Positions 1 through 64,000 of a stretch of DNA of 64,000 nucleotides are shown in pieces. The notes below the pieces were generated by a model, which was not told the DNA's origin, ran no database searches, and worked only from the letters and a program-made list of their open reading frames with translations. The position numbers and the translations under genes are program-made. This stretch comes from Enterocytospora artemiae (taxonomy: Eukaryota; Microsporidia), in NCBI GenBank assembly GCA_038659295.1, contig JASNGC010000001.1:496001-560000 (forward strand), written 5' to 3'. How positions within the stretch are numbered: position 1 is the first letter of the stretch; every line of letters starts with the position of its first letter.

Positions 1-1
1 T

Positions 2-211
2 CACGATGAGCTCTGTAAGCTGTTTGAGGGCATGAAGATTGTTGAGCCAAAGGACAAGCAGAACTTCATGTTTGTGGTGTGCAACGACCAAAAGGAGCAA
101 GCGGCGTTGAAGGAGAGATGTGATCAGAAACTTGTTTCTGGAAAGCCGATTCATGTCAACTATGCAATTAATAAGGTAAGGCCAAAGAGGCGCGGACACA
201 ACATTGAATAA
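2..211 (+). CDS. C-terminal end of an RRM-type RNA-binding protein (partial)
   Basis: The window opens inside this gene; the frame runs from base 2 to a TAA at 209-211 and gives the last 69 residues. The fragment reads like the second half of an RNA recognition motif: an RNP1-like strand (NFMFVVC), a charged helix, then a beta-4-like strand (KPIHVNYA), followed by a basic tail (RPKRRG). That suggests RNA binding, but the family cannot be named without the upstream part. AATAAA overlaps the stop codon, as in many genes here. Moderate confidence that it is coding, low for function. Confidence 0.55.
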   Translation, partial: HDELCKLFEGMKIVEPKDKQNFMFVVCNDQKEQAALKERCDQKLVSGKPIHVNYAINKVRPKRRGHNIE

Positions 212-405
212 ATTCACCACCTAGTAAATATATCTGAGGGATTTTCTAAAACTTGATTGGCCTGTGAGTGTGATATTGTGGCTTAGGCATCATGATACTT
301 CGTATTTGCGTTTTTAACCTAGTCCCTTGTCATTTCCAGGGATTGGAATGGAAGTCCATCTGATAGGAATTGGACGTATCTATCATAGTTTTTAACCCCA
401 GCAAG

Positions 406-1323
406 ATGTCTGCATTTCAAACATTACTTTTTGTTCAATCCAGAGCCAAAAAAGACTTGAAACTCTCCACAACGGCAGTAAAAGTTCTGCCGAATGTTTT
501 CTCAATCAATCCTCTCCAAACACACTTGTACTCATTTGGAAATACAATTGAAATATTCACCACCTCGCCAGTTAATCGGATCTCGGAAGTAGATTACAAG
601 AAGAACATTACACAGATGATGCTGATGAATCGTGGTTTGTTTATACTGAGTGATAACGAGGTGATTTCTCATTTTGATGACAGTTTCAATATTAGGCAAG
701 GAAACTATGAAACATCTAGACTGATCAGATTTGATTACTGGGAGGGCGGCAGAAGCCAGCAGAACAATGCCATTTCCAACGGCATACCCATGGTAGGTGT
801 TCAGAGCCCGTCGGCCCTAAGCATTTTTGACTGTAATCTACAATCCCTGCAATCCATTCCTGGCCAATGCTCATTTAGTATCCTGGATACATTAATAGTG
901 GGTGAGTTTAACAAATGTGTACTGTATCGGTATTCAGGTGCAGAGTCACCTCGTGCCCATGATTCTGGCAAGAAGGTTTTTGTGAAGCTGTTTGATGTTG
1001 GATTCCCAGGAAACATCACCTGTGTGGCAATAGACCCGCTGTTTTCCAAGATATATGCAGCTGTGGACAATATTCTGTATGCATTTGACCTTTCAGGGAA
1101 GGAGCTTGCAAAAATGGAATTCCATACCCATCCAATACGCCAAATATTGCATGACTTCACGGGCAGCCACATTTACACGGCAGATGGAGTTAACATTGCA
1201 GTGTGGGACTCCAAGCCTGGCATATTGATTGAATTCATAACAATTGAGGATGGGGTCGAGGCCATGGATATTATTGTCTCCACAAATAGGACCTATGGCA
1301 GCATACCGATAAAAATAAACTAA
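406..1323 (+). CDS. WD-repeat (beta-propeller) protein, possibly Ipi3/WDR18-like
   Basis: A 305-residue protein with the texture of a degenerate WD40 propeller: blades around residues 200-280 show the pattern 'AIDP..SKIYAAVDNILYAFDLSG' and 'HIYTADGVNIAVWDS'. The frame is open to a TTG at 370, but the ATG at 406 lies just after TTTTTAACCCC (389-399), the usual start motif here, so I start there. The order of blades and the short length are reminiscent of Ipi3/WDR18 of the pre-60S Rix1 complex, but this is an inference from general look only. It converges with the Rab-like gene, leaving about 45 bases between the stops. AATAAA sits directly before the stop codon. Confidence 0.75.
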   Translation: MSAFQTLLFVQSRAKKDLKLSTTAVKVLPNVFSINPLQTHLYSFGNTIEIFTTSPVNRISEVDYKKNITQMMLMNRGLFILSDNEVISHFDDSFNIRQGNYETSRLIRFDYWEGGRSQQNNAISNGIPMVGVQSPSALSIFDCNLQSLQSIPGQCSFSILDTLIVGEFNKCVLYRYSGAESPRAHDSGKKVFVKLFDVGFPGNITCVAIDPLFSKIYAAVDNILYAFDLSGKELAKMEFHTHPIRQILHDFTGSHIYTADGVNIAVWDSKPGILIEFITIEDGVEAMDIIVSTNRTYGSIPIKIN

Positions 1324-1368
1324 TCCTACACATTCCGAATTATAAACATATTTATTGATTAATGGCCA

Positions 1369-2121
1369 TCAGCAAAATCTGCACTTTCTCTTTTTCTTAA
1401 CTATTACATTCTCTGGCGTTTCCTTATCAACTCCATACAGACATTTGGACAGCTTATCAAACATCTCTGCAATGTTCTGACCTGTCAAAGCACTGGTAAG
1501 ACAATAGTCCCAGGTGTCCCTGTTTTGGATATTTATCAACCTTCCACCGGACACAATGCTGGTGGGAGGGGCTGCAGATTTGTTTTCACCAAGCCTGAAT
1601 GGCTCCACTCCATTATCCCCCATCTCTCTCTCAAGGAACATTCTATTCAGCTCACCTACCATATTTCTGAGCAAACTCTCCTCCTTTCTTTGTCTCTTGG
1701 CAGTTATCAAATCAGCCTTGTTGCCAACAATCACTGCATGTCTTATGTCCACATTTTCTCGCATCAGCTCTGAAATTCTACTTTCCACATACTCGAGTGT
1801 ACGGTGGTCGGTGACATCATAGACAAACAAAAATGCATCTGCGCCTCTATAGTATGACTTCACTATCGAGTTAAATCTCTCTTGGCCTGCAGTATCCCAA
1901 ATCTGTAGATGAATGGGCATATCGGTCAAATCCCCAGTGGAGTCGCCGTCCCCACATTCCTTTATATTTACCACCTTGTTTATGTTGTCTATTCCCACCG
2001 TATTTGCCATGTCCTCGCTGAACTCGTTTTTGATATATCTTAGCAGGATACTAGACTTTCCCACATTTGAACCCCCTAGGGTGATAATCTTGAAGGTGGG
2101 AATGTCTCCTTTAGAATTCAT
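1369..2121 (-). CDS. Rab-like small GTPase
   Basis: A 250-residue Ras-superfamily GTPase, most like Rab/Ypt proteins of vesicle traffic. P-loop GGSNVGKS at about residues 16-23, switch II WDTAGQERF at 75-83, NKAD (base recognition) at 134-137 and a late TSALTG (G5). Two insertions make it longer than the usual 200-210 residues: an acidic one after the switch I region (about 55-67) and a larger one between G4 and G5 (about 145-205). The end is KKRKCRFC: a basic stretch and two cysteines, compatible with prenylation but not a classic CC or CXC end. The frame is open to 2334, but the ATG at 2121 follows a CCCC run and starts directly before the GTPase fold. Confidence 0.9.
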   Translation of the reverse strand: MNSKGDIPTFKIITLGGSNVGKSSILLRYIKNEFSEDMANTVGIDNINKVVNIKECGDGDSTGDLTDMPIHLQIWDTAGQERFNSIVKSYYRGADAFLFVYDVTDHRTLEYVESRISELMRENVDIRHAVIVGNKADLITAKRQRKEESLLRNMVGELNRMFLEREMGDNGVEPFRLGENKSAAPPTSIVSGGRLINIQNRDTWDYCLTSALTGQNIAEMFDKLSKCLYGVDKETPENVIVKKKRKCRFC

Positions 2122-2365
2122 TAGGGGAAGGGCTGGCTGAAAAACAAAAAAGATGATTTCTTGTGCCAAGTGCCATAGTTCTGCCTCACCATCAATATGA
2201 TCACCTATTATCAACCAAGTCAGTGGGTAATGGGCTGTAGTTGACAGACAGCAACAATTTACTCCTCCAAACAGACAATGTGATAATAAGCAGTCCTCTG
2301 GCTTCATTCTCTGCACTAACTCGTTGAAAAACACAAAGATCCATGTTCAATATAAAGTACGTAAT

Positions 2366-3622
2366 TTATTCTTTAAAGGAGAACGTCTTTGGCAACGCCT
2401 CAAGTGTAGATCCAAACGATTCTGAAATCTGGCTCAGGTTCTGAAACTCAAAATCGTTTACAATGTGCAGCGCAACACCTCTTCTACCATATCTACCAGA
2501 CCTGCCCACCCTGTGGATGAAATCTTCCTTGGAATCAATTGGTGGCACGTCCAAACAAATCACCACCGAGAGGCCTTGGATATCAACCCCCCTCTTGCAC
2601 AAATCAGACGTGACGAGTATTCGCTTCTTACCTGTTTTGAAGTCATTCAGAACACTCTCCCTCTTCTCCTGTGTTAGCTCCGATGAAATCAACGTACAGG
2701 AGTACTTGTTCTGGTCCAAGACTGAAAACACATCCTGGGCATCTCCCTTCCTTCTGATAAAAACCATAATCTGACAAAGCGACTGCCCCGCCAGGATGTG
2801 CATCAGAGTATGGACTTTATAGATCAGCTCCTGTCTCTTCTTCTCGATTGAAAACTTCCCTCCAAACTGATTCCCAATGTTAACGTAGTACTGCTTGATT
2901 CCCTGGAGAGTGTACTCATCATTCCTCAGATCAATCTCTACTGGATTCTCTACTATGTTAGATATCGTCTTCAGCTCTTCTGATGAATATGTTGCCGAGA
3001 AAAATAATATTTGCAACTTATCGGCATCCAAGTGATCATAGATCGACCGCACTTGCAAGATAAATCCTTCCTTGCACATCTCATCCGCCTCATCCAACAC
3101 CAGTATTCTTATGGACTCTGCCTTGATCACCTTGTCCTCCAATAAATCACAGATCCGTCCCGGTGTGCCGACAATTATATGGTTTGGTCTCTCATTCAAC
3201 AGCTTCACATCATCACTCCTGCTACGTCCTCCCGTCAGCAGAATCGTATTCACATCCATGTACTTCCCAATGCTTTCATAGTTGTGGTGGATCTGCTTTG
3301 CAATTTCTCTGGTCGATACAATCACAAGACACTGTGTCTCTGCTATTTTCTCATCTATCCTCTCGAGAGTGCCAACAACAAACGCCCCCGTCTTGCCCGT
3401 TCCAGACTGTGCTTGTGCTCTGATATTCGATCCATTCGCGATGCACGGCACCGCCTTCTTCTGAATGAAGGAGGGTGTCTCAAATCCCATGGCATAGATT
3501 CCCTTGAGCAGCTTCGGCTTCAAGTCGAACTCCTCCCACTTCGTGTCCGAGTCCACCCTGCCAATCTGCTCGGTGTTGTCATCCCCTTCAAAAACAACTT
3601 TTCTAACATTTTCACTTGTCAT
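2366..3622 (-). CDS. DEAD-box RNA helicase, eIF4A/FAL1 type
   Basis: A 418-residue DEAD-box ATPase with all core motifs: Q-motif region (GFETPSFIQ), AQSGTGKT at 71-78, a variant Ia (STREIA), GTPGR, DEAD at 177-180, SAT at 209-211, and HRVGRSGRYGRRG near the end. The second domain opens with YTLQGIKQYYVNI, which is close to eIF4A and FAL1 rather than to other DEAD-box groups. It could be the translation initiation factor eIF4A, the exon-junction/rRNA helicase FAL1, or Dbp5; length and inter-domain sequence favour the first two. The ATG follows TTTTAGCCCC. AATAAA overlaps the stop. Confidence 0.93.
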   Translation of the reverse strand: MTSENVRKVVFEGDDNTEQIGRVDSDTKWEEFDLKPKLLKGIYAMGFETPSFIQKKAVPCIANGSNIRAQAQSGTGKTGAFVVGTLERIDEKIAETQCLVIVSTREIAKQIHHNYESIGKYMDVNTILLTGGRSRSDDVKLLNERPNHIIVGTPGRICDLLEDKVIKAESIRILVLDEADEMCKEGFILQVRSIYDHLDADKLQILFFSATYSSEELKTISNIVENPVEIDLRNDEYTLQGIKQYYVNIGNQFGGKFSIEKKRQELIYKVHTLMHILAGQSLCQIMVFIRRKGDAQDVFSVLDQNKYSCTLISSELTQEKRESVLNDFKTGKKRILVTSDLCKRGVDIQGLSVVICLDVPPIDSKEDFIHRVGRSGRYGRRGVALHIVNDFEFQNLSQISESFGSTLEALPKTFSFKE

Positions 3623-3903
3623 TTGGGGCTAAAATTTTTGAAAAATTATTAACAAAGTAAAAAGTCTTCAACAAAAATTCTACGGGCCGAAGATAAAAAC
3701 TATCGAGAAATTAAGTTGCACTGCCCGGTCGCTCTCCAAACAGACTGTGAATTCTGTGCTCAAATCTCCTTGGCGTATCGTGGTTCTGAATGTTACTTCC
3801 ACTGCATACTCCCATTGCCATGAACATTCTGCTACGCTCATTTTAGCTTGGAAGTCACTAGATGATTTTTTACACTGTTTCATACTTTTTCACCTCCAAA
3901 CTG

Positions 3904-4080
3904 ATGTCGCTAGCAGAGAAAAAAGCAAGGATTATCAAAAGACTGAGAACTTCTGTTGAATCCACAAACACACTGGTGGAAGAGATAAATGCGAGCTTGG
4001 AGGATATTATTGAGAACAACAGAAAGCTGGTTATTGCTGCAGAAATATTCGAGGTTTGGGTGAATAAGACCTCAAAATAA
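3904..4080 (+). CDS. Small coiled-coil protein, Dad1-like (DASH complex) candidate
   Basis: A 58-residue helical protein. The stretch EINASLEDIIENNRKL followed by an EVW at about residue 51 resembles the core of fungal Dad1, a subunit of the kinetochore DASH/Dam1 ring, which has a similar 'INxSLExII...W' pattern. The frame is open upstream to 3862, but the ATG at 3904 yields a compact helical protein. AATAAA overlaps the stop, which supports a real gene end. EB1 at 29.7 kb is another microtubule plus-end protein. Assignment is tentative because the protein is so short. Confidence 0.5.
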   Translation: MSLAEKKARIIKRLRTSVESTNTLVEEINASLEDIIENNRKLVIAAEIFEVWVNKTSK

Positions 4081-4402
4081 AATGCCGAAGATACCTTTTT
4101 AGGATGCAGAACTAATCCACAAATAAATATTCTTCAGACAGCCGTGTTGCATACTTTATAAGGACAGTGGTATTGGAAATACACTCATGTCTGTATCGTT
4201 GCTGGACTACGTGTATTTCATATATATCAGAAATCATTGCCCCCAGCAGATATCGGCACCTTCAATACCGATTTTGGATGATATTTTCCACAGAATAAAG
4301 ATAAAAAGTTGGGTTTGGAATCAAATCCTCATCTCCAAGGAGGCACATAAAACGCTGTTTCATATTATTTTCATAAAGAAAACATTAGGGCCTGCACCTG
4401 TT
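4081..4402. other. Intergenic region, 322 bases
   Basis: The frame of the amino acid transporter stays open upstream to an ATG at 4187, which would add 72 residues, but that extension has no transporter-like sequence. I see no other gene, repeat or RNA here. Confidence 0.4.
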
Positions 4403-5575
4403 ATGAAATCTCTGGGAAGTGCATATGTTAATTTACTGAAAACAAGTATTGGAAGCGGGGTTCTCAATTTTCCGTTTCTGTTTAAAACATACGGGATGGC
4501 GGTCACCGTCTTGCTAACCATAATGAGTGGGTTTTTTGCGGCAACAGGACTACTTCTGCTCTGTATATGCTCCCAGGACGTCGGTCGGACTGCCGATCTG
4601 AGCAAGCTTGCAACCCTTGCCGTTCCATACACCAGGTTCTTTGTTGACTTCTCTGTCTTTGTGAAGTGCTTTGGGGTTTCCACATCATATATGATTATTG
4701 CAAAGCAGCTGCTGCCCAGCTTCATAGAGACTGTACTGGGACAGAAGACATTTCTCTCCAGTCCAGTATTCTGTCTGCTCATGTTCCTCTGTATAATTGG
4801 GCCCTTCTGCTATCTGGAAAAGATGGACAAGCTAAAATATACCTCACTTCTCGGATTGGTCTCGATCTTGTTTGTGATTGTCGCATCTGTGTGGAGGCTG
4901 CTGTACGGAAAGAACGATATAGTGAAAATCGAATATCTCTCCACGCCAGTCTCCATCTTCTGGCTGAGCGGCTTCGGGAAGTTTGTTTTTAGCTTTACAT
5001 GCCATCAGAACATCTTTGCAATCTACTCCGAACTCGAGGACAACTCACTGCCCCGGATGAAGAAGCTCATCTATATGATAGCATGTTCATGCTTTGTCCT
5101 GTATATGTCATTTGGAGTATCGAACTACCTGATCTATGGACAGAATGTTTCTGACAATGTCTTAAGCAGCTATCCAGAGGACATCCTGACAACTGTGGTC
5201 CATGGGCTCTATGTCATCGTAATGGGTGTCTCATATCCCCTCCAGCTTGGTCCGGGTAAGACATACTTCATGAACATGGTAAATATCACTCCCAAAAACA
5301 CCGGCTACAGATTTTTCAACTTCCTGCTCACATCTGTGCTCATAATGGCCACATACCTAATTGCAGTATCCGATGTTGGGCTAAGCCTGGTCTACTCAAT
5401 CGTGGGTGCCACAGCCTCAACCTTCATGTGCCTGGTTCTGCCGGCCCTATACTACTTCAACCTGGATGTAGAGCGAACTATACCACTTACCATCACTGCA
5501 TATTGTGCATTTTTGTTTGGGGTATTTGTATTTACAACAACACTTATCAGCATACTGCTGGATATCCACAAATGA
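4403..5575 (+). CDS. Amino acid transporter, AAAP/SLC36-38 family
   Basis: A 390-residue polytopic membrane protein with about 10-11 hydrophobic segments. The start SAYVNLLKTSIGSGVLNFPF is the hallmark first helix of amino acid/auxin permeases (SLC32/36/38, yeast AVT), where the GxGxL turn is part of the substrate site. It probably moves neutral amino acids across the plasma membrane or a vacuole-like membrane, consistent with the reliance of microsporidia on host amino acids. I chose the ATG at 4403, directly before the family fold; an earlier in-frame ATG at 4187 gives a longer N-terminus with no family similarity. Confidence 0.88.
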   Translation: MKSLGSAYVNLLKTSIGSGVLNFPFLFKTYGMAVTVLLTIMSGFFAATGLLLLCICSQDVGRTADLSKLATLAVPYTRFFVDFSVFVKCFGVSTSYMIIAKQLLPSFIETVLGQKTFLSSPVFCLLMFLCIIGPFCYLEKMDKLKYTSLLGLVSILFVIVASVWRLLYGKNDIVKIEYLSTPVSIFWLSGFGKFVFSFTCHQNIFAIYSELEDNSLPRMKKLIYMIACSCFVLYMSFGVSNYLIYGQNVSDNVLSSYPEDILTTVVHGLYVIVMGVSYPLQLGPGKTYFMNMVNITPKNTGYRFFNFLLTSVLIMATYLIAVSDVGLSLVYSIVGATASTFMCLVLPALYYFNLDVERTIPLTITAYCAFLFGVFVFTTTLISILLDIHK

Positions 5576-5731
5576 TCAATCACCAATAAATTAACTTATC
5601 ACACCTATTTAACTGTAGTAAACCTCCCGACACTCACACGAGACCAGAACTACTGCAAGCCTCAGGACACTTGAAACCAAAAAGTATTTATTAAAGATCT
5701 AGATTCCATTTCTATCAAATATTTAGTTGGA

Positions 5732-6496
5732 TCACTTATCGTTCATGTCGTATTTACTGGTTAAATATTCCAATGCATTATCCAAATCCCCCTCACTCCG
5801 AGTAAGTGCTTCGAAGTTCTCTTGGATATTCGTAAACCCCAACTCAACTAATTCTCTATTTTGTTTTCGATAGTCAATCAGTGGATTCACCTTGTTTTTT
5901 CCTGGAAGCGATGTTACTATGTCTGACGTGACAAACTCCCTGGTCTTGAAGCTATTCTTCGGCTTCAACATATTTCTCAGCGGATCATCAACATCCTTCA
6001 GCATACTACTCATCATATTCATTCCCCCAGGCATATTCTCCAACTTCGCCATGGCCAAGTCCACGTTTCGCAGCTGTGTATTGACATAGTCTCCATCCTG
6101 GGCCATCCTTTCCAGCTCCTCCTCCAGCCCTCCAGAATTAACAATCTGATTTATTGTATCGTTGTCCCCGATAATATCCTTCAGCATGGAGGGATTCTTC
6201 AGCATACTCTTCATAAGCGGATTCTTCATCAGATCAGATATCCCACTCTGCCTGGCCTGCCCTGTTATTCTGTTTATTTTCTTAACAAATATCTTGCATC
6301 CATTCTCTATTCCAAAACTATTCAGAGTCTTGTGCTTCAAGTTTATATTTCTATCCTTAAAGGTGATGATCTGGTCCGAGGCTGGAATGCTGAACGTCTC
6401 CTCTATTACCTTCTTCAGCTCTTCTACATTCGCACATAGACTGATGTTTACTATTTTCTGACATGCCATATGCTGAATAATAATTTTCACATCCAT
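5732..6496 (-). CDS. DSK2: Dsk2/ubiquilin-like UBL-UBA shuttle protein
   Basis: A 254-residue protein with the ubiquilin domain order: N-terminal ubiquitin-like domain (1-74), an STI1-like helical centre (about 87-190, rich in Met and Asn-Pro/Leu motifs such as NPLMKSMLKNPSML), and a C-terminal UBA domain (about 212-249, ELGFTNIQENFEALTRSEGDLDNALEYL in outline). Such proteins bind ubiquitylated clients through the UBA and the proteasome through the UBL. It is shorter than yeast Dsk2 (373), mainly by loss of linker sequence. The ATG follows TTAACCC directly. Confidence 0.93.
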   Translation of the reverse strand: MDVKIIIQHMACQKIVNISLCANVEELKKVIEETFSIPASDQIITFKDRNINLKHKTLNSFGIENGCKIFVKKINRITGQARQSGISDLMKNPLMKSMLKNPSMLKDIIGDNDTINQIVNSGGLEEELERMAQDGDYVNTQLRNVDLAMAKLENMPGGMNMMSSMLKDVDDPLRNMLKPKNSFKTREFVTSDIVTSLPGKNKVNPLIDYRKQNRELVELGFTNIQENFEALTRSEGDLDNALEYLTSKYDMNDK

Positions 6497-6845
6497 GGGT
6501 TAAGGATCCTGTTTTCGATAAATGCAAAAAAGGAGAAATAAATATGATTGGTGCAAGTTTGATAAACAAACAGCGAATTATTTGTTTTCAAACAAATAGT
6601 CTGCATTCTGTTCCAAGGTGTTTTTGCAATCCACGGACAGAAGAATTTGTAAAATTCCAGATTCCCCAATTTCAGTGGTGCGAGGGATGGTGCACAACTG
6701 CTGGCATACGATTTATCACCTGTTTACAGACATTCCCCAGTCCCACTATGGTATCCTCATTATCAGACACCTGTTATGAGATGTTAATATGAAACACTTT
6801 GTTTTGTTTCGGATCAAATATTTGGATTATCTTTATTTAGGTACC
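6497..6845. other. Intergenic region, 349 bases
   Basis: A spacer between the divergent Dsk2 gene and the hypothetical gene at 6846. It holds only a short open frame (6544-6792) without recognisable features. I saw no tRNA or repeat. Confidence 0.4.
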
Positions 6846-7508
6846 ATGAAAACTCCAGACCCAGACAGAAAGCTGCCTGGTGATAAGTTAGAAAGGCCAC
6901 TATCAGCACTGACCGTAAAGGATCGAATTCATCTGTTGCAAGGGAGAAAGGACGATGCTCCAAAGAGCGAAAGAATACTCAGCTATGTCAGAAAAATTGA
7001 AAGCAACAAGCCAGAACAAAACATTACCGCTGGCAGCTCACTGGTTAGTAGCATAGTAAAAAAAATAGAATCTACTCAAAGTAGTGAGAAATCTTCAACG
7101 TCTGCATCGTTTGAAGACAGCAGTGCAGATGACGCGTATTCAGCCTGCACATATCCTCATTCTACCTGTACATATGCAAACCAAATCAAAAGTAGCTCTG
7201 TTGTGGGCCAATCACCCAACAGTAATATCTCTGATGCGTCGTTGACCAACATAGCAAATATCCATGCCCAGAGTGCAGATATTGACAGATCTAACACCAC
7301 AGTCCCCATGGCACACTCGACATCAAGGAGGATTGCAGAGTTGGCAGACTCCATTTCCAGCATTCTTACGCCAGAGCATCTGTTGAATGCAAAGTATATT
7401 GACCAGAATTTTCTGATGCAAAAGGAGTTATTTAAGGAGGAAGAAAGGAAGCGTGAACGGTCTTCCAGACACGCAAAAAAGACAAAGAACTGCAGAACTT
7501 CTGACTGA
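6846..7508 (+). CDS. Hypothetical Ser-rich protein with a repeated short motif
   Basis: A 220-residue hydrophilic protein that I do not recognise. A short motif occurs twice in the first third: 'RILSYVRKIESNK' and 'LVSSIVKKIEST', about 25 residues apart. The middle is rich in Ser, Thr and Asn and probably disordered; the end is charged and basic (KEEERKRERSSRHAKK), possibly a nuclear signal or coiled coil. The ATG at 6846 lies after GGTACC; the frame is open to 6789. It converges with NOC2, leaving 79 bases between stops. Confidence 0.6.
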   Translation: MKTPDPDRKLPGDKLERPLSALTVKDRIHLLQGRKDDAPKSERILSYVRKIESNKPEQNITAGSSLVSSIVKKIESTQSSEKSSTSASFEDSSADDAYSACTYPHSTCTYANQIKSSSVVGQSPNSNISDASLTNIANIHAQSADIDRSNTTVPMAHSTSRRIAELADSISSILTPEHLLNAKYIDQNFLMQKELFKEEERKRERSSRHAKKTKNCRTSD

Positions 7509-7587
7509 AGCAATTATTGCTGTCAAGACACACTTTCCACAATATTTAAACCTGTTATATTCCCTAGTTAATTTAATAAATATTGTC

Positions 7588-8310
7588 TCATTCAAAAACC
7601 TCCCACTTTTCCAGTGAACTCTCGAAAGCGCCTATGTCTCCGTCACAACTCTGCCTCATGTTTTCAATATAGATCTTTCTGTCTTCCAACAGCTTTATCA
7701 ACGATCCAATTATCTCCTTGTACACCCCCACCTTACATTGGAGTCTTAATTCGTTGCAGATTACGTGGGACAACTCAGGAAATCCTATGGAATTTCCCTG
7801 GAACGAGCACTGCAGCTTGATCAAACTTATGCACTCTCCAATGATAAAAAGTTGCAACTCCTCATTTTTCAGGTCGTCGGAGCTCAGCCGAATATTGTCG
7901 TAGGAGTAGCTCTTCGAACCACTGGTAACCTTTGCCTGGATTGCAAGAGACATTAATCTTGTTAGGTAGTAAGAAACCGGTACGAACAAGCGAGTTTTGG
8001 AGATGCTCCTGAATATCCTTAGTAAAAACGCACCGTTCTTATACACATTGTTAGTATTGGTGCTGAACTCCCTCTCAATGAAGTCCAGGAGAATTTTGAA
8101 AAATCTTGTTAGTTCCTCCTGGTTCTTTATGGACTTCGACAGGACTTCCACATAAAATATTACTTTCGATTTTTCAAAGTCGGGGAGAGCCAACAATTCT
8201 TGCAAATCCACCAAATCCTTTGGAAACGATCTCCCACTGTCCAAGTATTCCGCGAGCTTTTCCGGATTGTCCAAGTGGTCATAGACAGTGCTTAAAGAGG
8301 AGGCCATCAT
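7588..8310 (-). CDS. NOC2: NOC2-family ribosome biogenesis protein (shortened)
   Basis: A 240-residue helical-repeat protein corresponding to the conserved C-terminal region of Noc2/Rad4-like nucleolar proteins. The diagnostic part is near the end: a 'NSIGFPEL' motif followed by a helix and 'LLEDRKIYIENMRQ', matching the Noc2 pattern 'SIGFPEL...I..N..FIE..R'. Noc2 forms heterodimers with Noc1/Mak21 or Noc3 and escorts pre-60S particles. It is about a third of yeast Noc2 (710), a strong reduction typical of microsporidia. The ATG at 8310 follows TTTTTTGCCCC (8313-8323); the frame is open only to a TTG beyond it. Confidence 0.8.
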   Translation of the reverse strand: MMASSLSTVYDHLDNPEKLAEYLDSGRSFPKDLVDLQELLALPDFEKSKVIFYVEVLSKSIKNQEELTRFFKILLDFIEREFSTNTNNVYKNGAFLLRIFRSISKTRLFVPVSYYLTRLMSLAIQAKVTSGSKSYSYDNIRLSSDDLKNEELQLFIIGECISLIKLQCSFQGNSIGFPELSHVICNELRLQCKVGVYKEIIGSLIKLLEDRKIYIENMRQSCDGDIGAFESSLEKWEVFE

Positions 8311-8416
8311 GAGGGGCAAAAAACGATAATAACTGATATTTTATAAACACAAAGACATTGGTGCGTTGTGCGCATCGACATCAACAAACTCTCTACATCC
8401 ATCAAGCATATTCCGT

Positions 8417-8845
8417 TTATTCATCATCTGAGCTGTCAAATTTATTGAACTCATCATCTTCAATCTTTTTACACACTCTTATAAACTCATCCCGGGCTAG
8501 CATTTCCTTGTTCTCGCCATAGTTTTCCAGGCAGTCTTCACTGAGGAATTGAGAAACATTTGATACATACTCCAGGCGAGTTGAAAGCTCGAGCTCGATC
8601 TTGAACGATCTCAATAGGTTACTGAGAGAATTGGTAAGGCGGGAGGCATCATTTGTAGACAATTTTCTCCCACGAGCATTTTCTAAGATGGTATCAGCAC
8701 CATTTGACCTATTGTCCTGGCTTTCTCCAGAGTTGGGAAACAGCATTTTGTCTCGTTTGTAGCACCGCTCCTTCATAAATGTAATCGTCTTCTGTACTTC
8801 CATTGCTATGTCGTTCACAGTCTCCAGCCCAACATCCTTTACCAT
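8417..8845 (-). CDS. Hypothetical acidic-tailed protein
   Basis: A 142-residue hydrophilic protein that I do not recognise. The middle (about 68-105) is helical with heptad-like leucines (SLSNLLRSFKIELELSTRL), and the end is acidic (DDEFNKFDSSDDE). The ATG follows GTAGCCCTCAG, a standard start motif here, and AATAAA overlaps the stop, so it is very probably a real gene. It lies downstream of no obvious partner; its 5' end faces TSR3 across about 145 bases. Confidence 0.7.
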   Translation of the reverse strand: MVKDVGLETVNDIAMEVQKTITFMKERCYKRDKMLFPNSGESQDNRSNGADTILENARGRKLSTNDASRLTNSLSNLLRSFKIELELSTRLEYVSNVSQFLSEDCLENYGENKEMLARDEFIRVCKKIEDDEFNKFDSSDDE

Positions 8846-8990
8846 CTGAGGGCTACAAAAGTAGCAAAATACCTCTCCATTGTTGTTCCTTTATTAGATA
8901 ATGCTGTCCATGGCCAAGCACCACTTCCGGTGTGTATCTACGGTGGAACCCTTTCCAAACCCAACATTCTCTAGAATCTGCACCCCATCC

Positions 8991-9512
8991 ATGCGCAAAG
9001 TCATCTACGAATTCGGTCAATGTGATCCAAAGCGTTGTTCCGGCCACAGAATGGTCAAGTACAACAAAGTCCAGTCACTCAATCTGAAGAGTCGGTTCAA
9101 TGGAATCGTTCTAGCTCCAAATGCAACCCAATCTATTTCTCCTGCAGACAGAGAGCTTATAGAAAGGCGGGGGATTGGACTGATAGATTGTTCCTGGAAC
9201 CAGATAGATTCGTTCGATTTCAGGAAAGTAAATATTAGTTCCAAAAATGGTCGGCTGTTGCCATTTTTGGTGGCTGCAAATACAATCAACTATGGGAAAC
9301 CATACAAACTGAACTGTGTTGAGGCTCTTAGTGCTGCGCTGTATATAGTAGGGGAGAAAGAAGAAGCCAAGGATGTATTTGAGGGATTCTCCTATGGTGA
9401 TGAGTTCCTAAAGCTAAACGGGGATTTGCTGGAGATGTACTCGCAATGCACCAATTCTTTGGAGGTCGTAAAACAGCAGAATGAGTATTTAGAAAGGAAT
9501 AGACGAAAATAG
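8991..9512 (+). CDS. TSR3: TSR3, 18S rRNA aminocarboxypropyltransferase
   Basis: A 173-residue member of the Tsr3 family, which transfers the 3-amino-3-carboxypropyl group of S-adenosylmethionine to the hypermodified pseudouridine of 18S rRNA in late small-subunit maturation. Clear family signatures: FGQCDPKRCSG near the N-terminus, GIVLAPNATQSISPADREL, the DCSWNQID strand, and LLPFLVAANTINYG followed by KLNCVEALSAALYIVG. The frame is open to 8901, but the ATG at 8991 follows CACCCCATCC and begins right at the conserved fold. It is shorter than yeast Tsr3 (313), which has a long acidic tail. Confidence 0.95.
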   Translation: MRKVIYEFGQCDPKRCSGHRMVKYNKVQSLNLKSRFNGIVLAPNATQSISPADRELIERRGIGLIDCSWNQIDSFDFRKVNISSKNGRLLPFLVAANTINYGKPYKLNCVEALSAALYIVGEKEEAKDVFEGFSYGDEFLKLNGDLLEMYSQCTNSLEVVKQQNEYLERNRRK

Positions 9513-9678
9513 CACATATTGTTAAACTTTATAAAAAATTACAGGCCCGATATGAATAAAGACAACATTATACTTGCTGCACTCTGTTCTCTTGTTTGTG
9601 ACGACCTTGATCGCATCTGATCCTTAAAAAATTTGCACTAAAACGCGGTAGTCAATTTATTTGTAATGCCACATCTGT

Positions 9679-10029
9679 TCACAGCTCCTGTTTCTCAATA
9701 AACAGCATCTGTGCCACACGCATGAACTGCTCCACCACAAATGGCTCCTTTCCTGTATTGAATATATTAATTTTTATTTCCTCTCTGTCGGCCACATACG
9801 AGGCCTTGACACAGATTCCGTTCTTAATACTTAGGCCAGATCTGGAAAAAATAATGGCAAGCAGACTGGGGTCCAAGAACACAAACAGCCCAGTGCTGAT
9901 TTGAGCCCCACAGCCAGGCTCGACAACCACAGAATCAATACTACACAGATCGTACCCAGCAGCACCTTCCGAGTGTCTTTGTGGTATGACGGCGAAAGGA
10001 GATATCTTGGTAAATCTGACCGAATTCAT
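9679..10029 (-). CDS. DUT: dUTPase-like protein with a degenerate active site
   Basis: A 116-residue trimeric-dUTPase fold protein. Motif I (AAGYDLCS, 23-30) and motif II (SRSGLSIKNG, 62-71) are good, and motif IV (MRVAQM, 103-108) is present. Motif III, normally GxIDxxYxG with the catalytic Asp and the Tyr that reads uracil, is replaced by a sequence around 76-84 (ASYVADREE) that lacks both in register. Motif V, the Gly-rich C-terminal arm, is absent and the protein is about 25-30 residues short. Either it has lost activity and acts as a binding or structural protein, or it works in an unusual way. The ATG follows a CCCCC run. Confidence 0.85.
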   Translation of the reverse strand: MNSVRFTKISPFAVIPQRHSEGAAGYDLCSIDSVVVEPGCGAQISTGLFVFLDPSLLAIIFSRSGLSIKNGICVKASYVADREEIKINIFNTGKEPFVVEQFMRVAQMLFIEKQEL

Positions 10030-10168
10030 CGGGGGATCCGAAAACCAAAAAATTTACAGAAGACAACAAGATATATGAGGGAAGCCGCACAGAATCTGCC
10101 ATCATGGATCTGGAGAGAGCGTATATACGGTGTGTAAGCCATCAAGTATTTATGAAATGACTGCCCTC

Positions 10169-10960
10169 ATGTCGGACAGCAGAATGGACAACTCCGGTAA
10201 TAAGTACGACGAATTTGAAAGAGAGTTTGTGCATGAATTTTACAGCAAAAAGTCTGGAGTGTTTTCAGACTCAAGGGTGAAGCCGTGGCCATTCATTATA
10301 GAGTTTTTTCGGAAGTATTATTCTGTAGGAGATTTTATTCTGGATGCTGGATGTGGAAATGGTCGGCAGTTTGAAGTAAATGAGTACATTGGAAACGGTA
10401 GTGTTCCATTGAACATCGTTGGTTTGGACTATAGCTTTGAGCTGTTGAAGGAGTCACTCCGGAAGGCTTCTCCATCAAGAAGCATTTCTCTGGTCCGCGG
10501 AACAGTTCGTAGCCTACCATTTAGAAGTGGTTCATTCGACATTGTTCTGAGCATTGCAGTTATCCACCACCTGTCGACACATCCAAGGAGAGTTGAGGCA
10601 ATGATAGAGATGAAAAGGGTGATGAAGATCGGTGGAATAGGACTTGTATATGCATGGCACAAGTGTGCGTCCGTAAAGAAGAAATTTAAATCCCTTGAGA
10701 GGCAGGAAATCGATTCTCTAGGAAATGAGCGGAATCCAAAAACAAGCCCGAAGGTGGCCTCTGCAAGAACTGAGGCTGTGGACGAAGTGGAGAGCAGTGG
10801 AGACTACCTGGTTTCGTGGAAAGGTGAGGATGACCTGCTTAGATATTATTACTTGTTTGATGAGGATGGCCTAAGATCCCTGTGTGAGGAAGCTGGGTTT
10901 GTGGTTGAATGTGTTTCAAGAGAAGAGCAAAGTGTCTATGCCATAGTAAGAAATGAATGA
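10169..10960 (+). CDS. TRM9: TRM9-like tRNA wobble-uridine methyltransferase
   Basis: A 263-residue class I SAM methyltransferase. Opening VHEFYSKKSGVFSDSRVKPWP matches the Trm9/ALKBH8 start 'VHxxYxxIAxxFSxTRxxPWP'. SAM-binding motif DAGCGNG is at 59-65, 'SIAVIHHLS' at about 128-136, and 'DYLVSWKG' followed by 'YYYLFDEDGL' near the end are Trm9 features. Trm9 with Trm112 completes mcm5U at the wobble position of tRNA; DPH3/Kti11, encoded at 53.2 kb, acts earlier in the same pathway through Elongator. Of three close in-frame ATGs I prefer 10169, which follows GCCCTC. A Lys/Ser-rich insert lies near residues 175-215. Confidence 0.92.
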   Translation: MSDSRMDNSGNKYDEFEREFVHEFYSKKSGVFSDSRVKPWPFIIEFFRKYYSVGDFILDAGCGNGRQFEVNEYIGNGSVPLNIVGLDYSFELLKESLRKASPSRSISLVRGTVRSLPFRSGSFDIVLSIAVIHHLSTHPRRVEAMIEMKRVMKIGGIGLVYAWHKCASVKKKFKSLERQEIDSLGNERNPKTSPKVASARTEAVDEVESSGDYLVSWKGEDDLLRYYYLFDEDGLRSLCEEAGFVVECVSREEQSVYAIVRNE

Positions 10961-11205
10961 TATGGGCAGACAATCCATTAAATTGTTTACAAAAGAATAT
11001 TGCATATACGCTCTAAAGCATTGTTTATTATTCTCAATTTTGGCATTCATGGAAGAGTGGTTTATTATCATGAAACATAATTAACTTTAATAGAGCAATG
11101 AGTTTGTTGCTCTCACAAATGAAGACAATCGCACAACCGGGCATCTGTTGGATATAACAGTCCTCTACGACATCCTACGAGGAAATCTATGTCCTGATAA
11201 TAAAT

Positions 11206-12459
11206 TTATTGATAGTCCGCCTTCCTGTCCTTGGTCTCACTGAAGAACACAGAAAACAAGCACACCAATGCCACCAAGCAGCCAATGTACCATAAGAAGG
11301 CAACATTTCCCTTGGATGTTTCCTCAATCGGTACCAGCGACGATAATATCCCGCCGATCCAGTTTGCAGATGTTCCAATAAGAGCCCCCTCTTGGATCAC
11401 TTCAATCGGAAATATGTCACCAATGAGCACAAATGGAATGTTTCCTAGCCCCATGTTAAATCCAAAGATAAAAAAGTACGAAGTGACGGCATTGTTGATT
11501 TCGTAGTAGTACGAGATATTTGCCAAAATACAGGTGAATGCTGAAAAGAGAATTAGCTTTTTTCGCCCTATTACCTGTGTGTATCCACCCAGGAGTGTCA
11601 CCACCATGCCCCAGAAGTAGAGCATATTGAAGTTGTAGATCTTATCCTGCACACCAAATATGTTTGTAAAATGGAAAATCAGATAATTGACTCCACTAAT
11701 ATGCTGGGCGAAGTGGGCAGCCACCATGAGAACTATACTCAGCTTTCCGTTTTCAAGTATAGATCTCCAGGATTCTGGGTTGAAAAACCTACTTCCCACA
11801 GTCTGCCTATGTCTCTGAGCATATCTTCGGAAGTATAGGAAGAGAATGCTCTCGACCATAGAAACACAGAATATCACCATGTTGAATAGGAAGATGTCCC
11901 TCTCAAAATATTGAAGGGTGTTTCCAAACATAAGACCACCCACAATTCCAACGCCTCCAATACATCCAAGTAGAGATGGAACGAACTTGTCTGGCGATAC
12001 CATGGAGATATAACAGGGCACAGTATTCATAATAGCACCTATAGAAACTCCAGCAACCCCATACGTAAGAAGGATTATCTTATCATGGCTCAGGTACTTT
12101 GAGCCTTCTCCTTGAAAGATTAGGCTGATACCGCTTGAAATTGAGAAGAGTACCGAGCAGAGGAGCAGCTGTGTCGATGGATTTAACTTCAAAAATGAGC
12201 AGAGAACATTTCCCACAGCGGCATAGCCAAATATGTGAATGCATATGGACTTTATCAACTCCGGACCATATATGCCAGAGGTAGAGAGATACACCCCATA
12301 GAGAAATACCATAACTAGTGAGTTGACACCGGCCATCAGGGACTTCTTCCTGCTTGGCTTGATCTTTGCATCGTTTACATGAAATTTCCTCGAGAGGCCA
12401 GCCAAGTGGTCTCCAGTATCCATCCCATTACCAACCGAAGAATGCTCAACAACCACCAT
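11206..12459 (-). CDS. MFS sugar transporter (GLUT/HXT-like)
   Basis: A 417-residue polytopic protein with about 12 membrane segments, the major facilitator fold. Sugar-porter features: 'AQHISGVNYLIFH' in helix 7, corresponding to the QQxSGxN hexose-binding motif, and an end 'FSETKDRK' resembling PETKG(R/K). The first positions of the sugar motif (QQ to QH) and several loop signatures are changed. Such carriers probably import host hexose into meronts. The ATG follows TTTTTGCCCCC (12460-12470), and AATAAA overlaps the stop. Confidence 0.9.
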   Translation of the reverse strand: MVVVEHSSVGNGMDTGDHLAGLSRKFHVNDAKIKPSRKKSLMAGVNSLVMVFLYGVYLSTSGIYGPELIKSICIHIFGYAAVGNVLCSFLKLNPSTQLLLCSVLFSISSGISLIFQGEGSKYLSHDKIILLTYGVAGVSIGAIMNTVPCYISMVSPDKFVPSLLGCIGGVGIVGGLMFGNTLQYFERDIFLFNMVIFCVSMVESILFLYFRRYAQRHRQTVGSRFFNPESWRSILENGKLSIVLMVAAHFAQHISGVNYLIFHFTNIFGVQDKIYNFNMLYFWGMVVTLLGGYTQVIGRKKLILFSAFTCILANISYYYEINNAVTSYFFIFGFNMGLGNIPFVLIGDIFPIEVIQEGALIGTSANWIGGILSSLVPIEETSKGNVAFLWYIGCLVALVCLFSVFFSETKDRKADYQ

Positions 12460-12708
12460 GGGGGCAAAAATAATTTATAAAGATCTGGAGAGAAATTGGG
12501 TGAATTGGCAAGACCAGAGAAATTGATTGATTTTGTGCGAGGATTCATACAATAATAAACTTTTGTTTACTATGCATTTTACACTATGTTTCTGGAAATA
12601 CTTAATCTACTTTGGGTTCTGGTAACAGCAGGACAAACTAAATAAAAATATTTAATGGCAAGCTTCTAACCTGTGGAAGTTGGGCATGAGTGTCGAAATT
12701 ATTCCCCG

Positions 12709-13674
12709 TCAGTTGCAATACTTTAAAATATAGTTTTTTATGCAAGTCTCCAGATGGTCAATTCCCACATACTCTCCATTGGATGGTTTTGCCAAGTGGT
12801 TGTTTTCACACAAGCATGATTTGTCCATACCGACAAAATATACCCTCTTCTTGCAATTATCAACACCGATTTTCTTGGAGTACAAAAATATCCCCGAGAC
12901 ATCCAGAACCACGGCTTCTTGTGCAGACGAGCTCTTAATAATGTTCCTGGGGTTGCAATAGCTCCTCAACATCTCCAAACCCTTTCCGCCACTACTGTAA
13001 ATTTCACAATCAAGGCCATACTTACCAATTTTATTCAATACACCGAGCAGAAAGGCCAACCTCTTCCAATTAAGAGCATATGAGCTGCAGGCATTGTGCT
13101 TGGCCCGATTATCATTAGGAGCCACATTTTCTTCATTATCTGGTGATTCTTTTATACATGATGACCTGTAAATAAAACTGTCGATTTCTATGCAGAATAT
13201 CAGCGGATACTTTGTAGACACACTGCTCAAATAGTCTTTGAGCAATACAAGGCTATGGCTCATACTTAACATACTCTCGATGTCTGTTGGTTCTACCATC
13301 TCCTGCTTACCTCGGTCCCTCCTCTTTTTGATCTGGTACTTTATATAGTCATGCTCCACTTTATTCAAATTCTCCCCAAACAACTTCATCCTCTCAAATC
13401 TTCTCATCTTGGCAGTGTAAGACACTTTATTGATTCTCCCCATCTTGTAAAGCCAGTGGAGGGAATATAGGTTGTATAGATTTATGGAGTCGTTTGGGAC
13501 AATGTCTGCGATGTCTAGAGTATGTATCAGACCGATAGCTTGGAAATTGTGCTTGGTGGCGAGGGCATGGATGAGCATATTCGAGTGGCTGACCAGGAAA
13601 GCTCTCAGTTCTGACGAACTTCTTGCACTTTCTCCAGAGATTATTTGAACAAACTCATCAGATAGATAATTCAT
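12709..13674 (-). CDS. Hypothetical protein
   Basis: A 321-residue protein that I do not recognise. The N-terminal half is helical and basic (residues 85-125 include KRRDRGKQ). In the second half 'YPLIFCIEIDSFIYRSS' and 'CEIYSSGGKGLEMLRSYCNP' faintly resemble the HAD-type FCP1/TIM50 fold, where the first would carry DxDxT, but the aspartate pair is not conserved, so I do not assign it. The ATG follows TTCAACCCC, supporting a real gene. Confidence 0.65.
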   Translation of the reverse strand: MNYLSDEFVQIISGESARSSSELRAFLVSHSNMLIHALATKHNFQAIGLIHTLDIADIVPNDSINLYNLYSLHWLYKMGRINKVSYTAKMRRFERMKLFGENLNKVEHDYIKYQIKKRRDRGKQEMVEPTDIESMLSMSHSLVLLKDYLSSVSTKYPLIFCIEIDSFIYRSSCIKESPDNEENVAPNDNRAKHNACSSYALNWKRLAFLLGVLNKIGKYGLDCEIYSSGGKGLEMLRSYCNPRNIIKSSSAQEAVVLDVSGIFLYSKKIGVDNCKKRVYFVGMDKSCLCENNHLAKPSNGEYVGIDHLETCIKNYILKYCN

Positions 13675-13849
13675 GGGGTTGAAGGGGTAGAGAAAAGTTG
13701 GTTAATGAATGGTTAGAATGATGGTTTTCAGCCCACCACACTGTTTCGGAGGCTATTGCAATGGGCTTGAGAGTAACTTTTCAAGTGATCGATGGTGAGT
13801 TAAATAAATTTATTTACAAATATACAAAATATTTTTGTATTTTGTTGCC

Positions 13850-14905
13850 ATGGAACATAATAAAGGCACTGGAAATGGTAGTGTAAAAGTGCCCAATACT
13901 GCCGGGCCGCATGACAGGCAGTTAGATTGTCAAAGGGAAATTTTGAATCCAAGGAGTGTGGTGTGTTTGTCCCAGATTGGCGAAGGAGCATTTGGGGTGG
14001 TCTGGAAAATCGAAATGGACGGACGTAAATATGCAATGAAGATGGCAAAGAGGAATATCAAAGAGAAAGCAGATGGCAACAGAGGAGCAAGCACAGACAT
14101 ATCTTCCAGCAACATTGTGAGTAACAGTGCCTATTTGATCAACGAGATCAATGTCCTCTCAAGCCTAAGCCATCCCCAGGTTCCTAAGATTATCCATCAT
14201 GAGAGTAACTTTTTTGTAATGCCTCTGTATAGCACAGCCCTACTGAGTATCCTTGAGCTGATGCCAGAGTACTTTACCAGGACCACAGTCAAGAACATAG
14301 GGATAAATCTGCTGAATATCCTGAAGTATTTGCATGGGAGGAATCTTATTTACAGGGATATGAAGCCAGACAATATTATGCTGGATGACAAGAACCAGAT
14401 TATACTGATCGACTATGGAATGTGCTACGAATCTACCAGAGAATACACAAGCACTCACAGCGAGTATAACCCTGGCCATGCTGATGACCACACCTCATTT
14501 GCTAGCAAGATATTAGGCACGCCCAGGTACTGCTCGATAAACACCCACTGCGGACTGAAGCAGACAAAAAGAGATGATCTGGAGTCCTTGGGATATGTAC
14601 TGGTCTACTTGCTGGAAAAGCAGCTGCCATGGATCCAGGGCAACGAGGGTGTCAACTATCTTAGAAACATCAACAACCTGGAGAAGATTAGGAAAATCAA
14701 GCAAGATATCAAGCTATCGAATCTAACTGGTTGTGTGAATTTACAAAAGTTTATTGAATATACAAGACAGCTGAAAATGTACGAGGAGCCGGACTACGAA
14801 TACTTGGGCTCTCTTCTGGACAACCTCGAAAGTAACAAAGCCAAGGTGATCTGGAGGAGGCAAGTCATGAATGCTTTAAGATACATCTGCATATTTGGAT
14901 GCTGA
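13850..14905 (+). CDS. Casein kinase 1 family protein kinase
   Basis: A 351-residue Ser/Thr kinase. Gly loop GEGAFG at 44-49, ATP lysine K64, catalytic loop YRDMKPDN at 168-175 (D170), the metal-binding loop IDYG at 187-190 in place of DFG. The activation segment is diagnostic of CK1: GTPRYCSINTHCG followed by QTKRDDLESLGYVLVYLL. A Ser/Asn-rich insert (about 75-95) sits between the ATP lysine and helix C. The protein ends in CIFGC; CK1 kinases of the Yck type are membrane-anchored through C-terminal cysteines, so palmitoylation is possible. A TTG-opened extension exists to 13835, but the ATG at 13850 is the natural start. Confidence 0.93.
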   Translation: MEHNKGTGNGSVKVPNTAGPHDRQLDCQREILNPRSVVCLSQIGEGAFGVVWKIEMDGRKYAMKMAKRNIKEKADGNRGASTDISSSNIVSNSAYLINEINVLSSLSHPQVPKIIHHESNFFVMPLYSTALLSILELMPEYFTRTTVKNIGINLLNILKYLHGRNLIYRDMKPDNIMLDDKNQIILIDYGMCYESTREYTSTHSEYNPGHADDHTSFASKILGTPRYCSINTHCGLKQTKRDDLESLGYVLVYLLEKQLPWIQGNEGVNYLRNINNLEKIRKIKQDIKLSNLTGCVNLQKFIEYTRQLKMYEEPDYEYLGSLLDNLESNKAKVIWRRQVMNALRYICIFGC

Positions 14906-15020
14906 GGAGGATCAAAGTGCATAGGGATGTCTAGCCGATAAATAAAGTTAAAATATGCTGTATGTAACTCTTAACAATAGTTATATTTCCGCCCTGACTG
15001 TGAATGATGGTATTAAGCTG

Positions 15021-15032
15021 TGTTACGTCATC
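15021..15032. promoter_or_regulatory. TGTTACGTCATC element, copy 1
   Basis: TGTTACGTCATC with the core TTACGTCAT, a typical bZIP (CRE/ATF) binding sequence. It lies 228 bases upstream of the ATG at 15260. A second identical copy lies 56 bases further on. Function is inferred from sequence type only. Confidence 0.45.
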
Positions 15033-15076
15033 GGTGCTGAGATTTTCTGGCGTCAGAAAATACTTGTGGCCATTTA

Positions 15077-15088
15077 TGTTACGTCATC
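15077..15088. promoter_or_regulatory. TGTTACGTCATC element, copy 2
   Basis: Second identical copy of the 12-base element, same orientation, 172 bases upstream of the ATG at 15260. The offset from copy 1 is 56 bases, between five and six helical turns. Confidence 0.45.
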
Positions 15089-15259
15089 CATGATGAAGTG
15101 AAGGCACAGAAGTAATGTTCTCAGGTACTGGTATGGCGGGAATATTGTGAGGTGTTGTTGGTATGGCTAATTTGTTGTGTTTGTTTAATATTCCCTGAAT
15201 GGGAAAAAATATCATAATCCATATATTTGCGATATTTAATCCCAGGCCCGTGCGAGCCC

Positions 15260-16270
15260 ATGTTATTCTTAGTTCAATTAGTTAACTGCTTCAGATTCTA
15301 TCCCGAGGGTGCCTTGGACTCCAAGCCATTTGGTGCTCTGGACCATCATAAGAAGGATAGAAGATGCCGTGATGATGATCTCAACAAGTGCATCTTGGAA
15401 GGCAAGTGCGGTTTCTCAGAATCCTGTGACTTTTCGGAGTCGTCCTGTGACTTTTTGGAGTTCTCTTCCTTCTCGTCATCCAGCTCTGATTCCTCATCTT
15501 CGGAGTGTGAAGAGAAGGAGGAGTGCGAGAAGCCCGTATGCATCAATCCCTATGATCCCATTTTCCTGAGAATGGTCTCGCAGTTCAAGATAACTGCAGC
15601 CGAGTTGAACAAGATAAGGGTCGAGACCATCAACGACTTGAAGTCTCTCTTTATCAAGCTGGTTGACCTGATCAAGGTTGATGATACCAAGCCATTATAT
15701 GACACTCTGAGGGCTGATCTTGTTGCAGCTGGTATGAGCGACAAGCAGGCAGGGGACATCACCTCCAGGCTGTTTTCCATTGAAGAGAATATCTTGACGT
15801 CCAGCCTCAGGTCCTTCGATAGGACCACACGCGATCAGCTGAACAAGTTCTTCAGGAAGTTGGAGTGCGAGTCTAATGTGGTTTCTGCAGAGCTGTTGTT
15901 TAACAACATCAGCTATTCGGTCGGAGGTATCTTCGACAGCAGCATCTTCCCCCTGCTGTTCATCGGCAACAATATATCCCAGGCGCAGAAGAGCTTCTTG
16001 GACAGTCTTACGCTTGAGCCCGCAGTGCTGTCTATAATCGAGACAGCATTGAGCAACATTGTTTCCGGCATAATAACTGGGGGACTGAACACTGCCATTG
16101 CTGCAGTCAAGCAGGCCATCTCGAGTGACGTTTCTGCCGCCGAGACCGCATTCATTGCTGCCCAGAGTGCCGTGATCAACTCATTGGCCATGCTCCTGAA
16201 CTCCCAGATTGCCGAGATCCGTGCAATTTTGGGACTACCAATTCCACCAGTAACACCCCCAACCCCATGA
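15260..16270 (+). CDS. Secreted acidic protein A (paralogue of the next gene)
   Basis: A 336-residue protein with a short N-terminal signal peptide (MLFLVQLVNC...), starting at an ATG immediately preceded by GAGCCC. Residues 36-94 hold eight cysteines and a Ser/Asp/Glu-rich stretch (FSSFSSSSSDSSSSE). From about 115 to the end it is helical and cysteine-free, with a segment 'VDDTKPLYDTL' at 140-150. The tail is proline-rich (LPIPPVTPPTP). Residues about 120-200 align by eye with the following gene (DTKPLY/DTKPFY, then FSIEEN/YAIEKD). Codon use is strongly biased (AAG, GAG, ATC), as in highly expressed genes. It could be a spore wall, polar tube or secreted host-facing protein; no known family recognised. 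TGA overlaps AATAAA. Confidence 0.85.
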   Translation: MLFLVQLVNCFRFYPEGALDSKPFGALDHHKKDRRCRDDDLNKCILEGKCGFSESCDFSESSCDFLEFSSFSSSSSDSSSSECEEKEECEKPVCINPYDPIFLRMVSQFKITAAELNKIRVETINDLKSLFIKLVDLIKVDDTKPLYDTLRADLVAAGMSDKQAGDITSRLFSIEENILTSSLRSFDRTTRDQLNKFFRKLECESNVVSAELLFNNISYSVGGIFDSSIFPLLFIGNNISQAQKSFLDSLTLEPAVLSIIETALSNIVSGIITGGLNTAIAAVKQAISSDVSAAETAFIAAQSAVINSLAMLLNSQIAEIRAILGLPIPPVTPPTP

Positions 16271-16703
16271 ATAAACTAGTATAATTGATAATTAGCAATA
16301 AAATGATCTGTGGACGTCTTTCGTGTTTTTGAGTTTGTTTTGTTTGGTTTTCGTCCGGTCATTGGGACTTTAATGATGTATTCCCTTGCTGGTAGTGAGC
16401 TGACACCAATGAAAGCGTATTACATATGTTCTATTTTTGCCACTTGCATCGGAAATGCTCCCATGCCCTGAAATACACCTTGCTGTTAGAGTTTTGACTT
16501 AAACAACTTGTACATAACCATCTATAACCCACTGGATATCGGTATATTTCACAATCACTTCTCTTCAAATATTCTGGCATATGGAATAGTCGTTCGTACA
16601 ATAGAGACCCTGTTGCATATGTTTACCTACAATTTCCATTTATGGCAAAAAAATAAAAGACTCACCCAACCAAACTATTTAGAATAACAACAATTCCAAA
16701 GTA
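16271..16703. other. Intergenic region between the secreted paralogues, 433 bases
   Basis: An AT-rich spacer. I see no gene, tRNA or copy of the 12-base element found upstream of the first paralogue. Confidence 0.4.
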
Positions 16704-18524
16704 ATGTTGTTGTCAATAAAACTAATACACTGTGCGAACTTCTGTTATCAGGGAACAGTGGACAGAGCAGCTGGAAGCCAAGGAAGTACCGAGATTGGGG
16801 GTTTCTATACGAATTATCTTCCGGACTGGAAGTCTAGTTATTCTTCGGAATTCGGAAAATCGACAGATCCATATTTACGTCTATTTGATAATATCTCAAA
16901 CCAATGCAAAGCTGCTGTGAACAGATTACTCAATCTTGAGACTGTGACCAACTCTAATTTGGAATCAAGCTTATTAAAATTGATCCAGACAATTCAAGTT
17001 AGTGACACTAAGCCATTTTATAGTGATCTGACGCTGGAAATGATCACGTATGGCTTAAGGGAAAAAAAGGCAAAGAACATCTCGGCTGGACTGTATGCCA
17101 TCGAGAAGGATAATCTCACATTGGTCATCGATAATCTTGTCAAGAAATCTTCCGAGCAATTAAGAAAAATGTTTGAATCAACTTCTGTTAATCCAATCAA
17201 TAACCCAGGAGTGTCAATGCAATATCTGGTGGCAGACATATTTGAAAAGTATACTCTTTCTACATTTTTTATTGCTAATTCTATATTTCAAAAGCAAAAG
17301 GAGTACATTGATCTGCTTGATATTGACAGTAAGCTTAGTAAAAGTCTACTAAGTTCTATGTATACGAATGCTAATGAGGTCAAGAAAGACTTAATGAGTG
17401 AAATGCAACTTATGGAAAAATCAGTTACAGGGATTTGTATAGACGTAAAGGGGAAGTATATTAGTGAGCAGATCAAAATTATTGATTCTGTAAGTGAGAT
17501 ATGTAAGAATGAGATCAACTCTATTTTATCAAATATTGGAGTATCTATTGATCCAACTGACCCTGTCGATCCAACTGATCCTGTAGACCCACCTGTAGAT
17601 CCAACTGATCCTGTAGACCCACCTGTAGATCCAACTGATCCTGTAGACCCACCTGTAGATCCAACTGATCCTGTAGACCCACCTGTAGATCCAACTGATC
17701 CTGTAGACCCACCTGTAGATCCAACTGATCCTGTAGACCCACCTGTAGATCCAACTGATCCTGTAGACCCACCTGTAGATCCAACTGATCCTGTAGACCC
17801 ACCTGTAGATCCAACTGATCCTGTAGACCCACCTGTCGATCCAACTGATCCTGTAGACCCACCTGTAGATCCAACTGATCCTGTAGACCCACCTGTCGAT
17901 CCAACTGATCCTGTAGACCCACCTGTAGATCCAACTGATCCTGTAGACCCACCTGTAGATCCAACTGATCCTGTAGACCCACCTGTAGATCCAACTGATC
18001 CTGTAGACCCACCTGTAGATCCAACTGATCCTGTAGACCCACCTGTAGATCCAACTGATCCTGTAGACCCACCTGTAGATCCAACTGATCCTGTAGACCC
18101 ACCTGTAGATCCAACTGATCCTGTAGACCCACCTGTAGATCCAACTGATCCTGTAGACCCACCTGTAGAACCAACTGATCCTGTAGACCCACCTGTAGAT
18201 CCAACTGATCCTGTAGACCCACCTGTATATCCAACTGATCCTGTAGACCCACCTGTAGATCCACCTGATCCTGTAGACCCACCTTTAGATCCAACTGATC
18301 CTGTAGACCCACCTGTAGATCCAACTGATCCTGTAGACCCACCTGTAGATCCAACTGATCCTGTAGACCCACCTGTAGATCCAACTGATCCTGTAGACCC
18401 ACCTGTAGATCCAACTGATCCTGTAGACCCACCTGTAGATCCAACTGATCCTGTAGACCCACCTGTAGATCCAACTGATCCTGTAGACCCACCTGTAGAT
18501 CCAGTTAATCCTAAAATTTCATAA
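16704..18524 (+). CDS. Secreted protein B with 31 [10 protein letters not shown] repeats
   Basis: A 606-residue protein: signal peptide ([14 protein letters not shown]...), a helical region to about 282 and then a repetitive tail. Residues 70-150 match protein A ('[11 protein letters not shown]' at 99-109). The tail begins with DPTDPV at 283-288, continues as 31 exact-length units of [10 protein letters not shown] (289-598) and ends DPVNPKIS. Each unit has four Pro and three Asp, so the tail should be an extended, highly acidic rod with no membrane anchor. A repeat-bearing, proline-rich secreted protein beside a paralogue suggests a structural or adhesive surface role; polar tube proteins are also Pro-rich and clustered, but I see no sequence match to them. 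Confidence 0.9.
17550..18511 (+). repeat. Tandem repeat, 31 units of 30 bp
   Basis: An 18-base part unit (17550-17567) is followed by 31 units of 30 bases from 17568 to 18497 (unit begins GATCCAACTGATCCTGTAGA), then a divergent end. The array is nearly homogeneous: I count six base differences. Two are silent GTC for GTA (17835-17837 and 17895-17897). Four change the protein and fall close together: D to E (18168-18170), D to Y (18228-18230), T to P (18264-18266) and V to L (18285-18287). Length is a multiple of three throughout. Confidence 0.98.
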
Positions 18525-18778
18525 GAATCCCGATATTGTGCCGATCAATTATTATTTGAAATATCTGCCCTAGTCTTTCATGTAGAATTTTAGTTAATAA
18601 ATGAAAATACTAAAAAAGTTCTTCCCTAATTTAATCGATATATGTACGCTCTTATAAACTACATATTGTAACACAGGTGATTATTTCATTCTATTCAAAT
18701 ATATTTATTTTATCAAAGCATTCTCCTTAATAGTTATTGATTCCTTGTGATCTTAAATTCTTGTCCATATTCACACAA

Positions 18779-20020
18779 ATGCAACTGAGAGAAATTGTAG
18801 ATACAATAAAGGCTAGGCAGATCCTGACAAGTCGAGGTAGCCCTACAGTGGAGGTTGATTTTACCAAGGATGGCCATATTTTCAGATCGTCTGTTCCAAG
18901 TGGTGCCAGCGTGGGAAATGAAGAGGCCAAGACTCTTTTGGATGGGAAAAAGGAATATAACGGGAAGTCGGTCACCACTGCTGTTGATATAATAAACAGC
19001 ATCAATCACAAGTTGCTGGACGAGCATATCCATAGTCTTGAGGATTTTGATTCAAAGATGAAATCAATGGAGTTTAATCACTCAGATAAAGTGATTTCAA
19101 ATATCACTCTCCCACTAAGCATGTGCTATGTTAGAGCAACATGTAAAAACCAAGATCTCGAGCTATTCGAATTTTTCCAAAAATACTTCGAATCTGACAA
19201 AAGAATGCCAGTTCCCCATTTTAATGTTCTGAATGGTGGAGTGCATTCTGGAAATGGATTCTCGTGTCAGGAGATTATGGTGTGTTTCAACAAGAAAACA
19301 TTTGCAGAGAATCTGGAAATGGCGACTGTGTTTTACATGTCCTTGAAGTCTGTGATTTCAGATAAGTTCGGTTCAATATACACAAATGTAGGGGATGAGG
19401 GAGGATTTGCACCTCCAATTAAATCAATTGATGATGGTATGGAGCTAATACGGAAGGCTGCTGATGGCATACTTCTCAAAAATAATGAATATAGGGTAGC
19501 ATTCGACTTGGCAGCCAACTCGTTTTTTGATGGGCAAAAGTATACTTTTGATGGAGAGAGGCTAACCTCTCTGGAGCTGATGGACATATACTTGGGTGTG
19601 ATTAACAGGTACCCGGAAGTATACTCCTTTGAAGACCCCTTTGCAGAGGAAGATACAGTGGGATGGCAAGAGTTCTATAAGAGTGCAGGAGACAGGGTGA
19701 ACATTGTAGCTGACGACCTCACTGTTACGGATTGGAGTTTGATCAGTCAAAAGTTCAGCCTGGGGATGTTTAATTCTGTGCTGATTAAGCCAAATCAGAT
19801 AGGTTTGATCTCCGAGACAATAAAGGCGATAGCTCTTTGCAAGGAGCTAGGGTTGAAAACCATGGTGAGCCATCGATCTGGTGAAACAGAAGACACATTT
19901 ATAACCGGGCTAGCTCTTGGAGCAGGGTGTGAGTATATAAAATGTGGGGCTCCATGCAGAGGAGAAAGAATTGCCAAGTACAATGAGTTGCTGAGGATTG
20001 AAGAGAGTCTGGGCCAATAG
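18779..20020 (+). CDS. ENO: Enolase
   Basis: A 413-residue enolase, the glycolytic 2-phosphoglycerate dehydratase. Key parts are present: SRGSPTVEVDF at the start, NGGVHSGNGFSCQEIM (catalytic His region), VGDEGGFAPP (acid), YSFEDPFAEEDTVGW and ADDLTVT (metal ligands), IKPNQIG (catalytic Lys), SHRSGETEDTFI and a normal C-terminus. The substrate loop is GASVG instead of GASTG, and the 'GANAILG' region is unusually changed (VISNITLPLSM). The natural ATG is at 18779; the frame is open to 18737 but adds only non-family residues. Confidence 0.97.
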   Translation: MQLREIVDTIKARQILTSRGSPTVEVDFTKDGHIFRSSVPSGASVGNEEAKTLLDGKKEYNGKSVTTAVDIINSINHKLLDEHIHSLEDFDSKMKSMEFNHSDKVISNITLPLSMCYVRATCKNQDLELFEFFQKYFESDKRMPVPHFNVLNGGVHSGNGFSCQEIMVCFNKKTFAENLEMATVFYMSLKSVISDKFGSIYTNVGDEGGFAPPIKSIDDGMELIRKAADGILLKNNEYRVAFDLAANSFFDGQKYTFDGERLTSLELMDIYLGVINRYPEVYSFEDPFAEEDTVGWQEFYKSAGDRVNIVADDLTVTDWSLISQKFSLGMFNSVLIKPNQIGLISETIKAIALCKELGLKTMVSHRSGETEDTFITGLALGAGCEYIKCGAPCRGERIAKYNELLRIEESLGQ

Positions 20021-20275
20021 AGTGGTATGCGTGTGAAATCTACCAATTGGATTTTCTGCAAAAACACAACATATTTTACAAAATAAATTTATTTCAGACG
20101 TTATGTCCAGTTTTTAATTGGCCACAATAAGCATTTATATCCTAGAAGTGGAGCCACAACTCAATTTGTTGTGTGTTCTTAATACCATCAGAAGCTCCTT
20201 TATTGCACAATGCTTGAAACTCGTTGATATTGTTTGTTTCAGTTTATTAATTTGTCCCAACAATAATAAATAAAT

Positions 20276-21700
20276 ATGAAGGATAATTGTGATAAAATCA
20301 TGGAGGTGGTCACAATCTATAGAAAACTTAAGAAAGGAGGTGAAAACAACATGTACAATCTGATAAGCAACCTACAATATTTCTCCAAGAAGGACAAACT
20401 TAATGACTCTTCAGCCCAGTTTAATCCAATACAAAAGAATAGATTACACAGGGATATTCCAACCAACCACTGTACAGGTCCGTCCATATTGCCCAAGTCC
20501 TTTCCTCTATTAGAATATTCGAGCATCTCAGATTCGAAATATCTGTACTACTCTCCAAAAACAGATCTTATCCAATCCAATAAGCTAATTATCCCAAAAA
20601 GCAGCTCCGCCGATTGCAACTGTAAAGATACAAGTTTCTTTTGGATAAACATCTTCGACCCCAAGAATGAAGATCTGAGGGAGCTAACACAGTATTTCGA
20701 AATAAACACAGTGACCCTTCTGGATATTTTAGAAAAAAACACATATGAGAAAATAGAGTTTTTTGAGAATTACACATTTATCTCTCTAAAGCTGTGCGTG
20801 GACAAGAAATCTATAAACGATCTGGACTTTAATATTCTGATCTTCAGTCATTTTATTATCACTACACATGATCAGAACTGGCCAGGAATAAAGGACATCC
20901 TGTCTTTTCTGCACTCCATCTCTCCGTTTGCAAACTTAAACCCCCACTGGGTATTGTACTCCATTCTCATAGAATTCCTGCAGGATATAAAGGGGTTGGA
21001 AGAGGCCATCAAGAGCAACATCCCAGTCTTACAGAAATACAACTACCACGATAATAAGAAGGAGGATACAATTGAAAAGAGTTGCATTGATCTGTACGAG
21101 CTCTTTTTGATGCGTCAGGCCATCACTCCTAAATTACAGATCATTGATCAGCTGATTAATCCACAACATAGGGCAAAGGGCAATGTATTCAAGAGTCATA
21201 GGCAGTCCAGTGTGCCTAACGGAAGAATGGCTAAAAATAAGAACATAGCCCCAGCTGACAGCAGCCAAAATGGTCCGTTTCTGCCATTGTGCCATACAGC
21301 TTCCAATCTCCAATTTGATGTTCCATACTATCCTAATCAGTCAGTATTGATTCTTCCACTAAATTCCTTTCTAACTAATTTATTTTTAGATGCCCGCTCC
21401 GAATTTAAAGGTGTAAATAGACAGTTGAAGGAGTCCAAGAGAATTTTTGAGCGGTCCCAGGACATGCTTATTTCGATGCTCCAAATCGAGCAGTCAAAAC
21501 TAGCCACTACAATGAACTCTGCAATGGACAGACTATCCAAGATTTCATTTTGTTTTCTGCCAATTCAGGCAATTTCCGGAATTTGGGGGATGAATGTTCG
21601 AGTTCCTGGTGGGAATTCCGATTCTTTATGGTATTTCTTCATGCTAGTTTCAATTGGACCGTTAATCTGTTTAGTATACTTTATATTAAGGAGAAGATAG
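20276..21700 (+). CDS. CorA/Alr1-type magnesium transporter
   Basis: A 474-residue CorA-superfamily channel. The cytosolic domain begins with a typical segment (FWINIFDPKNEDLRELTQYF) and continues to a long stalk helix (about 370-425). Two C-terminal membrane helices flank GMN (about 438-440), the selectivity motif of CorA/Mrs2/Alr channels, preceded by SGIW. The lysine-rich short tail (RRR) fits the cytosolic end. A Ser/Asn-rich insert near 300-335 is not conserved. It probably carries magnesium across the plasma membrane or a vacuolar membrane. A second in-frame ATG lies shortly downstream. Confidence 0.92.
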   Translation: MKDNCDKIMEVVTIYRKLKKGGENNMYNLISNLQYFSKKDKLNDSSAQFNPIQKNRLHRDIPTNHCTGPSILPKSFPLLEYSSISDSKYLYYSPKTDLIQSNKLIIPKSSSADCNCKDTSFFWINIFDPKNEDLRELTQYFEINTVTLLDILEKNTYEKIEFFENYTFISLKLCVDKKSINDLDFNILIFSHFIITTHDQNWPGIKDILSFLHSISPFANLNPHWVLYSILIEFLQDIKGLEEAIKSNIPVLQKYNYHDNKKEDTIEKSCIDLYELFLMRQAITPKLQIIDQLINPQHRAKGNVFKSHRQSSVPNGRMAKNKNIAPADSSQNGPFLPLCHTASNLQFDVPYYPNQSVLILPLNSFLTNLFLDARSEFKGVNRQLKESKRIFERSQDMLISMLQIEQSKLATTMNSAMDRLSKISFCFLPIQAISGIWGMNVRVPGGNSDSLWYFFMLVSIGPLICLVYFILRRR

Positions 21701-21982
21701 AGTGGAAGGTATCGTTTATATCCAACATCTGGTAGTTCACAAACGAAGCCGATTGAAGAGTCTCGATGAGGAATTTTTAGGCATTTAGAGATAATGAAGC
21801 TACTAATGTGGAGCAATCCATGCTGTCCATAAAATTTTTACTCATCCGATATTCCCTTTGTCGTTATGCTAATGGAATATCCGGACAGAACTGCATTCCA
21901 CACATATATGTACAATTACTCCAAATAAAAATTTAAAATACAATTTCAAATTATATTATTTTTTAAATTTCACCCATTTTTG

Positions 21983-24325
21983 ATGATTCGCCCACTCAAT
22001 TCGCTTGATATAAATTCCGAAATGGATATTCTGTATCTGTACAGAAATATAATGGAATATATAAAGATGGGGGGCACTGACGATAAAAACACTGGGGAAT
22101 CTGGTGTTGAAAAAAAGAAAGACGGGGAGGTGGTGGGTGAGCACACCGCTGGCGTAACCAATATGGAAAATATTAAGTCTCTTCTTGGTTCTTTGGTAAG
22201 CCATTCTAGAATCGACTTTTCAATAGGCTGTCAATGCTTAAGTTTTCTTGAGCCACTGGTTTTAGAGGCTATTGGAGAAAGCATAGGAGAAATAGATGCA
22301 GAGATAAGCAAAGTATGTAAATGGTGCAACGTGCAAGACACTAGTGACAATCTCAGCCACAAGGACAGTAGGGACAACAATTCTATCGCTAACGACCTTT
22401 TCCTTGATCTGATTCCCTCTCTATGTGTTCCTCTGATCTATATCAATTCCAAGTCCGTAGTTGATTTGATTTCTTTCATTTTCTCCAAAACTCAGCGGGA
22501 TTTTTTCTCTGTTTTATTTGAGGCATTTTCAGGCCACGATGACCTGATGATAGAGTTGAATATATTAAAGGCTAGGCAACTGCTCCAACAGGTTCGCAAA
22601 GATGATAAGATGACGAGAGTAGTTGATGAAGACAGCAATAAAGCCGAAGCAGACTCCATAAACAACGAAAGTACTACACAAAACAATGGAGACAGCTCCA
22701 TAATAGCCTTGAGTCCGTTCGACATGACGAAGATAAAGGAGCAACTGCAGGCCATCGATACTAAATCTAATAGGAGAGATGTCAAACCATGCACCAAGTC
22801 CACTGGAGAAAGCTGTTCAGTAGAATTCGATAAAAAGGACATTCTAATAAAAGACGCACTCGACATTACTAGTAGCTCTGGTAATGGCAAAAATAATACT
22901 ACCTCGGACACAAACACCGATCATTTCTTGGATTCAGCCCTACCTTTACTCCTTTCTACTTCCAATCCAAAATTCTTTATGGAAAATTCCGGAATATTTC
23001 TAAGGCTGAGATTTAACAAGGAGTTGTTCATACGAGTGGCAGAGCTAGTGGAATATATAAGCTACTATCCTAGTGGAGATAGTACCGCAGCAACATCCCT
23101 AAACAACACAGCTTTACCTTACTTCTATTACAAATATTCTACAGATCCATTAACCTGTTTAAATAGCAATCCCTATTCCATAAAACACTTTTTGGAGTTT
23201 ACCAAGGGTGTGTTCAACAACATGACAGCTAATCCGCTGGGGTACGTGAATATTAGCAAGAAGTTAATAAGAATGATGCACTATAACAATCCCACCAATT
23301 GCTATAATATCTCATTGCAATTTATTCTTTACAAATGCTTATCAGTAAGAATTGACAGGATTAAAATAGTAGTTATTCACAGCATCATCCAGAATTTGAA
23401 GGACTATATTCTTTTGATATACGGTAGTGGAGCACATAATGAAGAGGTCAGGGGGAATTCTAAGCAGGCACATGTCCTTTCCAAAGAATTTTCTATAAAT
23501 GATACATTTACTCCAGTATCATTTGCTCACAAGTTTGAAAAGGGAGAATTTGTCCAGCAAGGTAGTGGAACAACAAATGGTGAAATAGAGATGGGTGGAA
23601 TATATGATGGCATTTATAATACCAATCCTATAGCCTTGAATCGCAGTAGGACAGTACCCTCATTTGATGATGGCTTCAATTCTATTCTGGATGGCTATTT
23701 TAATCCATCTAGATATGATCTGATTATCAAGGACTCCATAGAGTATATTTATGAGGCATTTGTGAAACAAGAGATACTGGAACACAAATATGACAGTACT
23801 AGTAGTGACAAGGACATTACCACTGACAATCCCGCTTCAAAGGATGGTATATTGCAAGATACTAAAAAACCAGTATCATCCATGTGTTCCGATTTGAAAA
23901 TCAAGCAAGATAAATACAGGGAAAAGTTTGATCAATTTCTTATTGACTCGTCATTGACATACCCTATGGAGGTATGTAGGGCTGTATTTGATGAACAAAC
24001 AAACTCAGGTGCCATATCAACCAATGGCACTCCGCCCAGTAGCGCGGATCAGAATATGGAACGTGCCATTGATGACGATGAAACTCCAACCGCCGCTAAC
24101 TGTGCTGTGGATGACAAGCATTACCTGTTGGATTTATTGCCCGACAAGTGTCGAAGTACGGTTTTAAACAATTTACTATCAAGTGATAGAAACTGGAGAG
24201 TCGCTGATTTTTTACTTAACCATAGAGATTATGTTCAGAGATTAACAGGTATCTACTTGATTGAAAAGTATAAAAAAAGTAAGATTTTTTATATAAGGAA
24301 GAGGATAGAAGAAATAAATTTATGA
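21983..24325 (+). CDS. Large hypothetical helical protein
   Basis: A 780-residue protein that I do not recognise. It is mostly helical, with Asn/Asp/Ser-rich linkers at about 195-310 and 625-720. There are hydrophobic helices such as FLDLIPSLCVPLIYI but no clear membrane span or catalytic motif. The general form, with long helices and 'NPxxxxxxLxFxxxxxxN' segments, recalls HEAT-like scaffolds such as the core of Ufd2, but there is no U-box and I do not assign it. The ATG at 21983 follows CACCC. Confidence 0.75.
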   Translation: MIRPLNSLDINSEMDILYLYRNIMEYIKMGGTDDKNTGESGVEKKKDGEVVGEHTAGVTNMENIKSLLGSLVSHSRIDFSIGCQCLSFLEPLVLEAIGESIGEIDAEISKVCKWCNVQDTSDNLSHKDSRDNNSIANDLFLDLIPSLCVPLIYINSKSVVDLISFIFSKTQRDFFSVLFEAFSGHDDLMIELNILKARQLLQQVRKDDKMTRVVDEDSNKAEADSINNESTTQNNGDSSIIALSPFDMTKIKEQLQAIDTKSNRRDVKPCTKSTGESCSVEFDKKDILIKDALDITSSSGNGKNNTTSDTNTDHFLDSALPLLLSTSNPKFFMENSGIFLRLRFNKELFIRVAELVEYISYYPSGDSTAATSLNNTALPYFYYKYSTDPLTCLNSNPYSIKHFLEFTKGVFNNMTANPLGYVNISKKLIRMMHYNNPTNCYNISLQFILYKCLSVRIDRIKIVVIHSIIQNLKDYILLIYGSGAHNEEVRGNSKQAHVLSKEFSINDTFTPVSFAHKFEKGEFVQQGSGTTNGEIEMGGIYDGIYNTNPIALNRSRTVPSFDDGFNSILDGYFNPSRYDLIIKDSIEYIYEAFVKQEILEHKYDSTSSDKDITTDNPASKDGILQDTKKPVSSMCSDLKIKQDKYREKFDQFLIDSSLTYPMEVCRAVFDEQTNSGAISTNGTPPSSADQNMERAIDDDETPTAANCAVDDKHYLLDLLPDKCRSTVLNNLLSSDRNWRVADFLLNHRDYVQRLTGIYLIEKYKKSKIFYIRKRIEEINL

Positions 24326-24738
24326 AGTATTTTGATATGTACCCCTCGTTTGCAGGATGGAGCTTCCCATGGAATAGGACTTGTTTCAGACTGAGTTGAT
24401 CTAGGTAAAACTGAGATATATTGCAATGTTTGTCCTCGAAAAACAGGTTGTCATGGAAAACGGACCTTGGAAGGATTCATCATATTTAATTATGCTGTTG
24501 AGTGTGAAGTGCATCTGTAATTAAATCTTGGTGATCAATTATTTGTTTATCAAAGGTAAAGGGTATTAGGTATTACCAAAACATTGAGGTGGGTTAATAT
24601 CCGAGAAGTAGATTTCTTGTTCATCCTCTGTTAAATAAACCCATAAATTGGCTTAGTTGTATAATCCAAATTCCCTTTGTCTAAAACCCTTCGAATATTG
24701 ACGGTTCAATGAGATTTTCTGATTGATAGGACGTAATC
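24326..24738. other. Intergenic region, 413 bases
   Basis: The spacer between two convergent genes. I found no open frame of note, tRNA or repeat. Confidence 0.4.
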
Positions 24739-27489
24739 TCACTCTGTCTCCTCGTTAATTATTTCCTTTAGAGAAACACCCCTCAAATTATTGATATTTC
24801 CTTCATAAATTTGACCCTTTTTGGAGTAGAATTCCAGGAAATCGCCCCAAAATCTATTCTTATAAAGAGTAAAAGGATTGCCTATCACAATCAACCCATA
24901 CTTGGCCCTTGTGAGAGTTACATTCATTCTTCTTTTGTCGGCTACAAAACCAATTCCCTGGAAGGAATTGCTTCTGACCAGGGATACAATAATATAATCC
25001 TTCTCTCTACCCTGGAACCCATCGACATTGGATATCTCCAGGTTGCCGGTCTCCACCATCTTGTTCAGGATATAACTTCTCTGCCCCTCATAAGGTGTAA
25101 TGACACCAATTTGTTGCTCCATGACTCCATTTCTGAATAAATACTTTATTATGCTTTCTACAATCACACCCTCCCCCTTGTTAATGTAGCTTGTGCCATT
25201 TTGACTTATCTCTTCTTTGCAATAGGTGGCATAAAAAAAATTGATGGAATTCAGGTTGGTCAACCTATCGGGAATAGACGATGAGCTAAAGGGCACCACG
25301 TTGGAATTGTCATAGGCCATAGAACTGTCTCGGTCTATCTCAGCGTCTTTACTTGCCGTTCTCAAGTATCCATTATAAAAATATTCATTTGGGAATTCAC
25401 ACAGGCTACTGTTCATTCTATACTGAATCGATAGGAGGTGTGCCATTACATTCAGACTGAGCATCCTTTCAAAAAGACTCTGCTTGAATCCTGACCTTAT
25501 TGCCTCCTTATTCAGCACTGTCGGCCCTAACTGCTTATGATCCCCCACCAGAATGAGCTTTTCGCAGTTATACATACAAGGAATCAGAGTAAGTGGCTCT
25601 GTGCATTGCACAGCCTCGTCAATGAGCACAATCGGAAAGCTGTGCTTGTTAAACAGTTTTTGCCCCGCCGTGACACAAGTGCAACATATTACATCTGCCG
25701 ATTTGATCAGTTCCTCCTGAGCAACTGCAGTGTAGCTATCGGGCGCATTCCCATGCTTATTGCCATATTTACTCTTGACCTCCTCACTCACCAGCTCATT
25801 CACCAAGACATGCATGCTCAAGTAATCAATCTCACTGGCTTCTTCCTCTTTCCTTTTAGAAACTACTCTCAACACCTTTAGTCCTGTATTGTTGATTTTT
25901 ATTGCCAGTTGATCTACTGCAGTGTTGCTAGGTGCAATTATAAACACCTTTCTCTTCTGGGCTTTAACAAAGTTATAAACAATTGCTGACGAAACCAGTG
26001 TTTTGCCAGTTCCCGGAGGGCCCTGAATGAGAGTGAGATTTGTAGATGATAAGGCTGCCTCAATAGCAACCAGCTGAGAAGGATTTAGCTTGGGAAATCC
26101 AGGTGGTGTTAAAATCATGTTTGCATCGACACCGTTGGGTGCACTCTGGGCTTTGGCCATTTTCCTTTGTATGACATCTCCAGTTAGAACAGTGTGCATG
26201 ACTCCCGTAGATTTCTTCTTCCCATTTATGCATTCCCCACTGGAATCAACAACCTTTGGAGTGTCGAATCTTTTCTCATGGCAGGTCATCTTCTCAACCG
26301 CATACTTCATCCTTTCGTAGCAAACACCTCTCCAAATATATTCTACGGTGTACCCAGTCTTAGGGAAATCATCCAACTTTTCAATGCCGTCAATCTCCAC
26401 CTTCAGTTCTTCTGAAAATGGTTCACTGCAAACATATCCTGTAAACGAGTGTTTTCCCTTGGTAAATCTAATCTCATCTCCTATGTGAACCGACGAGAGA
26501 ATGACATTGTTATTGATAAACACGCCACTGTTTATGTTACTGTAAAAATAGACATGGCCATCATAGCATCTCAGTGTTACATTCTCTTGCTTCATTGCCT
26601 CTTTGATTTCCCTCTCTCTATTCGCCTCTGCCTCAATCAACGGAATAAATGTCTCGTAGTAGGTTTTCGGAGTAAATTTGGAACGAATTACCGGCAAGGC
26701 GGTGTACTCACGTATCCCATCGATACTGACAGTATAGCTGAAATTGGAAACATCTACCGATGAAAATAGTGATATCATCTTGGATTGTATGAGGAGAGGA
26801 ACTTCTTTACAAGACTTGCACCAGAAATAAATATTCTTACTGGGTAATTGACTACAACTGTTCAAGCAGGCACCATCCTGTTTAGCATTGCTTGTGTCTG
26901 TATTGTAACTCTTAGAGCCATCATCAAAATCATAAAGGTCCTCCAAAACAAACCCAATCCTAAATAGATTGTTCTCTTTACATCTTCTACACTCCACTGA
27001 AATGGGAATATTTTGCAGCACAACTTCCTGGGGAAGATAGCAAGGCATATTGCAAATGTCTTCATCACATCCACAATCACCCACTCCCATATTTTCATTG
27101 TCACAAAAATTATCTGCACAATGTCTCGAATAATATGTCCCACCACTTATAATTCTAAGGCGTGTATGCTTCTGCTTGACCATGTGATAGATTATATGAG
27201 CAATCCCATCAGTCGAATTATTACAATAAAATGTGGAGCAATCCAGACATACAAAACACGTAGGAGACTTGCAGAAATGGCATTTGTATGTATACGGGGG
27301 GCTGGAAACGTCTCTATCTACCACGCTAACATCAAACTGCTTGGGGCCCATAAACTTTCCGCTCTTGCTGAGTTGCTTCTTTTCCACAAGCAGCTCATTC
27401 TTCGCAATTAAATCAGATCCTATGGACATAGATCTAATCAATGGAATCAACGGAACTTGATTGTTTTTGGGTTCTGAATAAAAAGCCAT
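24739..27489 (-). CDS. UPF1: UPF1/NAM7 RNA helicase
   Basis: A 916-residue SF1 helicase. The N-terminal CH domain is clear: Cys/His pairs begin YKCHFCKSPTCFVCLDCS and include H.YH...KH, continuing with several further CxxC pairs that bind three zinc ions and contact UPF2. Helicase motifs: GPPGTGKT at about 486, DEAVQCTEP, GDHKQLGP, QYRMN, VDGFQGREKDYIIVS and a late NVTLTRAKYG. UPF1 is the central factor of nonsense-mediated decay. The genome is nearly intron-free, so its substrates would differ from those in intron-rich fungi. The ATG follows TTTTTAGCCCTCTC (GGGCTAAAAA on the plus strand, 27496-27505). Confidence 0.97.
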   Translation of the reverse strand: MAFYSEPKNNQVPLIPLIRSMSIGSDLIAKNELLVEKKQLSKSGKFMGPKQFDVSVVDRDVSSPPYTYKCHFCKSPTCFVCLDCSTFYCNNSTDGIAHIIYHMVKQKHTRLRIISGGTYYSRHCADNFCDNENMGVGDCGCDEDICNMPCYLPQEVVLQNIPISVECRRCKENNLFRIGFVLEDLYDFDDGSKSYNTDTSNAKQDGACLNSCSQLPSKNIYFWCKSCKEVPLLIQSKMISLFSSVDVSNFSYTVSIDGIREYTALPVIRSKFTPKTYYETFIPLIEAEANREREIKEAMKQENVTLRCYDGHVYFYSNINSGVFINNNVILSSVHIGDEIRFTKGKHSFTGYVCSEPFSEELKVEIDGIEKLDDFPKTGYTVEYIWRGVCYERMKYAVEKMTCHEKRFDTPKVVDSSGECINGKKKSTGVMHTVLTGDVIQRKMAKAQSAPNGVDANMILTPPGFPKLNPSQLVAIEAALSSTNLTLIQGPPGTGKTLVSSAIVYNFVKAQKRKVFIIAPSNTAVDQLAIKINNTGLKVLRVVSKRKEEEASEIDYLSMHVLVNELVSEEVKSKYGNKHGNAPDSYTAVAQEELIKSADVICCTCVTAGQKLFNKHSFPIVLIDEAVQCTEPLTLIPCMYNCEKLILVGDHKQLGPTVLNKEAIRSGFKQSLFERMLSLNVMAHLLSIQYRMNSSLCEFPNEYFYNGYLRTASKDAEIDRDSSMAYDNSNVVPFSSSSIPDRLTNLNSINFFYATYCKEEISQNGTSYINKGEGVIVESIIKYLFRNGVMEQQIGVITPYEGQRSYILNKMVETGNLEISNVDGFQGREKDYIIVSLVRSNSFQGIGFVADKRRMNVTLTRAKYGLIVIGNPFTLYKNRFWGDFLEFYSKKGQIYEGNINNLRGVSLKEIINEETE

Positions 27490-27648
27490 ATGAGAGGGCT
27501 AAAAACTATTAATTTTATCTTGAAAAATTTTATTCATGCCATAAAACATTCTAATCTATTGTAACAGAATCCATTCAGGATCGGCCTCAAAAACACCTGG
27601 ATCTATTCTCAATCTCATGTGTTGGCAATAAAAGATCAATTCCATTTA

Positions 27649-29469
27649 TTATAAGACACATTTTCTGTGGGCATATTCATTTTCTCCTATTTTCGTTCCA
27701 TCCTTCAAAATCCACTCTTCTATTTCGTCATCCCATTCTTTCTTGATTGTTTTGTTGCATAAGTTGCAATCTGGGCTAGTCTTGTTCCAAATAATATTCT
27801 CCTTCTTAACAGGTGCCTTCAAGTCCAGTTTCACACCAGATTGAATCTTTTTTGACGTGAAGAATTCTCTTCTCAGAACCATATTCCCACCACCCAAACT
27901 GCTGGAAGTTTGATTGCTGGTCCCCATTAATCCACTGTTAACATTCCTTATTCTTGCACCATCACGCCTCCTATGGTCATCCAAATGAATGGTGTAGGTA
28001 TCTGTGTCTGTGTACCTTAATCCACAACTAAGGCACTGTGTGGGGGGATACAAGTAGTCTGGAATCGCAGCTGTAGGTTTTAAATCCATGGTTTTTGGAA
28101 CATATATGTTGTCGTAAAAAACTGTTGATAAAACCTCATCAACATGCACAGTAGAACTAGGATGTGCTGTCTTGTTTAGATTGCTATTTCCAGATGTCAT
28201 AGTACATTCACTCAGCATGCTGTTGTCTCTACTATCAGCAGATACAATTCCCTCAACCTTGCTGACATCATTTAACTCTCCAGAGTTCATTTCATGCTGA
28301 TCAAAATCAGTATTACTATGGGGCATGACATGGCTCTCGATCATGTCGAATTTATTCTCAGCCAAATAATCATCAGTTATCCCATCCAATCCTGGGATCT
28401 GAAAAATATGATCCAAGCCATCAGTTTGATTTTCAATATTTCCAAAATATGATATGTTGCCACTATCTGGTCTATTATCTGAGATGATAATACTAGTAGA
28501 CCCAGCAATCATTACGCTGCTATTCCCATTAGAATTCACTTTTTCAGTTTTCTTAGACAAATCTCCTCCATACTGTTGATTTTTCAAATCAAGAATGGTC
28601 TCGTTGCCCAGCACATTGGTAGTTGAGTCCAAGCTCACGATGCCTCCATGGCCAGTAATGGTACAACTGCTCTGACGATCCATATTGCCAAGCCTATTCT
28701 TCTGTGCTATATCTTCCACAACATCCTCATGAACTACCATTTCTCCCAGATTCTTTTGGGTTTTACAGAATTTTTTGTGTGACTCATCACAAAACAGCTC
28801 AAAATCAACCAATGAATCTTTTATTAAATTACTCTGTTCCAAAACATGATTTTCCCTATCCACAAAAGATGAATTTGTCTGAGTACTAGTATTTTCACTG
28901 GCCTTGAATTCAATGACATCCTTACCAAAATTAGTTAACAAATTATCAAAATCTGAGTCTTTAAGATCATCAAGTGAAGTGGCCAACCCAGAGCTATAAT
29001 GGGACCTGCTCCTATTAGACCCCTGAGGAGACAGGTTACTGGTCCAGTCTCTATCGAAACGAGATGAGTTGGACATACTCAAAGTTTTTTTTGAAAAGGT
29101 GTTATTACTAGTTAACCTCCCAAAACAAAAATTGGTGGAGGGATCATTAGTGATAGTTGAAGGGGCTTTTTCAATATCCACATGTTTATTTATGTTTGCA
29201 AGGTTGTCATTGGTAGGTGTCACGGTCATGCCATAAGTAACCGATCTGGAGTCCTTAATACTATCACTGGTTCCTATATCATTGCTCCCTTTCCTTAGGG
29301 CAATCCTATTTAACATTTCAGACAAATTATCCCGATTTACTCCTTTTTCTATAAATCGCATTGCATCTTCTTTAAAATCATCTACAGACTCAAGTAACTT
29401 CTCAAAAACCATAAAGTGGATTCTGTTTTGAAGACTACAAGTCTTAAGAAACTTAGAAATGGAACTCAT
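27649..29469 (-). CDS. PCF11: Pcf11-like cleavage factor lacking the CID domain
   Basis: A 606-residue protein. The C-terminal 140 residues match Pcf11: first zinc finger CLSCGLRYTDTDTYTIHLDDH (about 476-496), and second zinc finger CNLCNK...WDDEIEEWILKDG ending HRKC (about 566-604), the region that in yeast flanks the Clp1-binding segment. Residues about 60-460 are low-complexity Asn/Ser/Asp-rich. The CTD-interaction domain that opens every normal Pcf11 is not recognisable; the first 60 residues are too short for it. Cleavage factor IA function in mRNA 3' ends is inferred. The ATG follows ACCCCTCTAT. Confidence 0.75.
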   Translation of the reverse strand: MSSISKFLKTCSLQNRIHFMVFEKLLESVDDFKEDAMRFIEKGVNRDNLSEMLNRIALRKGSNDIGTSDSIKDSRSVTYGMTVTPTNDNLANINKHVDIEKAPSTITNDPSTNFCFGRLTSNNTFSKKTLSMSNSSRFDRDWTSNLSPQGSNRSRSHYSSGLATSLDDLKDSDFDNLLTNFGKDVIEFKASENTSTQTNSSFVDRENHVLEQSNLIKDSLVDFELFCDESHKKFCKTQKNLGEMVVHEDVVEDIAQKNRLGNMDRQSSCTITGHGGIVSLDSTTNVLGNETILDLKNQQYGGDLSKKTEKVNSNGNSSVMIAGSTSIIISDNRPDSGNISYFGNIENQTDGLDHIFQIPGLDGITDDYLAENKFDMIESHVMPHSNTDFDQHEMNSGELNDVSKVEGIVSADSRDNSMLSECTMTSGNSNLNKTAHPSSTVHVDEVLSTVFYDNIYVPKTMDLKPTAAIPDYLYPPTQCLSCGLRYTDTDTYTIHLDDHRRRDGARIRNVNSGLMGTSNQTSSSLGGGNMVLRREFFTSKKIQSGVKLDLKAPVKKENIIWNKTSPDCNLCNKTIKKEWDDEIEEWILKDGTKIGENEYAHRKCVL

Positions 29470-29742
29470 ATAGAGGGGTGATTGTGAAAAAAAATGTTTG
29501 AAAATAAAGAGGGAAAAAGATAACAGATAAGTGTGCAGCTTTAAAATGAGTCTGCGTATATGGATAATAGAAGTTACATGGTATTTTGTGTACCGATGGA
29601 TAAAACTGACAACAATACTTGTATGAGTGGGAAGATATCTTCATGTGTATTGGGGTTTTGCTGCCGGTTAAAGAGGGGCTTTCTTCCATCCAATCCATTG
29701 TTACTGTTTTCAAACCAATTTGATTATTCACCCTTCCCCAAT

Positions 29743-30789
29743 ATGGTTTCCAGAATAGTTATCCTCAATTGGCTTAATTCTATGAATATTCCCATATCCA
29801 GGATTGAAGATATTGGAAAAGGAGTTATTCTTTGCAAGTTGATGAGTATATTGCATTCTGAATTTGTGGATGTTGGAAATGTTAAGGACAACCCTCGGTC
29901 AGAGATGGAATATATTTACAACATAAACCTGGTCAAGGAATACTTTAAAAGATTAAACGTGGTGGTCCATATCCCCGCAGACAAAATGTGCAAACTAAAA
30001 ATGCAAGATAATTTGGAGGTAATTCAATGGTTTTATAAGTATTTTACTGAAACGGTTAAACAGAACACACTACGTGCTGGAGTCCCAGACAGATCGGCAG
30101 TGGAAAATGTGACTCAAAATAATTGTTCTTTGGAGCAGGAGATCGAAGATTTTTTCACCAATGAACCCAAGGAACCTGAAAATTACCCTGCTAATGGAAG
30201 GCTTAAGACTGGGGAAGATTTATCGATAGAAGCTAATATCAATGGGTTTGATGGTAAGAAAGATGTGTGTGATGAAAATAGTTCCAGATATCCTTCAATT
30301 TCTGCCCAAATATACTCTGATATTGAGAATACGTTAGAAAGACTGTCTATTGATGAGGAGGTGTCTACGGCACTGGATACTTGTATAGAGCCATATCAGT
30401 TGTGTGACTCCTGTGATGAGACTAACACAGTGGTTGGTGTAAGAACAGATGGTGGGAGCAATAAGCATAGTGTCCGCATAAGGGACAGTTTCAAATCTAC
30501 AGATGGCCCGATGGAAATACAAAGTAGTTCTTTGTTGTCTGACGAAACATATCCGCAATCTTACAAAACTGAGGCTTGTTGTGGCTGCCAGGGTACCATA
30601 GATGAACTCATTAGGACAAAAGAGTTGATTGAAAAGGATGTTGTACATATAAAGAAGATAAGCAAGATATTTGAGGCAGAAAGAAACTTCTATTACGAAA
30701 AGTTGCTACTCATAGAAAAAGTAATTAAGAATACCACCTCTACAAGTGAAGTAAAGAGGCGAATAGAAGATATATTGTATTCAGATTGA
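29743..30789 (+). CDS. BIM1: EB1/Bim1 microtubule plus-end protein
   Basis: A 348-residue EB1-family protein. The N-terminal calponin-homology domain (about 1-105) has ILNWLNSMNIPISRIEDIG, then LCKLMSILHSEF and NLVKEYFKRLNV. A long, Asp/Ser-rich linker follows. The C-terminal EB-homology helix is clear: FEAERNFYYEKLLLIEKVIK...VKRRIEDILYSD, the family's 'ERDFYFxKLRxIE' dimer and partner-binding segment. The acidic EEY tail is missing. The frame is open to 29560, but the ATG at 29743 follows CCTTCCCCAAT and precedes the domain directly. Confidence 0.93.
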   Translation: MVSRIVILNWLNSMNIPISRIEDIGKGVILCKLMSILHSEFVDVGNVKDNPRSEMEYIYNINLVKEYFKRLNVVVHIPADKMCKLKMQDNLEVIQWFYKYFTETVKQNTLRAGVPDRSAVENVTQNNCSLEQEIEDFFTNEPKEPENYPANGRLKTGEDLSIEANINGFDGKKDVCDENSSRYPSISAQIYSDIENTLERLSIDEEVSTALDTCIEPYQLCDSCDETNTVVGVRTDGGSNKHSVRIRDSFKSTDGPMEIQSSSLLSDETYPQSYKTEACCGCQGTIDELIRTKELIEKDVVHIKKISKIFEAERNFYYEKLLLIEKVIKNTTSTSEVKRRIEDILYSD

Positions 30790-30865
30790 ACTGGACGGTG
30801 TGTGAGAAAATAAATATATACAGTCATTTGTGTGTGTTGCATTGTTGATTTTAAATTTGCCCTTA

Positions 30866-31846
30866 ATGACCAAACTTCCTCCAAAAGTGACCCTGCAGAT
30901 TATTCGGTTTTCAATTCCTATATTTTGTTTGTCTTTATACTCTGCAAACATACATCTGTCCCTTTCATGTGGATTTACAGCATTAATTTGTTCAGTAGTC
31001 CCGTACATCCTGGAAGATTCAGTGGGTAAACTGTATATTTCTTCTGCTTTGATGATAGCATACATAGTGTTGGGAGTGGTTTCTAGGCAAAGAGCATATA
31101 TTATCCAACAGGGAAATAGAATGATCAATCTGAACAATATTTTGATTGATCACTTACTATTGGGCAATGCCGGCTTTATTCTTTCACAGGCTTTTTCCAC
31201 TAGAATTCTTCTCACAGTAAATACACACAAGACAACCACTCTTATTCACATGGTTGGGCTGTTTGTGTCGATATGTTTTACTCCAAACCTGTTGACCGAT
31301 TTTGTCTGCTTGATTTTATTGATGCTTTCGTTTACGACAAATCCTCCATCGCATGAGGTGAATAGAAAGGGACATAACAACCGAAAAGACACAAGTGGAG
31401 ACATGAATACTCCCATAGATATCTCTGTGCTGGAGTCTATGAAGTATTTGATAGACGATGATATCTTAAGATGCGCAGAATACAAGCAATTTGTGATGGA
31501 GTGCTTTTCATACGATCCATCTGGAAGAATCTTTCCTCCGGAATTATTCAAGAAAGACTTCTCCCTGCGAATCCTATTCTACTTTCTGTCAAAGAACAAG
31601 CTGTTGCTGATAATGTGTAGTGTTTTTAATATTCTTCTGGACCTCCACTGTCCTCTAGTAGAGCTGCTAATAATATCTCTCATTATTATGGATATCCCGT
31701 GGGAATACCTGGCTATTTTTTACAGCTGCAAAGTATCAAGGAATATTCCATGCCAGATCGGAATAGGATTGCTATCGATGTACTTGATCAGCAATATGTG
31801 GCACATTGGTGCTGTACTCAAAGCGGATGGTGCGAGTACTGTATAA
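30866..31846 (+). CDS. Polytopic membrane protein, unknown
   Basis: A 326-residue protein with about 6-8 hydrophobic segments: around 10-50, 60-80, 100-160 and 225-300. A hydrophilic loop near residues 160-200 carries Lys/Asn/Asp. I do not recognise the family, and there is no catalytic motif I could pick out. The ATG at 30866 follows TTTGCCCTTA; an in-frame start at 30830 is possible. Confidence 0.7.
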   Translation: MTKLPPKVTLQIIRFSIPIFCLSLYSANIHLSLSCGFTALICSVVPYILEDSVGKLYISSALMIAYIVLGVVSRQRAYIIQQGNRMINLNNILIDHLLLGNAGFILSQAFSTRILLTVNTHKTTTLIHMVGLFVSICFTPNLLTDFVCLILLMLSFTTNPPSHEVNRKGHNNRKDTSGDMNTPIDISVLESMKYLIDDDILRCAEYKQFVMECFSYDPSGRIFPPELFKKDFSLRILFYFLSKNKLLLIMCSVFNILLDLHCPLVELLIISLIIMDIPWEYLAIFYSCKVSRNIPCQIGIGLLSMYLISNMWHIGAVLKADGASTV

Positions 31847-31907
31847 TCTGCCATGGCTTGCTTTATTTATTTACTATTTTAAATATTTAACGATTTCCTA
31901 ACCCATT

Positions 31908-32486
31908 ATGACTGAAGATGAGCGATGCTTTTTATCTCCAATTGCCAGAAAGAGGCTTTTGAAAGAATTACAGCAAGTTAAGGAGGAAAGAGACTTTAAG
32001 ATGGATGCGGTGGTTCACAAGGACGCCAGAGGGGTAGAGGATTGGAGTAAGTGGGATGTGTACGTAGCAGGGGCCCAGGGAAGTATTTATGAGGGATATG
32101 TTCTTCATGCCAAGATGACATTTCCAAGTCGATATCCCAATATGCCACCTACCTTTATATTTGTGACCAAGGTATTTCATCCTAATGTTTATTATTCGAG
32201 CGGTAAGGTGTGTATTTCTATCTTGCACACTGCGAATGACAATCCGTATGATTCATATGCTGCCAATTACTCGTGGACTGCAGTACAAACAGTAAGAACC
32301 GTGTGTATTTCCATAATATCACTTCTTGCAGATCCAAATATCCAAAGCCCAGCGAACATTGATGCATCCAACATGTTTAGGGATCACAAGGAGGAATATG
32401 AAAAAAAAGTTAGAGAAATGCTTGAAACGTATGCAGAAAAAGAGGTGGATGATATGGAGCAAGTTACAACTGTTCAAAAGAAATAA
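31908..32486 (+). CDS. UBC7: Ubiquitin-conjugating enzyme E2, Ubc7/UBE2G type
   Basis: A 192-residue E2. HPN at 91-93 and active-site Cys102 in GKVCISILH are intact. The insertion between the cysteine and the next helix (about 108-122, beginning HTANDNPYDSYAANYSW) is the acidic loop typical of Ubc7/UBE2G. After it come VQTVRTVCISIISLLADPN and SPANIDASNMFRDH, also Ubc7-like. Ubc7 acts in ER-associated degradation together with membrane RING ligases. The ATG follows CTAACCCATT. AATAAA overlaps the stop. Confidence 0.95.
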   Translation: MTEDERCFLSPIARKRLLKELQQVKEERDFKMDAVVHKDARGVEDWSKWDVYVAGAQGSIYEGYVLHAKMTFPSRYPNMPPTFIFVTKVFHPNVYYSSGKVCISILHTANDNPYDSYAANYSWTAVQTVRTVCISIISLLADPNIQSPANIDASNMFRDHKEEYEKKVREMLETYAEKEVDDMEQVTTVQKK

Positions 32487-32844
32487 AATAACTGAACAAT
32501 CATGAAATTATTTTGAAAGGTAATATTTTTTACAAACTTCTTTCAGTAACTATGACAGATTGTTCGGCTAGTGTCTTACAAATTTCCCCAGTAAATATGG
32601 CAGATTCTTTATTGCTAAATTCCTATCCCATAAATTAAAACACTTTGTGAAAATATCAAATTTGGAAGTAATACAAATTAAATGCTGAACACCAGTGGTT
32701 TGTGTGGAGTACGAGAAGTATTGAGCTATACGCCTGATATTATTTAATTCTGAAAATCTTTCATGAAAGAACAAATTCATCTTCACGACTGGTTCACAAC
32801 ATAGGTTACAAATAATTTGACAATGACCTTATTAGATTTTTATT
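32487..32844. other. Intergenic region, 358 bases
   Basis: A spacer between two convergent genes. I found no supported gene or RNA. Confidence 0.4.
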
Positions 32845-33741
32845 TTATTCCTCACTAAGATTCATTATTCCAAAATATCCATGAATCAGATGGATAATTG
32901 CCTTGGAAACTACAATGACTTCTAAAAGTATCAGTAGATACTTTAGCATAACAATGGACATTTTCTTCTGTGTAGAGCCACTTTTGTTCTCATTGCCCCC
33001 GTCGGAAGAATATCTCTTTTGGGTTAGATAGTATCTTAGCAGAAAGTACAGTTCCGACCCAAAACAGAATGTATACAAGGTGGCAGGACTATAGTAGAAG
33101 CTCATGATGAAATTCTGATGCAATTTGTGGTGAGTGTCCTTATAAATCATACTAATAAAATAAATAATATTACAGAGCAAATCTAGAAGTATATAAGCTG
33201 TGAGTCCAGTACTTAAGTGGCAGTATGTCCTTTCCACACATATCCCTACGCCAGAGAGCTTGTCGAGGGTAGGTTTTGTTGAGTTTCCATTATAAACTAC
33301 CTTATTGTCACAAACTGATATTTTCTGATCATTCTGCAGTGTTTTCTTTCCACAGCGACTGCACCCTACCATGATATCGTTGGGATGCTTATTATTGGCT
33401 GTCCAGACACCACCAACCCTATAGCTGTCCTGTATTATTTTAAGCAATATAATAGTTGTAGACACTCTGTCTGTCACCATGTCTAAGGTTGCTCCCAATT
33501 TGGAAGTTTGGTGGAAGTATCTGGCAGCTTTGCCATCGAAGAAATCTAGTCCAACGGAAACAGAATACAGGCAGATGAACAGAACATCACTGGTAAAAAT
33601 TGAAAACAGTAGTAAAACTATCCTCAGATATCCAATAATATTGGGAACATACAAAATGGTAGAACCAGCCATCCAAAAGGGGCACGAGACACAATTTTTA
33701 ATAAATTGCAATGGAATATTTCCGACTACATAGTAACTCAT
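32845..33741 (-). CDS. PIS1: Phosphatidylinositol synthase (CDP-alcohol phosphatidyltransferase)
   Basis: A 298-residue membrane enzyme that would join CDP-diacylglycerol and myo-inositol. The CDP-alcohol signature is perfect: D69-G-x2-A-R74-x8-G83-x3-D87-x3-D91. 'LLDLLCNIIYFISMIYKDTHHKLHQNF' and 'YYSPATLYTFCFGSELYFLLRYYL' match the LD.SHW and Glu-containing helices of PI synthases. The normal length is near 220. The extra length is an in-frame insertion of about 65 residues (108-176) with five cysteines, including CSRC (127-130), in the loop between helices 3 and 4. AATAAA overlaps the stop. Confidence 0.9.
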   Translation of the reverse strand: MSYYVVGNIPLQFIKNCVSCPFWMAGSTILYVPNIIGYLRIVLLLFSIFTSDVLFICLYSVSVGLDFFDGKAARYFHQTSKLGATLDMVTDRVSTTIILLKIIQDSYRVGGVWTANNKHPNDIMVGCSRCGKKTLQNDQKISVCDNKVVYNGNSTKPTLDKLSGVGICVERTYCHLSTGLTAYILLDLLCNIIYFISMIYKDTHHKLHQNFIMSFYYSPATLYTFCFGSELYFLLRYYLTQKRYSSDGGNENKSGSTQKKMSIVMLKYLLILLEVIVVSKAIIHLIHGYFGIMNLSEE

Positions 33742-33781
33742 GATTCTTATTTATTTACAAATGAGTTTCTCAATTAAGTTC

Positions 33782-35770
33782 TCATCTTTTCATTTTGTAA
33801 ATTAGAAACTTTGTGTATTTCGAATCCTCTAACACCTTGCCTTTTATCTTATTCTTTATCAAACACTTTCTATGGTTATCCGATCGATCATATAGGTTTT
33901 GAGCAACATAATTAGCATACTTGTGAGAAATCATAGACACAACCGATGAATCGCCTTTCAAGTCAGATCTGATTATTTCGGTGAACAATCTTTCGAAAAC
34001 ATCAGAACTGCAGGTTTTTATGGTGGTTTCTATGACATTTGAAGAGTATTTTCCAAATGACAGCACATTCGCCTTCTCTATAAGATAGTTAAGAATATCG
34101 TCCGAGTAAAATTCTGTCGGTGACAGATGATTTAAGTCTAAGCTATCCGGCGATTTTAGAGTCGAGTCATCGCCACATGATTGAGATACACCAGTACAGA
34201 CACCGTTTACTTTCCACATCTTCTTTATTAGTTCCTGGATGAAATAATTTCCAAATTGATCATTTATTAGTAAATCAATATTTGTGAATATATCTCTTAA
34301 TAAAATGGATATCTGAGAGTTATTTAGATATCCCAAAATGTATTGGATGATTCTGCATCCACACTTATCAGTAGATACCTCCAAAGAATTGTTTAGTATG
34401 TATTCGGCAATCAATTGCCGTTGATAATTAAACTCAATCAGCTTCCTTAATACGTGGTTCCCAGATGAATTTTCTATCAGATCTTTAATATGGAAGACCA
34501 CCAAGTCATGGAAATAATTCGTTGTGGAGTCGCAACTACCGATATCATATGCACTGTCACTCTCACTGGTATGTTCGTCTTCAGCATGTTGACTATCTGT
34601 CTCATGCAATTTCTCAATGAGCTTTTGTATCACCCTACACCCAAACATATTTGTGGAAATCTCAAAAAACTGTGGAGAAAGTCTTTTGTTGACTTCTGCA
34701 ATTTGAGTACCAGGCAGACGCTCCAACATTTTCTGCAGAACATAGTTGCCAAATAAATTTGTGCTCAGCTCTCTGAAGAAGCCGCTTATTGAGTAATAAA
34801 ATGACAATACCTCGTCGTCAGTCCAGAATTCCATCTGGTCTTGAATAAATCTAGAACCATTTTGCTCCTTGCAGGTTAGAACACAGATGTTTCTGGAGTG
34901 AATAGACAATGCTGGCAACTTACCAGGATCACTTGCATCATGCATGGTATTTTGTTGGCCTGCAATGTTACTTTGATAAAACCGGATGACCCTGTCAATA
35001 TGTAAATTCGACATGGATGTCCGTGAGGACAACTGATGAATATATTGATACTTGGTAGTAGAGTACGCAAAACTTTCTTCTTCAAAATGCCCTATATCGC
35101 TGCTGGGTGGTTGTTGCCCTGTATTTGAACCATCATCATCCAAAAATGTATTGGACTCTCCCCTCAATACTTCACTAACATCTGATTTATGCCCAGGGGA
35201 TTTCGGTTTTGTATTTTCATTCCTGGTTGGGAGGGCCTGTGATATATCTGAACTTACATGGCCGACAGAATTCTTCTCCAGGGAAGATTTTCTGAATTGT
35301 CTCTTACTCATTGGGTCTTTAAAATTAAATATGGTTGATAGTGTCGTTGGATAATCGGAATCGATTAAGTCCAAAAGAGTTTTACTTTTGGAAAAGGTAT
35401 CCAGCAATGTTTTAAACTTTTGTGATTGATCAATATCTTTTTTAAGAAAAGAAAATTTATCACTTTCCGAAAGTGATTTGTCATTGAAGGGAACAGAATC
35501 CATCCATTTAAACCCATTAGAATGTTCCAAGACGCCCCTTGTTCCTGTGGACCTCAATACTTTGGTACCCGATAGAGTAGAACTATCATCATCGAATACA
35601 AATGCCCTTGATTCCTTATTAATTATTTGATCGGCTCCAAATTGTTTGGTTTCAAGGCTGGTGCATGTATTGCCAGTTTTGTAGTCTGCCATACCTTCTA
35701 CTAGAAGTTTGTCATCCATTAGATCAAATTCCTTCCCAGTATTTTCTTCAGCTATCTGGTCTCTTACCAT
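33782..35770 (-). CDS. Pumilio/PUF-family RNA-binding protein
   Basis: A 662-residue protein whose C-terminal half holds PUF repeats, each about 36 residues with a core such as 'LFGNYVLQKMLE', 'MFGCRVIQKLIEKL', 'SSGNHVLRKLIEF', 'KCGCRIIQYIL', 'QFGNYFIQELIKKM', 'KYSSNVIETTI' and 'KYANYVAQNLYD'. These NxxxQ, CRxxQ and SNxxE tri-residue codes recognise individual RNA bases. Some insertions (Asp/Ser-rich) separate repeats. The N-terminal half is low-complexity. PUF proteins repress or localise mRNAs through their 3' UTRs. UTRs here are apparently very short, so the sites may lie close to stops. Confidence 0.95.
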   Translation of the reverse strand: MVRDQIAEENTGKEFDLMDDKLLVEGMADYKTGNTCTSLETKQFGADQIINKESRAFVFDDDSSTLSGTKVLRSTGTRGVLEHSNGFKWMDSVPFNDKSLSESDKFSFLKKDIDQSQKFKTLLDTFSKSKTLLDLIDSDYPTTLSTIFNFKDPMSKRQFRKSSLEKNSVGHVSSDISQALPTRNENTKPKSPGHKSDVSEVLRGESNTFLDDDGSNTGQQPPSSDIGHFEEESFAYSTTKYQYIHQLSSRTSMSNLHIDRVIRFYQSNIAGQQNTMHDASDPGKLPALSIHSRNICVLTCKEQNGSRFIQDQMEFWTDDEVLSFYYSISGFFRELSTNLFGNYVLQKMLERLPGTQIAEVNKRLSPQFFEISTNMFGCRVIQKLIEKLHETDSQHAEDEHTSESDSAYDIGSCDSTTNYFHDLVVFHIKDLIENSSGNHVLRKLIEFNYQRQLIAEYILNNSLEVSTDKCGCRIIQYILGYLNNSQISILLRDIFTNIDLLINDQFGNYFIQELIKKMWKVNGVCTGVSQSCGDDSTLKSPDSLDLNHLSPTEFYSDDILNYLIEKANVLSFGKYSSNVIETTIKTCSSDVFERLFTEIIRSDLKGDSSVVSMISHKYANYVAQNLYDRSDNHRKCLIKNKIKGKVLEDSKYTKFLIYKMKR

Positions 35771-36001
35771 ATAGGAGTTTCATTGAAAAGGATAGATACT
35801 GATAAGGAGGACGGTAAAGGGTGGCATTGGACTTAAGGAGCTTGGCAAGGGGACCTGCCACTACCCTCGAGCCATACTTCCCAAACCAATCAATTGTCGA
35901 TAAGAGGCTTAATAAAAAAATGCATGAAACACCGAGGGCGATGGATGCTTAAAAGATATAAATCCTACAGTAGACACTAAAAATAGCCATTTCATAATTT
36001 A

Positions 36002-36682
36002 TTATTTCAATTTAAATGTCGTCTCGTCAAACTCTAAACCGACATGAGCATGTCCAATATGATATTTCAGCCCGTTGTTATTTTTATAAGACTTGTTGCA
36101 ACCAGGGACTTGACAGACATAAGGTCGTCTTTCGAGAGTTTTTGCCTCGGTATGTCCATGGTCCATGTGGTATCTTAGTCCATAGGAGCTGGTAAACGTT
36201 TTGCTGCAATTCTTGGCTGGACAGGTGAAGCTTTTCAGGGAAATACTACGGTTGCAGCTAACAAACAGCTCTGTATCGTTTAGAAGGGGGTATTCGTAGA
36301 GGGAATGGTATCCATAAACCAGGTTGGGGTCGTTGTTGGCGGCAGATTTGTTATGATCCCCAGCACGGTTATTCCCAAAAATAAGGATCTTATCGCTGGA
36401 TTGTCTCTCAAAACTGGACGAGATATCATAGGTTGTGCTTTGGCTGTTAAATTCGTATGAGTTCTTGCTGAATCTATCACTGTCCAGAAATGATTTTTCA
36501 GTCTCAAGTTTGTTTTCATTGAACTCGATGCTTGATCCAAAATTCATCATGTGAGACGACAGCATATCCGGATAAAAATAGTAGTTGGCCTTCATGGGCT
36601 TTTCACATTCAAACTCAATCTGAATATCATATCCCCAGTTAAACAGATTATCCATTAGTAAGTCGATTCCCTCAGGAGTCAT
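36002..36682 (-). CDS. Two-finger C2H2 zinc protein, Sfp1-like
   Basis: A 226-residue protein ending in two C2H2 fingers: CPAKNCSKTFTSSYGLRYHMDHGH and CQVPGCNKSYKNNNGLKYHIGHAH in outline, with a long linker between them. The second finger's 'KNxNGLKYHxxHGH' is characteristic of fungal Sfp1 and of the JAZF1 group. Sfp1 controls ribosomal protein genes in yeast. The N-terminal part is Asp/Ser/Asn-rich. The ATG at 36682 follows TTTTTTCCCCCAT; the frame opens upstream only through a TTG. Confidence 0.85.
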   Translation of the reverse strand: MTPEGIDLLMDNLFNWGYDIQIEFECEKPMKANYYFYPDMLSSHMMNFGSSIEFNENKLETEKSFLDSDRFSKNSYEFNSQSTTYDISSSFERQSSDKILIFGNNRAGDHNKSAANNDPNLVYGYHSLYEYPLLNDTELFVSCNRSISLKSFTCPAKNCSKTFTSSYGLRYHMDHGHTEAKTLERRPYVCQVPGCNKSYKNNNGLKYHIGHAHVGLEFDETTFKLK

Positions 36683-36862
36683 ATGGGGGAAAAAAGAGAA
36701 GCGCAAAAATGGAAAGGAGAAGGCAGAAACGATGAGTTAGGACGGCTATGCTAAGTTGTCCATCAAATTGGATGGGGGTTTACTTTGCAACCACATTAAG
36801 ACAGAACCGAAAAACCTCTTCACAACCAGATTAATTTATAGTTTGTTGTTAATTTGCTACCC

Positions 36863-37561
36863 ATGAAAACATCTTATATAAAATTGAGTGGAGACCCAGT
36901 GAAGATTCACCCAGAACCAAGAGACGAGCCCATCCTCCTATTTGATATCGACTATTGTCTTTTTGACAGCGATGCTATGTATCACTACGAAGAGGAACAT
37001 TACAAATCACTATTTTTATCACAAAGTGGTAGAAGCGAGGATGATTGGAATGAAGGAGTGAAAACAAAAAATCGTCGGGAGATGTTCCTTGAGTATCTTG
37101 GAATGCCTCCCGCAGAATTTGCCAAGGCAATGGATATTAAGTCTATGGTGTCTACATTTCTCTCAGCTAATCAAAGCTTGAACAATTTGCTTGCCGCCAT
37201 TCCCTACAAAAAGGTTTGTTTTACCAACGGCGATTTCGATCGAGCAAGCACAATACTCAGGCATCTGGAGCTGGAGAAATATTTCTCACACGTTTTCCAC
37301 GCTGATGTTGATGCACCCTTGACTTGCATCAAACCACATATGTTCTCATACCAGTTTGCAGAAGAGTCATTAAATGCTAATCCAGAAAAGTTCTACTTCT
37401 TCGATGATCGAAGGATCAATGTTGAGAATGCTATTCTAAGAAGATGGAATGGTTATCTAGTCAAAAACAATCTAGAAGAAAAGATCCGACTGGCGTTGGA
37501 AGACATTAATGTACTTAGTTCAACCGAAGTATCTACAGTATGCCAAGTATCAATGAATTAG
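36863..37561 (+). CDS. HAD-family nucleotidase, Sdt1/Phm8-like, copy 1
   Basis: A 232-residue HAD hydrolase of the pyrimidine 5'-nucleotidase (Sdt1/Phm8) type. Motif I LLFDIDYCLFDSD supplies the nucleophile and acid aspartates, motif II VCFTNG has the Thr, motif III CIKPHMF the Lys, and motif IV FFDDRRINVEN the metal aspartates. It would dephosphorylate nucleoside monophosphates. Two paralogues lie at 44470 and 45390 on the other strand. The ATG at 36863 follows CTACCC directly. Confidence 0.9.
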   Translation: MKTSYIKLSGDPVKIHPEPRDEPILLFDIDYCLFDSDAMYHYEEEHYKSLFLSQSGRSEDDWNEGVKTKNRREMFLEYLGMPPAEFAKAMDIKSMVSTFLSANQSLNNLLAAIPYKKVCFTNGDFDRASTILRHLELEKYFSHVFHADVDAPLTCIKPHMFSYQFAEESLNANPEKFYFFDDRRINVENAILRRWNGYLVKNNLEEKIRLALEDINVLSSTEVSTVCQVSMN

Positions 37562-37774
37562 TTTATCATCAATTGTTATTCAGAGTCTTTTTAATCAATT
37601 CCCATATGTAAATGATATATTTTTGCAGAGAAGTATAAAATGTTCCAAATACTAGCACAGATTTTAAATAACTATGGACAAGTATCCTATGAAGCAATCT
37701 GATATTTATGGCCGAGAGTCTCCCACTGACATGTAGTTAAACTTCTATAACAGAATTTTAACAATTCTATCCCA

Positions 37775-38956
37775 ATGAATTCTAATGGGAGCAGAGATAT
37801 TTATGAGAATGTTTCTGTACAAATAGCTGACAGTGTAGGTAATCTGTTGAAAACCACGGGTATTGAAACAAGATCGAATATAGTCTATCAAATAATTTCA
37901 GATGACTTGTATCAGAAATCTAGTCTGAAAAAATATTTAAAGCAGGGAGATTTGGAAAGTCCCCACACGCTAGTAGAAATAGACTTTCTGAGGGCACCCA
38001 AAAAGAAATCAAGAGCAGCTAGAATGAATTTTGCAGAGTTTGGAGATAATACCCTGAAGTTTGAGATTGATTTGACCGACAGAAAGAACCCAACAGAAGA
38101 TATTGACAATTCATATTTTTCTGGCAACAAGACCTTAGATGATGGAGCTGAATACAAGATCCAGACTAGTATGACAGTTCAAATTTCAAACTCTCCAATA
38201 TTTATCTATGGCGAATACATCAAACTATCAAGGAACATGACACAAACTCCTTTAAAGATCCGTGGAAGACTTTATACTGAGTCGTCTGTTTCTGATTTCA
38301 CCAAGGAATTTCAAGGATTCTACTCATCAAATCAAGTAAAGTTTTTTGCAACCGGCAGAGAAGATTTTGATGTTAGGTGCTTCGGAAGGCCTTTTGTATT
38401 AGAAGTGGCAAATCCAACAAGGAACCTAGCTGCAGGAACAGCTGCAATCAAGGAATTCATGCATGATAGATGCATGGCAGGCAAAGAACAAGAAACACTT
38501 CTTGGCTCAGCCATCGAAACGACCACCCCAGATGTGTTTATCGAAAACATTTCATTTGTTGGAAAAAGCATTAAAAAATTCATAAACATCAGCTCTTTCG
38601 ATAAAGAATACAACCTGGTGGTCTTTTCCAAGGAGCCTATAAGGTTTGAAAAAATATACGAGTTAAGTCAGAAAACACCTATCCGTGTTGTCCACAGAAG
38701 AGCAAATATTTTTAGAAAAAAAACAGTCGAAGTTATTGATACTTTGGAGTACTTTCATGATTCGAAAAATGAGCATGATAGAGGATTTTACTATCAAATC
38801 CATGTGAAGGCATCTTCAGGTACATATATAAAAGAGTGGGTGACAGGTGATTTCGGCAGAACCCAACCATCTTTAAATGCCGACATACTTTCCTTGGATG
38901 TAATTGGCATTTCAGGACCTATTTTTAACATGGATGCAGATGAGGCAGGCTTGTAG
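37775..38956 (+). CDS. PUS10: PUS10-like tRNA pseudouridine synthase
   Basis: A 393-residue protein. 'IYGEYIKLSRNMTQTPL' at 144-160 corresponds to the Pus10 'Y.KxSRxxxQTPW' motif. 'GREDFDVRCFGRPFVLEV' at 194-211 is the catalytic segment, with aspartates in the 'GREDxDVR' signature. 'QKTPIRVVHRR' and 'SSGTYIKEWVTGDFGRTQPS' are C-terminal family motifs. Pus10 makes pseudouridine 54/55 in archaeal and some eukaryotic tRNAs. The N-terminal 140 residues are a divergent THUMP-like portion. Common ascomycete models lack Pus10. The ATG follows TATCCCA. Confidence 0.93.
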   Translation: MNSNGSRDIYENVSVQIADSVGNLLKTTGIETRSNIVYQIISDDLYQKSSLKKYLKQGDLESPHTLVEIDFLRAPKKKSRAARMNFAEFGDNTLKFEIDLTDRKNPTEDIDNSYFSGNKTLDDGAEYKIQTSMTVQISNSPIFIYGEYIKLSRNMTQTPLKIRGRLYTESSVSDFTKEFQGFYSSNQVKFFATGREDFDVRCFGRPFVLEVANPTRNLAAGTAAIKEFMHDRCMAGKEQETLLGSAIETTTPDVFIENISFVGKSIKKFINISSFDKEYNLVVFSKEPIRFEKIYELSQKTPIRVVHRRANIFRKKTVEVIDTLEYFHDSKNEHDRGFYYQIHVKASSGTYIKEWVTGDFGRTQPSLNADILSLDVIGISGPIFNMDADEAGL

Positions 38957-39205
38957 TTTTGTATGGATCAATATCAATCATATCATGTGCTACAGATGAA
39001 AGTAAATTATGATAATTAAAAGATTTTAATACACTAACCCAAAGAACTATTCTGCACGGCACTCAGTGCTATTGTGATCTTGATATGTATTGAGTTAGAA
39101 AATATTATTTCGGATGTATGCTTTTCTTTTTTCTCAAGTCTCATAAAAGGTTTTATAAATAATCCCAAAACTAAAAATAATGTTCTGAAATAATTAATAT
39201 ATAAT

Positions 39206-39808
39206 TTATTGCTTGTTTTTCTCATCAACCAAATATTCCTCGAAAGCAATGCTGCTCTCAGGTCTTTGGTTGTAATAAACAAGAAGTCCCACAATAAACA
39301 CAATGATGTTAATCACATAGTAGATGAAGTCAACAAGCACCAACAAGTCGTTAATATCGCCAGTTGAATAGAACTTCAAAGCACCTACGGTAAAATTGTT
39401 GACAAACATGATCACGAATAAAGCAGTCAAAAAATACTTCCTAGTCCTGCCGGTCATAGCATAATACAAGATAAAAAATGGAACAGATATTCCTCCTAGA
39501 CCCCAAATCAAAAGGCACGCCATTTGGAACAATTCAAGTGCATCGTAACTGATGGAAAAACTAAACCTATATTGCACATCATTATCCTCTTTCGAAATAG
39601 AATCTGATGGACTTCCAGACTCAATTTTCTCATCATCGGCTTTCTCCTCTTCCCTCTTAACATTCAAATTACTCGACTCCAACTGACTATAAAATTCTTT
39701 GGAGTATTCACTTTCAAGCATACCTATTTGAGCAGTTTCTTGCAACTCTGCCACATCACTGCACATAACTACAACTCCAAACAACAATCTCGACAACTGC
39801 AACAGCAT
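39206..39808 (-). CDS. Membrane protein with signal peptide and three helices, unknown
   Basis: A 200-residue protein. It starts with a signal-like segment (MLLQLSRLLFGVVVMC), then an acidic, lumenal-type stretch (residues 30-75, EEEKADDEKIES), and then three membrane helices near 93-115, 122-145 and 153-178. It ends in a charged tail. I do not recognise the family. The frame is open to 40024, but the segment beyond is Phe/Ile-rich and AT-rich and lies upstream of a natural signal peptide, so I start at 39808, which follows AGAGGGATAAGG. AATAAA overlaps the stop. Confidence 0.65.
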   Translation of the reverse strand: MLLQLSRLLFGVVVMCSDVAELQETAQIGMLESEYSKEFYSQLESSNLNVKREEEKADDEKIESGSPSDSISKEDNDVQYRFSFSISYDALELFQMACLLIWGLGGISVPFFILYYAMTGRTRKYFLTALFVIMFVNNFTVGALKFYSTGDINDLLVLVDFIYYVINIIVFIVGLLVYYNQRPESSIAFEEYLVDEKNKQ

Positions 39809-40325
39809 CCTTATCCCTCTAAAAAATGTGAATATAAAAATAAAAAAGCATAAAGAGAATATTGATTGAGAAATTTTAAAAAAGTCCACACACAATATAT
39901 AGGGCAGTATTCCTGTTAAAATGGAATTTTTTCTCCACAAACAAATCAGTTTTTTAATTTCCAAAAATGAAATATTAGTATTTTCCAGATTGTTTTTGTT
40001 GCTGCATTTTGCAGTTTTAAACACGGATTATTGGATTGATAATATGACGCCTGTGGATAGATATTGTGTGAGGGATGTGCCTAAGGTTACGAAAATCGGC
40101 AAATATTGAGTAAATTGTTATTTAACAAACTGTGCACATAGTGCTCTCATTCAGCTGTGTGTATTTCCCACAATTAGAAGCATATCTATTGAGTATGAGA
40201 TGCTAAATTAGAGCCACGATTGTTGTTTCTAAACAGCTATTTTATTTACTATTCCTTGGTCTTTGATACTCTGTAGAATAACAAACATCTCGTAGTTATT
40301 TTTACGTATTTGTTTTTAACCCCAT
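39809..40325. other. Intergenic region, 517 bases
   Basis: A spacer between divergent genes. The frame of the minus-strand membrane protein stays open to 40024, and a short plus-strand frame exists at 39921-40109. I support neither as a gene. The start motif TTTTTAACCCC of the next gene lies at 40313-40323. Confidence 0.4.
40313..40323 (+). promoter_or_regulatory. C-run start motif TTTTTAACCCC
   Basis: An 11-base motif directly upstream of the ATG at 40326. The identical 11-mer occurs at 389-399 in front of the WD gene, and close variants sit before many starts in this window (see the finding). CCC-type start motifs are known for microsporidian genes. Confidence 0.7.
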
Positions 40326-41699
40326 ATGATTAATTTTCTTGAATTTGATTCATATAATTTTGTCTCGTCTTCAAAGTTTTTCATAAGAAATGGACTACCA
40401 ACGATTATTTCGTGTTTTGAAGTTATTCAGCTGCTGGAGATCCCACTATCAACTCTGATTCTTACAGCCTACATTTCTCACTATGTCCTCGGCTCTATTC
40501 ACAAGCCATCAATTTATTCGACGAATTCCACAATCAACTCCTTGAAAACCAACTATATTTTTCCGATTATTCTGGTCAATTATGGGGTTCTGCAGACAGC
40601 CCTGCAGCCATTCTTTCGCATAAATGTAAATAAAAACTCCTTTGAGGATAGCATCTTGGTTGAGGTTGATAGCCCGGCCAAAATATTGTTGCGAGTATTC
40701 ACTCCAATCAAAGGTATCAAAAATCATAAGCTCATTGCACGGTTTAGAGAAGCCCAGATCTTCCAATTTATTATGAAGAATATTTGTAGAATTTGTGATA
40801 GAATTTCCCCAGTCTCACTGGTATTGCCATCCGACTTCTCCAATCAGTTAAAATCGGGTATCCTTAAGCTAGACCTAAAATCAAAGGAATTAGAAGACAT
40901 CAAACTGCCTAGCCTGGTGGATTGTTTTGACAATGTTCTGATCATACATGGACTTAATGGCTCATACAAAAGCACATATGTTAGGGGAATGACAAATGCA
41001 TTTTTGAACCAAAACTATCGGGTTTTCTGCTATAATGCTAGAGGAATTCATCTGGAAAACACCTCCTCTACATTCAGCCACATTGGTCTTTCATCCGATA
41101 TTACCAAAACTGTGGAGTTCATTCTTGAAAGATACAGCGGTAGGCTGCTGGTTGTTGGGTTTTCTCTGGGTGCAAATTGGACAGCCAAAATGTGTGGAGA
41201 GTACCGGAACAATAGGATGGTCGGGGCTGTTGGGATATGCTGTCCGTTTGATTTTAATTATTTGCATCGGTACTTTCAGGGATCGACTCTCCTTAAAAAG
41301 CTGGTCAGTAGGATGATGAAGCGAGTCTATTGGATGTATCTACGTCGGGCAAGCAAAATCAACCTGAAGGGTAAGAATATTTATGAAATTGACTGCTATG
41401 TGGCAAGAATGCTAGGGTATTCCTCAGCAGACGAGTACTACGAAAAAAACAGCTGCAAGAATTTTATTGAACTGATCAAAACACCATTTTTGTTTATAAA
41501 TGCAGTCGACGATCCAATTGTTCCCGTAAATGTCATTCCAAAAGACAAGATTCTGCGAAACCCATACACAGGATTGCTTACTCTGAGGGGTGGGCACTTA
41601 GGATTTAGGTCATTCAACTTTACCAGCACCATAGAGTCCTATGTTGTACAATTTTACGAAAGGCTGTGTAAAGAGGACGTAAATGTACAAAGTGATTAA
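40326..41699 (+). CDS. Alpha/beta hydrolase, ABHD1/3 (Eht1/YheT) family
   Basis: A 457-residue protein: a hydrophobic N-terminal anchor region followed by a hydrolase domain. Family marks are HGLNGSYKSTYVRGM, 'YNARG' and the nucleophile elbow VGFSLGANW (Ser). There is then 'VDDPIVPVN' (Asp) and 'RGGHLGFR' (His). So the catalytic triad is complete. Relatives such as yeast Eht1/YMR210w act on lipid esters (ethyl esters or lysolipids). The substrate is unknown here. The first 150 residues carry an Asn-rich insertion. Confidence 0.92.
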   Translation: MINFLEFDSYNFVSSSKFFIRNGLPTIISCFEVIQLLEIPLSTLILTAYISHYVLGSIHKPSIYSTNSTINSLKTNYIFPIILVNYGVLQTALQPFFRINVNKNSFEDSILVEVDSPAKILLRVFTPIKGIKNHKLIARFREAQIFQFIMKNICRICDRISPVSLVLPSDFSNQLKSGILKLDLKSKELEDIKLPSLVDCFDNVLIIHGLNGSYKSTYVRGMTNAFLNQNYRVFCYNARGIHLENTSSTFSHIGLSSDITKTVEFILERYSGRLLVVGFSLGANWTAKMCGEYRNNRMVGAVGICCPFDFNYLHRYFQGSTLLKKLVSRMMKRVYWMYLRRASKINLKGKNIYEIDCYVARMLGYSSADEYYEKNSCKNFIELIKTPFLFINAVDDPIVPVNVIPKDKILRNPYTGLLTLRGGHLGFRSFNFTSTIESYVVQFYERLCKEDVNVQSD

Positions 41700-41755
41700 C
41701 TGGAAGATAGACATTATTGTATTGACACATTTTAGGTTGGCATATCTAAAAGCCA

Positions 41756-42334
41756 TCATTTATTAATCTTTTTTAAACTTCTGTCAACAAGTCCCTTATA
41801 TCCATCCAGTAGTTCATCTATTCTCACATCAAATCCGCCACTAACGGCTCGCAATATTGTGTTCTCACACTTCTCCAAAATAAACTTTGTTTCTTCAGAA
41901 TTGGATCGTTCTAGAAAAACTCGATTGGCTTCAATAATTTGACTTTTCAACTCATTCAGATCTCTGTAGCTTACTCCCTTGCTTCTCCTGTGGGCAATTG
42001 TTTGCTTCAACCACGATTTCTCCAGCTCGTTCTCTATTTTTTTCCCATCAAACTCCTTTAAAATCAAGACATTCTTATCACTTGCCGTCCTAAGCTCGTC
42101 AGTAACCATCATGAATTGCTGCTCGTTAGTTTTCGTCAAAATGAATATTTCATATCTTTCCGGCTTCTCCAAATTGGGAATCAAGTATAGATGGTCGGGC
42201 CTCTGATTAGTCATCAGAGAGCGAATCGACTTGAACATGCCGGTGCATGTGACGACGGAATACTTGCTTTGGAAATGCAGTTCTATCTGTGGAAGAAATT
42301 TTACAGCTCCCTCAATTAGCAGAATTACTGGCAT
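41756..42334 (-). CDS. Hypothetical protein downstream of tRNA-Leu
   Basis: A 192-residue protein that I do not recognise. The first half is beta-rich ('PDHLYLIPNL', 'YEIFILTKT'), the second half alpha-helical and charged. The same frame continues through the tRNA gene to 42481, so its start must lie downstream of the tRNA; the ATG at 42334 is the first. It has no C-run start motif, unlike most genes here. AATAAA lies at the end, overlapping the last codons and stop. Confidence 0.6.
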   Translation of the reverse strand: MPVILLIEGAVKFLPQIELHFQSKYSVVTCTGMFKSIRSLMTNQRPDHLYLIPNLEKPERYEIFILTKTNEQQFMMVTDELRTASDKNVLILKEFDGKKIENELEKSWLKQTIAHRRSKGVSYRDLNELKSQIIEANRVFLERSNSEETKFILEKCENTILRAVSGGFDVRIDELLDGYKGLVDRSLKKINK

Positions 42335-42373
42335 CGTCAAAAAAACCGCGGTTTTCACAAATAAGAGCCAAAA

Positions 42374-42455
42374 TATCAAGAACGGGATTCGAACCCGCGC
42401 CTCCTGAGAGACCGCGACCTGAACACGGCGCCTTAGACCACTCGGCCATCTTGAC
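42374..42455 (-). tRNA. tRNA-Leu (anticodon CAG)
   Basis: An 82-base type II tRNA. The acceptor stem pairs GTCAAGA with TCTTGAT (one G-U), the discriminator is A, the D stem GCC/GGC and the anticodon stem CCGTG/CGCGG close a 7-base loop TTCAGGT, giving anticodon CAG for the CUG codon. A long variable arm (about 13 bases) fits leucine. The T arm has GCGGG-TTCGAAT-CCCGT. No intron in the loop and no encoded CCA. It lies 40 bases upstream of the gene starting at 42334. Confidence 0.95.
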
Positions 42456-42616
42456 TGCGGTCTCCGATATTTAATCTTCAATCATTGACTGGTTAAACTC
42501 TTGGGCACCGTTTGGTTATTTTGTGTTTCATATTTGTGTATAGCACAGTAGTTTGTCAATTTCTTGTTTCAAATCAAAACACCCTTGTAGATAAAAACAT
42601 AAGGCTCCTTGAGTCT

Positions 42617-43537
42617 ATGATCTCTCTTATCTTAACTTTTTTGGAACTGGGAAGTATCTATGCTGATGGAGGATACACGGCAAGCCAGTACGATGTCGTC
42701 GCCAAGGACATCCATGAACAACTTGCAAAGGTTCATGGATATTTGGAGGATCATGATACTCAGGTCAATGTTAAGAGATTTGGGGATATTTCAATCATGA
42801 CCCTGAACGGCCATGCCGATGGAGATCTGATAGAGAAAGACCAAGAAAAGGAGATTTTGAAGCTACTGGACACCGAGCATCCTGCAATTTTGGCACTGCA
42901 AGCAGTCACCATGGACATGCTAAACAACATCGAGGCTTCGCTGAAGTCACATTATAGAATTGTAAATTCAAAGTTCATAAATGTCGACATCAAGTCCAAG
43001 AAGCAGGAACGCAAGCCCTTTATCTTCGATACTACCGTGCTGGACTTCATTCAGGAGGCCAGCTTTACACCTGATCAAAAGCCATTGGCAACATATGCAA
43101 CATGGGGCATCTTCCGCCATAAAAGGACCAATAATCTCTTTAGTGTGGTAAACATTGATTTGTTTTCGGACGATGAGGAGACGATTGACGTCCAGATGTT
43201 TACTATTCTCAAGCACATTGAAACAACACCCTACAAGGAACTTCCTGTTATTTTTGCCGGGACCATTAACAAAACCTCGAAGGACCTGGCGAAGCTGATT
43301 GAAACTACTGTAAAGAATACACTTTTGGAGGATAAGAACAACAAGAACCTGTCCAAAACCACTTTCCATGATCACGGAAGACTGGATGATAATGTCGAAA
43401 GAGACTTCATAGCTGTCAAATCAAAGTCGGACACCGTTACGGTCAACTACAGTAGAATCCTATCTGAGTATTCCATTAAGAGTTTTGAACACTATCCAGT
43501 CCTGTCTATCCTAACATTTAAACAACCCCAAAAATAA
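42617..43537 (+). CDS. Secreted protein with a degenerate endonuclease/phosphatase (EEP) fold
   Basis: A 306-residue protein with a signal peptide (MISLILTFLELGSIYADG). The fold resembles DNase I-like endonuclease/exonuclease/phosphatase enzymes: 'ISIMTLNGH', 'PAILALQAV', a core strand 'FSVVNIDLF', 'ELPVIFAGTIN' and a final 'SFEHYPVLSILTF'. In active enzymes these positions carry LQE, GDFN and SDHxP; here Glu is missing (LQAV), GDFN is replaced by AGTIN and SDH by FEH. So it is probably non-catalytic or altered. Secretion suggests a host-facing role. The frame is open to a TTG at 42512, but this ATG gives a proper signal peptide. Confidence 0.72.
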   Translation: MISLILTFLELGSIYADGGYTASQYDVVAKDIHEQLAKVHGYLEDHDTQVNVKRFGDISIMTLNGHADGDLIEKDQEKEILKLLDTEHPAILALQAVTMDMLNNIEASLKSHYRIVNSKFINVDIKSKKQERKPFIFDTTVLDFIQEASFTPDQKPLATYATWGIFRHKRTNNLFSVVNIDLFSDDEETIDVQMFTILKHIETTPYKELPVIFAGTINKTSKDLAKLIETTVKNTLLEDKNNKNLSKTTFHDHGRLDDNVERDFIAVKSKSDTVTVNYSRILSEYSIKSFEHYPVLSILTFKQPQK

Positions 43538-43683
43538 ATCATTAATTACAAATTAAAATCGGTCGAAACCTTATGTGATTCGTTGGTATCTGTTTAAAAA
43601 TGCACAGAGTATTCCCTAGTCCGTTGAGTTTTCTTGTTCTCTCGATCGTCCTTTTTACAAAATTTTGAAAATATTTTGTGCCC

Positions 43684-44046
43684 ATGTATCAAGGACAATG
43701 TATTTTTAGTGGTCTCATGATTCCAAGAGGATCTGGATTGCACAGGGTGACTAATGATGGTAAAGTGTCGTTGACAAAGGGGAGAAGGGAAAGAAATTTT
43801 ATTGATTCTAAGGTATCTGCAAGAAGTGTGAAATGGACAGAGTCCTCTAGGGCTTTTTACAAAAAGAGTCACAAGGCTGCAAAGGAAGACGAAGAGATTT
43901 ATACAATCACCAAACAAGTTAGAGGGTTTAATCTTATACCAAGGAGTATCATTCAAGCACAGAGCGCCAAGAACACAAACCAAAGCAAATCCAATGCTTC
44001 TATAAAGAATGAGAAGGTTATGAAGAATTCCAACTTTAGAAAATAA
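43684..44046 (+). CDS. RPL24: 60S ribosomal protein eL24
   Basis: A 120-residue eL24. 'CIFSGLMIPRGSGLHRVTNDGKV' is the family's zinc-finger-like start, although the second cysteine pair is not obvious, and 'SARSVKWTESSRAFYKKSHK' the following basic part. The C-terminal tail is short and basic. The ATG directly follows GTGCCC. AATAAA overlaps the stop. The gene is intron-free in this frame although ribosomal protein genes are the usual place for the few microsporidian introns. Confidence 0.88.
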   Translation: MYQGQCIFSGLMIPRGSGLHRVTNDGKVSLTKGRRERNFIDSKVSARSVKWTESSRAFYKKSHKAAKEDEEIYTITKQVRGFNLIPRSIIQAQSAKNTNQSKSNASIKNEKVMKNSNFRK

Positions 44047-44469
44047 ATTTGATTTACCTCCAACACCCAATGGCAAGCAGTTATTTTGACTCAATATCCT
44101 TAAAAATGTTGTTTAAGATCTGTGTATGAATCAGCCATCTGTGAAAGTCTGTAGGGACAATAGTAACAGAACCGGAATGGGTTTAAAAATCAATGCCAAG
44201 TGATGTTTGTTGAAAAACAGTTCAATATTTAATCATCTTACCTGTATATTGAGAATAAATACTCCTTACCTCTTGGTCTAGCAAAATATATTCTGTATCT
44301 CTTTGATTAGTGGCAATTTCAAATATTTATCAACGGAATCATGTTTTAACGCTCGATGGACGAAACAATCAATCTTAACATCGGGTTCGTACATAAATCC
44401 AAGAATTGATACTATGCTTTGTATATGTGTGTGCATCATATCAATTCTTCTATCAACTATCCCTTAATC
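44047..44469. other. Intergenic region, 423 bases
   Basis: A spacer between two convergent genes. AT-rich; no gene, tRNA or repeat recognised. Confidence 0.4.
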
Positions 44470-45213
44470 TTAAAATCGCTGAAGCTCATTATCACAAACA
44501 TTAATCTCCTCATTTTTAATTGATGCCATTACATCATCCTGTGCCGCATCAAGCATGTGGGACTGCAGATGTGGCAGTAGGGCTTCTTCGATTCCCATAG
44601 TGACTAGATATGCATTCCAACCCCAGCTTTTTGCACGCTCGATGTTTGCACATGAATCATCAAAAAAATGCACCTTTGAGGGATCTTCAATTCCCAACAC
44701 CTCAGTAATAAATCGATAAGCCTTCTTGTATGGCTTCGAAATAAATTCGGTGTCAACTACATCTGCACAAATCAGATATTCAAAACAATCTAAGATATCC
44801 AGCCGACTCAAGATAGAAAGGACCCTATTTTTGGTTCCGTTCGAAAAACAGACCTTTCTCTTTGCAAGCTTTGTCAGCATTGTCTTTAGTCTCGGATTTG
44901 GCTTTACAAATTTTGTGATTTCATCAAACTGCAGATCAACTGTCTTATCAAAGTGGCTTGGATGGCAATTTGCAAATTTATAGAATATCTCTCCCCATGA
45001 ATAATACCTCTTCTGGATGTCTTGCCACTCCTTCTTGCTAAGTCCGCTCAATTTGTTAAATATCTCCCCGACTTTCCTCTTCTCAAATTCATTCATTTCA
45101 GGGCTGTTGTACAAACAGTAGTCTACATCGAAAACAAACAATTCCTCATTTCTTACCGGAACCTCTGCTCTACAGCTTTTGTTTCTCTCTGACATTTCAA
45201 TGATTTGGATCAT
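44470..45213 (-). CDS. HAD-family nucleotidase, Sdt1/Phm8-like, copy 2
   Basis: A 247-residue HAD hydrolase. Motif I VFDVDYCLYNSPEM, motif II VCFSNGTKNR, motif III FISKPYKKAY, motif IV VHFFDDSCANIER, so all four catalytic elements are intact. It is closely related to copy 3, which is next to it in tandem, and to copy 1 at 36.9 kb. It would act on pyrimidine or other nucleoside monophosphates. The ATG at 45213 follows ATACCCCTTA. Its tail (residues 215-247) carries extra acidic sequence. Confidence 0.9.
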   Translation of the reverse strand: MIQIIEMSERNKSCRAEVPVRNEELFVFDVDYCLYNSPEMNEFEKRKVGEIFNKLSGLSKKEWQDIQKRYYSWGEIFYKFANCHPSHFDKTVDLQFDEITKFVKPNPRLKTMLTKLAKRKVCFSNGTKNRVLSILSRLDILDCFEYLICADVVDTEFISKPYKKAYRFITEVLGIEDPSKVHFFDDSCANIERAKSWGWNAYLVTMGIEEALLPHLQSHMLDAAQDDVMASIKNEEINVCDNELQRF

Positions 45214-45389
45214 TAAGGGGTATAAAACAGAATTTTCATTTCACTGAAGTGTCTCAAAGCACCAATTGCAATATTAGTGTATCTATCAGCAAGCCATTAT
45301 CACTGTTGTATGAAACAAAAACATCATGCAATTACTCCCAGCTTCAACTTACTGGTCTCATGCAAAGTATCCTAATTTGTTTAAACTTA

Positions 45390-46169
45390 TTATTTATTTA
45401 TACTATTGCATCCATTTATATTCTTTAGCACATCTGTCAGCACCTCAACTATGTTGTCCTTTACTTCATAGCCATTCCACCCTCGAAGTCTCGCTGCATT
45501 AATATTCTTCAGGGAATCATCCATAAAGTGAATTTTTTTTCTATCTTCTATTCCCATATAGGCCTCAACAAAGTCAAAGGCATTAGACTTGGGCTTCACT
45601 ATGAAGTCTGTTTCCACAGTATCGGGACAAAAGACAACCTCAAAAAATGTATCCAGTTTTAAGTGTGTTAATATACGCTCTACCCTGGGCTTTGTGGCAT
45701 TTGTAAAACACACCATTCGATATGTTTGATTTCCTGATGGGTCTGGTTGCAACTCCCCCAGTCCATTAGCCTCGACCAACGACTGCTCGGATGTGTGGAA
45801 CCTATTAGACTGATCAGTAGATCCTTGAATAGATTTCAACAAATTTATTAATTTTTCATCAGGCTGACAGTATTTCTCAATATCAACAGTGTCCACCGTC
45901 TGGCTGAACTGTGATGGATGAAGATCACAGACACGGTAAAACATTTCAAGCCATGGGGAATACAGGCTGTTGGCCAGGGTCCAATGACTGTCGTCCTTGC
46001 CTGTTATATTCAAAAAATGATTCTTGCATTTATCGTCCTCCTCAACTTCCAGCTCTTTACTGCTAAACAAACAAAAATCCATGTCAAAAACAAGAAGTGG
46101 AAAATCTCCTATTGGATTGGGTGACCTCAGATTAGAAGTCCGAATTGACATTTCCACAAAATTTATCAT
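45390..46169 (-). CDS. HAD-family nucleotidase, Sdt1/Phm8-like, copy 3
   Basis: A 259-residue HAD hydrolase, tandem to copy 2 with 176 bases between them. Motif I LVFDMDFCLFSSKEL, motif II VCFTNATKPR, motif III FIVKPKSNAF, motif IV IHFMDDSLKNINA; the catalytic aspartates, Thr and Lys are present. A 30-residue insertion (about 122-150, beginning STDQSNRF) between the cap and motif II is specific to this copy. The ATG at 46169 follows CCCCCCCTTTT. AATAAA overlaps the stop region (AATAAATAA). Confidence 0.9.
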   Translation of the reverse strand: MINFVEMSIRTSNLRSPNPIGDFPLLVFDMDFCLFSSKELEVEEDDKCKNHFLNITGKDDSHWTLANSLYSPWLEMFYRVCDLHPSQFSQTVDTVDIEKYCQPDEKLINLLKSIQGSTDQSNRFHTSEQSLVEANGLGELQPDPSGNQTYRMVCFTNATKPRVERILTHLKLDTFFEVVFCPDTVETDFIVKPKSNAFDFVEAYMGIEDRKKIHFMDDSLKNINAARLRGWNGYEVKDNIVEVLTDVLKNINGCNSINK

Positions 46170-46363
46170 AAAAGGGGGGGCTAACAAAAAAATATTTTAT
46201 TTAAGTAAAACTAGAGATCAGAAGTCATACTGCTATCATGCGTCCTGGAGCCTCCTTCAATACCTATTATGTAGCTGGAAGAAGTAAACCTATGGATCGG
46301 CTCATGATCTTTTACTGGACATGTCTATTGTGGCCAGAAACTAAATTCTAATCCATTGAGCTT

Positions 46364-48448
46364 TTATTTATTTCCTGGTTTGTAGATCCTGTAGTCTGCT
46401 AAGACATATTCTTCAAACTCAACTCTTTTTCGTTGGAAAAGACACTCAAAAACCCATTCTCCTGCCACAAGAATCGAACTGGTCTTCTTGGCCATTTCTT
46501 CATCATTTATTACAATAACACCATCACCATGTGCAGCATTCAAATCCACACCATGCATAACCTTACCACCCAGAAAAACGATTAACTCCTCATACCTGAC
46601 ATCACATGTAATGAACACCATACTTTTAAGCGGAGAATATTTCAATAGCCTTTTCATGTCTGCCTTACCAGTCATCGAAATGATATCCGGCGTATCAATA
46701 TCCTTACTTGAAGGCTTATTTTTATCCAAGGGACCAATGTTAGCATTTGGCATGCTACTGCCCAGATTATTGGATCGTTCATCTGTATTTTTAGCTGTTC
46801 GTAGATTTTTATACAGTCTTTTTCTGCTAAAATACTCCTTGTGAGTTCTTTTCAATAATTTATAAATTTTCTTCAACTCGGAATCCTTTTGATAGTTTTT
46901 CAGAACTCTTACCGGGCTCTGGCCAGTGATATGTCCCGTGTTATCCGAAGCAGTTTCCTTATGCAAGCCAAAAGTGGGTAAGTCACCGGGGACTGCAATT
47001 TTATCCGCAAAAACAATTTGATTTCCTGCTGTATCTCGACCATTATTTTTGTGGTCCCATCTGGTTGTCTGGGTTGGTGAAGTGGACTGGTCGAGAATGT
47101 TCCCGAAACACTTGGTACTATCATGGGCTTGTGCATACCCATTGTCTATAGCACTATCTTCTATAAGGTTATTGTCCGAAATATCCAAATTAAGACTTTT
47201 CTTGACCATTTCCTTGTATTTATCCCACTCCAGTCCCAAAAGAGATGTTGTAGATTCATTCTGTAACTTCAAAATATTCTGATCCAAAAAGTTTTTCTCC
47301 GCCTTTTCATCCAATTGATTGTCACATCCTATATCATCTACTGGTTCACCACTATCTTTGGTGTTGCATAAAGTTGTACACATACTGTTGGATCTCAAGA
47401 ATAATCTCGGGTCATTTATATCTCCTTCATCGTAATAAACAAATGGCCGTACTGGAATAACGTTCGGAATAAAATCCCATACATCAATCCTATCATCCAG
47501 AATTATCACGTTTTTGCTTATAGACGTTATCCTCCCCAGAGATTTTTTGAACACTTGAATATTTTGAAAAATATTCTCTGTTCTTGTCAAAATCCGATCT
47601 CCAAACAACTCGCCTGTAGGATCGATATTCCTGCAGATTGCATCGGCATATGGACGAGTGCCCATAGTATATACATGCAATTCAAAAAGACGTGAAACCC
47701 TGGCAAGAAACTGTCCTAACGATGGCCTATATTTGACTAAGAAGCGAGAGTTATCCAAGACAAACGAAAAATCGTATTTATACTTGTCCACATTCAAATC
47801 TGGAGTCCCCCATATGCCTGTCGTATCCGTAGAAACATCGATTCCAAACTTAATCTGTTTGTTTTCCACAACCGTGGTATGGAGGATTGTTTGATCAAGA
47901 TCAAGAATTAAAACGCATTTTTTCTGTCGGGACAGGAGCCTATATTCTCGCTTGTGACGATGATGGGCTGCATCTACTGTCTGTAGGATACTCGTGGTGG
48001 AATGAATGGCCGATTGTAAGTTAGGCAAAAATCCAACATCTAAACCACAATCTGCACACAAGGAACCAACCCTTGTACTGTGCTCACAACCCGGAATCTT
48101 AGACAGAGAATTATCCGATAGAGGGTATGCTGAAAGTAGTTCGTTCTCAAAATCATCAAAATCAGATTCCGTACCAGAGATGTCACAATTGATATGGTTA
48201 TTCATTTGGGGAAAAGTATCTAACTTGGTTTGAGTGGGATGTAAATCTAACGGGTTGCTGCTGGGGAAGATATTTTCGGAAGCTGTTGGTCCATTGATGC
48301 TTGATACTTTATCGCCCGTGTTTATGCCAGAGTCCACAAGCAAACCGTCTACTCTGGGATTTGTAATACAATACTGCAAAATGTGGGGTTTGTCGGATGC
48401 TTTCAATTTTTTGGAATTTTCGGAAAATGGATTCGACTGATCCGTCAT
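46364..48448 (-). CDS. FCP1: FCP1 RNA polymerase II CTD phosphatase
   Basis: A 694-residue protein. A zinc-like pair (CEHSTRVGSLCADCG) sits before the catalytic domain, as in FCP1. Catalytic motif LILDLDQTILHT lies near residue 183. The second aspartate motif, 'VIILDDRIDVWDF', is complete, and 'RPFVYYDEGD' follows. A long low-complexity segment (Asp/Asn/Ser, about 370-560) leads to a C-terminal BRCT domain (about 600-690: SMVFITCDVRYEELIVFLGGK...VAGEWVFECLFQ in outline). FCP1 dephosphorylates the Pol II tail and recycles polymerase. The ATG follows ACTTCCTTCC. Confidence 0.95.
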   Translation of the reverse strand: MTDQSNPFSENSKKLKASDKPHILQYCITNPRVDGLLVDSGINTGDKVSSINGPTASENIFPSSNPLDLHPTQTKLDTFPQMNNHINCDISGTESDFDDFENELLSAYPLSDNSLSKIPGCEHSTRVGSLCADCGLDVGFLPNLQSAIHSTTSILQTVDAAHHRHKREYRLLSRQKKCVLILDLDQTILHTTVVENKQIKFGIDVSTDTTGIWGTPDLNVDKYKYDFSFVLDNSRFLVKYRPSLGQFLARVSRLFELHVYTMGTRPYADAICRNIDPTGELFGDRILTRTENIFQNIQVFKKSLGRITSISKNVIILDDRIDVWDFIPNVIPVRPFVYYDEGDINDPRLFLRSNSMCTTLCNTKDSGEPVDDIGCDNQLDEKAEKNFLDQNILKLQNESTTSLLGLEWDKYKEMVKKSLNLDISDNNLIEDSAIDNGYAQAHDSTKCFGNILDQSTSPTQTTRWDHKNNGRDTAGNQIVFADKIAVPGDLPTFGLHKETASDNTGHITGQSPVRVLKNYQKDSELKKIYKLLKRTHKEYFSRKRLYKNLRTAKNTDERSNNLGSSMPNANIGPLDKNKPSSKDIDTPDIISMTGKADMKRLLKYSPLKSMVFITCDVRYEELIVFLGGKVMHGVDLNAAHGDGVIVINDEEMAKKTSSILVAGEWVFECLFQRKRVEFEEYVLADYRIYKPGNK

Positions 48449-48716
48449 GGAAGGAAGTAAAAAGAATTGAAAAATATGAATTAAGAGTCGAAAAATATTA
48501 AAAGAGCAACCAAGTGCAAATAGAGCGGATAATCAGACATACAATTTCTCACACACCAAATATTACAACTGGTACAGAAAAAGATATTTTATTTATTTTG
48601 TGATTTCAATATTTCTAATCAACAGAGAAGTTTTAACCACAGTTACTTGCATCCCCAAGGTTTCGAACATCAACTACAGACCATCAATATAGTATATTTG
48701 TTGCAATACTGTGCTT

Positions 48717-51700
48717 CTATGTACTGTACTCTATCTCATCCCCAACAACCTCTATAATTCCCTTATCTTCAACTGTTTTGATGATTTCATCAATATTTGC
48801 CAGATCGATCTCAAATTTTGATATCTTTTTGATTTCGTTTTTTAGTTCTGCCATTCTCATTCTTTTGGCCTGCTTCATTGTCGCAGCAATCTTTGCTTGC
48901 AAATAAGAATTTATACAAATATCCTGGTACTTAGAAACTGCATATTCCACAGAGCTAATATCCACAAACTCAAAACCTGTGTGTACTCCATCTTCTGAGT
49001 TGCTTATATCGTTATACAAACTCCCCTGCCTATCTCCACTTACTATTTCATATATGCCACCTTTTTGGACAATTATATTTTCTTTTACCATTCGATCAAC
49101 GTTCTTCTCAACTTTTGATTCTTCTATAGAAATTATTTCACCTAGATATCCCAGAAAATTTCCCGCGTATGAGCATTTTCTACCGGAAATGTGCTTTTCA
49201 TATCCACTGTCAACATGTTTTTTTTGGCTATTCAAACCATACTTCTCTATTTGCTTCTCCTTTATCACTTCTAATATGCAGTATTGATATATATTCATCT
49301 TATAGCCCCTTCCATTTACACTCACAAATATTTTTGTAAATTGATGGGCCCATTTTATCCTTTTATTACTGCTCGTATACCTGCATTTTACAGATGGGTT
49401 GCCATCGTAAACTACTCTGGTAGAACTTGGTACCTGCGATAGTATGCAGTTCCATAGTTGGTTTGGAATTAATATCTGGGGATTTTCAGGAACAATTGAC
49501 CAGAATGCTTCATTTAATATCTTGATCGAAGGAGACTGTGTAGAGCTGTGAAGGATAGAATACTTCTCCAGATTGGGAATTGGTGTTGCAGATATGACAT
49601 CGTTGGAGATTCTTCTGTCCAATGGTGCAACAAGCGTCATTGAATTCTTCCCTCCTACAAATCTCATGGGAGATAAATTATTCTGTGCTGCTGTACTGAT
49701 AGAATCAGCTCTGCCATAATACTTGTCGGAATGTGTTATATTCTGTATTCTTGTCATCATATCCGAACTACTCAAAATATCAGTCATCATATTCTCTAGT
49801 TCCTGATATTTGAGGCTCTTTCCACATATTTTCCTCAGCTCTGCAACAATGCTCTCTTCTTTCTTAATGCAACTGCTTCCATTTAGTACCCTGTTTGCAA
49901 AATAATCCTTATATAGATTTATAAACTCATCTAAATCGCTCACTAAGTGTATCATGGTTATAAACACATTGTATGTGCTAGTGTAGTTGGTTTTCTCGAT
50001 GCTTTTGGCATACTTATTGATCGTGGGGTCAATATTCTTTTGATCAGGTAAGTCATGGCAGATTAATTGAATCTTGTTGCTGTCACTTCCTCCGAATTGT
50101 TTATTCTCTAGAAAAGGTCTATGTGAAATAATACTTCTCTCCACTATTTTGTTACTATACTCACATAAGCGAGTTAGAAAACACGGTTTTGCCCTGCGTA
50201 ACTCTGCCCTGAATGCCTCATCAAGAATATTTTTAAGAATCATGTTTGTATTTGCAGCCTGTTTCGGTTTTGTACCTGCTTTATTTTCGCAGATTCCTTC
50301 CTCACAGTTCATAGTAAACTTTAGTATACTATTGTACTTCATATACACTTCATCGATGTTTCCATTCAATTCAGAGATATTTTCATCCACAAATGCCAGA
50401 TATGCCCTTTTCACCAAATCAAACCCCCCATTCAACAAACCTAACTTGGATATAAAGAAGTGGATGATATTATTCCGTATGTTCAAGGATGTTTCAATCT
50501 CCATCGAAATATTCATGCTGATTAAGTCTTCAGACTTGTTTTTGCTGTCATCACCTATGATATATTCGCCGCATAGAGTATCGTCTTTGTTATCATATAT
50601 TTTGTCTATTTCGTCCATAAGAATACAGAAATCATCACCATATACATGTGCATCTATCCCATGACTCATGAAATGAGTACAGGAGCCCTTGCTCCCAATA
50701 TCATTGTGCCGTTTGTGATATTTTAGGCTCATCTCCTCAGATATTGCTTTAACTATCAGTTTCATCCTTCCACCTATCAATACTCTCTCTAGCACATTGA
50801 ACACTCTCTTCTTACTCTCTTTTAAAAATGTTCCAGAAAAAAGCTCCCTCTCGAAATTAACCGTGTTTCGAAATTCCATGCAAAATTTATACAAATCATC
50901 AATCCGAGAAATGTAGGAATACTTGTAAACAAACTGGCGGACTGCGGACTTCTCATAGTTTAGTCTGTAGAAAAGCAATGGGTCTGAAGGATTTGGCTGA
51001 ATGAATTTGAAAGACTCGAGTATATTTAATTTATGGGATAGCAGGTCGAAATTGAAGGAGGTTTCAGTAGGATTACACTTTGGTGTCGCAGTATGAAGCA
51101 TAGATGGTATGTTTGTGTTTCCAGCTGCAGAGTTTTGATGAGGCTTAATGTCTTCCTCTCTGGGATTGTTGATAAGGGTTTTCATAGAATTGCTACCATG
51201 CTTAATGTCACAGTTATGATCGGTGTAGTTATCATTAAATGTGCGCATATAATAGACTGATATGAAGAATATGTCACTGCTGCCCATATTATCTTCGCAG
51301 TTTATTCTTACCATTTCCTTAATCACACATTTTTCCCATAGAAGAAATCCAAAATCAATAATTCTCCTACTTTTCATGCAGTCATTTAACATCTCACTCA
51401 GCTGATCGATTGTAGTGACCAGCTTACGGTATTTAATGAATAGTTTGGAATACTCTACCAGAATAGTGGAATCAATTAGAGCTCCAGAGCACGATGTTGC
51501 CGAGCAATTGTCTACAGAATGTGGCAAGGGTTTAGTTGAGGAGACATTTGAGGTAGATGGCTTTTCCTCTAAGACATTGCCACAATTTCGTGCAATATTT
51601 CCATCTCCATAATTTATTTTATGGCTTACATCATTCATTAATGCACTTTCATTGTGTGGATTTTTTGATTCTCTACTCTTTTCCATAATGCTCTTGGTTA

Positions 51701-51911
51701 TCTCTTTACAGCGATTGTACAGGAAATCTCCTATCTTCCAGTACAATTTGGTTTCGTAGTTTGAATTGGATGTGCAGATTATAAATATGGTGTCATAAAC
51801 TATCGACCCATCGCATGTCTCCAGGGTATAGAGGCTGTAGAATTGTTTATATAATGATAGCCACAGTTTGTTAAAATCCAACTCAGATAAAGGTTGTCGG
51901 CCTAGGTTCAT
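48717..51911 (-). CDS. Divergent cullin
   Basis: A 1064-residue protein, longer than the usual 750-850, with low-complexity insertions. The cullin core is recognisable in the middle: 'LYKDYFANRVLNGS', 'EESIVAELRKICGKSLKYQELENMMTDIL'. The C-terminal winged-helix end has 'IAATMKQAKRMRMAELKNEI' and 'IDEIIKTVEDKGIIEVVGDEIEYST', where normal cullins have 'IVRIMKxRK...'. The neddylation lysine may be the Lys of TMKQAK. It probably scaffolds a RING ligase with Rbx1, but is very divergent. The frame is open to 52019; the ATG at 51911 follows AAACCCTCAGAG. Confidence 0.8.
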   Translation of the reverse strand: MNLGRQPLSELDFNKLWLSLYKQFYSLYTLETCDGSIVYDTIFIICTSNSNYETKLYWKIGDFLYNRCKEITKSIMEKSRESKNPHNESALMNDVSHKINYGDGNIARNCGNVLEEKPSTSNVSSTKPLPHSVDNCSATSCSGALIDSTILVEYSKLFIKYRKLVTTIDQLSEMLNDCMKSRRIIDFGFLLWEKCVIKEMVRINCEDNMGSSDIFFISVYYMRTFNDNYTDHNCDIKHGSNSMKTLINNPREEDIKPHQNSAAGNTNIPSMLHTATPKCNPTETSFNFDLLSHKLNILESFKFIQPNPSDPLLFYRLNYEKSAVRQFVYKYSYISRIDDLYKFCMEFRNTVNFERELFSGTFLKESKKRVFNVLERVLIGGRMKLIVKAISEEMSLKYHKRHNDIGSKGSCTHFMSHGIDAHVYGDDFCILMDEIDKIYDNKDDTLCGEYIIGDDSKNKSEDLISMNISMEIETSLNIRNNIIHFFISKLGLLNGGFDLVKRAYLAFVDENISELNGNIDEVYMKYNSILKFTMNCEEGICENKAGTKPKQAANTNMILKNILDEAFRAELRRAKPCFLTRLCEYSNKIVERSIISHRPFLENKQFGGSDSNKIQLICHDLPDQKNIDPTINKYAKSIEKTNYTSTYNVFITMIHLVSDLDEFINLYKDYFANRVLNGSSCIKKEESIVAELRKICGKSLKYQELENMMTDILSSSDMMTRIQNITHSDKYYGRADSISTAAQNNLSPMRFVGGKNSMTLVAPLDRRISNDVISATPIPNLEKYSILHSSTQSPSIKILNEAFWSIVPENPQILIPNQLWNCILSQVPSSTRVVYDGNPSVKCRYTSSNKRIKWAHQFTKIFVSVNGRGYKMNIYQYCILEVIKEKQIEKYGLNSQKKHVDSGYEKHISGRKCSYAGNFLGYLGEIISIEESKVEKNVDRMVKENIIVQKGGIYEIVSGDRQGSLYNDISNSEDGVHTGFEFVDISSVEYAVSKYQDICINSYLQAKIAATMKQAKRMRMAELKNEIKKISKFEIDLANIDEIIKTVEDKGIIEVVGDEIEYST

Positions 51912-52350
51912 CTCTGAGGGTTTGAGACTTTCAAATAATTGAAAAACAAACATGTAAATAAATAAAGACTTTTGCTCGGATATAATAATAGGTTTTAGGG
52001 GAAGAGCCTTTCCATTCAAACGTCTTTTTTATGGAAGACAGAAAGTTATACTTCGGGATGATTTTATTTTGATGATATTTGTTTGGTGGAATTTGGACTG
52101 GATTTCTCTGCTTTTATTATTAGTTTCAGTTGTTTGGTGAATTTTTGTTTACTAATGATGATTCTTAATATAAATTGTGTGTGTAAAAAGAGTTTTTTAA
52201 GGTTAGAAAAGTGTGGTTGTTAAAAACTACCTCTTGCAACAATGCATGTTCTGATTCCATCGGCTTAAAATGCTTTGATCCAATAGATAACAAATCAAAA
52301 CATCTCCCAGTCATGTGCTGATCGTCTGTATATCATCTTTATCAATAAAT
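51912..52350. other. Intergenic region, 439 bases
   Basis: A spacer between divergent genes. The cullin frame remains open to 52019 and an in-frame ATG for the next gene exists at 52315. Nothing else recognised. Confidence 0.4.
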
Positions 52351-53127
52351 ATGAGGAGTTTGTTTTTGATCGAGAGTTTGATCATTTTTTATAGTTCTAA
52401 ATCCATGAATTTTCATTTGGCTGCTATTAATCTACTTCCAACCAATTGTTCACAGATTGGTGCCAATACATATGAGCCCAGTAATTTAGCAAAAATGATC
52501 CTGAACAAACCACTTTTCATTAAAAAGGCCTTTTTGTACAAAATGAATGAAGATAACAATCTAAACGGCTTTATTCCAGTCAGACCTTTAACGGATTTTA
52601 TACTTCCAAGAAATTACTCCGAAATGAAAATGATTCACGAAAAACTTGGTGAGGGCCAGACATTCGACTATATTAGTAAGAAAGCACCATCATATGTTGG
52701 AGTGCTTGAGGTAAAGCAGTTAATGGAAGAATTCGACCGACAAAGAGTCGAAACTGAGAAAGATTATATATCCAGAAATCCTTCTGTGAATAGCCAGTCA
52801 TCAGGCCTTACATTTTTAAGGAATAAATATACAAAGCCTGAAAAGACCAAACTAGATATCCTCAGAAAACATCTTTACCAAAAAATTTATACTATCTCTT
52901 TGAATGATGTGGATTTAGATGAAAAGGAAGTGTATGCAATAAAATACTCAACCGAGGACCCAGGCCAGAACCAAAAAGAATTTTTCTCCACACAATTTAT
53001 TTCAAAAAATGGTCAAATATTCCAGAATGAACCCTATAGCGGTTATGCCACTTCTTGGTGGTTAATTCCCTCCACCATAATTGGAATAGTAATGCTCGTG
53101 GGTTTGGTAGCATTTCCATATGAATAA
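52351..53127 (+). CDS. Single-pass secretory-pathway membrane protein, unknown
   Basis: A 258-residue protein with an N-terminal signal-like segment (MRSLFLIESLIIFYSS), a hydrophilic ectodomain of about 200 residues, and one membrane helix near the C-terminus (WWLIPSTIIGIVMLVGLVAF) with a three-residue tail (PYE). The layout is type I. The middle has an acidic/basic helix (LMEEFDRQRVETEKDY) but no family is recognised. An earlier in-frame ATG at 52315 is possible. AATAAA overlaps the stop. Confidence 0.65.
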   Translation: MRSLFLIESLIIFYSSKSMNFHLAAINLLPTNCSQIGANTYEPSNLAKMILNKPLFIKKAFLYKMNEDNNLNGFIPVRPLTDFILPRNYSEMKMIHEKLGEGQTFDYISKKAPSYVGVLEVKQLMEEFDRQRVETEKDYISRNPSVNSQSSGLTFLRNKYTKPEKTKLDILRKHLYQKIYTISLNDVDLDEKEVYAIKYSTEDPGQNQKEFFSTQFISKNGQIFQNEPYSGYATSWWLIPSTIIGIVMLVGLVAFPYE

Positions 53128-53224
53128 ATACCAAAAACTCGTCTTCTTGAGTTTATTTTATACTTTCAACAAATTTAAGATTTATTTCATCATAATAGAT
53201 ATCACACTTGGGTAAATTTGTTAG

Positions 53225-53497
53225 TTATCCATGAAACATCTCCCTTTCAAACCTCTCAATATCCCGCTCCTGAAACACACATACGAGAATCAATGAACAT
53301 GAAAAGCATCTCGCAATGTTTTCTCCACTTTTCATCTCCTCGATATTTATTTCAAACTGGTCTCCACATGGACATGGATATGTGAAAGTACCGGTTGATC
53401 TGTTGAATTCAAAATCACAAACGTCAATTTCGTCATAATAGCTAACAAAATCATCCTCTCTAAAATATTTTGAGTAGTCTGTTCTGAACTCTGACAT
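53225..53497 (-). CDS. DPH3: DPH3/KTI11, CSL-type zinc protein
   Basis: A 90-residue protein of the DPH3 (Kti11) family, a CSL zinc-finger protein. 'YPCPCGDQFEI' and 'ARCFSCSLILVCVF' carry the four zinc cysteines C42, C44, C64 and C67. It donates electrons in diphthamide synthesis on eEF2 and also supports Elongator-dependent tRNA wobble modification, which Trm9 (10.2 kb) completes. It has an extra N-terminal segment of about 18 residues. The ATG follows TTTTCGGCCCTGT. Confidence 0.95.
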   Translation of the reverse strand: MSEFRTDYSKYFREDDFVSYYDEIDVCDFEFNRSTGTFTYPCPCGDQFEINIEEMKSGENIARCFSCSLILVCVFQERDIERFEREMFHG

Positions 53498-53677
53498 ACA
53501 GGGCCGAAAAAACTTAAGAATGACAAATATACATCAATAAAAAATGGAGAAGAGAAATAAATAAACAAGATAGCGATAACGTTAATGAAAAAGTATTCAA
53601 AAACTAATGACCACCAAATACAACCTGGCTGCATCTGAAGGCAGAAGTGGAACATTGTGATTTTGTTTCTTCCCCTC

Positions 53678-54295
53678 ATGGAAACAAATTCTGAGAATAT
53701 TTTATTGGACACCGATAAGTATGATCGCCAGATCAGATTATTTGGCTTGCATACACAAAAAACGTTGCAAGATTGTTCTGTAACCATCTTGGGTGCTGCT
53801 AATTTAACATCTGCTGAAGTTTTGAAAAATACGGTGTTGTTGGGCGTAAAGGATATTCGAGTAGCATATGGAATTATTAAAGAATGTAAACGAATTGTTC
53901 CAGATGATCTGAAGGAGATCAATGAACATGTGAATATACAAATTCTTGACGACATCAGCGATAATTCTGGTGAAGTTATTTCAGCCACTTATAATGACAT
54001 CCAGATAGATAACAAAACATCAGAAACCGGGGAAGATCCCAATGAACCAAGCTATTTTACATTTGTAGTTGATCAAATGTATAGGCCAGAGACTGATTTT
54101 TATTCGATTTGCACAAAATGTAAGTTCATAAAAAAGAATTCACCATGTCACGGATTAAGCAAAGAAGTGTGTAGGATGAAGGATGAAACTACATCACCAG
54201 AAGTATACTGTCTCTTGGGATCAATTGCCGTACAGGAATTTCTGAAACATATTCAGAAAAGAGAATCTATTTTAGAATACAAATTAAATTTTTAA
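53678..54295 (+). CDS. AOS1: AOS1-like SUMO E1 subunit (short)
   Basis: A 205-residue ThiF-fold protein. 'DKYDRQIRLFGLHTQKTLQDCSVTILGA' is the typical start of the Aos1/Ula1/E1 N-half, with 'KNTVLLGVKDIRV' following. The Gly-rich nucleotide motif is changed (GAANLTSAE). There is no catalytic cysteine, as expected for this half. At 205 residues it is well short of yeast Aos1 (347), lacking much of the middle. Uba3/Ula1 or a UBA-like partner could be an alternative reading. The ATG at 53678 follows TTCCCCTC. Confidence 0.75.
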   Translation: METNSENILLDTDKYDRQIRLFGLHTQKTLQDCSVTILGAANLTSAEVLKNTVLLGVKDIRVAYGIIKECKRIVPDDLKEINEHVNIQILDDISDNSGEVISATYNDIQIDNKTSETGEDPNEPSYFTFVVDQMYRPETDFYSICTKCKFIKKNSPCHGLSKEVCRMKDETTSPEVYCLLGSIAVQEFLKHIQKRESILEYKLNF

Positions 54296-54580
54296 TCGGT
54301 AAGTAGAGCACTTTTCCATGATATCCTGAGAATTTCAGAATAATCTATCCGAGCTCTTCAGCCAGAAGATTTGTCTTTAAAACACAAACTAACAACAGCA
54401 ATTTTTAATGTATGATTGAACTTCTATCTTGTTACAATAGTTTTGAAATGCTAAAAATCTTACTCTTTCAATCTAAAACCTCAATAAACTAATGGGAAAA
54501 GCATTGAGTATATAGAACACCCACCTCTAACTTGTGAAGATTACATATCCTAGAAATAAATACCCAAACATTATAGAAAT

Positions 54581-55702
54581 TTATTTGACTCCAGTAACTA
54601 TATACACACCACCGTCCCTGCACAACCTTCTCACCACTTCCATATTGAATAGATCCATCAACTCACTCCCTTCAACCCTTCTCAAATCAAATCCCCCATT
54701 CAAAATGCTAACTCTGGCAAATTTGATTGTCTGAGATTTGGAAAAAAAATCAAATGGTGCAATCAGTGGAACAATATCTGGAAATTCCATCAAGTCTATC
54801 TTATACTTCAATACACCCTCTTCTACCAAAATATTTAAAATTGAGTCGATCATTTTAGTTCCGAATTCCTCTTTGTTTCTTGTTCTCATAGATTTGTTGA
54901 ATGCAGACCTTACAGACTCTAAAATATCGTTCCTCCTGAAGTAAACAGTTTCTACTGTCGTTCCAATCTCCTCAATTTCAAAATAAATCAGGTGGCAATG
55001 ATTCAATCTATCAATTTTATAGATGATTCCATCATAATTAAATCCATCAACACAACTTAAAACATTTGGGTTTCTTCTATTCCATCTCAAATGGCTATAT
55101 ATCACTCTCTGAACATCTTCGTACTTTTCTGCAAATCCATCTCTCAGGCTTTTTAGAATCCAAGTAGAATCTCTAGTAGATTTTCTATGCCTTTGATTGG
55201 AAGTTAAGGTATTGCCAAATATACTTATATTACCAGAAGAATCAATGTTATCCATTACAAGTTCTTTAATTTCCAGGAATGATTTGTAAACATTGTTATT
55301 CAGGAATGGCACTATTGTTATTTTGGTAAAATATTTTGTACATCTTGAAATGGCCGTTGCTATTTGATCATTTTCAGGCAGATTTTCAGATAGAATAAAA
55401 TAGGTCTTTTTAGGATCTACTTTTAATGAAATATAGAAGTTACCAAAAAAGTTTACATATATGATTCCATATTTCCTGTCTCCCAAAAGCTTGTTGAATA
55501 TCTTATAATTACAATCTCTCTCCACAAACAGTCCAACATCCTTTCGTATACATCCAATAAGTGAAAGGTACTCCACAGAAATCTTTTTCTCAATGAGAGA
55601 GTTCAGGCGGGTTTGAAACTTATGGATCTTGAATTGATAGAATGATTCGTATATCAGGAGAACAGATGTTATATGTTTGAAACAACTCTTAACCAGGTGC
55701 AT
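54581..55702 (-). CDS. Hypothetical protein
   Basis: A 373-residue, AT-rich gene product that I do not recognise. It has beta-rich parts ('YGIIYVNFFGNFYISLKVD', 'IYKIDRLNHCHLIYFEIEE') and a helical, winged-helix-like end ('DSILNILVEEGVLKYKIDL'). No membrane span or signal peptide is evident. It converges with AOS1 over about 285 bases. Confidence 0.65.
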   Translation of the reverse strand: MHLVKSCFKHITSVLLIYESFYQFKIHKFQTRLNSLIEKKISVEYLSLIGCIRKDVGLFVERDCNYKIFNKLLGDRKYGIIYVNFFGNFYISLKVDPKKTYFILSENLPENDQIATAISRCTKYFTKITIVPFLNNNVYKSFLEIKELVMDNIDSSGNISIFGNTLTSNQRHRKSTRDSTWILKSLRDGFAEKYEDVQRVIYSHLRWNRRNPNVLSCVDGFNYDGIIYKIDRLNHCHLIYFEIEEIGTTVETVYFRRNDILESVRSAFNKSMRTRNKEEFGTKMIDSILNILVEEGVLKYKIDLMEFPDIVPLIAPFDFFSKSQTIKFARVSILNGGFDLRRVEGSELMDLFNMEVVRRLCRDGGVYIVTGVK

Positions 55703-55893
55703 TTATACAATAGGGATAAAAACATTGGCCTTAAGGAAGTGTCTGGACAAGTATGTAAAGAGTCCTAGTAGTCATAAAACATACAGGGAAGAAAATCCTT
55801 TGAGATATTTTGCATGTAATTTCAAACAGAATATATTTATGAGGATATTATGCTGAGTTTTTAAGTAAAACAATTCAAACATAAACTAATTGT

Positions 55894-56646
55894 TTATTTT
55901 TCAGTTTCTTTACTTTCGGTCCATTCATAAAGTGGTACAAAACTCTCAAAGAATCCACAATCTGCAAATAAATTTGGCCAAATCCACAGTTGCTCCTTCA
56001 GTCCAAGAGTACACACAAACACCACAAGTCTCACCAACTCAGCAACCCCCAAAAATATTAAAAATCCCAATAGAGGATATCTTGAGTAGTAAATTACCTT
56101 TCTGTGCCATCCAGGTAAAATCTTGAACATAAGCAATATTATTCCACACGTAATCAGAATACCAAGGAGAATAAGGTTAATTTTAGTGTTATCTTCCTTA
56201 TCCCAAAAAAATAAATCTGAAGGCAGCAATGTATTGGTAGGGTTGATATCTACCAGTTTACCTTCCTTGTTTATAAACTTGACTTTATAGATGATGTTCT
56301 CCTCAATAAGAGTGTTCAGGCCCCATTTTATCTGTGGAGTATCAAAGCCGGCTTCAGCCAGCAGTTTAATAGAATCTGTAGCTGTGAATACATTCACTCT
56401 ACGTGAACTTCTTAAATTCATCTCCTCACAGGAACACTTTCTAAGAATTCTCTCAAACCGTTTCAATAATTGGATTTTATCCTCATCGTTTATCCCCTCA
56501 TCCAACTTCTCACTCTCTTTAGAATTTGTCCTCTGGATGGTTTTGTTCGCTGTCTCAAGATTTTCCTTTGAACTGGAGGACTGTTCACACACACTTCCTC
56601 TTGAATTATTAACTTTTGGTTTCTCAGAATTTATTTTCTGTGCCAT
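55894..56646 (-). CDS. SEC62: SEC62 translocon subunit
   Basis: A 250-residue protein: a basic, low-complexity N-terminus, a winged-helix-like part, two membrane helices (about 160-180 and 195-220), and a C-terminal loop. 'FFWDKED' before the first helix and 'LWIWPNLFADCGFFESFVPLYEW' after the second match Sec62 patterns. Sec62 with Sec63 drives post-translational import into the ER. The ATG at 56646 follows CAACCCTAAA; the frame opens upstream to 56667. AATAAA overlaps the stop. Confidence 0.9.
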   Translation of the reverse strand: MAQKINSEKPKVNNSRGSVCEQSSSSKENLETANKTIQRTNSKESEKLDEGINDEDKIQLLKRFERILRKCSCEEMNLRSSRRVNVFTATDSIKLLAEAGFDTPQIKWGLNTLIEENIIYKVKFINKEGKLVDINPTNTLLPSDLFFWDKEDNTKINLILLGILITCGIILLMFKILPGWHRKVIYYSRYPLLGFLIFLGVAELVRLVVFVCTLGLKEQLWIWPNLFADCGFFESFVPLYEWTESKETEK

Positions 56647-56851
56647 TTTAGGGTTGTTTGTGGTCAAAAAATATAGGTAACAAATCCAGAGAGGAAATTT
56701 GGTGTCAGAATAGTTGATGGTATCGACGATGAGTAAGTGCTTGCTTGGCGGTAGGCATGACAGTCATATTCAACATAATATGGTATTGATGATAGGAAAT
56801 CATGCCAGAGTTATTTATTGAAATTGATCTAAAAAACCCCACTTTCAAAGA

Positions 56852-57175
56852 ATGATTATTTATAAGACTGAGTTGGACGTTCCACATGACGAAAAATATG
56901 AGGAAATATTCCATGAGAATAAAAAGTATTTTATGGTTAGAAATAATAAGAGGATTCAGCCAGATAGAAAATACCATAATAAAGATAATAGGTATCTGCA
57001 GAAACAATTGAATCATAGATTGAATATTTTAAGTAATTTTAGTAAAAAACACAATGATTTAGAAGATACTACAAGAGAATACTTGGAGTTGATACCGGTA
57101 GCGATTGGAATACTAAGAGATGAATTTGGTATGAATATTGAGAGTGCGATGTTTGATTATCTATTTGATTTGTAA
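56852..57175 (+). CDS. Hypothetical small protein
   Basis: A 107-residue, basic and helical protein that I do not recognise. Residues 60-107 form one amphipathic helical region (ILSNFSKKHNDLEDTT, then YLELIPVAIGILRDEF). The ATG lies after CCCCACTTTCAAAGA, with a C-run 14 bases upstream, which supports a real gene. Confidence 0.55.
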   Translation: MIIYKTELDVPHDEKYEEIFHENKKYFMVRNNKRIQPDRKYHNKDNRYLQKQLNHRLNILSNFSKKHNDLEDTTREYLELIPVAIGILRDEFGMNIESAMFDYLFDL

Positions 57176-57327
57176 TATCCATAATCTAAATTATTTTAAA
57201 TTGTGTAGAATTCAAAATAGGCATGGATCGATGCTTCGAATTGATTAAATTCTGCTCCCAATGAAATTATGCCAAGTTAATTGAATAACAGGATTTTTCC
57301 TAATTCTCATTAATGGTGGCCCATTTT

Positions 57328-57834
57328 ATGAAGTTACAACAGTTTAGAATTCTCTCTCTCAAACAATTTAAGCACCATCTCCTGAGTTTTAAAACAAAGA
57401 CAAGCTCTGAAGAGGAGCTTTACAACAAACTTACCGAACTGCACAGGGCATATCTAGTTTATAAGAATGCCATGGAAATAAAAACAATAAATCAGATTAA
57501 AGGTTGCAATACTGACGAAATATTGTTTGTGTCTGTAGATGGTAAAATAGTTACTGTAGAAAACCATCCTATTTTGGATTCCAAATTTAGTAATTTAAGA
57601 TGCCATCAAATTCAAGAGGGATCCCATGATAATTCAGTGGAGCTTCAGGTAGAAAGGAACGACAACACTATAATGGAGACCAGCATTATGTATTTTGAGT
57701 ATAAAAATCGTGCATGTGATTTGTGTGGGAAGTATTTTACGGATTTATTCTACGATGTCCCACTTGAAAGAAGAAGAGAGGACGATTTCTATCTGGCATA
57801 TCATGGCGAGTGCAGTGAACTACTGAGAAACTAG
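57328..57834 (+). CDS. Med27-like mediator subunit candidate
   Basis: A 168-residue protein. The last 45 residues resemble the end of Mediator subunit Med27 (Pmc3 in fission yeast): 'CDLCGKYF' followed by 'LAYHGEC', as in the Med27 pattern 'CxxCGKxLxxG...FHxxC', a C2-HC zinc-like motif. The N-terminal part is a long helix (about 1-45) that fits a mediator helical bundle. The match rests on a short motif. I chose the ATG at 57328, which follows GGCCCATTTT; an earlier ATG lies at 57313. Confidence 0.45.
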   Translation: MKLQQFRILSLKQFKHHLLSFKTKTSSEEELYNKLTELHRAYLVYKNAMEIKTINQIKGCNTDEILFVSVDGKIVTVENHPILDSKFSNLRCHQIQEGSHDNSVELQVERNDNTIMETSIMYFEYKNRACDLCGKYFTDLFYDVPLERRREDDFYLAYHGECSELLRN

Positions 57835-58132
57835 AAGTTGAATATAGGTTATGATGGTTCTAGAGGAGAATCTGGAATATTAAATCATATAGATGAAGGT
57901 GTTTCTTTGCATGGAGTCGACAAAAAGCTAAGTAATCATGTACTTTTCAAGCTCTTAAATAAAAAATTAACATTAACCATATTTTTTATATTTCAATAGC
58001 ATATTCAGAATTAGTGTTTAATAAAAAGACTGTGTTCTGTATCTATTTTAATATATTATTTACAAATTGTTGTGATTGGGTTTGATATTCGATAATATCT
58101 GAAAAGGATACACTATAGATTTTATTTTCCAT

Positions 58133-59378
58133 TTAATTGTTTATCGAACGAAATTGATACAATAATAAGGCACTCATGACACAACTAATAATTCCTATTA
58201 TCAAGGCCAAATACGAACTTATTTTCTGTGAGGGTTTTGAGTATACCCATTTTGGAGGTGGATCAAAACTACATACACCTTCCATACGCACAATCATATC
58301 TGCCATCTCCGCATTTTTCTTTTGTAGAATATCTATAGTACTCATATAAGAAGAAATATCTGCTGAATTGGTCTTGATTTTTTGTATGTCTAATTGATCA
58401 ATATCTGTGATTGGCCCATGAATTGAAGGTCTAAATTGATATATTCCAACTAATTGATTTACTTTGTTTACACCCACATAAACTTCAAAGGCAATAGATA
58501 ATATTTTATCTAGGTATATTTCACTCAGAACATAGTCAATAATAAATTCAAATCCTTCGGATGATTCGTAGAGATTACACAATTCTTCATCTATCTTAAT
58601 TTTGTTCTCTATGTATTCTCTAGCTTTTTCAATAGCCATAGATGTTTCTTTATTGTAATTGTTGACTTGACCAAGGCTCCACCAAGCTCTATCTTTTTCG
58701 AAATGAAATGTATTTTTATCGTCTATAAACTGCTTGAGGGGTAGCAATTTTAGATTAGAAGATGAAGGAGAGTCCTTTTCTAAGTTTTTAAAAATATAGT
58801 TGTCAGGTCTTTTTTCAAAGGTAGCTACGTAAAGATCTCCTTTATCATCAAAAACATCGATGCTTGATTCAATTGTAGACAACCCCGCACAGATCACTTT
58901 ACCATCACATACTGATAATGAATAAACCTGATTATTCTTTCCTTGAACTGTAATAAGATTAGATTTGTCCTTAAAGATATCTAATATGCCCGATATCATA
59001 CCATATTTATTCGTTGTATCCACAAAAAATTGTTCAATATATTCTTGCTTGTCCAGGTCATATTCTTCCTTTGTCACTGGGATTACCTCAATACTTTCAA
59101 ACTTCGATTTCCATTTGCCATTCAGCTTTAAGATAATCTTGAGTAAATTCCAGCAATTTGTTCCAAGTGAAATACCAATCATTGAAATAGAGTTGTCATC
59201 CTGTTTGCAATATATCTCCAAAATCATCCTTAAAGACAATTATGCTATTACCTTCTGGATCATACAAAAGTTTTCTAAACATATCAGCGCTATGCCTTGC
59301 TAAGTAATGTTTCGATAGTTGTTCGTGTGTGAGTGTGGTTGAGAATATCGATAGATAGTAAAGTAAGGAGAAAATCAT
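58133..59378 (-). CDS. Type I membrane protein, disrupted by a frameshift near the N-terminus
   Basis: The first frame (59378 to about 59196) encodes 60 residues with a signal peptide (MIFSLLYYLSIFSTTLTH), whose ATG follows GGCCCCTT. It ends at a TGA. The remaining 368 residues continue in the +1 frame (from about 59239 down to 58133) and end with a membrane helix (YLALIIGIISCVMSALLLY). The signal and the membrane helix together make a sensible type I protein of about 415 residues, so one base is probably inserted or a frameshift used in the overlap (59197-59240). The ectodomain has short beta-like repeats ('NQVYSLSVCDGKVICAG', 'DDKGDLYVATFE'). Family unknown. Confidence 0.65.
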
Positions 59379-59448
59379 AAGGGGCCCAGTTTGCTTATTT
59401 AATAATATTGAACCTCCTAATTAAATTACTGAAAGGAGGGCCCCTTAT
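59377..59448. repeat. Inverted repeat, 11-bp arms
   Basis: ATAAGGGGCCC at 59377-59387 is exactly inverted as GGGCCCCTTAT at 59438-59448, a 72-base span with a 50-base loop. A weaker inner pair (CCTCC at 59413-59417, GGAGG at 59435-59439) lies inside. The left arm contains the CCCCTTAT(G) start motif of the minus-strand gene. Confidence 0.85.
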
Positions 59449-59589
59449 TGTTAATAATATCATAGAGTACTGAGGAAATGTGTGGATATGGTTGTTGCTG
59501 CACTATTGTTTCGATGGATATCAAAGTCACAGTAATTGTTCGAGATGGCCATTAACTATTTTAAATATTGCATTTGACCCTTAAACTAT

Positions 59590-60072
59590 ATGATTTCAAT
59601 AACGAAGCATGGCCTAAAATTAATTGTGAGAAAAGTAAGTAACTTAAGCGATATTGAAAGCAGTATTGAAAATATCAAAAACTACCTGAGAAATATAAGG
59701 GGTGCTTGTGAGGATAGAAACACAGAAGAATTTCCAGCAAATGACATAGGACAGACAATAAGAGCCATAAATAGGATTAAAAGGATGGTAGGTATTGGTA
59801 AAAACCAGGAATCGGATAGGACACTGGACCAAATTGGTGATGCAGAATCCGGAGTAATAGATAATGACAATAATATACCTGTTGAAAATTGTAGAAAAGA
59901 AGATAAAATTATCGACAAAGAGTTTTTTGATGAAATCATTAACTCAAACAACATCTATGAGCTGTTCAGAGAGAAGTTTGAGAGCATCCAGGCTGAGAAA
60001 AACAAAATAGACAGAAAAAAAGAGGTTTTTAATTTATTCAGAAAGAAATTGGAGGAAAGAATCTGGAGTTAG
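59590..60072 (+). CDS. Hypothetical coiled-coil protein
   Basis: A 160-residue, very hydrophilic and charged protein. Residues 18-45 and 110-155 are strongly helical with coiled-coil character (EIINSNNIYELFREKF, EKNKIDRKKEVFNLF). No family recognised. The ATG at 59590 follows CCCTTAAACTAT, a start motif spaced further than usual, as for the aquaporin gene. Confidence 0.6.
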   Translation: MISITKHGLKLIVRKVSNLSDIESSIENIKNYLRNIRGACEDRNTEEFPANDIGQTIRAINRIKRMVGIGKNQESDRTLDQIGDAESGVIDNDNNIPVENCRKEDKIIDKEFFDEIINSNNIYELFREKFESIQAEKNKIDRKKEVFNLFRKKLEERIWS

Positions 60073-60366
60073 GCTATCAATTAAAATACCTTCAAATTGT
60101 TGGGAATAACTGATCCAACAACAATTTTGTGACTGGTTTCGAACATTACTTTGTCCAATTATAAACTTTTAGAATATTGAGTGCTTAAGAATGAATATTG
60201 ATGAGTTGGAATTACCATGTACAAAATGTAATGATTGACTGTGCATTAAGGGAATCACTCTAATCATATACGGAAATATTTTTATTTTATTGTTTCATTT
60301 TGGTAAATTGGCACAATTTACTCATCTGGGAAGCACATGTAATGTTCAATCTTTGTTAGGGCTAAA

Positions 60367-60855
60367 ATGTTGAAAGCACTATTACTATTTCTAACTATGT
60401 TAGTGTTTTGTAGCCGTGAGGTGCCAGAAGGATCAATATCTCGTGCTGGATGTAGTGTGAAGGAATCATTTCAGAGTAATGGAAGTGGTTCTGTTTTGTA
60501 CAAAGAAGTAGATGGAAGTTGCTATGATGATGACCATCCACAGAAAACCAAAAAATCAGTGATATTTATACAAGAGTCAAACCTTTCCATGGACAATTAC
60601 AATCCTGGCTTGTTGTTTTTAGGACTTTTGGCCTTTTGTCATGTTTGGATAATACCGGCTGTCATTATATATGCAGTAGTCCCAAAGTCTCAGGGTGTCA
60701 ATATGTTGCACAATTTGATTGCAATTAATATTATATCCATATCGTGTTTGGTTATTGGCTTTTTTACCATAGGTATCTTATTTTGTATACTTGTGGCATG
60801 TATCACAATCCTTTTAAACTTTATTGAGTTAATTAAGGCATTGGTAACTCCATAG
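60367..60855 (+). CDS. Small membrane protein with signal peptide, unknown
   Basis: A 162-residue protein: signal peptide (MLKALLLFLTMLVFC), an ectodomain of about 55 residues with a few cysteines (about 29 and 52), then two or three membrane helices (about 75-98 and 108-155). It is Ile/Leu-rich without polar signature. I do not recognise it. The ATG follows GGGCTAAA, which resembles the G-run variant of start motifs. Confidence 0.6.
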   Translation: MLKALLLFLTMLVFCSREVPEGSISRAGCSVKESFQSNGSGSVLYKEVDGSCYDDDHPQKTKKSVIFIQESNLSMDNYNPGLLFLGLLAFCHVWIIPAVIIYAVVPKSQGVNMLHNLIAINIISISCLVIGFFTIGILFCILVACITILLNFIELIKALVTP

Positions 60856-61216
60856 ACTAGACGGTTGACACAGGTAACGGTGATACTGCTTATAGTAACC
60901 CCTAACCATTATTAATAAAATTTAATATCAAAGATTACAGGTTATTCTTGATAATTGTTATGTTGATTCTTAGCATTGCTCAATAGAAGAAGCATCTCCA
61001 AAAAATTTCTTGCTATGATCCTCATGTGAATGTATTTGTCAGTATTAATAGTAGCATAGCATCGCATGTCTTTTATATTATATTACTTTATTTCTCAAGG
61101 GAATTAAAAAGTTGTTAGGTTTATGTATCAGTTGCCTTCTTAATGCCTGATAGAATTGTATTTAGATATATTATAGTGTATGTATTTCAGACGGATTGTT
61201 TGCCCTTACAAATTCA
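60856..61216. other. Intergenic region, 361 bases
   Basis: AT-rich spacer; nothing recognised except the C-run start motif (CCC near 61200) of the next gene. Confidence 0.4.
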
Positions 61217-62743
61217 ATGTTTCTCTCTCATATCGAATCTGAAATTATGAAGCTACTCATAATACCACTCATACTCCCTATGGTATGCACCAGTAACAAC
61301 TACTTTATACAGTTCTGTTGTATAATAATTCCGGAATATCTCGCTTTTCTTCACCCAAGTATCTCCAACATCCTGATGATTTCCTTTGTTCCACTGTTAT
61401 TTTTAAAAAGATATTTGATAAAAAGAAGTATTAAAATCAAACTGAATACTCAGGAAACAGCATTAGGTGTCAAAAAAGGTCCCAAACAGTCTAGCAGTGT
61501 ATCTCAAAACAATTTGAACAGATATATCCATTATAAAGGTCGATTAGATAAGGTAGGATCCACTCTGAGAAGCTCCATGAGTTACACAACAGATATCTAT
61601 AGGAATTACTTCAATATATGTAGGTGTCACATGATTACAATATGTACAGTCTGTATTTTAATGTGTGATTTTGAAAATATATGGGTACCTCGACTTGGAA
61701 AATCGGATTCATTTGGATTAGGATATATGGACATGGGAATATACTCATTTATATTCAATGCAGCCTATGTTTCAAAGCCAACCAGGATATTGAGTATTAG
61801 CCTTACTAATGTACTGCGTCATATTTTTACAAAAAATATTATGATTTTGTTTATTCTGGGATTTATTAGGTTATTTGTAATAAAAGCATGCAATTTGTAT
61901 GTCAATCCACACGAATATGGATATCACATGAACTTCTATTTTGTTCTGTGTTTGCTGCACCTATCATACAATATAATAGAGCTTACCAATTTGTATTTTG
62001 ATAAAGGTCGAATTTTCAATGCCTCTAAGAATACCAGAAAAAGTAAAGATGGCAAAAGGATACCTGATTCTACAGTCAATTATAGATGTTCGGCTATTGG
62101 TGTCTGTCTTCTGATAGTTACGGGTTTTCTATCCAAATTTCTGAATCCTATCCTACTCAATGAAAACAGAATTGGATTTATTATGCAGAATAAGGAAGGT
62201 CTTTACTCCATACTCCCATCATTGGGATTTTTCTTAATTACTGTAGATTTTGGTCGAATATACAAGCGGTTCAATGGGAGACTGTTCATACCTTTAGTAT
62301 ACAGTATAATGTGGTATATAATATATAAGTCCACCACTGTTAACCTGGACAGCATAGAAACAAGTAATACCGGCTTTGTCGATAGTCATCTGAGCATCGA
62401 TATTGTAAGGCGATTGAATTTTGCGCTTCCCAGCAGACGTGCCTCAAATGTTCAGTTTGTTGCGTTTTGTGGATTTTCTTTATACTTCTGCTTCTTTGTC
62501 GGCATGCTTGTCGTTTCCATCTTTCCAGAATCACTCAGTTACACAGCATTGCCACATTTTTGTAGCAAAAAAATGATGCAAATATTCCTGGTATCTAATT
62601 TGTTGGTTTTGTTTGTAAAAATGATAATAAACCTGGATAAAGTGAACAAGGTGTATCTTTATGGTAAACTTTATGCACATATGATCATGGGAGTTTATCT
62701 AAGCTTGAATTTTATAGTAATGCCTCTGATAATGAATAAATAA
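61217..62743 (+). CDS. GWT1: GWT1/PIGW GPI-inositol acyltransferase
   Basis: A 508-residue polytopic ER membrane protein with about 12 hydrophobic segments. 'RCHMITICTVCILMCDFENIWVPRLGKSDSFGLGYMDMGIYSFIF' in outline matches the Gwt1 'VDFPxFPRRFxKTExxGxSxMDxGVGxFVF' segment. 'VNPHEYGYHMNFYF' matches 'YGVHWNFFFTL' and 'MQNKEGLYSILPSLGFFL' the 'NxEGxxSLxGY' motif. Gwt1 acylates the inositol of early GPI precursors. The ATG at 61217 follows TTTGCCCTTACAAATTCA, a C-run with a long spacing. AATAAATAA lies over the stop. Confidence 0.92.
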   Translation: MFLSHIESEIMKLLIIPLILPMVCTSNNYFIQFCCIIIPEYLAFLHPSISNILMISFVPLLFLKRYLIKRSIKIKLNTQETALGVKKGPKQSSSVSQNNLNRYIHYKGRLDKVGSTLRSSMSYTTDIYRNYFNICRCHMITICTVCILMCDFENIWVPRLGKSDSFGLGYMDMGIYSFIFNAAYVSKPTRILSISLTNVLRHIFTKNIMILFILGFIRLFVIKACNLYVNPHEYGYHMNFYFVLCLLHLSYNIIELTNLYFDKGRIFNASKNTRKSKDGKRIPDSTVNYRCSAIGVCLLIVTGFLSKFLNPILLNENRIGFIMQNKEGLYSILPSLGFFLITVDFGRIYKRFNGRLFIPLVYSIMWYIIYKSTTVNLDSIETSNTGFVDSHLSIDIVRRLNFALPSRRASNVQFVAFCGFSLYFCFFVGMLVVSIFPESLSYTALPHFCSKKMMQIFLVSNLLVLFVKMIINLDKVNKVYLYGKLYAHMIMGVYLSLNFIVMPLIMNK

Positions 62744-63002
62744 GGTGCACTGAAATCTGCCAAAAGTAATCAGTATAAGGTACATATTAAAATTGGGTGG
62801 GAATCCCACATATTCTCCACTGCGCATTACCTGAATACCATAGTATTGACTTGATTTATCCCGAGAAATGTCAAATTTTTATTAAACCGTTAAAATCACA
62901 CAAAGCCCTTCTGTAATATTTGTATCTGTCTATGATGTGTGTTAATAGCATCCAAGAATTTTGAAACTATGTGAGATACGAGAAAATTTGAAATTTATTT
63001 GC

Positions 63003-63725
63003 CTATTTGAATAATATAAACACTTGAACCAATCCTCCTGCCAATCCTCCTGCAAGTTCTGCAGCGATGTAAATCCAAAAATTGGTCCAGACACCGTGCA
63101 ACACAGTAGGTGCAAATACTATTCCGGGATTGAATGCACCCCCAGATGTCGTAGATGCTAAGAATGCCAAAAAACCCAATGTGAATCCAATAACAAGCGG
63201 TGCAAATTTAGATCTATCTACCTGAATCTCATCGCCATACAGTGAGAAATCTGGATTTCTGACAGCATTTACTCCAACTTCAAAAGCAACAAATACCAAA
63301 ATGAAAGTAAGTAGAAACTCTGTGGCAAATAAATTCCAGTTCGAAACATACTCTGTTACCTTGTCTGGCCTAATATAGCCCAAGAGTGTGCCGTTTGAGC
63401 CAGGAAAGCAGCAGAGTACTGCTCCTGCTGCAGCAAGAAAACCAGCCAACTGGCAGATAATATAGCCCAGCCCATTGATTATGTCTAGCTTGAGTGTAGC
63501 CATACTGACCAATGTAATTGCGGGATTAAAATGACTGATGGTATGATCACAAAAGGTATATATTATGGCTACTGCCGACAATCCCACGGTCAATCCCACA
63601 CTCACACTTGAGATGTGAAACCCCGGAACCTTTGTGTTTATTATAGCAGAATATACCGCAAAGCCAAAAATGAAAGAAACCAGAAATTCTGCAAAGAAGC
63701 TCTGAAAAAGACGCTTATTTGACAT
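63003..63725 (-). CDS. Aquaporin (MIP family)
   Basis: A 240-residue MIP-family channel with six membrane helices. The first pore motif is NPA (67-69, HFNPAIT). The second is NPG (199-201, GAFNPGIV). The residue after it, normally Arg of the aromatic/arginine filter, is Ile202. The Gly repeat layout and the E of 'AEFLVSFIFG' are normal. It probably moves water or small solutes across the plasma membrane; microsporidian aquaporins are linked to spore germination. The ATG follows CCCTTAAACA. Confidence 0.95.
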   Translation of the reverse strand: MSNKRLFQSFFAEFLVSFIFGFAVYSAIINTKVPGFHISSVSVGLTVGLSAVAIIYTFCDHTISHFNPAITLVSMATLKLDIINGLGYIICQLAGFLAAAGAVLCCFPGSNGTLLGYIRPDKVTEYVSNWNLFATEFLLTFILVFVAFEVGVNAVRNPDFSLYGDEIQVDRSKFAPLVIGFTLGFLAFLASTTSGGAFNPGIVFAPTVLHGVWTNFWIYIAAELAGGLAGGLVQVFILFK

Positions 63726-64000
63726 TGTTTAAGGGTAATCAAGTAATTAAATACTGTTAGTTTTCTAAATAAATAAAAGAAAGTAAACAAACAAATCAAA
63801 TGATTCTAGAATCTTATTAGGCTTGCAGTCACTGATCAGAATATTCTAAGCTTGGACATCAAAATAGAATCATAAGCAAGAAATGTGTGAACAGAAAAAC
63901 CATTGGGTTCAAGATTTTGCATCTTTATCCTATTTGAAACTTCTGTACTTTAATCTCGAAATAAACTTCCATATTGGATTGGTGTTTTCAGATCAGCGAT
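63726..64000. other. End of window, no gene recognised, 275 bases
   Basis: The region upstream of the aquaporin start, AT-rich. I find no open frame running off the end with family similarity. Confidence 0.4.

Follow-up and report, generated by a model that had tools for sequence, protein, structure and literature searches.

Results

Two adjacent paralogous genes

In the window, by which we mean the whole 64 kb stretch of DNA that was analysed, two adjacent plus-strand frames that had been picked out by a first-pass annotation are both present. Gene A (15260..16270, +) encodes 336 amino acids, comprising a short N-terminal hydrophobic segment, a Cys/Ser-rich region, a predicted five-helix core and, as that annotation had described, the short Pro-rich tail PPVTPPTP. 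Its paralogue, gene B (16704..18524, +), follows after an intergenic gap of 433 bases and encodes 606 amino acids. The start codon is in each case the first ATG after an upstream in-frame stop (15215 for A and 16680 for B), and the relatedness of the first 20 residues of the two proteins, whose score was reached in none of 5000 shuffles, supports both starts.

The two proteins differ in composition. An N-terminal Cys/Ser cluster had been assigned to A alone, and a Cys/Ser/acidic segment with 8 Cys is indeed found at residues 36-94 of A (15365..15541, +) with no counterpart in B; B has four Cys after residue 11, and the A-B alignment contains no common Cys outside the signal region. The description of both proteins as acidic holds for A, with a pI of 4.7, but less so for the core of B, since residues 1-280 without the tail have a pI of 5.7 and the acidity of B comes mostly from its tail. 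Third-position GC is 0.63 for A (15260-16270), the largest value among the 40 rows for which it was calculated, and 0.37 for the B core (16704-17552), a strong difference that counts against the reading of A and B as a structural pair developed below.

Paralogy is well beyond chance. BLASTP aligned A and B with an E-value of 9e-17 and 31% identity over 157 amino acids, the core-to-core local score was 221 (1000 shuffles gave a mean of 39.5, a standard deviation of 6.8 and a maximum of 73), and among 46 other proteins of the window that were compared with the A core B scored 237, while the remaining 45 scored 56 or less. The alignment of the first 20 residues extends the paralogy over the presumed signal peptides. 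Both motifs proposed earlier as common to the pair, DTKP(L/F)Y and (F/Y)(S/A)IE(E/K)(N/D), are real (DTKPLY and FSIEEN in A, DTKPFY and YAIEKD in B). When the genome (3,015,070 bases, about 3.0 Mb, in 5 contigs) was scanned for more copies, A at E <= 0.001 matched nothing but itself and B, and the B core at E <= 1 matched itself, A and, weakly (E 0.005), a short frame that does not begin with a hydrophobic segment; no third clear copy was thus found at these thresholds. Together with the repeat array described below, the BLASTP result, the shuffles and the two genomic copies support a tandem duplication in which the tail has grown in one copy.

Upstream of A, two 20-base copies that are 85% alike and both carry TGTTACGTCATC (15021..15096, +) contain both of the TTACGTCAT sites present in the 64 kb window, and a further one occurs in the 9.5 kb that precede it. 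A CCC or CCCC run, which is typical of microsporidian genes, occurs at or a few bases from the start codon of many genes of the window. Three HAD-type hydrolase genes, two of them adjacent, were also seen within 10 kb (36863-37561, 44470-45213 and 45390-46169), and a 306-amino-acid protein (42617-43537), which has a hydrophobic N-terminus and matched no Pfam model, may be a second case of a secreted orphan.

A predicted helical core

AlphaFold2, run on a two-sequence alignment, predicted with good confidence an all-helical core for residues 99-324 of A (15554..16231, +), made up of helices at 99-135, 144-156, 161-204, 210-248 and 254-324, the last of about 71 residues (mean pLDDT 87.8, pTM 0.76). 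The model for residues 56-278 of B (16869..17537, +) is weaker (mean pLDDT 71.8, pTM 0.58), but its predicted order of five helices is identical; the two runs were separate, yet both used the same two sequences. Among the 50 structural neighbours of the A core listed by Foldseek, four were trypanosome proteins (three haptoglobin-haemoglobin receptor entries and one metacyclic surface protein) with insignificant E-values of 0.2-0.5, and for a structural role of the pair these neighbours of a predicted model may be taken as a weak hint only.

The Asp-Pro repeat array of B

The massive Asp/Pro tail claimed for B is real, although it is longer than the 310 residues first given. Residues 281-606 (17544..18521, +), that is 326 amino acids, are built on a 10-residue unit, with 31 full 30-base units from base 17562 and a diverged last unit in the sequence as assembled. 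Within the tail, Asp accounts for 94 residues and Pro for 129; there are 94 Asp-Pro steps, and a single residue is basic. The consensus is matched by 24 of the 31 units; units 1, 10 and 12 have one common synonymous change, and units 21, 23, 24 and 25 each differ by a single amino acid (the four changes being D>E, D>Y, T>P and V>L). This little divergence between units suggests that the array was recently homogenised. A genome-wide search with an exact degenerate 20-base pattern for the unit gave 30 matches, all of them inside the B array, and no reverse or control matches.

N-terminal segments and putative secretion

Signal peptides had been proposed for both proteins. In favour of this, both N-termini are hydrophobic, and in a crude hydropathy ranking of 49 proteins A came 5th and B 12th, close to two proteins of the same genome discussed below, a PTP1-like protein (6th) and PTP2 (14th); the presumed signal peptides are, however, short. 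A and B would thereby enter the secretory pathway, as far as can be judged from their sequences. If these segments were not signal peptides, A and B could instead be intracellular, for example as a coiled-coil scaffold, and the shortness of the segments, their lack of a basic n-region and the predicted all-helical core would all fit. We nevertheless regard an intracellular pair as distinctly unlikely, as the N-termini of the paralogues are related, their hydropathy ranks are comparable to those of the PTP1-like protein and PTP2, and segments rich in Cys or in Pro are a typical feature of extracellular proteins.

Search for relatives

The statement that the pair belongs to no recognised family has stood up at the sensitivities used. 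Searches of the A and B cores against Pfam, NCBIfam and PDB sequences gave nothing near the cut-off, and no fold relative of the cores was found among solved structures. In a collection of 5.8 billion proteins, E <= 1 was reached by none of the 3409 candidates for A and by none of the 7992 for the A+B alignment, in a search that requires common 5-residue words and can thus miss fast-evolving secreted proteins of distant species. An enolase control in the same collection found 12 named microsporidian genera among the 120 matches listed, in addition to a row labelled Antlo1, which we take to be Antonospora locustae; the absence of A/B relatives therefore does not come from a lack of microsporidia in the collection. 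The nearest enolase among these matches was just 54% identical, so that the collection seems to hold no close relative of this species. At this search sensitivity, A and B appear to be an orphan pair.

Such an orphan pair might instead be exposed to the host, as secreted effectors or surface antigens that act in the infected cell, with the tail of B serving as a spacer that is immune-dominant or gives solubility. Secreted effectors, too, can have helical cores and Pro-rich tails, which speaks against a structural role, and no relatives of A or B were found in the collection searches. One study names large paralogous families, mostly clade-specific and provided with signal peptides or transmembrane domains, as a striking microsporidian feature (PMC10393165). 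Only two copies were found in this genome, however, not a large family, and we consider a host-exposed pair somewhat unlikely.

Placement of the genome

The contig starts with TTAG-type telomere repeats, and for eL24 the closest match among solved structures was 6zu5, presumably the ribosome of Paranosema locustae. In an enolase tree of 71 rows (70 of the 120 proteins listed and the window's own), a placement that rests on one gene, the window enolase had a long branch (0.84) and fell into a well-supported group of 29 rows (100/95) with Enteropsectra, Pancytospora and Glugoides; support for its position inside that group was weak (90/66). Enteropsectra and Pancytospora (PMC10393165) and Glugoides (PMC13174016) are assigned to Enterocytozoonida, and a 2025 paper reports one chromosome-level assembly for Enterocytozoonida (PMC12558613).

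Known polar tube and spore wall proteins

The PTP2 model (PF17022) had its sole match in the genome at C3:607873 (137 bits), and the MICSWaP model (PF17018) matched at C1:758817 (173 bits). At E <= 10, neither model came up among the Pfam hits of A or of B. Beside PTP2 on C3 lies a 258-amino-acid Pro- and Cys-rich protein (L015:5709-6485) which, having no Pfam match, is called PTP1-like by its place and composition only. An identity of A and B with PTP1 and PTP2 was ruled out, since the PTP2, PTP1-like and MICSWaP genes lie elsewhere in the genome, the first two on C3 and A and B on C1, with no model match to the latter; BLASTP against the genome's PTP2 likewise gave no significant similarity (E 0.36 for A and 0.11 for the B core). 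A CCWGG box is found at most 60 bases from the start of A, of the PTP1-like gene and of PTP2; B has none, so that no common regulation of A and B is shown, a further point against the structural pair favoured below.

The PTP1-like/PTP2 pair has open frames at L015:4371-6485 (C3), and by its enolase this genome falls near Enterocytozoonida. A 2026 study nevertheless reports PTP1, as well as PTP4, to be lost in all nine Enterocytozoonida species that it examined (PMC13174016).

This loss bears on the most serious family rival, in which A and B would be this lineage's strongly diverged version of PTP4 and PTP5. The genes for these two proteins usually form a cluster (PMC5413088), and PMC10229552 gives about 20% similarity of PTP5 to PTP4 in E. 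cuniculi and lengths of 254 and 240 amino acids for the A. algerae proteins, much like the cores of A and B, which are adjacent, weakly similar and putatively secreted themselves. The four cysteines kept among PTP4 homologues (PMC5413088), on the other hand, would be at odds with the lack of common Cys between A and B outside the signal region, although B by itself has four after residue 11. That PTP4 is reported as lost in the group close to the window's enolase is a weak further argument, because PTP1 is given as lost there too (PMC13174016), yet this genome has a PTP1-like gene. On balance, we hold a PTP4/PTP5 identity to be quite improbable.

Discussion

Given these data, we tentatively favour, at somewhat less than an even chance, a structural role in the microsporidian spore stage: A and B would be a pair of secreted proteins with a lineage-restricted distribution, situated at the spore wall or the polar tube surface and derived from an old tandem duplication. 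The paralogy with its related N-terminus, the N-terminal hydropathy ranks, the common helix order and the homogenised array were all counted for this structural pair. Short signal peptides would take A and B into the secretory pathway. The cores could be stiff helical rods, binding to themselves, to each other or to other spore proteins, and the Cys-rich N-terminus of A might allow disulfide cross-linking. Polyproline II has a rise of 0.31 nm per residue. The tail of B may accordingly form an extended polyproline-II-like polyanion of about 100 nm if fully extended, which would keep the core away from its anchor, or span and hydrate the wall. At three residues per turn, the Asp residues of successive DPx triplets would be lined up along one face, and the register would slip by one residue in every ten. 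As the 30-base unit stays in frame at any copy number, the length of the tail could vary freely through slippage or unequal exchange.

We further propose, as an unlikely extension of this structural reading, that the pair represents a novel type of spore-surface rod in microsporidia, confined to its lineage, in which a helical core protein is accompanied by a paralogue with a slippage-tunable, Asp-striped polyproline rod of the above length. If so, spacer length, and thus wall thickness, hydration or adhesion reach, could differ between strains that had simply gained or lost 30-base units. Microsporidian attachment and infection are decided by rapidly evolving proteins of the spore and polar tube, and many of the secreted ones are without known relatives. 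With its well-predicted core and a polyanionic tail that may vary in length, such a pair would offer spore proteomics a defined candidate and might serve as a strain marker.

Among known systems, PTP1 and PTP2, as adjacent secreted structural genes with Pro-rich segments, resemble A and B, which are adjacent, Pro-rich in part and putatively secreted and structural, but the pair in this genome lies on another contig, and its PTP2 has no significant similarity to A or B. MICSWaP is comparable in the proposed site of action, whereas its model finds its own locus and neither A nor B. PTP4 and PTP5 are similar in their adjacent genes, in the weak similarity of their proteins and in a size near that of the A and B cores, along with the putative secretion of the latter; by the published description, A and B differ from them in the lack of common Cys outside the signal region, the Asp-Pro tail of B and the Cys/Ser cluster of A. 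Finally, although the above Foldseek E-values and a TM of about 0.2 are no evidence of relatedness, elongated trypanosome surface proteins such as the haptoglobin-haemoglobin receptor share with the predicted A core the form of an elongated helical bundle, a likeness in the way of working only.
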